A stretch of 40,761 bases of DNA from the IMG/VR virus record IMGVR_UViG_3300027734_000133, positions 1 to 40,761 of that record; one strand, written 5' to 3'. The stretch's first letter is position 1. Every line of letters starts with the position of its first letter. Shown piece by piece: positions 1 through 40,761 of this stretch. Source of the stretch: a virus. A program made the position numbers and the translations under genes. A model generated the notes under the pieces. It was not told the origin of the DNA and ran no database searches. It saw nothing but the letters and a program-made list of their open reading frames with translations.

Positions 1-6037: not shown

Positions 6038-6771
6038 TTGAATGTTTTACCATCCACCGTGAAAGATTGATTGATGATTGGAACTAATTGTGGTGTAACA
6101 TTCTTACCATCAACATGCAAGATACCAAAACCCTGCTGCCATGTGAATAGTCCTGCCTTGATGTACTTAGCATTACGATAATCCATAAGATTACCAAGTT
6201 CCATGCCCCATACAGTTCTAGGCTTGCCACCACGATAAGTCTGAGTCTGATGTGTTAGCCCCATGCGGTGCGTGTGACCACACACTACAGACATGCCTGA
6301 ACGCTTGGCTAAACCAAGTGCTGTGGCTCCTGCAGTGGGCTGTACGTTGCCCTCATCACCATGCATCAGCAACCATCCTGGTGCTAACTCATAAGGGTCT
6401 GCGTGATACTTAATATCAAGTTCATTTAAGCCTAAGAAGTTTTCTAGTTGCAACTCTGGTAGACCAAGTAACCCTGGTGCACGCATAGCAACTGTGTTAA
6501 ACAAGCGGTCAGTATGATTACTGCGTACCATGTGCTCAATTGTTAAGTCATACAGCACTTGTCGTGTTAAGTCTCTGTCACGTCCAATAGAACGCTCAAA
6601 CTCTAACTCAGTACCCTTACTCCACTTACTGATTGTCTGCATATCCATCTCGTCTCCACAAGAGACGACTGTCTCAGGTTGATACCACTGGATAAACTTT
6701 GCCACTGCCTTGGTGGCTTCGACATCATGATATGGAACCTGCAAGTCTGATATGCAAACGATATTTTTCAT
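6031..6771 (-). CDS. Calcineurin-like metallophosphoesterase
   Basis: The protein has 246 residues with the motifs of the family in order: D9 in SDLQVPYHD, GD40 in SCGDEMD, NH85-86 in RSNHTD (replacing the usual GNHE/D), H137 in LMHGDE and GHTH (165-168). These residues would bind two metal ions and hydrolyse phosphoesters. Phage members are often annotated as phosphatases or as relatives of the SbcD/Mre11 nucleases; no SbcC partner is present, so the substrate is open. It lies between the HNH nuclease and the sigma-like gene, with overlaps at both ends. Confidence 0.88.
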   Translation of the reverse strand: MKNIVCISDLQVPYHDVEATKAVAKFIQWYQPETVVSCGDEMDMQTISKWSKGTELEFERSIGRDRDLTRQVLYDLTIEHMVRSNHTDRLFNTVAMRAPGLLGLPELQLENFLGLNELDIKYHADPYELAPGWLLMHGDEGNVQPTAGATALGLAKRSGMSVVCGHTHRMGLTHQTQTYRGGKPRTVWGMELGNLMDYRNAKYIKAGLFTWQQGFGILHVDGKNVTPQLVPIINQSFTVDGKTFKW

Positions 6772-7088
6772 TTCTTTTTGGCTGCTTTCTTCGCGGTTTT
6801 CTTGGCGGTTTTCTTTACAGCACGACGCTTGTTTTCTAATCCTACGTTCTTGCTTTTGGAGATGGTTCTGAGATTTGATATCCTGTCATCTCCTGCTCGA
6901 CCTTTGTTGTTCTTGTGGTCAACTTCTGTTCCTGTTGGTAAGGTTTTTCCTGTGGCTTTTTCATAATCAACTCTAGCCTTATTGCTAGAAGTTGTAACCA
7001 CTTCGCCATTTTTCTTCTTTCTCTTGAAGACGTAGATAGGACGTCCACCATTTTGTTTACTGCCTTTGTAAGGTCCGAAAATTTTCAT
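6768..7088 (-). CDS. HNH endonuclease with histone-H1-like Lys/Ala tail
   Basis: The protein has 106 residues. The core EVDHKNN (55-61), DDRISNLR (67-74) and a final Asn (81) form the HNH/treble-clef nuclease pattern. Residues 90-106 are almost only Lys, Ala and Thr (KKTAKKTAKKAAKKK), a non-specific DNA-binding tail. The ATG at 7088 overlaps the previous stop (ATGA); a GTG four codons upstream is an alternative but has its AGGA too close. It could be a homing-type or packaging-linked nuclease. Similar Lys/Ala strings recur in tiny virion-region proteins at 24014-24309. Confidence 0.85.
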   Translation of the reverse strand: MKIFGPYKGSKQNGGRPIYVFKRKKKNGEVVTTSSNKARVDYEKATGKTLPTGTEVDHKNNKGRAGDDRISNLRTISKSKNVGLENKRRAVKKTAKKTAKKAAKKK

Positions 7089-7411
7089 TCTTGTGGCCAC
7101 TTTCCTCTCAGTACCATTAGTCCAATGATAGCATAGTTGGCTAGGTCTTTGTATGAATCCTCAAGGGGTTCATTCTTGGCACCTGCACCATTGTCAATCA
7201 AGTGATTGATGCGAGCAATCTTGTCCCACATACGCACACGTAGCCCATTGAGAGGACCACCAGGAGACCCAGCGATATTCTTTGGACCATAGTCTAGATG
7301 CTTGTTTAGTAACAGATTGTAGAGTTCATCAACAATCTCATAGACATCAAGGTCAAACTGGTCTACTGGCTGTTCTTCCCAAACCAACTCTTTAAGTTCT
7401 GCTTTATTCAT
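7085..7411 (-). CDS. DUF1599-like protein (nucleotide modification associated)
   Basis: The protein has 108 residues. The segment HLDYGPKNI, then VRMWDKIARINHLI, then EPLEDSYKDLANYAIIGLMVL (in outline, residues 38-101) fits the DUF1599 family, which has been linked to nucleotide or base metabolism. Members resemble all-alpha NTP pyrophosphohydrolases, and the D.W.K..R and E...D...N.A pattern is compatible with that. Here it could clean or shape the nucleotide pool during replication; this is inference. The ATG at 7411 overlaps the end of the upstream gene. Confidence 0.65.
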   Translation of the reverse strand: MNKAELKELVWEEQPVDQFDLDVYEIVDELYNLLLNKHLDYGPKNIAGSPGGPLNGLRVRMWDKIARINHLIDNGAGAKNEPLEDSYKDLANYAIIGLMVLRGKWPQE

Positions 7412-7748
7412 TCTCTTTGAGCATCCTTTCGATACCGTCCATGACATGCGACATCTCCTCTTGTACAATAGTTTCTTCAATAAAGTCCTCAAGTTCATCT
7501 CCGCTAGCGTTTATGAGCAGTAGAGTCGCTGACTGAACATGGTCATAGATAGCATCTAAGTCACCTACATTGGTGATTTCATTTAGAATATCTAGGAACT
7601 GGAATAAATCAAATGAGTACCTCTTGTTGAGGCGCACATTCCATGAGTATTCCACACCACAATGCTCCATGAACTCGAACAAATCACAGGTAACAAAATC
7701 ACACCCAGACTCTGAACACTCGAAGTGTCCATCCATTGGTATCAACAT
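7404..7748 (-). CDS. Hypothetical acidic protein with N-terminal C2H2-like finger
   Basis: The protein has 114 residues and starts in a TAATG overlap with the primase. Near the N-terminus FECSESGCDFVTCDLFEFMEHCG has the spacing of a C2H2-like finger. The rest is acidic and helical, ending KENE. No family is recognised. Its place between primase and the DUF1599-like gene suggests a replication-linked accessory role. Confidence 0.65.
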   Translation of the reverse strand: MLIPMDGHFECSESGCDFVTCDLFEFMEHCGVEYSWNVRLNKRYSFDLFQFLDILNEITNVGDLDAIYDHVQSATLLLINASGDELEDFIEETIVQEEMSHVMDGIERMLKENE

Positions 7749-8371
7749 TATTGTACACTCGCAATCTTTTGTTGAAAATATTCTACACCATTCTTGAGAT
7801 ACATGCTGTTCACATCTTCACCATCTGGCATATTGACTACCACAAGATTACCCAGTTCACGAGAAAGAGACTTACCAAAGTCAGAGCCAGCAGAATCCCC
7901 GTCAGCAAAGAGGAATACCTTGTCAAAGTCTGAGAGAAGGCGCGTGTAATGCTTCTTCCAGTTGTTGACTCCTGGGACTCCCACCGCAGGTATACCGCAA
8001 ACAGTATCAAGCGTGATTGTATCAATCTCACCTTCGCAAATACATATATATGACGTTGCTTTAAAGAAGGCACCGACATTATATAGATGCGTTGTCGCGC
8101 CAGCCATCCCCATGTATTTTGGTTCTGACAAATCCATGGAGCGGAATCGTATGTCAACCACCCCCGAACGCGTAAGATACGGAATCGCCAAGCGATTGAT
8201 GTATGCTTCATGACCCGTTAAGGGCTCTAGCACGACGCCCAATCGAGCGCGAGTTGCCGCTTCTAAAGTTATTCCTCGCTCCGCTAGATATTCTTCCGCC
8301 TCTGCCAACGCGCTGTGGTAATACTTCCCCGCGCGAGTTAAGGATTCCTTCTGCGATACTGATTGCTTCAC
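7748..8371 (-). CDS. DNA primase, catalytic TOPRIM part (split DnaG type)
   Basis: The protein has 207 residues. It opens with a DnaG-like stretch (YYHSALAEAEEYLAERGI), followed by NRLAIPYLTRSG...KYM typical of the RNA-polymerase domain. Then come the TOPRIM motifs: CEGEID (112-117) with catalytic Glu, and FADGDSAG (155-162) with the Asp pair. It lacks the zinc-binding domain, which is encoded by the overlapping upstream gene in another frame. A GTG start with GAGGGGG nine bases upstream supports its own initiation. The two parts could together synthesise primers for the helicase encoded nearby. Confidence 0.85.
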   Translation of the reverse strand: MKQSVSQKESLTRAGKYYHSALAEAEEYLAERGITLEAATRARLGVVLEPLTGHEAYINRLAIPYLTRSGVVDIRFRSMDLSEPKYMGMAGATTHLYNVGAFFKATSYICICEGEIDTITLDTVCGIPAVGVPGVNNWKKHYTRLLSDFDKVFLFADGDSAGSDFGKSLSRELGNLVVVNMPDGEDVNSMYLKNGVEYFQQKIASVQ

Positions 8372-8588
8372 GAAAACTTACCCCCTCTTTGTCCTTAATG
8401 ATGTTGTATCCGTTGCCTTTGTACTGACAACCATGACACTTAAATATATTTAAATCTAAATTGACTGCTGATGATGCGTGTGAATCATTATGAAACGGGC
8501 ACTTCATCTTTGCCCAACCTTTACGAGTTGGAACAGTAGCACCATAGTGCTCTAGTATCGCGGTGATGTTCGGGTTATCTTCATTCAT
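8208..8588 (-). CDS. DNA primase, zinc-binding CHC2 part (split DnaG type)
   Basis: The protein has 126 residues. It contains the CHC2 finger of DnaG primases: C30, H33, C51 and C54 (KCPFHND ... FKCHGCQ), which recognises template DNA. Past about residue 72 this frame overlaps the catalytic gene for 164 bases, and the C-terminus turns into a Gly/Arg/Ser-rich, low-complexity sequence (GRGGRISSGARNNFRSG). That tail may be a by-product of the overlap or a basic DNA-binding tail. The ATG overlaps the stop of the resolvase-like gene. Confidence 0.85.
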   Translation of the reverse strand: MNEDNPNITAILEHYGATVPTRKGWAKMKCPFHNDSHASSAVNLDLNIFKCHGCQYKGNGYNIIKDKEGVSFREAISIAEGILNSRGEVLPQRVGRGGRISSGARNNFRSGNSRSIGRRARALNGS

Positions 8589-8926
8589 TTATCTAAAGCC
8601 TTTCGTAAAAGGTCCACCCACACCTGCACAGGCATGGTTGCGTACCAGTCTCCAGGGTTCCCCTTCCCTTTCCTCTTGTGCACAACCACACCTGTCCAAG
8701 CCTTGTCGTTAGCCATCTCGACTATCAACTCTTCTGTCCAGCCTGCTAAGTCCATCTTAGCGTGGTTCTTTATCTCTATAGTAACACCAGGAATACCTGA
8801 AATGTCACCTTTATCGAGAGTCGCGCCAGCAAGGCGTCTGTCTACATACGGAAACCATTGTTTGAGGTATTTGACTACATCTCGCTCTGCTCCCGCACCT
8901 TTAGCCTTTGCTGCGCGACCACCCAT
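8585..8926 (-). CDS. Holliday junction resolvase-like PD-(D/E)XK nuclease
   Basis: The protein has 113 residues. It shows a small nuclease fold pattern: GAGAERDVVKYL (Glu14), DKGDISGIPG (Asp41) and VTIEIKNH (E51-x-K53), then a conserved-looking WTEEL helix and GVVVHKR strand. This is typical of Hjc- or VRR-type resolvases in phage replication blocks, which cut branched DNA before packaging. The basic N-terminus (GGRAAKAKG) would contact DNA. It lies two bases after the transglycosylase-like gene and directly upstream of the primase genes. Confidence 0.8.
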   Translation of the reverse strand: MGGRAAKAKGAGAERDVVKYLKQWFPYVDRRLAGATLDKGDISGIPGVTIEIKNHAKMDLAGWTEELIVEMANDKAWTGVVVHKRKGKGNPGDWYATMPVQVWVDLLRKALDK

Positions 8927-8928
8927 TA

Positions 8929-9360
8929 TTAGTACCAGCCGTTTTGGTTATGAAAGGCTAATGCCTTTGATGGACTACCGTAACGGTGCTTTATATATTT
9001 GAGACCTAAATCAATTTGCTTAACCATTGGAGTATTCTCAGGCATGTTTAGTATCTGAGGTATTCCATAAGCAGATGAGCGTGGATTGTCTGCGGTATAA
9101 TCCCAACGAGACTCTTTGTTCCATAATGTAAACAATGCTTTCCACTCTCTAGTACTCTTGTATTGCTCTAGGACTTTTCCTTTTGCAATCCATTTTGCCA
9201 TTTTTTTCATCTCGGATATTGACGCTACACCAAAGATTGGTTTAGCGCAGTTCTCTTTGATTGCTATCTGTCTTTCCAAAAACATCGCACCCACAGCGTG
9301 AGGCAAGGTTCCCACAAAGACTACAACAGCCATAATCCAAGCATATGTTGTTAGTTTCAT
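8929..9360 (-). CDS. Secreted or anchored lytic transglycosylase (SLT type)
   Basis: The protein has 143 residues. An N-terminal hydrophobic segment (about 6-25, AWIMAVVVFVGTLPHAVGA) is a signal peptide or anchor. The catalytic part has LWNKESRWDYTADNPRSSAYGIPQ (in outline, 79-102) with Glu83, QIDLGLKYIKHRYGSP and ends GWY, as in actinobacterial transglycosylases. It would cleave the glycan strands of peptidoglycan. Its position inside the replication block, far from the lysis genes at 12.5-13.3 kb, is odd. It may act in cell-wall remodelling, superinfection control or entry. GAGGAG precedes the ATG. Confidence 0.85.
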   Translation of the reverse strand: MKLTTYAWIMAVVVFVGTLPHAVGAMFLERQIAIKENCAKPIFGVASISEMKKMAKWIAKGKVLEQYKSTREWKALFTLWNKESRWDYTADNPRSSAYGIPQILNMPENTPMVKQIDLGLKYIKHRYGSPSKALAFHNQNGWY

Positions 9361-9362
9361 TC

Positions 9363-9566
9363 TTACTCCTCAATTGGTGCGGTTGCCTGCGTTCCACAGT
9401 CAACACACTCCATATCTCTGAAATACATCCCAATGGTTCCATCTTGGTCGAAGGATACCTTGAGATTCCAAATGTAACATCCACAGATACATACCGTAGT
9501 TGGCTCACCACGGATATCCATTGCCCTTGTGTAATCTGGTTTTAGTTGGTTTATATCTTTAGTCAT
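9363..9566 (-). CDS. Small zinc-ribbon protein
   Basis: The protein has 67 residues. CICGC near residue 32 and CVDC near residue 56 form a zinc-ribbon pattern around a predicted beta-hairpin (YIWNLKVSFDQDGTIGMYF). The ATG at 9566 is chosen because it overlaps the stop of the preceding acidic mini-gene and has GGGAAG upstream; two earlier in-frame ATGs exist. The function is unknown. Confidence 0.65.
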   Translation of the reverse strand: MTKDINQLKPDYTRAMDIRGEPTTVCICGCYIWNLKVSFDQDGTIGMYFRDMECVDCGTQATAPIEE

Positions 9567-9654
9567 CGTCATCGTCTTCCCACTCATCGGGTTCTACGTT
9601 TGGAAACGGATTACCCCAATCAGGATTGGGTACGATAGGGTCGATGAAACTCAT
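9559..9654 (-). CDS. Acidic mini-protein (31 residues)
   Basis: The frame starts in an ATGA overlap with the helicase stop and ends overlapping the zinc-ribbon gene. The sequence is Pro-rich (DPIVPNPDWGNPFPNVEPDEW) and ends in EDDDDD. An acidic tail like that of SSB proteins could dock partners, but there is no family match and it is supported only by the overlaps. Confidence 0.45.
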   Translation of the reverse strand: MSFIDPIVPNPDWGNPFPNVEPDEWEDDDDD

Positions 9655-10442
9655 TTTAACCTCTCAGCGATGTCAGAAACATCCATGTATTCGGGGTTAA
9701 AGTTCAACCAAAAGGCAGTATTGCCTGTTGGGTCTGCCTTACCATAACGGTTTTTCACTGGTGCTACTGCGATAAACCCAGGAGCATCAGTTCCAACTGT
9801 GCAGATAAGAGCAGGTAACTGTGCAACCATACCCTGCAAAGCAGAGCGTGGCTGACATGGTGTGCCTGTATATGATTCTTTAGTATGGTGCAATACAAGG
9901 ACTGCTGCGTTTGTATCTCTTGCAAGGTACTTTAACTCTTTTAATGTTGAACGCATGTTGGCAAACTCTTCTCCACCATCGTTAGCAATATCCATAAGGT
10001 TATCAATAACAATGAGAGTTGGAGAGCAACCCCATAGTTCTTCAAAGGCAGCAACCTCTTGGTCTAGGTCATCTAGTGTAGGACTAGACTCAAAAGACCA
10101 GAAGATGTGCCCTGCATTCTCGTTAATTGTCTTGCGAGTATCGGCAACATCAGACTCAAGCATGTGTTCTGCATCAGTCTGAGTCTTACCAGTAATCATA
10201 GATAGCAAACGCATAGCCATTGTATGTGCGTTAGTATCGGCACTTACGTAAAGTGTCGGTACTTTTGCGCGAAGTGCAATTGCTAAAGCAAGAGTTGACT
10301 TACCCGCGCCAGGGGTACCTGCAATCATGGATATCTCCGAACGACGGAAAACCATTTTGTTAATATCAAAGGTACGAAAGACCGTTGGAAGCGGTTCGCC
10401 ACCAATATCTTTGCTACCTACGGCACGGGCAAGTGTTCTCAT
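9651..10442 (-). CDS. DnaB/RecA-like replicative helicase ATPase
   Basis: The protein has 263 residues. Walker A is GTPGAGKST (42-50) and Walker B is LIVIDN (143-148), followed by a VLVLHHTKE strand typical of RecA-fold helicases such as DnaB and KaiC/RadA relatives. Only the ATPase domain is present; there is no N-terminal DnaG-interaction domain. It is therefore a short phage version, probably unwinding DNA or loading with the split primase 1.3 kb downstream. It lies in the same minus-strand operon. Confidence 0.85.
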   Translation of the reverse strand: MRTLARAVGSKDIGGEPLPTVFRTFDINKMVFRRSEISMIAGTPGAGKSTLALAIALRAKVPTLYVSADTNAHTMAMRLLSMITGKTQTDAEHMLESDVADTRKTINENAGHIFWSFESSPTLDDLDQEVAAFEELWGCSPTLIVIDNLMDIANDGGEEFANMRSTLKELKYLARDTNAAVLVLHHTKESYTGTPCQPRSALQGMVAQLPALICTVGTDAPGFIAVAPVKNRYGKADPTGNTAFWLNFNPEYMDVSDIAERLK

Positions 10443-10445
10443 GTC

Positions 10446-10874
10446 TTAGAATGTACTCCACTCAGCATCATTGCGACGGATGAATACAGGTTCGCATTGG
10501 TCTGGAGTTCCCTTTGGAGTAGGGCACATATAGCCCTTCCAAGGTCCCTTTGCACCTGCGCCTTGTCGCTTTGTCATTACTCCATGGATACACTTCTTGG
10601 ACTCTGGTCCTAGAGTGTTGCCAGAAGTTTGTGTTGGATGAGCCGTATGGTCTACCTGTCCAGTAGGAAAGGCAGTCCGTAGGTTATCCATCGCTTGTCC
10701 TGCAGTCTGCGGAGCACCTGCAAGTGATTGTGCCATCTGCTTAAGGAGTTCTTGTGACTCCTCAATGCCTACGGCACTTTCGAGAGCCTCGCAGAATGCT
10801 GCATAGGTCTCTGATGCAACGACGAATATTCGTCCATCGTTGAGTTTGCTACTGACTTGGAAGTTACCAGTCAT
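10446..10874 (-). CDS. Possible ssDNA-binding protein with C-terminal zinc motif
   Basis: The protein has 142 residues. The ATG at 10874 has a strong GAGGAG site nine bases upstream. The N-terminal part (NFQVSSKLNDGRIFVVASETYAAF in outline) is predicted mostly beta. A linker with HPTQTSGN follows, encoded by the 14-bp repeat. The end has KKCIHGVM, then MCPTPKGTPDQCEP, a Cys/His zinc motif. It stands directly upstream of the helicase. Proteins with this layout occur in actinophage replication blocks, but a ssDNA-binding role is inference. Confidence 0.6.
   Translation of the reverse strand: MTGNFQVSSKLNDGRIFVVASETYAAFCEALESAVGIEESQELLKQMAQSLAGAPQTAGQAMDNLRTAFPTGQVDHTAHPTQTSGNTLGPESKKCIHGVMTKRQGAGAKGPWKGYMCPTPKGTPDQCEPVFIRRNDAEWSTF
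10626..10639 (+). repeat. Copy of the 14-bp repeat AGTTTGTGTTGGAT inside a gene
   Basis: This is the fourth perfect copy, with the same plus-strand orientation as the others. On the minus strand it encodes H-P-T-Q-T in the linker of the possible ssDNA-binding protein. Confidence 0.8.
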
Positions 10875-10984
10875 TTGTTTATCTCCTCTTCGTGTTCGAG
10901 TTTGAACCCTATATTGTCCCATGCATCAATCTGTTCATCTAAAGAACGGATGATGGGTACTATATCGCTAACTAACGTGTCCAT
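10871..10984 (-). CDS. Mini-protein between exonuclease and possible ssDNA-binding genes
   Basis: A 37-residue helical, acidic frame (MDTLVSDIVPIIRSL ... KLEHEEEINK). It starts 17 bases inside the end of the exonuclease gene and ends in an ATGA overlap with the next gene, whose GAGGAG site it contains. Its own ribosome-binding site is weak. It may be a real small protein or a coupling leader that keeps ribosomes moving. Confidence 0.5.
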   Translation of the reverse strand: MDTLVSDIVPIIRSLDEQIDAWDNIGFKLEHEEEINK

Positions 10985-11729
10985 TAACAAACTTACAGGA
11001 TGATGTGATTCCACATCGACCACAGTTAGACAGGTTAGGTAGGAAGATTGTTTCTTTTCGAGCCTTGTCAAAGGTGTTGAGTATATCTTCTACTCGGTCT
11101 GAGTGTAAATTATTTAGGCTCCATAACGAAACGTAACCAGTACGTGCATCCCAGAAGCCTGCCTTGTCGACAGAGACCCCTTGCTTCTCAAGTGCCCACG
11201 CATAGACAGCGAGTTGTAAGGGATGCCTTTGGGATGACGCACCAGTCTTGATGTCGAGGAGCACCCGATTCCCCTCGAAGTCCACCATCACGCGGTCAAT
11301 GGCCATCTTTACAGATGAGTCATCAATCTCAATCTCATATTCTTTTTCAACAAAGTCTTCATAGACTGACCAGCCGTTCATGCGGAACTTAGCCCAGTTC
11401 TCTAACATCCAGCGACCTTCGCCATACCACCATGACATGTCTTCTTTCTTAGCAAACTGCCAAGTGTTCATGTCACCATTGATTTCTTCGTCTTCTTTTA
11501 CTTGGTTGAACCAAGCATCATTCCAGACTGTATCAAGGTATGCGGAGTCAAGAGTTATCTGACCTGCGTTGTCATAGTTCTCGGTAGCCTTATGCACTGC
11601 AGAGCCACCAGTAAACCATACTGCATGGGCTTCTTTAACGCCTTCGACTTTTTGTAGATAGTACTTCCAGCCACACTCTTGCCAAGTGGTAAAACTGGAA
11701 TAGGAAATATGCTTAGGTAATTCGTTCAT
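10968..11729 (-). CDS. Cas4/RecB-like exonuclease of the PD-(D/E)XK type with Fe-S cysteines
   Basis: The protein has 253 residues. Motifs in order are SYSSFTTWQEC (C19), GGSAVHKATE (H46), KMAIDRV (D145), VLLDIKTG (D159-x-K161), QLAVYAWAL (Q172), then C236, C239 and C245. The four Cys match the iron-sulfur site of Cas4/AddB-type nucleases. It would resect DNA ends in recombination or replication. No cas1 gene or CRISPR array is present, so it is read as a phage recombination exonuclease. The ATG overlaps the stop of the small upstream gene. Confidence 0.9.
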   Translation of the reverse strand: MNELPKHISYSSFTTWQECGWKYYLQKVEGVKEAHAVWFTGGSAVHKATENYDNAGQITLDSAYLDTVWNDAWFNQVKEDEEINGDMNTWQFAKKEDMSWWYGEGRWMLENWAKFRMNGWSVYEDFVEKEYEIEIDDSSVKMAIDRVMVDFEGNRVLLDIKTGASSQRHPLQLAVYAWALEKQGVSVDKAGFWDARTGYVSLWSLNNLHSDRVEDILNTFDKARKETIFLPNLSNCGRCGITSSCKFVNGHVS

Positions 11730-11899
11730 GGTTGTACCGTATCACAGCCATGGGAACCATACGCGTCGAATCCACAGTAGTAACAATCCATTGTTTCGCC
11801 ACATGCCTTGCAGATATACTTGAATTGAACCTCATCACAGCATAAGTGAGTGACATCTGCTATCCAGTAATACGTATTTGCATCTATAAATTTTGTCAT
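11726..11899 (-). CDS. Small Cys-rich protein, first gene of the replication block
   Basis: This 57-residue frame ends in an ATGA overlap with the exonuclease gene. CC near residue 20, CKAC (30-33), CYYC (39-42) and C52 suggest a zinc finger or ribbon. No ribosome-binding site is seen. A TATGGT box 11 bases upstream of the ATG could give a nearly leaderless transcript, common in Actinobacteria; this is inference. Confidence 0.6.
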   Translation of the reverse strand: MTKFIDANTYYWIADVTHLCCDEVQFKYICKACGETMDCYYCGFDAYGSHGCDTVQP

Positions 11900-12095
11900 A
11901 CGGCGACGGTACCATACGGGTTTCTTAAATGCTGTCTGAACCAGATTTTAAGAAACGCCCCCCTACCCCCCATAAAAATTAATGGTGGTTCAGGGAGTTG
12001 GAATCAGACATTTGTCGTCGCCGTCATTTGAAGTTTCCGCCCCACGGTTTCCCGCACTTCTATGGTACAGTAAGTTCCTCATCTAGGGGGGTCAA
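11900..12095. promoter_or_regulatory. Divergent intergenic region with inverted repeats
   Basis: The 196 bases between the leftward replication block and two rightward genes contain several elements. A perfect 10-bp inverted repeat GTTTCTTAAA / TTTAAGAAAC lies at 11920-11929 and 11947-11956. A 9-bp inverted pair ACGGCGACG / CGTCGCCGT lies at 11900-11908 and 12016-12024. TATGGTAC occurs pointing outward on both sides (minus strand 11916-11909, plus strand 12061-12068). There are also G/C runs and an AT-rich stretch (11972-11983). It is a likely bidirectional control region and possibly an origin. Confidence 0.55.
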
Positions 12096-12227
12096 ATGGA
12101 AAAGAAGATAGGCAAAAAGGTTTGGTTTTCTTGTGGCAAGATATGTGGCTTTGGTATTGGATTTACTATCAACAGATACTTTTTTGATTTACAACTAGGA
12201 TTCTGGTACATAGGCTTGGAGTACTAA
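12096..12227 (+). CDS. Mini hydrophobic protein (43 residues)
   Basis: AGGGGGG lies five bases before the ATG. The sequence has a basic head (MEKKIGKKVW), CGKIC, and a Gly/Phe-rich hydrophobic run (GFGIGFTINRYFF) ending WYIGLEY. It may be membrane associated. The stop overlaps the start of the FmdB-like gene (TAATG), so the two form a small operon. Confidence 0.6.
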   Translation: MEKKIGKKVWFSCGKICGFGIGFTINRYFFDLQLGFWYIGLEY

Positions 12228-12400
12228 TGCCTACCTATGAATACAAGTGCGATGCCTGTGGTACCACCATGGACAAGCAAGTTGAGATGGAAGATAGAGA
12301 TAATGTTTGGGAGTGCTCCTGTGGGGAGCCTATGAGGCGTGTCTATACCGCCGTACCAGTCAAGTTTAACGGTTCAGGATTCTATTCTACGGGTGGGTAA
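12227..12400 (+). CDS. FmdB-family zinc-ribbon protein
   Basis: The protein has 57 residues. MPTYEYKCDACG, a second Cys pair (CSC at 30-32) and the end FNGSGFYSTGG are the hallmarks of the FmdB/CxxC_CXXC regulatory zinc-ribbon family. The family is named after a putative regulator but its molecular role is uncertain; many actinobacteria and their phages carry it. It is the only clear plus-strand gene outside the accessory operon and ends at a terminator. Confidence 0.88.
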   Translation: MPTYEYKCDACGTTMDKQVEMEDRDNVWECSCGEPMRRVYTAVPVKFNGSGFYSTGG

Positions 12401-12403
12401 ACG

Positions 12404-12449
12404 ACAAAAAACCCCTCCGCCTAGGGTAAATACCTTAGGTAGAGGGGTT
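12404..12449 (-). terminator. Terminator of the late block, probably bidirectional
   Basis: The stem AACCCCTC / GAGGGGTT (12410-12417 with 12442-12449) extends inward with CCTAGGGTA / TACCTTAGG (one wobble). On the minus strand it is followed by TTTTTT, so it ends the long leftward late transcript. On the plus strand it stands just after the FmdB-like gene but has only a short T stretch. Confidence 0.88.
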
Positions 12450-12485
12450 AATCGTCTTAAATCGCCTGCTAGGGGCCTAAAAAGG

Positions 12486-12689
12486 CTATTCTTGAGACCC
12501 TAGTCCGTAGTCTGCGTCATTCTTATCTGCCCATTTAGCCAATGGGGCAGCCAATGCACCGATTAGTACAGCGTACTGTGGTGCTAGGTCAGTCAGCATG
12601 GCAATACCCATGACAATGGCTGAGGCTAGGATTGCGCGAAGGTATGACTTAATTGCTGCTTCTTGCTTCTTAGTTAGGAACTTTTTCAT
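12486..12689 (-). CDS. Holin-like membrane protein
   Basis: The protein has 67 residues. A basic N-terminus (KKFLTKKQEAAIKSY) is followed by two hydrophobic segments (about 17-33 and 38-52) and a charged end. Size, two membrane passes and position after the endolysin fit a class II holin, which would form membrane lesions that release the endolysin. AGGAAAA precedes the ATG. It is the last late gene. Confidence 0.8.
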   Translation of the reverse strand: MKKFLTKKQEAAIKSYLRAILASAIVMGIAMLTDLAPQYAVLIGALAAPLAKWADKNDADYGLGSQE

Positions 12690-13138
12690 TTATTTTCCTT
12701 TTTCTTTGGGAGTGGTGTTGCCTTTGCTTTTATACTGTTAAAAATCTTTACTTCACCTAGCCATGGGAACCATGGTCGTGTGTCTTTACCTGAGGTTTCC
12801 TTGATAGAGATATGAAGGTGATGGTTATGAGGGTTAGGTCCTGAATAAGGCTGGTCTCCCTTTTGAGGGGTCCAGATACGTCCTTTGAAGATAAGGTACT
12901 TAACCCTAGGGTCTGACTTGAGATTATCGTATGCAATCTTGCAATCTATACCAAAGGCTGGGTCGTGAGTAATGTCTACTGCGTAACCTGTGTTGTGGTC
13001 TGAATCAGGATTCTGTTTTAGGTGAGCAGCAGATGGGAGCAACCCATCGCTTGCCTTCTTCCGCTTTGGTCGCAGTGCCGTCGCCTGACGGAGCACAGCA
13101 ATTGCAGCAGGTGTGGCTTTCTTGGCTACAGGTGTCAC
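12686..13138 (-). CDS. Endolysin, M15-type D,D- or L,D-peptidase
   Basis: The protein has 150 residues. The zinc-site pattern SDHNTGYAVDI (H48, D55) and NHHLHIS (H107, H109) is that of VanY/M15 peptidases, which cut peptidoglycan cross-links. No separate cell-wall-binding domain is seen; the basic C-terminal end (KAKATPLPKKK) may help binding. The GTG start overlaps the previous stop (GTGA) and has GGGGAGAG upstream. It sits between two membrane-protein genes, forming a lysis cassette. Confidence 0.9.
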   Translation of the reverse strand: MTPVAKKATPAAIAVLRQATALRPKRKKASDGLLPSAAHLKQNPDSDHNTGYAVDITHDPAFGIDCKIAYDNLKSDPRVKYLIFKGRIWTPQKGDQPYSGPNPHNHHLHISIKETSGKDTRPWFPWLGEVKIFNSIKAKATPLPKKKENK

Positions 13139-13341
13139 TCATCTCTCCCCTTGGCTAACATCATCTGATAAAGGATTTCTACTTTTGTTTCTAGTCTTGT
13201 AACGGAATCTTTAACACTTGAACCACCATTAGGCTTGAGTTCGTAAAGATAATGCTTGACTAGCCAGCGCACAGAACCAGCAAATGCTGATATGATTGCT
13301 ATAATAGATACGATTAGTCCAGCCCAATTAGATGTTGTCAC
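13135..13341 (-). CDS. Small membrane protein with coiled-coil tail, possible second holin
   Basis: The protein has 68 residues. One hydrophobic segment (about 6-27, AGLIVSIIAIISAFAGSVRWLV) is followed by a short linker and a helical heptad-like region (VKDSVTRLETKVEILYQMMLA). This layout is common for small proteins in actinophage lysis cassettes, which may act as holins or holin regulators. It overlaps the endolysin start. Confidence 0.7.
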   Translation of the reverse strand: MTTSNWAGLIVSIIAIISAFAGSVRWLVKHYLYELKPNGGSSVKDSVTRLETKVEILYQMMLAKGRDE

Positions 13342-13350
13342 TTATATCTC

Positions 13351-15582
13351 CTATAAGGCTCTGATTGTCAGAAGCAGTATGCCACCAAATCCACTGAAAC
13401 GTTTATCTGATGGGGTGCGGTTAATGAATTGCATTTCTTCAATGACTCCTAAATAGGACTCGTTGTTTCTGTAATCTACTACGCGAATAGTATCTCCAGC
13501 ATTTTCTACGTTTTCTAGTTCAATTAACTTTGAGTATGCCCAACCCTCATAGCCAACCTGAACACCATAGGTGTCTGATTCACGGTCATAGCAAGCCAAT
13601 GGATATTGGATAACGCGCTGACGAGGGATAGCGGGCAAAGATTTAAGTTGATAACCCTTAAAGGTAGGACCCTTGGTTGAATCCGTGCTTAATCTTTCAA
13701 ATACGAATTTAAAGGATAGATATTCCTGAGAACCTAATGGATATGCGATACCCACCTCAGGTATGGTTTCACCCTCTGCAAAGTAACCAATAGAATACTC
13801 AGTGCCATTAGCGTCAATTGACTTAATGGTTAAAGCACCATTACTTGCTCCCATTCGTGGTTTGATATTCTTAAAAACTTTGTTCTCAAGTGTTCCGTAA
13901 CGAATAGCACCAGTTTGGATGTAGCCACTTGACATGAGTACAGTAGGGCTTTCATAGTAAACAGCACCATCGCTAGCACTTGCATAGGCTGTACAGAACA
14001 CCATTTGGTTTGTAGAACCAGAAAAAGCACACGCAGTTGTTGGATGCGCTGTTACGCCTGGAAAATAAACATCATTAGCGTAGGCAAATCGTAGTGTTTC
14101 AATTTGCTCGGATAGATTGATTCTTATTACACCTGGCTCACCGTCTATACCAGTTGCGCACCAGACATAATTAGAACGAGCAGCAAAGTCATAGCAAGGT
14201 TGGGTTGTTTCTACAATAAGTGGACCATAAATGATAGAACCATCTTGGTCATTAACTTGCGCTACACGGATTCCCTTATTAGTTCCAATAATCATATATG
14301 AAAGATAGTAGTAAATCTTGTAGACAATCTCACCTACTGGCAGTTCTGCTGCGATTGATGCAGATGTAAGTGCTGGCATTTGCCCAGTTGCTGTCTCAAG
14401 TGTAAACTTAGAGATAGTTGACTGAATGCCATTGTAGCCAGAGATGTAGATTGCAGGACCAGATGCTGTAATGCTTGTGTATCTATGTGTGGTTGTTGTA
14501 TGAGTATAAACAAGTCGACCACCACCTGCACCAGTTAAGGCTGTTGCATTGGTAGGAATCTCATAAACTTTATTATCAATACAGGCTACAATACGTTCTT
14601 TGATAAATTCCATGGTTGAGTTATCAGTAATAGTAGAACCTGTAACATCAAACATCTTGACTTCATCAGCAGTGCTTGCAGCAGAACCAGTAAGGGGCTT
14701 CTTAAACATTGTTAGTTTAGTATTACCACCACTTGTAACGTTTGTAAGCCAATAGGCAAATGTTCCATCATCACACATTGCATAGACTGGATACACACCA
14801 GCACCAGCATTGTAATCAATAAAGTGAATAATTTGGGCAACACCTGTACCTACTGGAGATACAGCAGTTGATGTTACGTTAGATGCAGTCTTTGCATAGG
14901 TAAAGGTAGTAGTTGTAGGTACACCTGTAATGCGGTACTCGCCATTGAAGGTCGCGTCCACACCAGTAATTACAATTTGCATATTAGTAGATAAACCATG
15001 TGCTGCCGCTGTAGTCAGCGTTGCTACGTTAGAAGTTAAAGCCTTGTTACTGATAGATACAGTAATGGGAGAAAAGCCTTTATCTACATCATATTCATCA
15101 TGAAGAAGAACCCCATTGATTCCACTCCATTCAATAGAACGAAGTATTTGAAAAGGACGATTAGTTGTAGCATTGATAGCACCAGTAACAACATGACCAG
15201 AAGTACAGGATTTAAGTAAAGTTGTTTGTCCTTTTTCCCAAATATTTACACCCTTGCTATCTGTAAAACGATAGGGGACTGTTTCTCCAGTAGTAGGGTC
15301 AAAGAATCGAATGCCTTCACCAAGATGAAAAGAAGACTGCGCGCGAACCCACCAACCAGTAATTGATTGTTCTCCTGGCTCATTTGCTTGGTCAATCTGT
15401 TGTTTACGATACTGAGCAGTCTGACGACGGTAAGGCAATTCATCGCTTGTAGATAAAAAGAAGGGTAATCCATTAACTGAAATGTCATACGCTTCTGCTG
15501 TAGGAGAATAGCCTAGAACAGTTGACGGGTTAGAAAGTACGTAGGGTATTGCCTCGGTAATATCATCGCCTGGTGTTGGCAT
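13351..15582 (-). CDS. Large tail or receptor-interaction protein
   Basis: The protein has 743 residues. The sequence is beta-rich, with an Ig/BIG-like insert near 175-250 (ALTSNVATLTTAAAHGLSTNMQIVITG in outline). After it come repeated blocks of Tyr, Gly and Thr strands (for example YAMCDDGTFAYWLTN, VWCATGIDGEPGVI) that resemble a beta-propeller. It has no enzymatic motif. The position after the fibre genes and before the lysis cassette, together with its size, argues for a virion tail protein, perhaps the tail tip. No precise family is recognised. Confidence 0.65.
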   Translation of the reverse strand: MPTPGDDITEAIPYVLSNPSTVLGYSPTAEAYDISVNGLPFFLSTSDELPYRRQTAQYRKQQIDQANEPGEQSITGWWVRAQSSFHLGEGIRFFDPTTGETVPYRFTDSKGVNIWEKGQTTLLKSCTSGHVVTGAINATTNRPFQILRSIEWSGINGVLLHDEYDVDKGFSPITVSISNKALTSNVATLTTAAAHGLSTNMQIVITGVDATFNGEYRITGVPTTTTFTYAKTASNVTSTAVSPVGTGVAQIIHFIDYNAGAGVYPVYAMCDDGTFAYWLTNVTSGGNTKLTMFKKPLTGSAASTADEVKMFDVTGSTITDNSTMEFIKERIVACIDNKVYEIPTNATALTGAGGGRLVYTHTTTTHRYTSITASGPAIYISGYNGIQSTISKFTLETATGQMPALTSASIAAELPVGEIVYKIYYYLSYMIIGTNKGIRVAQVNDQDGSIIYGPLIVETTQPCYDFAARSNYVWCATGIDGEPGVIRINLSEQIETLRFAYANDVYFPGVTAHPTTACAFSGSTNQMVFCTAYASASDGAVYYESPTVLMSSGYIQTGAIRYGTLENKVFKNIKPRMGASNGALTIKSIDANGTEYSIGYFAEGETIPEVGIAYPLGSQEYLSFKFVFERLSTDSTKGPTFKGYQLKSLPAIPRQRVIQYPLACYDRESDTYGVQVGYEGWAYSKLIELENVENAGDTIRVVDYRNNESYLGVIEEMQFINRTPSDKRFSGFGGILLLTIRAL

Positions 15583-15591
15583 TTATGCTCC

Positions 15592-16404
15592 TTAAAGAGT
15601 GATTGAACCGCTTGTTGTCCACTTGTAAACATAGTTGCTTCCAGCAGTGGTCTGAGTTGGTGAACCTGTTGTTGATGTTGCAAGTCCAAAAGATGTTGGA
15701 TAGGCAACGATTACTACACCAGTAGCACCATTTGTAGATGCCTGTGTTGTGCTTCCGCCTCCACCACCTGCACCTGTATTTGCTGTTGGACTAGTAGCAG
15801 GTGTTGAACCTGATGCACCATTACCACCGATAGAAGAACCACCAGTACCACCAGTAACTCCTCCACCACCGCCACCTGCTCCGTAAAGAAGAGAAGTTCC
15901 AGTGATGCTGCTTGCTGTTCCAGCACCGCCGTTTCCACCAGTACTGCTAGCAGCGTTAGCACCTACTGCTGATGCACCACCGCCACCACCGCCTGCTGTA
16001 GATGTTGCAGTGCCACCGTTGTTACCAGCACCAGAACCAACACCACCAGTATTTCCACCTGTATTAGTTGGACTTCCACCACCACCTGAACCTGTGTTTG
16101 AATAAACAGGTGTATCAGTGACACCAGATAATTTTCCAGGTGTTCCACCATAAGCAGTTACCGATGAGAAAACAGATGAGCCACCTTGACTTGTTGCTGC
16201 TGCTCCAACAGTTACAGTGTAAGTATTTCCTTTACCTAAAGATAAGGTTCCAGTAGCAACTTGACCACCGCCACCACCACCACCAGATTCACCACTAGAA
16301 CTACCTGCAAATCGGCTTCCGTTACCACCAGCACCGACTACAAGATAGTCAGTAGATACCATAGTTGTTATTCTTGAAGAAATAAATTTAAATAGTAATG
16401 ACAT
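15592..16404 (-). CDS. Glycine-rich tail adhesin 1
   Basis: The protein has 270 residues. DYLVVGAGGNG opens a glycine-rich domain with many G5-G7 runs separated by short Ser/Thr/Asn loops, ending in a short beta segment (YVYKWTTSGSITL). Such domains occur in phage tail fibre tips. In the T-even-like adhesin of phage S16 they pack as poly-glycine type II helices whose loops bind the host. The variable loops here would be the receptor-contact sites. A second glycine-rich protein is encoded at 19497-20354. Confidence 0.75.
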   Translation of the reverse strand: MSLLFKFISSRITTMVSTDYLVVGAGGNGSRFAGSSSGESGGGGGGGQVATGTLSLGKGNTYTVTVGAAATSQGGSSVFSSVTAYGGTPGKLSGVTDTPVYSNTGSGGGGSPTNTGGNTGGVGSGAGNNGGTATSTAGGGGGGASAVGANAASSTGGNGGAGTASSITGTSLLYGAGGGGGGVTGGTGGSSIGGNGASGSTPATSPTANTGAGGGGGSTTQASTNGATGVVIVAYPTSFGLATSTTGSPTQTTAGSNYVYKWTTSGSITL

Positions 16405-17231
16405 TATTCAAGGTCACCTAACATTGTCCAGGTATCTGTGGCAGTCTTTACTAAAACCGCTCCTGACCACTGAACACGTGTTTTAGTTCCTGTTGTATTA
16501 AGCGTAACGCCACCTGCTCCAGCAACTGTTACCTCTCCAGCACCGCTTTGCTGGATTGCTACCTGTGCTCCAATTGGGAAAGCAACAGATGAGTTAAGAG
16601 GTACAGTCAAAGTGATTGCACCAGCATTGGTAAGTGTTACCAACTTGCCATTGTCTGTAAGAACAAATGTGTATGTAGTTCCAGTCTGTGCATTAATAGA
16701 GATGTTTACTACTGGTGCTGTCAATGTTGGCGTTGTCAATGTCTTGTTTGTTAATGTATCTGTAGTTGCCCTTCCAACTAATGTATCGGTAGATGTAGGC
16801 AAAGTTATTGTTCCAGTATTTGAGATAGTTGAGATTACTGGAGCGGTTAATGTCTTGTTGGTAAGTGTTTGAGCGCCAGCAAGTGTAACTGCAGTATCGG
16901 CAGCAGTTGTATAGTAATTCAGGTCATCAGATGTTAAAACGTGTTTGACTGTTGCGCCAGCAGTGTGTGCAATAGCAGATGTACCAGCACGACCACGAAC
17001 AATAGTAAATTGGTCTGCTGTGCTTTGAGCAGTGATAAAAACAATCTCTTCGTTTGCTGTATCTGCATCAATTGCAACAGTAAATTGGTCTACGTTTCCA
17101 GCAGTAAGTGTTACGGCACCAAGTAATGCGTTGCCTGTTCCAGACGATACAGTCATGCTTGTTGTAACACCATCAGCAAGAGGCGACTGTAGCGTTGTTG
17201 ATACGCTGGTGCTTGAGTATTTACGTGTCAT
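16404..17231 (-). CDS. Tail fibre protein with LTNKTLT repeats
   Basis: The protein has 275 residues. An N-terminal beta-rich domain (VSTTLQSPLADGVTTSMTV in outline) is followed by repeats of TLTNKTLTAP at about 118, 157 and following, and a C-terminal beta domain. This repeat is common in phage fibres and forms a trimeric shaft. The order shaft protein then glycine-rich adhesin suggests that the two assemble together. The ATG of the next gene overlaps its stop. Confidence 0.75.
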   Translation of the reverse strand: MTRKYSSTSVSTTLQSPLADGVTTSMTVSSGTGNALLGAVTLTAGNVDQFTVAIDADTANEEIVFITAQSTADQFTIVRGRAGTSAIAHTAGATVKHVLTSDDLNYYTTAADTAVTLAGAQTLTNKTLTAPVISTISNTGTITLPTSTDTLVGRATTDTLTNKTLTTPTLTAPVVNISINAQTGTTYTFVLTDNGKLVTLTNAGAITLTVPLNSSVAFPIGAQVAIQQSGAGEVTVAGAGGVTLNTTGTKTRVQWSGAVLVKTATDTWTMLGDLE

Positions 17232-17240
17232 TTATTTTCC

Positions 17241-18146
17241 TTAGCGACGTGTATAGTGGATTTTTACTGGATAACGACCTTGCAACTTGCTTGATTCTTC
17301 TTTAAGGCGAGTCTGATAAAGAGCATAGACATACTTAGAGATATTGGTTCCTGCTTGTGAGGGAAGTTTGGTGTCAGTTAAATCCGACTCGGCAGAAGTT
17401 AAATTGATACGACCAGCATCAAGGAAGGTAAGCAGGCGAGCACAAGCACCTAGGATAATTACATCCTTTGCTGTCTCTGGTAATCCTGTTACGTCAGCAA
17501 AATCATCTGAGTTGCTATCTAATGTATTTGGCTCTGTTGTGTACCAAATCTGAACAGTGCGTCCAGCGTCAATGCGGTCATAGATTGAAATGCTTGAAGT
17601 TGAGTTAAAGGATGCTTGATTAGCCATAGCATCCATACGCCAGTTACGAACTGGAAGCCACTCTTTAGTTGGCCCAGTACTCTGCCAAGTAACTGCTAGT
17701 ACATCTTCACAGTCATCAGGAAGCGCATAGGTAGTCTGCACTGTGTTGTATGTTAATGTTGTGCTAGACAGAGACCATAACTTAGGAAAGACTGAGGCAA
17801 TTGTATCGTTAATAGCCTTCTTAATATTTACACGTGGGAATGTTGGAGATAAGGTAATCTGTGCGTACTGTGAGTGCGGTGCTGGATTAGTTCCCTGATA
17901 TCCGCGACCAAAACCAGGAATAACATTGAGTGTCTGAGTTCCTTTATCAAAACTGTCAATCCAAAGCAACTCGTCATCAATCTCAATAATACCCTTGGCT
18001 AGGTTATTTTCAGAGCCAACTGTAATAGATGTTCCTGTTGTAGTCAAACCAGTAGGGTTTGCTAGATATGTAATTCGGTCTTGTCGAAGTGTGTAGCCTG
18101 TTAGGCTAGCCTTTACTTCATCAACCAGTTCGTTTAGTGTTGGCAT
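17241..18146 (-). CDS. Probable connector or tail tubular protein
   Basis: The protein has 301 residues. A helical N-terminus (TLNELVDEVKASL), a beta insert (GSENNLAKGIIEIDDELLWI in outline), then helices with INDTIASVFPKLW and LPDDCEDVLAVTW and a C-terminal helical hairpin (DVIILGACARLLTFLDAGR) resemble neck or adaptor proteins that bridge portal and tail. A virion role is supported by position. The exact assignment, for example a T7 gp11-like tubular protein, is tentative. The start follows the glycosyltransferase stop by four bases. Confidence 0.55.
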   Translation of the reverse strand: MPTLNELVDEVKASLTGYTLRQDRITYLANPTGLTTTGTSITVGSENNLAKGIIEIDDELLWIDSFDKGTQTLNVIPGFGRGYQGTNPAPHSQYAQITLSPTFPRVNIKKAINDTIASVFPKLWSLSSTTLTYNTVQTTYALPDDCEDVLAVTWQSTGPTKEWLPVRNWRMDAMANQASFNSTSSISIYDRIDAGRTVQIWYTTEPNTLDSNSDDFADVTGLPETAKDVIILGACARLLTFLDAGRINLTSAESDLTDTKLPSQAGTNISKYVYALYQTRLKEESSKLQGRYPVKIHYTRR

Positions 18147-18149
18147 TGA

Positions 18150-19202
18150 TTACCTTTCATACCATCCGTTATCCCATAGAGTGAGTAATCGACTAAAGTA
18201 TTTTTCATACTGTAGGGCGATTGCATCAAGTGAGTAGAGGGAAACTGCTCGCTTGTGTATTGCTACTGGGTCTAGTGTCTTTACATCTTCTACTGCTTGG
18301 CAGAATTCAGAGAATGTTCGACATCTATATCCAGTAAGACCATTGATATTAGTTTCAGTGAAAGCACCCCAATCAGTTGTAATTGTTGGTGTCCCACAAG
18401 TCTGTGCTTCGATTACCACATTGCCAAAGGGTTCTATGTATTGAGTAGGGGCAAATGTTGCTATAGCACCACCCATAAGTTTAGCCCGTTCTTCTGGACC
18501 AACTGCTCCTACATACTCACCATAGCCATCAAATTCACCAGGACCAGCAATTATTAATCGCTTGCCTAATGTTTCGCATACCTCTTGAGCAATTCTATAA
18601 CCCTTGCGTTCAATTAATCTACCAATGAATAGGTAGTAATCGTCTTTCTTTTCCTGTAAGGGAAACATTTCTGGTTCAAGGTATCCATTGATTACGCAGT
18701 CAAAGAAGTTTCCATCAACTGTAGTAGGATTCTTGAACATCGCGTAGATGCTGTGCATCCAAGCATATGACTCAAAGACTTTATACTTGCTAAATACTCC
18801 ACCATAACCAATACCAAATTCAACAGTGATGTGGTTAGGGTAAGCATCTGCAATTGGTTTCTGAATGCTTCCACCAATAACACAGATAAAATCTTTTTGC
18901 TCTAGTCGTTTTCCTAGTTCAGCAATTACATTAGCATTAAATATTTGCCAGTGTGGTAAAGTTGCATCAAACGGCACTTCTGTATAATGCTTGCCCTGAA
19001 TTGAATCAAGTCTTTGTTGCTCTGTGATACAGGTTACTAACTCATCTACTGGTGCTTCATTTTGCTCACCAGCATAAAGATAGACTGTATGACCTAGTGA
19101 CTTCATCATCACGCAGAAGCGCCTTACCTTTTCGGTATAAGCACAGTTGACGTAATCTTTAGTTGTTTGTGTATGTGGCAGACTTATAACGTGAAATCTC
19201 AT
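18150..19202 (-). CDS. Glycosyltransferase of the GT4 (GT-B) type
   Basis: The protein has 350 residues. The C-terminal half carries FIGRLIERKG (192-201), a nucleotide-sugar-binding strand (RLIIAGPGE) and the EPFGNVVIE motif (E257 to E265, EX7E), followed by CGTPTITTDWGAFTE, as in GT4 glycosyltransferases. It would transfer a sugar from a nucleotide or GDP donor. It lies within the fibre genes, so likely targets are the virion fibres themselves, rich in Ser and Thr. Host-surface modification is the alternative. Confidence 0.9.
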   Translation of the reverse strand: MRFHVISLPHTQTTKDYVNCAYTEKVRRFCVMMKSLGHTVYLYAGEQNEAPVDELVTCITEQQRLDSIQGKHYTEVPFDATLPHWQIFNANVIAELGKRLEQKDFICVIGGSIQKPIADAYPNHITVEFGIGYGGVFSKYKVFESYAWMHSIYAMFKNPTTVDGNFFDCVINGYLEPEMFPLQEKKDDYYLFIGRLIERKGYRIAQEVCETLGKRLIIAGPGEFDGYGEYVGAVGPEERAKLMGGAIATFAPTQYIEPFGNVVIEAQTCGTPTITTDWGAFTETNINGLTGYRCRTFSEFCQAVEDVKTLDPVAIHKRAVSLYSLDAIALQYEKYFSRLLTLWDNGWYER

Positions 19203-19206
19203 ACCG

Positions 19207-19497
19207 CTATGCTACAGGATCAACCACAGAATCAGCATTTGATTGTGGTCCAGGGATAAAAGCCCCATCTGGAAGATTTAAGTCTGGCATAAACCAGTAG
19301 CCAGAACTAGGATAGTTTTCACGGAAATTTGCATTATAAGAACATTGTCTCCATTCTGTTTCTTCCCCAAATAGTGACTTGCAAAATGCAACACCAATTG
19401 GTTCTGACTCTGGGAATGGCAGGTTATTAACAACTTCATTGTTAACAACAATAACTTCAGAAACTACATTACCTTCTAATCTTGCAAAATGTGCCAT
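19207..19497 (-). CDS. Small conserved phage tail-region protein
   Basis: The protein has 96 residues. The pattern MAHFARLEGNVVSEVIVVNN, then FCKSLFG...W.QCSYN, FRENYPSSGYWF and an acidic Pro-rich end (GAFIPGPQ) is that of a small protein seen near fibre genes of many aquatic phages. Its function is unknown; it could cap or chaperone a fibre. It abuts the glycosyltransferase and overlaps the glycine-rich protein gene by one base. Confidence 0.7.
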   Translation of the reverse strand: MAHFARLEGNVVSEVIVVNNEVVNNLPFPESEPIGVAFCKSLFGEETEWRQCSYNANFRENYPSSGYWFMPDLNLPDGAFIPGPQSNADSVVDPVA

Positions 19498-20354
19498 TAT
19501 CCAGTCACCACTATCACATATCCAGAGCCGCCATTACCGCCAACTGCACTACCAGTTGCATTACCACCAGCACCACCACCGCCACCCGTATTTGCTGTGC
19601 CGTCTGTTCCAGCAGCGTTAAGACCACCTGCGCCACCACCACCAGAACCACCTGTTCCAGAGGCAGAACTTCCAGAACCGCCACCTCCACCTGCGTAAGT
19701 TACAGAAGAGCCAGTAACTGAGTTTGCTAAGCCAGCACCGCCATTGCCGCCTGTTGTTCCAGAACCTGCTGAACCAACTGCATTTTTGCCACCACCGCCA
19801 CCGCCAGCATCACTTGCAATACCTGCTCCACCATTATTTCCTTGTGACAATTGTGCAGAACCTGGAACGTTATCTACGCTGGCTCCACCGCCACCACTTC
19901 CACCATCGCCTTGTGGAGCGTTATTACTACCACCTGTTTTGCCGCCACCGCCACCTAGCCCAACAACAAATCCGCCAATACCTGAAGGGTTTCCTGGTGC
20001 ACCAAAAGCAGAAAAAACAGGACCACTTACAACTCGTCCACCTACTCCACCACCACCTATGGTTATAGTAAATGTTCCAGTATTAAGTGCAGAAGTTGTA
20101 CTGTAAAAATAACCACCTGCGCCACCACCACCAGCGGCTGCTGAAAAGAAGACACCTCCGCCACCGCCGCCACCACCAACAATAAAAATTTCACAACTAC
20201 CAGCAGTACCAACAGTAATTGAACCTGAGCCACTAAAACGATATTGAGTTTTGCCAGGTCGGGCGGCTGTATTGATAGTAGGTGAACCAGTTGTAGAAGT
20301 AATTACTGCTTTTGGCATACCACCACCAGCATTAACGGGTGTAAAAAATGGCAT
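19497..20354 (-). CDS. Glycine-rich tail adhesin 2
   Basis: The protein has 285 residues. A short N-terminal part (FTPVNAGGGMPKAVITS) and a beta segment (YRFSGSGSITVGTAG) lead into CEIFIVGGGGGGGG and a long glycine-rich domain with Ser/Asn/Ala loops, ending GGSGYVIVVTG. It resembles adhesin 1 in plan but is clearly diverged in loops and ends. AGGAGA lies before the ATG. It directly follows the collagen-like fibre, so it may be that fibre's tip. Confidence 0.75.
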   Translation of the reverse strand: MPFFTPVNAGGGMPKAVITSTTGSPTINTAARPGKTQYRFSGSGSITVGTAGSCEIFIVGGGGGGGGVFFSAAAGGGGAGGYFYSTTSALNTGTFTITIGGGGVGGRVVSGPVFSAFGAPGNPSGIGGFVVGLGGGGGKTGGSNNAPQGDGGSGGGGASVDNVPGSAQLSQGNNGGAGIASDAGGGGGGKNAVGSAGSGTTGGNGGAGLANSVTGSSVTYAGGGGGSGSSASGTGGSGGGGAGGLNAAGTDGTANTGGGGGAGGNATGSAVGGNGGSGYVIVVTG

Positions 20355-20362
20355 CGTATCTC

Positions 20363-22270
20363 CTAAGCGTACTTAATTGGGCCAGCACCCAAAACGGTGT
20401 AGGTTGGTGTTGCTGCTGTTTTAATAATTGTAAACGAATAGGCATCTATAGATGATGCGTTACCAGCAGCAGGAGCAGTTCCACCGCTCCACTTAGGAGT
20501 AACTGCGCTTCCGTCGATTTGGAATGCTGTTTGATAATAAGCAGTAGCACCGTTTGTAACTAAAAATGCTACAGTAATGCTATCGCCAACATTAAGAACT
20601 GAATTGAGTGTAGTGCCGCTAGTACCACGGACATTCAATGTCCAGTTACCTGAAGCATTAGTGGTGTAGTAGAGCACCCCTTGAGTTGAGGCGTCGTAGG
20701 CAACTGTTCCAGTTGCTGCTGTTGCTGAAACAGTAAATCTTTCTTCAGGAGATATGAAGATAAAAGCATTTAATGTTTTATCCCATTTCAAGCCAGTGCT
20801 TGTTGTGCTATCTACTATGAGTGTTTGTCCAGCAGTTCCAACTGGCAAACGATCAACTGTTGTTGAGAATGTAGCAAGGTCACCTTTAGTAGTCACAACT
20901 GCAGGACCAGTTGCTCCTGTTGCACCAACGGCGCCTGTTGCACCAACAGGTCCAGTGGCGCCTACAGAACCTGCTGGCCCTGTTGCACCTGTTGGTCCAG
21001 GAACGGTACTTGCTGCACCTGTGGGTCCAGTTGTACCCGCTGGTCCAGTAGCACCTGTTGGCCCAGCAACTGTGCTTGCAGCACCAGTAGGTCCAGTCGG
21101 TCCAGTAGCACCAGCAGGGCCTGTGGCACCAGTTGGACCAACAATACCAGTTGAAATAATTGCCACAATAAGCGGGTGGTTGTTTGCAAAGTTGGTTGTA
21201 CCTGTTCCACCTGATGTTGTAAGCGTAACGGGAATTACCACATAATCTGTGAGCATTGTCGGTGTTGCAGACACTGTAAATTTTTGAAAGTTATCAGATA
21301 GGTTTTTATCTTGAACAATGATTACATCGTTTGTTTTAATCAACCCTAAGAAAATGTCAATATCAATATTATCTGCGTTGATGTGGTTAATGTTGATTTG
21401 TGTTGCAGAAATTTGTGTGGCGTTATTCCAGATTAAATGCTGATTTCCAGGGTCACCAGTTGTAATTGTAGTTTTTGCCTTGTAATCAAAGTAACTGGCA
21501 GAGCCACCATCAGCACCAGTAGCACCTGTAGCCCCTGTTACGCCTGTGGCGCCTTGTGGGCCAGTCGCTCCTGCAGGTCCTGTCGAACCTGTAACTCCTG
21601 TCGTTCCAGTTGCTCCAACTGGTCCCGTAGGACCTGTAGGTCCAACAATATTTACGCCAGCAGGCCAAGAGCCAGCAGCCTTTGGTCCAAAAATTTTATT
21701 GGTTGCAGTGTTAATATAAAAATCACCATTAACACCTTGTGTTGTTGGGTCTACTATTCCGTTAAGAACAGTGTAGCCAGCAACACCAGTTACTCCCGTA
21801 GGTCCTGTAGGACCTGTGGCTCCTGTAATACCCACGCTGCCTGTAACTCCTGTAGGTCCAGCAACTCCCGTTGCTCCGACTGGGCCCGTGGCTCCAGTAA
21901 CTCCAATAGAACCAGTAGCCCCAACAGGACCAGTGGGACCAACATTACCAGTAACTCCAGTAACACCTTGTACTCCTTGACTTCCTTGAGGTCCAGTAGG
22001 ACCTGTTGGTCCGACTACACCAGTTACACCTTGCGGTCCTGTTACGCCTGTTGCACCAATGGGTCCAGTTGACCCAGTAGGGCCTGTAGGTCCTGTAGGA
22101 CCCGTAACTCCTGGGGTTCCTTGTGGACCTTGGTCATTTGAGAAAACAACTGTAGTTTCAGGAGCAGCGTTCTCTGTAACAATAACTTCAATAGCAGCAG
22201 TATCTGGGCTGACGTTGACTGAGATATTGCTACTAGATGCTTGTTCTACGACTACAATTGTTTCGCTCAT
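20363..22270 (-). CDS. Collagen-like tail fibre
   Basis: The protein has 635 residues. An N-terminal beta domain of ~50 residues is followed by Gly-X-Y runs of the [10 protein letters not shown] / GATGVTG kind in three blocks (about residues 52-170, 210-250 and 375-455), separated by globular inserts. A beta-rich C-terminal domain probably trimerises it ([17 protein letters not shown]). Collagen-like triple helices are known in phage fibres. Hydroxylation is not required in phages, and the many Thr at Y positions may be glycosylated by the nearby transferase; this is inference. Confidence 0.88.
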
Positions 22271-22608
22271 ACAGTGACTCCAGCAGTTACTACAAACTTA
22301 CCTTCCAGTAAACGAGTAACAACACTACCTGAATCAAGTATAAGGTCATAAACATAACGACCTGGGTTAATAGCACCAGTGAGTGTAGAACTTAATGTGA
22401 CTGTAACTTGACCATTAGTTGTTCCAACTGCAACACGTCCATTAGCATTTGTGGCAAGAAGAGTAGTCTCATTAGAACCTACAAATGGGCGAATCGTCAT
22501 TGTAACGTTGTAGTTAGTCAAATCCCATGGAGTATTTCCAGTCTTAACTACAAACTGGAATGTAAAGGTCGCAGCCTCCTCGCAAACTAAATTATGCTTT
22601 GCACTCAA
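22267..22608 (-). CDS. Beta-rich virion protein (BppU-like N-terminal type)
   Basis: The protein has 113 residues. A TTG start follows AAGGA. The sequence [27 protein letters not shown] (in outline) and the regular strands to the end resemble small Ig-like domains found at the base of phage fibres. It overlaps the start of the collagen-like gene, so it probably attaches that fibre. Family assignment is tentative. Confidence 0.6.
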
Positions 22609-22641
22609 TTTATGAATCCTTTATACTTGAAGGGGAATTAC

Positions 22642-23208
22642 TTATTTCTTTTTTGCTGCTGCTAGACGCTTGTTGTACTCAGCGACTGAGATACCCATAC
22701 GCTTGGCATTTGTTGCTGCAACTGATTCAATTGTTGCCTTAGGTTTTGGCTTACTAGGTGTTGTTACACCAGAAGCGCGACGCTTGTTTTCTGCTGCTAC
22801 CTGTGCTGCAGTCATGCCATCGTTTGCCTTTAACCCTCTACCTGATAAAATATTAACTACTGCTTTAGCGGCTGGGTTAGTTGCTGCGGTTCTTACTGGA
22901 CGTGCGCCTGGCATCTTTGTTCCCATGCTTGCCATAGGTCCTTTGCCTGGCATCGCTGAACGTGCAGCGTCTGCAGACTTATAGACTGGCTTAGCAGATG
23001 CCTTTGTAGAAGCACCACGAGCAGCATCAGCACTCTTAGCAGCAGGAGTAGACTTACCACCTGCAGCAGCAACACGGCGAGCACCATACATACGAGTAAG
23101 TGCTTCCTTCATTTCTGGGCTTGCGTTAGGAGCCTTCTTAAGGGCTGCTGTCATTCCCATTTCTTTAATCTTATCGATTGTCTTCTGTGAGACTTTAATT
23201 TTTGCCAT
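22642..23208 (-). CDS. Basic Ala/Lys-rich protein carrying two KSADAAR motifs
   Basis: The protein has 188 residues and starts in a TAATG overlap; earlier Met codons are less likely. After a basic helix (AKIKVSQKTIDKIKEMG) the sequence is Ala/Lys/Pro-rich and of low complexity. It contains AKSADAARGAS and VYKSADAARSAM, and ends with a small helical domain (VAEYNKRLAAAKKK). The same peptide YKSADAAR occurs at the start of the protein encoded at 28755-30116. It is probably a DNA-binding or internal virion protein. No family is recognised. Confidence 0.65.
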   Translation of the reverse strand: MAKIKVSQKTIDKIKEMGMTAALKKAPNASPEMKEALTRMYGARRVAAAGGKSTPAAKSADAARGASTKASAKPVYKSADAARSAMPGKGPMASMGTKMPGARPVRTAATNPAAKAVVNILSGRGLKANDGMTAAQVAAENKRRASGVTTPSKPKPKATIESVAATNAKRMGISVAEYNKRLAAAKKK

Positions 23209-23486
23209 TACCATTTCACCTTGTCTGCCCAATATGCGGCACTCATTTTTCCCTTGGATATATTCTTTGCATGTCTTGCTTTGAAAGACTTACGACGTGC
23301 TGCATAGGATGCAGATTCTCCTGCTTTTTTAGGTGAGCCAGAAACGCCTTGCTGTCCAAAGCGGATGGTCTTAACCTGGCTACCTACCTTAGCCACAACA
23401 ACGTGTGACTTAGTAGGGTGGCTGGGAGTACGCTTAGGCTTGTTATAGCCTGCTACTCCAACCCGTGTTAAACGTGAGTCTTTCAT
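23208..23486 (-). CDS. Small basic phage protein (DUF5872-like)
   Basis: The protein has 92 residues. The segments RVGVAGYNKPKRTP, KTIRFGQQGVSG and RRKSFKARHAKNI, with the end AAYWADKVKW, match a small basic family found in many aquatic phages and sometimes in large viruses; I recall it as DUF5872. Its role is unknown. The strong positive charge and place among late genes suggest binding to packaged DNA. It has tight overlaps on both sides. Confidence 0.7.
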   Translation of the reverse strand: MKDSRLTRVGVAGYNKPKRTPSHPTKSHVVVAKVGSQVKTIRFGQQGVSGSPKKAGESASYAARRKSFKARHAKNISKGKMSAAYWADKVKW

Positions 23487-23638
23487 TTCTTTTTCCTTGC
23501 TGCTGCATTGTCAACTAAGTTTGGATAAGGGCGACCTGCTGCTTTAGCACGTGCCTTAGCCCTAGCCTTCTGTGCTGGCGTTAAGGGTGTTGATTTCTTT
23601 TTAGGATTTGGTTTATCCCAAAACGCTTTCTTCTTCAT
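23483..23638 (-). CDS. Tiny Lys/Ala-rich protein 1
   Basis: This 51-residue frame starts in TAATG and ends overlapping the next gene. KKKAFWDKPNPKKKSTPL is followed by a basic helix (AQKARAKARAKAAGR) and PYPNLVDN. Its charge and helical repeats recall nucleoid-binding tails. It is part of a chain of tiny basic late genes. Confidence 0.65.
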   Translation of the reverse strand: MKKKAFWDKPNPKKKSTPLTPAQKARAKARAKAAGRPYPNLVDNAAARKKK

Positions 23639-23826
23639 TACTTCTTTTTTGCTTTCTTCATTACGCCTGAAACCTTCTTCAAACGAGGATTAGCCTTGAC
23701 TGCAGCAGGTGACGCCTTACGAGCACCAGAAGCAAGAATTGCTCCAGCACGTTCCATGCTTATACCTTGCTTTTTAGAAATCTCTTTTTGAACTGCCTTA
23801 AATCCGCGATGTGCTTTCTTTTTCAT
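23638..23826 (-). CDS. Tiny Lys/Ala-rich protein 2
   Basis: The protein has 62 residues and starts in TAATG. KAHRGFKAVQKEISKKQGIS and AGAILASGARKAS suggest a small helical domain. A basic tail follows (NPRLKKVSGVMKKAKKK). It resembles short proteins of late phage regions. Its function is unknown. Confidence 0.65.
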   Translation of the reverse strand: MKKKAHRGFKAVQKEISKKQGISMERAGAILASGARKASPAAVKANPRLKKVSGVMKKAKKK

Positions 23827-24011
23827 TATTTCCATCCCTTTGTAAGACTTGGAAGTGGATTCTTAGACTTCTTGTATAGTCCAGGATATTGAGCGTCAAT
23901 TGCTGCCTTCTGCTTCTTTACATCAGCACCAGAATTAGCAGCCTTGATTTGCTTCTGTAGTTGCTTAATAGCATCCTCCGTGGATGTGCTTCTAGTATAT
24001 TTGTTTGACAT
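23826..24011 (-). CDS. Tiny helical basic protein 3
   Basis: This 61-residue protein has a helical centre (STEDAIKQLQKQIKAANSG) and a basic end (YKKSKNPLPSLTKGWK). The ATG lies two bases after the preceding stop. No family is recognised. Confidence 0.6.
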   Translation of the reverse strand: MSNKYTRSTSTEDAIKQLQKQIKAANSGADVKKQKAAIDAQYPGLYKKSKNPLPSLTKGWK

Positions 24012-24013
24012 TA

Positions 24014-24172
24014 TCAAGCACCAAACAATCCACGCTTTGCAGCCTTCTTGGCTGTCTTTTTTGCGGCTTTCTTCTTAGTGCCGTATTCCTTTAGACGCAT
24101 GGCAGGACCTTCCATCTTTTCATGCTTCTTCTTGGCTGCCATTGACTTGTACTTCTCACCTTTAACTGACAT
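24014..24172 (-). CDS. Tiny histone-like protein 4
   Basis: This 52-residue frame ends in KKKAAKKTAKKAAKRGLFGA. The Lys/Ala/Thr run is almost the same as the tail of the HNH nuclease at 6768-7088. It probably binds DNA without sequence preference, for example to help compact DNA in the head. This is inference from composition. Confidence 0.6.
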   Translation of the reverse strand: MSVKGEKYKSMAAKKKHEKMEGPAMRLKEYGTKKKAAKKTAKKAAKRGLFGA

Positions 24173-24174
24173 AA

Positions 24175-24309
24175 TTACATACCCTTCTTACGGTTCATAG
24201 TCTTCTTAGCAGCCTTCTTCATTGGCTTGCCTGACTTCTTAGCAGCCTTCTTAGCCATAGCCATACCTTTAGCAGTGTATGGGTATTCTTTTCCGTTTAC
24301 CATTGGCAT
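24175..24309 (-). CDS. Tiny histone-like protein 5
   Basis: This 44-residue protein starts in TAATG. VNGKEYPYTAKGMAMAKKAA is followed by a Lys/Ala run (KKSGKPMKKAAKKTMNRKKG). Small phage proteins with a KxYPYTxKG start are common next to capsid genes. Probably DNA-binding. Confidence 0.6.
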   Translation of the reverse strand: MPMVNGKEYPYTAKGMAMAKKAAKKSGKPMKKAAKKTMNRKKGM

Positions 24310-24623
24310 TATATTGCTCCCACTTCCTTGAGTGTTGCTACTGTTTTTTCTTGGATTATCTTGCTATCGCCCATAGTGTTAGCATCAAATGCCTTTCCCA
24401 TGACATCAGAAGCACGACGAGCCTCCTGAATTTTTTTCATACTTGTTCCAGCAGGTTGAATCCCGTCGGCACGTGCTGCACGATAGGCTTCTAACTCACC
24501 GTCCCACTTTTTGTTACTTACCATTTTTTGAGATGATGCATCTCCTGGACTCATTTGAAGTCCTAGAACCTTGCACCCAAAGCAACCTTCAACATCCTCT
24601 GGATGGTCTAATCTGTGTCTCAT
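24309..24623 (-). CDS. Small head-region protein with Cys motif
   Basis: The protein has 104 residues. RHRLDHPEDVEGCFGCK starts a pattern I know from actinophage head regions, with one CxxC. The rest is helical and mixed charge. The ATG overlaps the stop of the upstream gene. Its function is unknown, perhaps a zinc-bound head protein. Confidence 0.65.
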   Translation of the reverse strand: MRHRLDHPEDVEGCFGCKVLGLQMSPGDASSQKMVSNKKWDGELEAYRAARADGIQPAGTSMKKIQEARRASDVMGKAFDANTMGDSKIIQEKTVATLKEVGAI

Positions 24624-24871
24624 ATCGTCTCCACTGTGTAACCTGCAGCCTCAAGGCTGGCTTTTTCTCCTGGACTGACTTCATAGGAGTATCCTCCCAT
24701 GTATGCCTTTTCGGCAGCCTCTACCTCTTCTGAGGATGGGTAGCGAACTTCGTAGTACTCGCCATCTACCTTCAAGACTGTTATGCCTCTTACAAGGCGG
24801 TAACGGCCAAATAAGCGACCTTCCCCTGCGGGACCTTCGCTCACTGTGGGTGTTGTGAACTTGTATGCCAT
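24620..24871 (-). CDS. Small head-region protein
   Basis: The protein has 83 residues and is beta-rich in the middle (FGRYRLVRGITVLKVDGEYYEVRYP), with a helix and a second strand (AGYTVETI). It is the first gene after the major capsid protein, where decoration or head-completion proteins are often encoded. No firm family is recognised. Confidence 0.6.
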   Translation of the reverse strand: MAYKFTTPTVSEGPAGEGRLFGRYRLVRGITVLKVDGEYYEVRYPSSEEVEAAEKAYMGGYSYEVSPGEKASLEAAGYTVETI

Positions 24872-24947
24872 TTAGCCTCCTAAGCCGTTTTATGGATAGA
24901 GCAGGAGTTTCCCCCTGCCCCACCCATCTAAATACTTAGATTACTTC

Positions 24948-26135
24948 TTATGGACGAACAGAAGAAGCAGTCTCAATGCGATATAACGCATCTTGACGGT
25001 AGATAGACCAGTTGATGATACCGTGCCAGCCGACTGGGCGGAAACGGTTCAACTTGTCTACAACGTTACCAAACTCAATGCCTGGTTCCTTCCATACTGC
25101 CTCAGCAAGTGCTTGCTGTCCTAGTACGTAAGTGTTGTAAACACGAGCCTTTGGAGTAACTGTAAGTGTGTTTGTTCCAACAGTTCCTGAGTTAGCGACA
25201 GACACTGTAAGTGTTGTGTTTGTTGCACCAACTGAGATATCTGTAATCAAAGCACCTGAACCAACGTTAGTTCCAGAGATAGCATCTCCTACCTCAGCAA
25301 GACCACCGAATGCGCCGTTTGCTACGACGATTGTGAACGCACCTGATACACCGCTTACTGCAGCAGCAGTAGCAAGTGCTGTTAGAGCACCACCTGAGAT
25401 TGAGTTAGTCATGCGTGGTGTCTCGATAAAACGAACACCTTCCCATGCGCCTAATTCACCAGCAAATAGTGGACCAGCATTCTGGTACTCATGTGGTGTA
25501 CGCCAGATGTTGTTACCTGTCTCTGTACGTAGGTCATGTGAAACCTCTGGGTGGATGTATGAAACATACATTCCGCCACGAGTTAGAACATTGTTAGCGC
25601 GCAACTTTGTTACTGCGTAACGAACGTCGCGACCCTTGAATGTGTCTGATGCTACGATTGTTGACTTAGCAGCAGTTGTTGAAAGTGCACCAGCGGATTC
25701 GCGGATGACGTTTGTACCTGCATCAAGAACAGCAGAAACACCATTGTCTAGTGTCATTGCCATGTTGAATGCGACTGCGTTAGCAATCCATGGGTCAACA
25801 TCTGCAAGTGACATTAATGACAACTTGCGAGTTGGAAGCACTACGCGACCTAGTTCTGTCTGTGCGACATCTAGTGTTGTAGTTGCTGGTAGTGCTACTG
25901 CATCTGGGTCTACAGTTTCAGCGAGTGTTGCACCAGCAATTGTGGTGTCAGCAATATCGTTGTGGAACTGGAAACGGATTGAAGAACCGTCGTGAGTTGG
26001 GTTTCCGACCTTCTTGTCCGCGATTGCGCGGAACTGTGGTGTTGAACGCAAGTTGAGTTCAATCAACTTGTCGTACGCCATAGTTACAAGATTGGAACCT
26101 AACCCAGAGGTTGAAGTTGAAAAGACATCGGCCAT
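24948..26135 (-). CDS. Major capsid protein, N4 gp56-like
   Basis: The protein has 395 residues. LVTMAYDKLIELNLRSTPQFRAIADKK (in outline), then SSIRFQFHND, TTTLDVAQTELGRVV, VSYIHPEVSHDLR and a C-terminal YVLGQQALAEAVWKEPGIEF match the N4-gp56 family of HK97-fold capsid proteins. An Ala/Thr/Gly-rich insert at about 235-330 looks like an inserted beta domain exposed on the shell. A strong GGGGAT site and the upstream scaffold gene fit the role. It is probably the most abundant virion protein. Confidence 0.92.
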   Translation of the reverse strand: MADVFSTSTSGLGSNLVTMAYDKLIELNLRSTPQFRAIADKKVGNPTHDGSSIRFQFHNDIADTTIAGATLAETVDPDAVALPATTTLDVAQTELGRVVLPTRKLSLMSLADVDPWIANAVAFNMAMTLDNGVSAVLDAGTNVIRESAGALSTTAAKSTIVASDTFKGRDVRYAVTKLRANNVLTRGGMYVSYIHPEVSHDLRTETGNNIWRTPHEYQNAGPLFAGELGAWEGVRFIETPRMTNSISGGALTALATAAAVSGVSGAFTIVVANGAFGGLAEVGDAISGTNVGSGALITDISVGATNTTLTVSVANSGTVGTNTLTVTPKARVYNTYVLGQQALAEAVWKEPGIEFGNVVDKLNRFRPVGWHGIINWSIYRQDALYRIETASSVRP

Positions 26136-26170
26136 TTGGCGATATCCCCTTTCTGGTTAGTGTGCGGTTT

Positions 26171-26647
26171 TTACTGACCGCTGAGAATGGATATAATTTC
26201 TTCTTCAGAAGTTGCATTCGCTAAGCGATTTGCCACGTCATCAGAAGTTGCAGATGTCTCAGCACCAGTTAGCACAGCGTCCATTTTTTGCATTGATGCG
26301 ATATCATTCGGATTGATTGCTGGCTTTTCTGATGGAGTGTAACCAAATACATCACCATTAGCCTCTAGCCATGCGTTAATAGCATCTTCAGATGCCTCGA
26401 TATCAGATGGAACGAACTGTGCAATCTTGTGATTGACACCTCTAGATGTAAGAACATCTTTTAAAATCCGCTCTTTTTGGGACTTAGTTAGGTCACCTAG
26501 GTTAGTTTCTAACTCTTTGTTTTTGCGCTGCTCAGCCTTTAATTGCTTTCGTAGACGCTTAACGAGGTCTGAATCTGATTCAAATACAGGTGTACTTGTT
26601 TCTTCATCTTCTTCATCATCCCAGTAGTTGTCGCGGTTATCGCTCAT
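26171..26647 (-). CDS. Scaffolding protein
   Basis: The protein has 158 residues. The ATG at 26647 follows GGGAG; a longer frame upstream lacks a site. A very acidic start (DNRDNYWDDEEDEE) is followed by a charged coiled-coil (LVKRLRKQLKAEQRKNKELETNL in outline) and an acidic Ala-rich C-terminus. This composition and the position just before the capsid gene are typical for phage scaffolds, which guide procapsid assembly and leave before packaging. Confidence 0.85.
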   Translation of the reverse strand: MSDNRDNYWDDEEDEETSTPVFESDSDLVKRLRKQLKAEQRKNKELETNLGDLTKSQKERILKDVLTSRGVNHKIAQFVPSDIEASEDAINAWLEANGDVFGYTPSEKPAINPNDIASMQKMDAVLTGAETSATSDDVANRLANATSEEEIISILSGQ

Positions 26648-26663
26648 AGCGATTTCTCCCTTT

Positions 26664-26801
26664 TTAGTAGTTGACGCACACCTCAATATCAGATGGGGTA
26701 TCTGGATTGGCTTGTACTATCGGTCTTGTACGCCCCCTGGGGCCGATGGGTCCAGGTGGGGATTCTTTATATTTGTCCTGCTGTTGTGCTCTTGCTAGCA
26801 T
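26664..26801 (-). CDS. Small Pro/Gly-rich protein overlapping a virion gene
   Basis: This 45-residue frame begins inside the 3' end of the 651-residue virion gene and ends just before the scaffold ribosome-binding site. It reads MLARAQQQDKYKESPPGPIG and continues with a Pro/Asp/Val end. It fills an otherwise empty gap of about 100 bases in a genome with almost no gaps, which is the main support. The ribosome-binding site is weak. Confidence 0.45.
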   Translation of the reverse strand: MLARAQQQDKYKESPPGPIGPRGRTRPIVQANPDTPSDIEVCVNY

Positions 26802-28722
26802 AGAAGCCACTACGTCCTTCAAAAGAACGCTGTCCAAGTTCTGTTAACTTCTTACGCTTTGCAGATGCAGTACCTAGGAATTGTTCTCCCATAAGTTCCT
26901 GCTGTATACCTGATTGAAGAGCCTGATTGCCTTCTATTGTGCCACCAGTCTTTTCATAAATCTGTGAGTACATAGTCAAAGGATTTAATGTGTCAGCAAT
27001 GTTTTCAAATCCCTGAGCAGCAAGTGCTGAAATTTGAGATTCACTAAGACCCTTAGCAGTAAGTGCTGCGCTGAGTTTTTCAAATGATGTCTTATCAAAT
27101 GATATACCAGACTGAGCACGACGAATCGCTTCTGCTGTAAATGCTCCAGTGTTGCGGTTAAGTTCTAACTGCTCCTTGCCAATCTTAAAGTCCATGAAGA
27201 AATCTATTAGGTCTCCCGCAGAGCCAATAAAACCAAGTTTAACCAAAGAATCAACATATGCTTTATCAGCATTAAGACCCTTTAGTCGTCCCATGTTTGC
27301 ACGCTCATCAAGGTCTTGCACTGTAACATTGTTCTTTACATAACCTTTAAGTGCTTCTGGTGTTAAGAACTTGCTTGATGCGCCATACTTGTCAATAATT
27401 CCTTTGTAACCTTCGACAGCATTGTAAAGTTCTGCTGCGGTCTTAGGATTGACAAGACCCTCATTCAAATAGCCATACTCTTCATAGAATGGTGACTTTA
27501 TTTTTGAACCATTTTTAAGCGTGTAGTCTTGAGAGTTAAGAAAGATAGACACAGCATTATCATAATCAATACCTTCTTTAAGAAGCCTGTTTAAAAATGT
27601 GGATGATGAGTCAATAATTTTTTTATTAAAACCCATACCACGAAGAATAGATTTCATAACATCTAGGTTTGTAGTTGCTGAACCAGTGCCATAGGTAGTA
27701 CCACCACCTGAACCACCAGTTAACCCGCTTGTTCCGTAACCTGCGCCACTAGAAATATCTGAAAAAAGATTCATTGGGTCATCTGGGTTCTGACTCATAT
27801 AGGCATTGATAACGTCATCAGCCGTAGTGCTGACTCTTGGGTCAAGCATCAAATCCATACCAGGAACTGCTCTACCGCGAGTGCGTATTGCAAGTTCGCC
27901 TTGTCCTTTAGAAAATTCACTATAGGTTCCAGGTATACCACGGTTTTGATTTCTATCTATTACTCCTGCGTTACCACCTAGGGCGTTATAAACTTGAGTA
28001 AACTCTTCAAGTGACATAGGCTCAGCCTTACCGCCACCGAATAAAGTAAGATCTCTGTTATTGTGTCCACCAAGATAATCTTGGTAAAACTTAAAAGTCA
28101 TTGCATCTTCGTTGTTTGGTCTCTTCTCAGCGGCTGGACCTGTCATAAATGGATTTTGAGGGGTACCTGGTTTGAAACCCTGCAGACCAAACAAACGGTC
28201 TTGGATTGTTTGAACATTAAGTTTTCTAAATTCTTCTTCTGTTAGATTACGACCTTCGGCTTTAGCCCTGTCTCTAATAGCATTGTCTGCGTTTAACTTT
28301 TCTGGGTTGTCGCGATAGAGGGTATTATTTTTATAACTTACTTCTGTTTCATAGATTGCTCTTTCTTCTGGTGAAAGAGCCTCAACTTCTGCTCCTGTAA
28401 GTATTCTTGGGTACTTAAATTTGTAGGTAACCCCTTTAGCAGCCAAATCTGCTGCGGCTCTTGCGTCCCTGGCTTTGTCCTCTTCTGCTTTCGCAGCGGC
28501 TGCTGCTTCTGCTTCTTTTGCAGCGGCTGCATCTTTTTCTTCTTGTGTTAGTTCTGGAGCAGGTGTTGGAGTAGGCGTTGCACCTGGTTTACCATTAGGG
28601 TACTTCGCATCAAATGCTTTTTTCAATTGATTCCAGGCAGCATCACCAATACTACTTTTTGGTGTGGCGTTTAATTTTGCAAGGTCTTTATCATACTGAA
28701 TTTGTTCTTTTGTATCAGCCAT
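26767..28722 (-). CDS. Large probable virion protein (651 residues)
   Basis: An N-terminal helical part is followed by a low-complexity Pro/Thr and Ala/Glu/Lys stretch at about 48-95 (PTPTPAPELTQEEKDAAAA). A long helical body follows, with a Gly/Thr-rich insert near 335-350 (SGLTGGSGGGTTYGTG). No enzyme motif was seen. The place between portal and scaffold, with the two neighbouring large proteins, suggests an internal or ejection protein of a short-tailed phage. This is inference. Confidence 0.6.
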   Translation of the reverse strand: MADTKEQIQYDKDLAKLNATPKSSIGDAAWNQLKKAFDAKYPNGKPGATPTPTPAPELTQEEKDAAAAKEAEAAAAAKAEEDKARDARAAADLAAKGVTYKFKYPRILTGAEVEALSPEERAIYETEVSYKNNTLYRDNPEKLNADNAIRDRAKAEGRNLTEEEFRKLNVQTIQDRLFGLQGFKPGTPQNPFMTGPAAEKRPNNEDAMTFKFYQDYLGGHNNRDLTLFGGGKAEPMSLEEFTQVYNALGGNAGVIDRNQNRGIPGTYSEFSKGQGELAIRTRGRAVPGMDLMLDPRVSTTADDVINAYMSQNPDDPMNLFSDISSGAGYGTSGLTGGSGGGTTYGTGSATTNLDVMKSILRGMGFNKKIIDSSSTFLNRLLKEGIDYDNAVSIFLNSQDYTLKNGSKIKSPFYEEYGYLNEGLVNPKTAAELYNAVEGYKGIIDKYGASSKFLTPEALKGYVKNNVTVQDLDERANMGRLKGLNADKAYVDSLVKLGFIGSAGDLIDFFMDFKIGKEQLELNRNTGAFTAEAIRRAQSGISFDKTSFEKLSAALTAKGLSESQISALAAQGFENIADTLNPLTMYSQIYEKTGGTIEGNQALQSGIQQELMGEQFLGTASAKRKKLTELGQRSFEGRSGFYASKSTTAGQI

Positions 28723-28754
28723 TTATTGCTCCTGTACTTTAGAATTAAACATTA

Positions 28755-30116
28755 TTAACGCCCCAACGCACTTGCAAGTGCTTGTGCTGTATTGACTGAT
28801 TGATTTTTTGCTGTAGATGTTTTTGCAAAACGAGGGTCATTAACCAATGCTTGCTGTAACTCATAATCATTCATTAAACGATATTTCTTATCTTCGCCTT
28901 GAAAATTAAGTAACTGCATCATTAGTGGGTCATCAAGACCAACATCAGCCTCTAAGAACTGGCTGACTCTATCTCTAAGCGGATTAATAAACTCTGATGC
29001 ATCCTTGCCAGCATTAAGGTAATCTGCAATTCCCATGTACTTAACAGCAGCCTTTGCACGTTGGTCTGCTTGATACTTACGGAGTGTTTCAGTAGCAACT
29101 GCTTGGTCTGCAGTTCCAATAACAGATTTTAGTAATGGCATCAAAGATGGCAAGTCTGGAGTATCTAAGAAATTGTTTTTATGCAAAGAAATAATTTGGT
29201 CATATATTGACTTAGCAAGACCACCAAGTTTTGCTGGGTCTCCCTTTAAATCGGGAGCATTTGTACTAAGATAACTAGCAAGGAATTGCTTCTGTTCATC
29301 CTCGGTAAATCCTTCACCAGTGGCTACAGCAGTTGACTTAGTAACATACTCATAAACAGGTTTTCCGTTAACGTCTATTTTCTGAGCAAACATAGGCTTG
29401 CCGTTTTTATCAACCTTTTGTTTTTTAGTCTTAGGGTCAATAATTGGCTTCTTCATATCATAGATTGGCGTAGGTGTTGTTACTTGAGTAGTAGTACTTG
29501 TAGGCAATTGTTTCTTAGCCTCAGAGTTAAATGCGTCTTTGAACTTAGCAACAAGTTCATCACCCATTGCATAACCATAAGCAGCAAAGTAGGCATCACT
29601 TGCCATCTGCTTAGCATCATTATAGTCTTTGAGTTGTAATGCTGTAGATATCTGCTTATTGTAGGAGGTAGTTGGTTTTGCTGCGACTTTTCCGTCGCCA
29701 CCAACTGCCTTCATATTTTGTAAATAAGCAACTAAATCTGGAGCATTAGAGGATACGGCACCTTGAATAGCATTTGTTATCTTGCTAATATCTGATGCAT
29801 CAGGAAGTATACTCTTGTTCTTAGAACCCATTAATACCTTGGTGTAGTCCCATAATGAACCCTTACCAGTAGGTGAAGGTTGAGAGATTAAACCACGATA
29901 GATATTCTGGAAGGCAAGATTCTTTGCAGAGCCACTTGAATCTAAAAATGCTAGATATAGTTGAGTTGTTGAATTATTTGGGTCTGTATACTGATTAACA
30001 CCTAATACTCCACCACCTTGCATCTGAGACATGGTTTGAAAAGCAGTCTGGCTCTTAGCAATTGATGCAGCGCGAGCAGCATCTGCTGACTTGTATACTA
30101 CTTTTTTATCAGCCAT
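28755..30116 (-). CDS. Probable internal virion protein with N-terminal YKSADAAR motif
   Basis: The protein has 453 residues. The ATG at 30116 is preceded by AAGG and follows the stop of the giant gene by one base. It opens ADKKVVYKSADAARAAS, the same peptide found twice in the protein at 22642-23208 but spelled with different codons. The body is mostly helical, with Gln- and Ala-rich segments and a Pro/Thr linker (TSTTTQVTTPTPIYDMKKP). No enzyme motif is recognised. The shared peptide may be a virion-targeting or cleavage signal. Confidence 0.65.
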   Translation of the reverse strand: MADKKVVYKSADAARAASIAKSQTAFQTMSQMQGGGVLGVNQYTDPNNSTTQLYLAFLDSSGSAKNLAFQNIYRGLISQPSPTGKGSLWDYTKVLMGSKNKSILPDASDISKITNAIQGAVSSNAPDLVAYLQNMKAVGGDGKVAAKPTTSYNKQISTALQLKDYNDAKQMASDAYFAAYGYAMGDELVAKFKDAFNSEAKKQLPTSTTTQVTTPTPIYDMKKPIIDPKTKKQKVDKNGKPMFAQKIDVNGKPVYEYVTKSTAVATGEGFTEDEQKQFLASYLSTNAPDLKGDPAKLGGLAKSIYDQIISLHKNNFLDTPDLPSLMPLLKSVIGTADQAVATETLRKYQADQRAKAAVKYMGIADYLNAGKDASEFINPLRDRVSQFLEADVGLDDPLMMQLLNFQGEDKKYRLMNDYELQQALVNDPRFAKTSTAKNQSVNTAQALASALGR

Positions 30117-30117
30117 C

Positions 30118-33100
30118 TTAACCTTCCAATTGTCCAGCAAATACGCCGTAGTACATACGGCTAAACGCTGGGTTCTGTGTCATTAGTGTTTCTGCTAGTG
30201 TTACGAGTTCATTACGCATGATAGTTGCATAACCACCCTTTGCTGATAGTTCAGCATAGTTAGATACCTTAACTCGATTAAGTTCCTTTTGGAACTCTAT
30301 GAACTTAGGATAGAATGTAGATATCTCTGTATAGATAGGAGATGTAGTAAATGCTGGGTCGTTAAGTGCTAGACCAACACGTGCAATCTTTTCCTGTGCT
30401 GTTCCAGTAGTGATAGTCTCTGGTGGCTTAGCACCAAATCTAGCATCTAGTTCAGCAATCTTCTGGGTATACCAGTAGTTAGGGAACATTCCAGCAATCT
30501 GGTCTTCTGCAATCTTAGACTTGAGCATTTGATAAATCATGCCTTCTGCCTCAGTTGCTAGTTCAGTTGACGACAATGGACGACGTGCACCAGAAGACTT
30601 CTGCCAGTTATAATACTTAACTGAGTACTCTCCGCCAGGGAAGAACAGTGGGACTACATCTCCAGGAGAGCGAGCAAACTTATCTGCTGCTTGGGGATTA
30701 TTATTTAAGAATGTCCAAGCATCATCAGTACCACGAACATTGCTTGTTGTTCCACCAAGTGCTACTAATATATTTCGAGCACCGTAAGCCTCTGCAAACT
30801 GTGCAACCGACTTGCCATAATCACCAGGATTGTCTTGTGAAATCTTATCCCAGTGCTCATAAAGCATTGTCATAGTCATAAAGTTCATCTTGTTATTAGG
30901 ATTCTTAATCTTTGCAAGAATCTCAGTAGATGGAGTTGCAGGAGAAATACTCTGGAATAGTGCGTTGAGCATTCCAACCTCACGAGAAAGTGATTCAGCA
31001 TCATGGAATAAACGTGTACGGGTAGCATCATCTGCTAATGGGTTGTCTCCATAATCGCCTGTAGAGGCTAGATATGAAGCCCAATCCTTTACACCACGTT
31101 GTACTGTTGCCTGGTCTCCTAAACGGTATAGAACCGCTTTCTTAAGCCATGAAGGTACAACGATATCGCTGATATTCTTTGGCTCGCCAAATGGAGTAAT
31201 TATGTCACGAAGTACTTGATATGTAGGTCCAAATGCTGCTGTCTTACCACTTGCTGTAAATACAAATTGACCAACGGGACCAACTCCAGGAAGAATTGGA
31301 TTGGCTTGACCAAATGCAAGGTTAAGAGACTGTACTGGCGCAGTAATCTGCAGAGCATCACTCATATTGATATTCTTTGCAGCCATAGCACCAAGAACAT
31401 TTCCTACTAGAGGAATCTTAAACTGTTGCTTATCTGAGCCTGGTTCTTTGTAGAAGAAACCCTGATTATCATCGTATGTCATACCAGTGACATCATAGAT
31501 AACATTTGAGTCACGTTGCTGTAGTGCGTTGTATGACTTAGCGAATCTATATGCAGGTACCTTGTTCTCGTTAAAGAGTTGTCCCCATTTATAAATGGTG
31601 TTTGCCTGTGCTTGTGCGAATGGGAATACCAAACGCCATGCATTAGCCCACTGACGCTGCTTTGCAGCATCGTAGAATAAATCCTTTACATAGACAGAAG
31701 CCTCACGTGCAGCCATCTGATGAATGGTCTGCCACTTGCTATTGCCTACATGCTCATAGTTAGGGTTGTCAAGACGCTTCTTGAGTTCCTTTTCCATAAC
31801 ACGAAGTGTTGGATGCTTACGGGCTAGAGTCTTTCCACCAATTCGTACTGGTGCAAGGTTCTTAATAGCAATATTGCTTGCGTACTTAAGGTCTTCTGTG
31901 CTTAACATGTTAGCATAACGACCTACAAAGTCCCAATATGACATCTGGTACTCAGGTCCAAAGTTAAGGCTGCTTTCAAGACGTGTTGAGAACTCAAAGA
32001 ACTTATCAACTAACTTGCTGATTTCCTTTGTATTTCCAAGCATCATAGCCTTTTCGCGCTCTACAAGAACACGTGAGTTTGCCAAGTCCTCTGATGTAAA
32101 GTGCTTATTAAGTTTATCCTTGAAGACCTTCTCAAATATCTTGAGTTCTTCTGTAGACTTGATACCTTGACTCCAAGGAACCATAATCTCCACAGCATTT
32201 CCTGCTGCATCATTAAACTTCGCAGAACCTGTAGCAATCATATCCATAATTAGATGAGACTTAGGACCAGTACCTACTACAGAACGAATCTGTCCAGCAA
32301 GTGTATGTGGTTGTGCATCATCAAAAAAGAAAGTAAAGATATTATCAGGGTTAAGATTTTCCTTAACATTAGGGTTTTCTAGTCCTAAATCCTTCAAGAA
32401 GATAGAACGGATTCCCTCATTCTTATTAAATACACCCAGAATGTAATCTTTGATAACGCTATCTTTGCTATCAAAATTATTAATTAAGTCCTGTACATAC
32501 TTGTACTTAGCAGCATCGTCACCGTTAATCATTAGTTTAGCGATATCAGCATCAAACTTATCGCTTGCAAATCGGTTTAGTGTATATGCAAGTCCAGTAA
32601 AAAAGTCCTCGTGCTGTGCATCTACAGTCACGTAATGTTTCCAGATTTCAGAACGACGGTTAGAGTTGTAGTCAGATACAGATGCACCACGGTGGAATTG
32701 CTTCTGTGCCTCACGTACAGCATCCAGTAACTCACCTTCGGCATCTGCATTCTTAAATGCGTTGCCTTCTAGGTCGGTACCGTAACGTGCAACTCGTGTT
32801 ACTAAACCATTCTTTTTATCTGCATTTGCCATAACCATAGCAATGAATTGCATTGGATGGCTAAATATACTGTTATGTCCTGAGAACATTTGGCGGAACT
32901 GCATTTCTGCAATATTGCGAAGAATGTAAGACATACGGAATACTAACTGTGCTGTACGCCATACATCACCAAGTTCTTCAACAAGAACTTTTCCAGCCTT
33001 TGCTGTGCCATAAGCCTTATTGAGTGTATAGTTGTTAAGAGCCTTAACTACTTCACGGCTATCTGGTAGGCGTACTACATCCTGTAGTAACTGGAACTCA

Positions 33101-35907
33101 TGAATGCCGCCACCCAAGGCTACTGTTTGGTCACCAGCAAGAATAACTGTTGGGACCTCATCATAGCCAAGTTTATTAACGCTATAAGCAGTTAGGTCTT
33201 TAGCCTCTTTAGAACCGCTAATCTTGATAATTTTAGCAAGTTCATCACGACTTGCAGCATCTAAACCTAGTCGAGTGGTAGCAACATCAACAACCTCAGA
33301 CATTGCATCTTCAATAATCTTTGCGCGTTCCTGGTTACCAGTAGATGCAAACAACTTACGGATAGTGCCATTGATAAGTTCTTCTTGGCCACGACCACCT
33401 AAAGCAGTTTTAATCTGAGCAGAACTAAACCAGTCTTCTACACCATTAGTAAGCCCTGTTAAATCACCTAGATTGTAGACTGCGCTACGTACATAATAAC
33501 GGCTATAACTACGTTCAATTGTTTCAGCCCACTTAACTGGAATGAGACTTACTGGGTCAACTAACTTAGCAACTGGATTTCCTACTAAATTACCTACCTC
33601 GGCACGAAGTGAGAATGACTTAAAGATACGTGGGTCAGTTGTTTCCTGTCCCATATGCTCTAGGAATATACGATATACATCATCTGATGTATTAGCATCT
33701 GTTAGAGCAACAACCATATCAGCGTCTAAACGCTTACCAAAGAAGTTACGCACACGTGCTGGGTCTGTTTCTGCTGCAACTACTTCTGCAATCTCAGCAA
33801 AACGACGGCCTAGCATGTACTGTAGAACCTTCTTAAAGTCTGTTCCTAGTTCGCCACCGTAGTTCTCTGTAAGACCTACCTGTGCACGTACATACTCTGC
33901 AAGAGAATCACCTTGACCTGTTGGCAGGTCTAGTATCTTACCTAGACCCTGATAGTCTGGGTCATTAACAATATTCTTAAGAAGTTCTGGGTCATTGTCT
34001 GCAAGTTCACGAAGTAAATCGATATCTTTTGCACGCTGGTCTGCTTCTGCTTGAGCCTTTGCAGCCTTCTCTAACTTCTGATTAGTCTTAGCAATGGCAT
34101 CTTCTGTACCCTTAATTGACTCCATAAACTTGGCAATATTAGGTCCAAGGTTAGTTGGGTCAGCAAACTCTGCTAGTGCATTACCAATTTCAGCCTTATT
34201 GGCAGCAAGGAAATCCATAGTATTGGTGATTACAATTCCACCAGTTTCACCATAGATAGAACGAATATTTGAGAATCCATCTACTTGCCAGATTTGCTGG
34301 ATTGCATCAGATACTTTTTGAGTAACTTCTGGATTCTTAAGCGCAACTGTCTTAGCAATAAGTGAACCTAGTGTCTCTGCATTCTCTGAGAACAAAAGAG
34401 AACCTACAGGACCGCCAAGTTCCTGACTATCTGCCTTCATAGCCTGCCATAGAGTGTCAAATGCTTGACGAACCTCTGGAGTCTGCGTGAAGTCATTAGA
34501 TAAATCATCAAATTGCTGCATGAGCATAGTGCGTCTTGCTGACTCTGCTTGCTTTACTGGGCCAGAAGCGCCAGCAAAGTCATCTGCAAGGTCAAGAAGA
34601 ACTGGTTTCTTACCATTATCAAGAGCAGTAACGATGTATTCATCTAAATCGTGTGCGCCAACAGAGATTTTTCCTGGTAATGGAATTTCATCCATGATGA
34701 TATACCCATCAAAGAAACCACCAGTGTTCTTAGCATCAGCAGAAAGACGGTCAACAGCCTTTACAAGTTCGCCAGTTTGTATCTTTTCATTGCCAAGAAT
34801 CCATCGTGAAATGTTTTCCGTAGATAAAACCTCATTAGCAAATGTATCTGTATCAGCATTCTTGAATACATTTCTTTCGGTATTAAGAATTGTATCAGCA
34901 ACTCTAGCAATTGCTTTAGTCTTAACTGTTTCAAGACGTTGCAATTCCTGTTGTTCTTTAAGAAATCTATTAGATGTACGAGTCTTAAGGCCTTGATTAA
35001 TACTTGCTTGTCCATCTGCAAAGCCTTTAAGTTCTTTTGTAATCTCTGCATTCGCAGCAAGTTTTCCATCTTGTGTAAGTCCCTTAGTAAGAGCCTTCAT
35101 CTCGGAAAGTTTTTTACCTCCACCAACAATCTTAGAGACAGCACCTGGTCCAAGCCATGTTGAAGGGTCTGCAGCAAGGTTAAGCGTGGCATCAACGATA
35201 CCTGACATTACACGATAGGCGGTTGTATTAGGGCTAGCACCTAAAGACTTAGCAGACCAACGACCAATAGTAAATGATTCGCCAGCAATCTTGCCGTAAG
35301 CAGACATTGCCTTTGCTTGGTCTTTGCCAACACGTGATTCAGGAGCAATAAAGAATCCTGCACCTGTATCTACGCCAGGCTTTCCGCCAAGAACATCTTT
35401 AATTAAAGAACCAAACTGAGTATTACTTCCACCTAGTGTTGCAAGGTCTTTTAAAAATAAACTTGGGTCTTTTTCTGCGGCAATATCACGTGTAAGTGTA
35501 GTGCCAAAGTCATAAGGCATACGTAACAGAGCAAATCCTGCACGAGATACACCCTTAAATGGGTCATAAATCTTATTTGCAAATGTATCCATAACAGAAC
35601 CAACAAGACCACGGTCCTTTTTAACTGTAGATTTAATTTTATCTACATTCATTAAGTCTTGTTTAAGTTGTGAGATACCATCTAAAGATGCAATCTTACC
35701 AATACCAGGAGTGCTTGCTGTCAAACCCTGATTGACCATAGACATTACTAGGTCTTTGCTGATATTTGGGTACTTCGCAGTAATAGAATAAAAATTTGTA
35801 TAGTTTTGAGGCGACAAGTTAGCCATCGCTGCATTAATCGAGCGTTTTTTAGCATCATTAATGCTTTGCTGCGACCAAATAGTAGTAGGTGCGTTTGGAT
35901 TAGCCAC
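30118..35907 (-). CDS. Giant internal virion or ejection protein (1929 residues)
   Basis: This is the largest gene in the window. The N-terminus (about 95-130, with MDTFANKIYDPFKGVSRAGFALLRMPYDF) resembles structured virion proteins that enter the cell with DNA. The body is almost all helix, with a coiled-coil near 600-640 (KTNQKLEKAAKAQAEADQRAK). I saw no polymerase, nuclease or lysozyme motif. The lack of a tape measure or long-tail genes, and its position after portal, favour a channel-forming ejection protein of a podovirus-like virion. This is inference. Confidence 0.65.
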   Translation of the reverse strand: MANPNAPTTIWSQQSINDAKKRSINAAMANLSPQNYTNFYSITAKYPNISKDLVMSMVNQGLTASTPGIGKIASLDGISQLKQDLMNVDKIKSTVKKDRGLVGSVMDTFANKIYDPFKGVSRAGFALLRMPYDFGTTLTRDIAAEKDPSLFLKDLATLGGSNTQFGSLIKDVLGGKPGVDTGAGFFIAPESRVGKDQAKAMSAYGKIAGESFTIGRWSAKSLGASPNTTAYRVMSGIVDATLNLAADPSTWLGPGAVSKIVGGGKKLSEMKALTKGLTQDGKLAANAEITKELKGFADGQASINQGLKTRTSNRFLKEQQELQRLETVKTKAIARVADTILNTERNVFKNADTDTFANEVLSTENISRWILGNEKIQTGELVKAVDRLSADAKNTGGFFDGYIIMDEIPLPGKISVGAHDLDEYIVTALDNGKKPVLLDLADDFAGASGPVKQAESARRTMLMQQFDDLSNDFTQTPEVRQAFDTLWQAMKADSQELGGPVGSLLFSENAETLGSLIAKTVALKNPEVTQKVSDAIQQIWQVDGFSNIRSIYGETGGIVITNTMDFLAANKAEIGNALAEFADPTNLGPNIAKFMESIKGTEDAIAKTNQKLEKAAKAQAEADQRAKDIDLLRELADNDPELLKNIVNDPDYQGLGKILDLPTGQGDSLAEYVRAQVGLTENYGGELGTDFKKVLQYMLGRRFAEIAEVVAAETDPARVRNFFGKRLDADMVVALTDANTSDDVYRIFLEHMGQETTDPRIFKSFSLRAEVGNLVGNPVAKLVDPVSLIPVKWAETIERSYSRYYVRSAVYNLGDLTGLTNGVEDWFSSAQIKTALGGRGQEELINGTIRKLFASTGNQERAKIIEDAMSEVVDVATTRLGLDAASRDELAKIIKISGSKEAKDLTAYSVNKLGYDEVPTVILAGDQTVALGGGIHEFQLLQDVVRLPDSREVVKALNNYTLNKAYGTAKAGKVLVEELGDVWRTAQLVFRMSYILRNIAEMQFRQMFSGHNSIFSHPMQFIAMVMANADKKNGLVTRVARYGTDLEGNAFKNADAEGELLDAVREAQKQFHRGASVSDYNSNRRSEIWKHYVTVDAQHEDFFTGLAYTLNRFASDKFDADIAKLMINGDDAAKYKYVQDLINNFDSKDSVIKDYILGVFNKNEGIRSIFLKDLGLENPNVKENLNPDNIFTFFFDDAQPHTLAGQIRSVVGTGPKSHLIMDMIATGSAKFNDAAGNAVEIMVPWSQGIKSTEELKIFEKVFKDKLNKHFTSEDLANSRVLVEREKAMMLGNTKEISKLVDKFFEFSTRLESSLNFGPEYQMSYWDFVGRYANMLSTEDLKYASNIAIKNLAPVRIGGKTLARKHPTLRVMEKELKKRLDNPNYEHVGNSKWQTIHQMAAREASVYVKDLFYDAAKQRQWANAWRLVFPFAQAQANTIYKWGQLFNENKVPAYRFAKSYNALQQRDSNVIYDVTGMTYDDNQGFFYKEPGSDKQQFKIPLVGNVLGAMAAKNINMSDALQITAPVQSLNLAFGQANPILPGVGPVGQFVFTASGKTAAFGPTYQVLRDIITPFGEPKNISDIVVPSWLKKAVLYRLGDQATVQRGVKDWASYLASTGDYGDNPLADDATRTRLFHDAESLSREVGMLNALFQSISPATPSTEILAKIKNPNNKMNFMTMTMLYEHWDKISQDNPGDYGKSVAQFAEAYGARNILVALGGTTSNVRGTDDAWTFLNNNPQAADKFARSPGDVVPLFFPGGEYSVKYYNWQKSSGARRPLSSTELATEAEGMIYQMLKSKIAEDQIAGMFPNYWYTQKIAELDARFGAKPPETITTGTAQEKIARVGLALNDPAFTTSPIYTEISTFYPKFIEFQKELNRVKVSNYAELSAKGGYATIMRNELVTLAETLMTQNPAFSRMYYGVFAGQLEG

Positions 35908-36344
35908 TATCTACCTTCTTCGTTAAATGCTTCGACCATTCGACGTAGTTGTGGGGTAGGGTTAGCCATATACATAGCACGTAGAAGTACAGAAGTCTGG
36001 TCAATTGCATCTACAGGAGTCTGAAGTACTTCAGCACCAGCACCAGGACCACCAGGTGCACCTTGTGATAGTGGTACTCCTTGACTACCTGGAGCAAAAA
36101 CACTTGAATCTGGAAGTTGAGATGGGCTAAAAGACTGACCTTGTGCCTGAGGAGATACCAATCCAGCAGTAGGTGCATTTGTAGGTGCGCCACCAGCAAG
36201 ACTTGTTAAGTTAGCACGCTCACCATAGAAACCACCAGCAGCATTTTGCATCTTTGCTTCGCGTTGAATTTTAGATACACGTGCTGAGACATTGTTATCA
36301 GTGCGCTTTGAACCTGCACCAACTCCAGAAACTACTTCGGCCAT
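35907..36344 (-). CDS. Small Pro/Gly/Ser-rich hypothetical virion protein
   Basis: The protein has 145 residues. A helical N-terminus (KRTDNNVSARVSKIQREAKMQ) precedes a disordered Gly/Pro/Ser/Gln stretch (about 45-105) and a C-terminal helix (TPQLRRMVEAFNEEGR). It overlaps the start of the giant gene by one base. It may be a linker or chaperone of head assembly. No family is recognised. Confidence 0.65.
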   Translation of the reverse strand: MAEVVSGVGAGSKRTDNNVSARVSKIQREAKMQNAAGGFYGERANLTSLAGGAPTNAPTAGLVSPQAQGQSFSPSQLPDSSVFAPGSQGVPLSQGAPGGPGAGAEVLQTPVDAIDQTSVLLRAMYMANPTPQLRRMVEAFNEEGR

Positions 36345-36562
36345 TAGTCCTCATCCTCATCCATGTATTTTCTAACATCATCTATTGTTGGTGCTGAAAC
36401 CATCCATTCAGGACGCATCTCTTTTGCAGATAAAATCCATAATGCATTATCAACTGTAAATCCCGCTTTACGCAAAGACTTATAAAACTCGTGTAGTTCA
36501 ATGGCATACTGGTCTAGTTTCGAGTAGTCCTCATCAACTACCTTCTTCTTTCTTGTAGCCAT
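36344..36562 (-). CDS. Small hypothetical protein after the portal gene
   Basis: The protein has 72 residues. A basic start (ATRKKKVVDEDY) is followed by helices (YAIELHEFYKSLRKAGFTVDNALW in outline) and an acidic end (YMDEDED). Short proteins of this kind often stand next to portal genes in actinophages. Its function is unknown. It starts one base after the portal stop. Confidence 0.6.
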   Translation of the reverse strand: MATRKKKVVDEDYSKLDQYAIELHEFYKSLRKAGFTVDNALWILSAKEMRPEWMVSAPTIDDVRKYMDEDED

Positions 36563-36563
36563 T

Positions 36564-38306
36564 TTATCCTCCGAGTCCTGCTAACATTGTTGCTAAGTCC
36601 ATTGGTGCTTGTGGTTGTTGAGGGGCTCCACCAGAAGGTTGTCCAGGAGTTGCTGGGGACGGGGGCGCATTCTCAACTGGGCCTTGTGTGCCTGGTGGAG
36701 CCATCTCTGGCTGAGTTGGTTGTTGAGGTGTTTCCACCTTAAACACTGCCAACGCAGCAGCCTCGATACTGTCCCCTTTGCGACGACGTTCAATAACGTC
36801 GGCAATATTCTGAATTAACTTAGATGGGTCTTGTCCTTGGCCAACCATTGCTGGAATAGCCTGCGCACTTGCAGTAATTGCTGCAGTAAGGTTCTCACGC
36901 ATTTTTTCAATCTCAATACGCTGTTCTTCCATAGAAACATTTACGCTCCATGGTAACTCACGACGAATGAAATCCTTAGATACTAAATCTGCACCCAATG
37001 CTTGAAGAGAGAAAATCAGAGCGCGAGATGGGTCAAGTCCTGCCATCAAGCCGTAGCGTACTTCAACAGAAGAATCGCCCTTGATGTCCTTGCTTGGCAT
37101 GTACTTTAACTCGTACGGTGTACCCTGTGCGACACCTCTGACACTCTTTTCTTGATTGAATAGGACTTCATCCATTTCAAAACATAACTTGATAACATCT
37201 TCCAACACCTCAGCAAGGACTGTTTGACCAGCCTTAATCTGAGAGTCGAAAGCACCAAGTAATGCTTGGACACCTTGACCAGTAATAATACTTGCGTCAA
37301 TGTTTCCAGTTCTACCCTCAGGATATCGAGCACCAATTCTTAGTTCTGATTGGAGTGCTGCTTGCTCCTGGAAAGTAGCCGCGGGAATATCCAAACGGAC
37401 ACGCCCGACACCTTGTGGTTGATTTGTGCGAATAATCGCATCAGGTCCCATAGGAAGGTCAATAACGTCATCAGGTACAACCATTGGAGCCTGAATAGAT
37501 TTTTCTGCTGCTTCCATAGCAAGGTTTGCAAAACGAGCACGTGCAAGTTGTACGAATAGAACATCGTCAAACTGTCCACGTGGTTGTCCATCAATAGAAG
37601 GACGTTCTGCAACCAAGACTGTCATCTTGCCCATTGGGTTCTTGGCAGATGATAAAACTAAATCCTTACGTGAAGGAATATAAAGAACAATGCTGTTCTT
37701 ATCCATGTAGCGGATAATTTCAACTTCTTGATTAAGATTCTGGTCATAACCAAACTGACCAAGGATTGCATTAGCATTCTCTGGGAACTCATTTGTTAGT
37801 TCACCAATAGTCTTATTGTAACGCTTAGCATATGCAACAAGACGCCCAAAACGGTCACGCTCATAGTAGACGCCAGTTGGGTCTTCTACGCGGATACGAG
37901 GTAGTTTACTGTCCCAGTCTGCCTCAACGTGAATAGGTAAGAAACCATAGGAGAAGTACTGGTCTGAACCTGGGTACATCTGAGTCTGTAGGCGTGAACT
38001 ATAAACATAATTGTTAGCAATCATGCCACGCTTATCAGCAAACTGACGAGCACGGTCAGATGTTACGTTTGTAGTTGAGCAGTTAATTGATGGCAGTGGT
38101 GCTAAAACCTCAGCCAAGTCATGTGCTGCAACGTCAACAAAGTTGGCAACCATAGCATGAGGCATTCCCTCAGGGAACATATCAGGGAAGATGTCTACCA
38201 TTCTGCCCTTGCGCACAAGAAGAATGTTAGCCATGTTGTTATCGCGGTCTACAGCGCGATGCTTCATAGCCTCCACGCGACGCGCGATAAGTTTAATGTC
38301 TGCCAT
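36564..38306 (-). CDS. Portal protein
   Basis: The protein has 580 residues. The ATG at 38306 has AGGATAACA upstream. Features are an N-terminal helix, PDMFPEGMPHAMVANFVDVAAHDLAEVLAPLP (in outline), a central region with RIRVEDPTGVYYERDRFGRLVAYAKRY, and long helices after 300 with INCS-type strands. A Pro/Gln-rich C-terminus ends it (GTQGPVENAPPSPATPG). Length, order after the terminase and the internal pattern match the portals of short-tailed phages. It forms the ring through which DNA enters and leaves. Confidence 0.85.
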   Translation of the reverse strand: MADIKLIARRVEAMKHRAVDRDNNMANILLVRKGRMVDIFPDMFPEGMPHAMVANFVDVAAHDLAEVLAPLPSINCSTTNVTSDRARQFADKRGMIANNYVYSSRLQTQMYPGSDQYFSYGFLPIHVEADWDSKLPRIRVEDPTGVYYERDRFGRLVAYAKRYNKTIGELTNEFPENANAILGQFGYDQNLNQEVEIIRYMDKNSIVLYIPSRKDLVLSSAKNPMGKMTVLVAERPSIDGQPRGQFDDVLFVQLARARFANLAMEAAEKSIQAPMVVPDDVIDLPMGPDAIIRTNQPQGVGRVRLDIPAATFQEQAALQSELRIGARYPEGRTGNIDASIITGQGVQALLGAFDSQIKAGQTVLAEVLEDVIKLCFEMDEVLFNQEKSVRGVAQGTPYELKYMPSKDIKGDSSVEVRYGLMAGLDPSRALIFSLQALGADLVSKDFIRRELPWSVNVSMEEQRIEIEKMRENLTAAITASAQAIPAMVGQGQDPSKLIQNIADVIERRRKGDSIEAAALAVFKVETPQQPTQPEMAPPGTQGPVENAPPSPATPGQPSGGAPQQPQAPMDLATMLAGLGG

Positions 38307-38313
38307 TGTTATC

Positions 38314-40185
38314 CTATTCGTATTCGCCAAATTCATAATCGTTAACGTTCATAACGTAACGAGTATCTTGCTGACGTTTAGTTGCCCATTTATTTGGGAT
38401 GTGACTTTGATTGATTTTTGAACTACCGATTACTTCTTTTGCTCGCAGTTCACAGAACCACAAAGCCATTACACAGTCCGTCTTACCCTTGGTATCAGGC
38501 TTCCATGTAATCAACTGTTGGATAAGAGCCTTAATACCTTCTGAACCTTCTTGAGACGGCATCTCAATTAGGTTATCATTGTTGTATTGCTGACCACGCA
38601 TAGTGCCAAACAGTCCAGACATGGCAGCAACACCGAAAGAAGTGTCCCATTTGTTCTTGCCAGTAAACTGACTAGAGAACTTCACACCATTGGATGCTAA
38701 GAACTGACGTAAGTCATCATCTAAAGCATATGCCTTCTGGTGGGCATTGATTTCAATTCTAATCTCATGCGGTCTATACTTGGCAACCCAGTTCTCAATC
38801 AGCCTCTGAATCTTCTGAGGAGTTGGGTCTTGCATGTTTTCAACATCTAAGATGTAACGCTTGCGTGTCTGGCGGTCTACAGTCATAGCAACTGCTGCTG
38901 TATTACCAGTCATAGCAGGGTCAAGACCAATAATGGTATACCAGTGCCCTTGTTGTTCAGGGTGTCCTGGATTACCTGGCTTTAAAGGTCCGCGTTTGCG
39001 CATCCTGTTGATTGCATTTTGGACACACGCAGGGGGAAAGATTGAGTCTTCCTGGACGTCTTGCTGTTGATAAACAAGTGCCCAAGCAGAAGGAGAGACT
39101 TCTGAACGTCTACGAAACAGTGCTGGCCCGTTCCATTTAGGATAAAGGCCGTTCTCATCTGGAACGATATCTTCATCTGACCCCTCCCAAGGTATGTTAG
39201 AGTTCGGCCAGAGTGTAACCCACTTCTCAGGGTTATCATCAAACTCTAGCACCGCTGGCATTGACATATAGGTGAACGGGGTTTTCCCACCAGTCCAATG
39301 GTCAGGGTTACGAATCTCGCGATATAAATCATTTGAGGCAATACGGGTACCTACGATAAGCAGTTTGCCGTTATCACCAAGTCGAGTTACTACATCTCGC
39401 TGGAGCCAGAGGAGTTGTTTCTCCCACTCATGCGCGTTTGAAGTCGTAACAACGTCATCCAAGATGATGAGGTTGGAACGGGCGCCAGTAATCTGGCCAC
39501 CAACTCCGAGTGCTTGCACTGTCGGGTCCTTCTCGGTAGAATCGCGAGAAAGGTAAATCCTATCAGCCTTCCAAGTATCCGCATCTTCTTTCCATCCGCC
39601 AGATGAGCCATAGACAGATTGCATCTTGGCCCAGCGTTCATGAGACAGACGCTGCTTGATAGAGTACAGATACTCCTTGGCACGCTCCTGAGTCTTGGAT
39701 ACGATAGTAATCTTGATGTTGGGGTCCATGGCAATACGATAGACACAGTAGTTGACCGTGATAACGGTAGACTTTGCATGCTCAGGGGGTACGTTTAGAA
39801 GCAAACGTTTCGGGCTGGCTGGCTCATAGACCATACTGCTATGCATGTAACTTGGCTCACGTGCCTCAAGGATATCAATCCAGGAGCGGTGATGGGGGAA
39901 GATAGGGCTATCTAGGAACTCCTTTGAGAACTCCTCAAAACCTATCTTGTACTTGGCATCGCCAGTGACAATACTCAGGGTTTTCTCACCCTCAGTACGG
40001 GCCTTGTCAAGGGCCTTCATGAACTGCTCGTCCTTGCGCCAGTCCTTCATGACATCTGGCTTGCGGTCAGCCCTTGCAATTGCGTCCTGTAAATCAAGAC
40101 CTTGCTTGACAAATTCTAGTACTTTGGCCTTTGCCTCGCGTAGTGCCACCACATTGTGATGTTCCTTGCCACCCTTGGCAGCCAT
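38314..40185 (-). CDS. Terminase large subunit with N-terminal helix-turn-helix-like segment
   Basis: The protein has 623 residues. Walker A is VPPEHAKST (132-140), Walker B LIILDD (239-244), and the C-terminal nuclease carries GLDPAMTG (D422) and RIEINAH (E478). Together they give the ATPase and nuclease of a packaging motor. The first ~65 residues (VLEFVKQGLDLQDAIARADRKPDVMKDWRKDEQF in outline) resemble a helix-turn-helix that might recognise DNA. No separate small terminase was found. AGGGAG precedes the ATG. Confidence 0.93.
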   Translation of the reverse strand: MAAKGGKEHHNVVALREAKAKVLEFVKQGLDLQDAIARADRKPDVMKDWRKDEQFMKALDKARTEGEKTLSIVTGDAKYKIGFEEFSKEFLDSPIFPHHRSWIDILEAREPSYMHSSMVYEPASPKRLLLNVPPEHAKSTVITVNYCVYRIAMDPNIKITIVSKTQERAKEYLYSIKQRLSHERWAKMQSVYGSSGGWKEDADTWKADRIYLSRDSTEKDPTVQALGVGGQITGARSNLIILDDVVTTSNAHEWEKQLLWLQRDVVTRLGDNGKLLIVGTRIASNDLYREIRNPDHWTGGKTPFTYMSMPAVLEFDDNPEKWVTLWPNSNIPWEGSDEDIVPDENGLYPKWNGPALFRRRSEVSPSAWALVYQQQDVQEDSIFPPACVQNAINRMRKRGPLKPGNPGHPEQQGHWYTIIGLDPAMTGNTAAVAMTVDRQTRKRYILDVENMQDPTPQKIQRLIENWVAKYRPHEIRIEINAHQKAYALDDDLRQFLASNGVKFSSQFTGKNKWDTSFGVAAMSGLFGTMRGQQYNNDNLIEMPSQEGSEGIKALIQQLITWKPDTKGKTDCVMALWFCELRAKEVIGSSKINQSHIPNKWATKRQQDTRYVMNVNDYEFGEYE

Positions 40186-40203
40186 AATAACTCCCTCTAT
40201 ATA
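40175..40203 (+). promoter_or_regulatory. Candidate rightward promoter overlapping the terminase start
   Basis: TTGGCA (40175-40180) and TATATA (40198-40203) are 17 bases apart. They would drive plus-strand transcription away from the terminase gene into the 40.2-40.73 kb hairpin region. The boxes match 5 and 4 of 6 consensus bases. It is not proven. Confidence 0.4.
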
Positions 40204-40209
40204 TCCCCT

Positions 40210-40732
40210 ATAAAACTCTTGGGGTTATATCCCCCTTATCGCTCGATACGCTTTAGCGTATCTCGCTACCCCCTCGTGGTTCGTGGGATGGCCTCAAGCC
40301 ATCCTCACTACCGTTCGTATGTCTTAGCCACCCACTCACAGTAAGATAGACTCACTCAGTAGTAGTCGTTCGTCTATATATACTAACCCGTTCAAAACGC
40401 AAAAGCGAACGCACTAAAGTGCTAAATGTGACGGAAGTCACCTAGTAAATGTGTACAAATACGGACATATCGGGGCATCTCGTAATACTGGAAAAATATT
40501 TTCTCGCGATAGTGTATACCTATGCCCCTGGGGTTTATAAGCACTGGGGTCGCCCTAGCGACCACGAAACTTATCCAATAAGAGTCTTTAGTCCGTTATC
40601 TTTTGTCTTTGTCTGTGGGAAAGACACCGGTCTTTCTGTACCTAGTCAATTAATAAATCGGATAGATACTTAATAAAGAAGCCGCGAGGGTCTACCGCGA
40701 GCGACCTTTAGGTCGCGAGCGCGCGATTTTTT
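40210..40732 (+). ncRNA. Candidate structured non-coding RNA
   Basis: Between a candidate promoter and a terminator-like hairpin lie these stems: GGGG/CCCC (40221-40234), GATACGC/GCGTATC with loop TTTA (40245-40262), GGATGGC/GCCATCC (40286-40304), GCACT/AGTGC (40411-40422), GTGAC/GTCAC with GNRA-type loop GGAA (40428-40441), GGTCGC/GCGACC (40548-40563), GAAAGAC/GTCTTTC (40619-40636) and GCGACCT/AGGTCGC (40701-40716). The GGAA tetraloop favours the plus strand. The class is unknown and this is a hypothesis. Confidence 0.35.
40713..40732 (+). terminator. Terminator-like hairpin at the right end
   Basis: TCGCG (40713-40717) pairs with CGCGA (40722-40726) around loop AGCG and is followed by six T (40727-40732). 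It shares bases with the preceding stem 40701-40716, so the two folds exclude each other. Confidence 0.5.
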
Positions 40733-40761
40733 AGGGTTTCCGATAAGGCGTGTGGTTTGTG

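Follow-up and report, generated by a model that had tools for sequence, protein, structure and literature searches.

The gene-free stretch upstream of terL, at the right end of the linear 40,761-bp virus contig from IMG/VR that we analysed (the window), contains a conserved feature that is real and absent from Rfam, namely a composite end, promoter and leader module and not a giant ornate RNA. We consider it probable, though well short of certain, that this stretch is the left-end control module (in the orientation of terL) of a linear, Beephvirinae-like podophage of actinobacteria, made of a terminal repeat, a promoter and leader hairpins. The paired hairpin set just upstream of this DNA-packaging gene is previously uncatalogued, and the literature search found no description of such an end, promoter and hairpin element. 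More than 100 actinophage contigs from the environment share it as an end and late-control module, and it can be recognised in Streptomyces phages that are in culture and so allow it to be tested.

The gene-free end and its relatives

Nearly all genes of the window lie on the minus strand and run leftwards from terL, whose start is adjoined on its upstream side by a GGGAG ribosome-binding site on the same strand. The terL product, a large terminase with an RNase H-like domain, has 44% identity to that of Streptomyces Beephvirinae, and the kinship is seen in both TerL and the major capsid protein. An actinobacterial host fits the gene content because the window encodes WhiB-like and sigma-factor-like proteins. 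A scan of genes in the neighbourhood of terL did not reveal a small terminase. The coordinates of all the features are reported in Table 1.

Table 1. Features of the terL-proximal end of the window, listed from terL to the genome terminus
Feature	Position	Strand	Basis or remark
terL, large terminase subunit	38314..40185	-	phrog_38, E 4e-70; PF17289; about 600 relatives
H7 hairpin, tandem-GA module AGYGA...GARCG, G-run flanks	40239..40268	-	about 28 different stems, all complementary
H6 hairpin, GGATGGC-loop-GCCATCC	40286..40304	-	18 different stems, all complementary
H5 hairpin, TAGAC-GARCG...AGYGA-GTCTA, tandem-GA module	40347..40376	-	covariation in alignments A1 and A2
Predicted -10 element TAGTAT in invariant GAACGGGTTAGTATAT	40380..40385	-	invariance and spacing; unique in the window
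H4 inverted repeat, CGTTC-N13-GAACG	40389..40411	-	overlaps the -35/spacer region
Putative CRP-like operator, GTGA-N6-TCAC	40428..40441		73 of 159 aligned relatives
Conserved AATATTTTTCCAGTATT element	40484..40500	-	alignment; also in L078-L080 (terL 62% identity)
Predicted direct terminal repeat, about 247 bp	40515..40761	-	homology; right cut inferred at TATA^CACTATC
H2 hairpin, weak in the window	40525..40533	-	fixed position, fully variable sequence, loop 3-4 nt
H1 hairpin, GTCGC/GCGAC, with invariant GACCCC	40546..40563	-	conserved in the alignment
GC-rich hairpin with T6, terminator-like	40696..40732	+	sequence; aimed at the genome end
Genome terminus, window ends exactly at 5'-CACAAAC	40755..40761	-	shared contig starts

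An earlier reading of this DNA, made from the sequence only, had described 576 bases without a gene, rich in perfect stems, as a possible structured RNA. Both observations hold: there is no credible gene between the terL start and the contig end, and the excess of stems is real. Counting perfect Watson-Crick stems with loops of 2-6 bases against 500 dinucleotide shuffles, we obtained 18 stems of 5 bp or more, a number that includes overlapping solutions, where 3.2 were expected, and 5 of 7 bp or more, where 0.19 were expected; none of the 500 shuffles was as high. Folding was also better than in shuffles on both strands (z of -3.9 on the plus strand and of -4.7 on the minus strand). The location given for the region was right and the plus-strand orientation was wrong, as the conserved features run with the minus strand of terL. 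The proposed promoter TTGGCA(40175)-17-TATATA(40198) is present in the letters, but it straddles the terL start on the plus strand, relatives do not have it, and the consensus promoter scan gave it no score because TATATA lacks the final T.

More than 100 relatives in IMG/VR keep the region upstream of terL. We obtained 80 loci by searching IMG/VR with TerL, and to most of these the upstream stretch could be aligned by blastn, over about 500 nt and with 65-79% identity in the best cases. One locus, L020, has no upstream sequence and was left out. The core motif TGAACGGGTTAGTATAT retrieved 105 further IMG/VR loci, some of them on contigs already counted; terL lay 140-215 nt downstream in 98 of these 105 and 641 nt downstream in one, and the other six were contig edges (4) and chance matches within genes (2). 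Distant relatives, with terL at 57-62% identity, retain parts of the core. A blastn search for distant similarity found no match to the region among phage records.

We compared the window with five Streptomyces Beephvirinae, Manuel, Immanuel3, FlowerPower, Kumquat and WRightOn. In these phages, too, terL is the first annotated gene and follows a gene-free left end of about 620-680 nt, which holds GACCCC or CCCGGGG followed by TTGTTAA and a hairpin, one or more CRP-like sites, and hairpins before terL. Unlike the rest, the leader hairpin sequences differ, and the covariance model of the leader found no match there, so that hairpin homology with the Streptomyces phages is by eye only.

The genome terminus and the predicted terminal repeat

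CACAAAC is the exact starting point of at least ten contigs (the window, L002, L016, L022, L051, L135, L146, L148, L156 and L178; the L146 terminus is the variant CACAAAA), and a near-identical phage (L212) as well as other relatives read across this point, with a conserved GCAGATAGTCNCCCRA just before the cut. For these reasons the right end of the window is most likely a physical genome end. The other genome end is outside the window, in which the outer terminus alone is supported. At its opposite extremity the contig starts (window 1-3) within a gene for a 202-aa protein, and L212 shows about 300 more bases there, up to and across the terminus. The terminus motif GTTTGTGTYGG (CCRACACAAAC on the minus strand) is repeated three to four times after this gene, at window 699-775, and relatives also have a copy of it 5.5-6.5 kb from terL.

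In each of the five deposited Streptomyces Beephvirinae genomes a direct terminal repeat, 253-276 bp long, runs from base 1 to just past the GACCCC (or CCCGGGG)-TTGTTAA-hairpin. From the homologous site we predict for the window phage a terminal repeat of about 247 bp with its inner end near 40515. No contig ending exactly at this predicted inner end was found, bar one circular-assembly break. We discarded as candidate terminal repeats the end overlaps of 123-127 nt in circular contigs, which are assembly k-mer overlaps. In the proposed arrangement, the outer part of the stretch would be the terminal repeat, with its outer end at the last base of the window and its inner end near ACACTATC, and terminase would cut concatemers at the inner repeat end, beside the invariant GACCCC and H2.

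H2 is represented in the relatives by 78 unique sequences, with a mean stem of 5.4 bp against 3.6 bp in shuffles, and there it is found where the terminal repeat has its inner end. Two other readings of it were tried and dropped, a nut-like boxA/boxB pair formed by GTGCTTTAA and H2, and an N4-type hairpin promoter: the A/T stretch is conserved too loosely, the loop bases change, and the location is at the repeat boundary in relatives. For H1, a strand asymmetry that at first appeared rich in A-C was mostly due to sequences that do not form the hairpin. The T6 hairpin of the sequence-only reading does exist, but it is aimed at the genome end, and its proposed role as a terminator is unsupported; relatives carry terminators of either orientation at this place.

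In the cos/cosB region of phage lambda, the linear genome end is followed by a gene-free regulatory stretch and then by the terminase genes. The window differs in having a terminal repeat (inferred) and not cohesive ends, and covarying hairpins that have no counterpart in lambda. The packaging RNA of phi29 is likewise a structured element at a genome end near the packaging ATPase, and the location is alike. A phi29-like RNA, made at the genome end beside the packaging ATPase gene and working in the motor, would agree with the position and with the lack of a recognised small terminase; the Rfam search gave no match, and the terminase is of the large type with an RNase H-like domain, unlike phi29 gp16. 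We regard this explanation as very improbable.

The predicted promoter upstream of terL

In 71 of the 73 relatives with GTGA-N6-TCAC, a distance of exactly 49 bp separates the centre of the palindrome from the downstream TA of GGGT|TANNNT; for the CRP-like sites of the Streptomyces phages the distance to a downstream TATAAT, TATACT or TATAGT is 48-50 bp. The putative operator thus has the properties of a CRP/FNR-type site, that is, a TGTGA-N6-TCACA palindrome at a fixed promoter distance. The supposed GNRA-type loop, GTGAC-GGAA-GTCAC, is in fact the centre of this palindrome, and the free variation of its middle bases among relatives marks it as operator-like and not as a GNRA tetraloop. The remaining 86 of the 159 relatives have no CRP-like site: about 26 carry TAACA...TAAC there and 60 have neither. 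The replacement by TAACA...TAAC repeats is seen in one clade (e.g. L043, L115, L152) and suggests an activator switch. The loop of H4 is 13 or 14 nt long in 157 of the 159, and its stem is altered in distant relatives.

The predicted transcription start is near 40373, which would give a leader of about 190 nt. The class I position classical for CRP is near -61.5, and the centre of the CRP-like site would fall near it, assuming a start 6-8 nt past the -10 box. We also considered a possible SigB/SigF-like promoter; the pattern GTTC-N15-GGGTTA has one match in the window, and the phage encodes a sigma-like protein. The genes for the sigma-factor-like protein (window 5333-6037, minus strand) and for the WhiB-like protein (window 3711-4085, plus strand) are candidate controllers of the conserved promoter. 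Taken together, terL and probably the long structural operon would be driven by one conserved promoter, whose parts are a TANNNT -10 box, an inverted repeat that covers the -35/spacer and, some 61 bp ahead of the start, a CRP-like activator site.

This organisation bears on the idea of a large ornate RNA. GOLLD and ROOL are phage-encoded structured RNAs of a few hundred nucleotides with no known protein (PMC12286853). The element of the window stands at terL and the genome end, whereas theirs are near a tRNA island; it shows just three covarying leader hairpins; and an Rfam search of the whole window, with GOLLD, ROOL and HEARO included, returned no match at the gathering threshold and, at E<=5, only two chance matches to unrelated families. 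There are no tRNA genes in the window, and one of 21 loci scanned (L062) has tRNAs. A single RNA that spans about 390 nt between H1 and terL and has a closing CCCC-GGGG helix, as an analogue of GOLLD/ROOL, would account for the pairing by RNAalifold of the invariant CCCC beside H1 with the GGGG before H7, and for the covariation of H2. Nevertheless, the CCCC/GGGG and ACTATC/GGTTAGT pairs barely vary, and these helices were set aside because they have no covariation; moreover the region includes a fixed-spacing CRP-like site and a -10 box, and upstream of H1 nothing promoter-like is conserved. We therefore judge a single ornate RNA unlikely, and the element is probably a leader and not a free RNA. 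What stands of the original proposal is a conserved covarying element; for much of the region DNA functions provide the explanation, namely the terminus with the predicted terminal repeat, the terminase cut-site region and the promoter with its CRP-like site.

Leader hairpins and the lack of G-U pairs

Compensatory base changes, for which the sequence-only reading had suggested looking in related phages, were found in the hairpins. In alignment A1, 96.4% of cells were paired and both sides had changed in 18 of 23 pairs. The covariance-model alignment A2, which leans towards the model, gave 98.5% of cells paired, 194 double changes, no one-sided change in 805 cells and a covariation of 0.62 against 0.17 when shuffled. 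When all column pairs were evaluated with a phylogeny-aware null, 6 were significant, 5 of these being complementary and nested. H5 and H7 have a common module, GARCG opposite AGYGA, with the strands swapped, and the R-Y pair of the tandem-GA of H5 is matched in 91 of 91 sequences. In each relative, the terL leader was the one place with a strong match to the leader covariance model. The same reading had allowed that the stems might be operators or a packaging site; this applies to part of the stems, the GTGA-N6-TCAC site and H2, and not demonstrably to H5-H7.

We considered as an internal control 45 distinct terminators from the same contigs, in which 413 of 473 pairs were Watson-Crick, 56 were G-U and 4 were A-C, i.e. 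12% G-U with a strand bias of 14:1. By comparison, G-U pairs were 0 of 896 in H6 and H7 and 2 of 389 in H2, a deficit with p of about 1e-27 and 2e-13, uncorrected for relatedness. No preference for G-U over A-C on the transcribed strand was seen in H5-H7 and H2, where G-U is nearly absent and the strands show no bias. Selection on RNA only should tolerate G-U and favour it over A-C, which is not what is seen; the near-absence of G-U suggests that the structure matters as DNA too, or on both strands. It could be explained by a role in DNA, by a role on two strands or by an unusually strict contact between RNA and protein. An early strand count (262 G-U against 71 A-C) was not used, as RNAalifold helices allow G-U and two invariant G-U columns dominate it.

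Template switching yields perfect palindromes and could account for missing G-U pairs, and the stems without G-U would thus agree with ordinary intergenic DNA in which they are a functionless by-product of GC-rich repeats or template-switch mutations. This has hardly any probability in our view, given the fixed positions and flanks, the invariant tandem-GA modules, the conservation across many lineages and the fact that terminators of the same genomes have not been homogenised likewise.

The leader of about 190 nt between promoter and terL would form three strictly Watson-Crick hairpins, two of them with the same tandem-GA module, and it would be their shape that is recognised, whether in the leader of the terL mRNA or, beside the packaging end, in hairpins of extruded or single-stranded DNA. 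H5-H7 could work purely as RNA, in a structured 5' leader of the late operon that serves as a platform for protein binding or antitermination, the tandem-GA modules being the binding sites. Their location between the predicted start and the terL ribosome-binding site in nearly all relatives and their covariation speak for such a leader, as does L062, in which tRNA-Trp and tRNA-Asn lie between leader and terL in the same orientation (L062 2030-2339) and the leader is retained; this fits an operon leader and argues against simple occlusion of the terL ribosome-binding site. On the other hand, H5-H7 have almost none of the G-U pairs, and not the strand bias, of the terminators, which are genuine RNA hairpins; H2, upstream of the predicted promoter, has the same G-U-free pattern; and in the window H5 overlaps the predicted transcription start with its outer pairs, which fits an RNA poorly. 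We thus hold a purely RNA leader to be a serious possibility, at somewhat less than an even chance. The position within the predicted leader speaks for RNA, whereas the missing G-U pairs, the closeness of the genome end and the overlap between H5 and the predicted start speak for DNA; on this count the chances would be about equal, with a slight lead for DNA or both strands.

More specifically, we propose, tentatively, a structure-recognised, sequence-free array of hairpins with duplicated tandem-GA modules, kept as DNA or on both strands and not as RNA. In a large family of actinophages, terminase or another phage protein might use this array to form ends, to package DNA or to control the late promoter. 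Should the G-U-free covarying hairpins function as DNA, phage end formation would offer a rare example of DNA recognised by structure only; should they function as RNA, they would be a new leader-RNA family. The count of G-U against A-C, with terminators of the same genome as control, offers a simple test for separating DNA from RNA cases.

Elsewhere in the window, we observed an amidoligase-like gene (window 1093-3414, plus strand; Pfam match under the cut-off) alongside a class-II glutamine amidotransferase gene, and collagen-type repeats in a tail fibre gene (window 20363-22270, minus strand).
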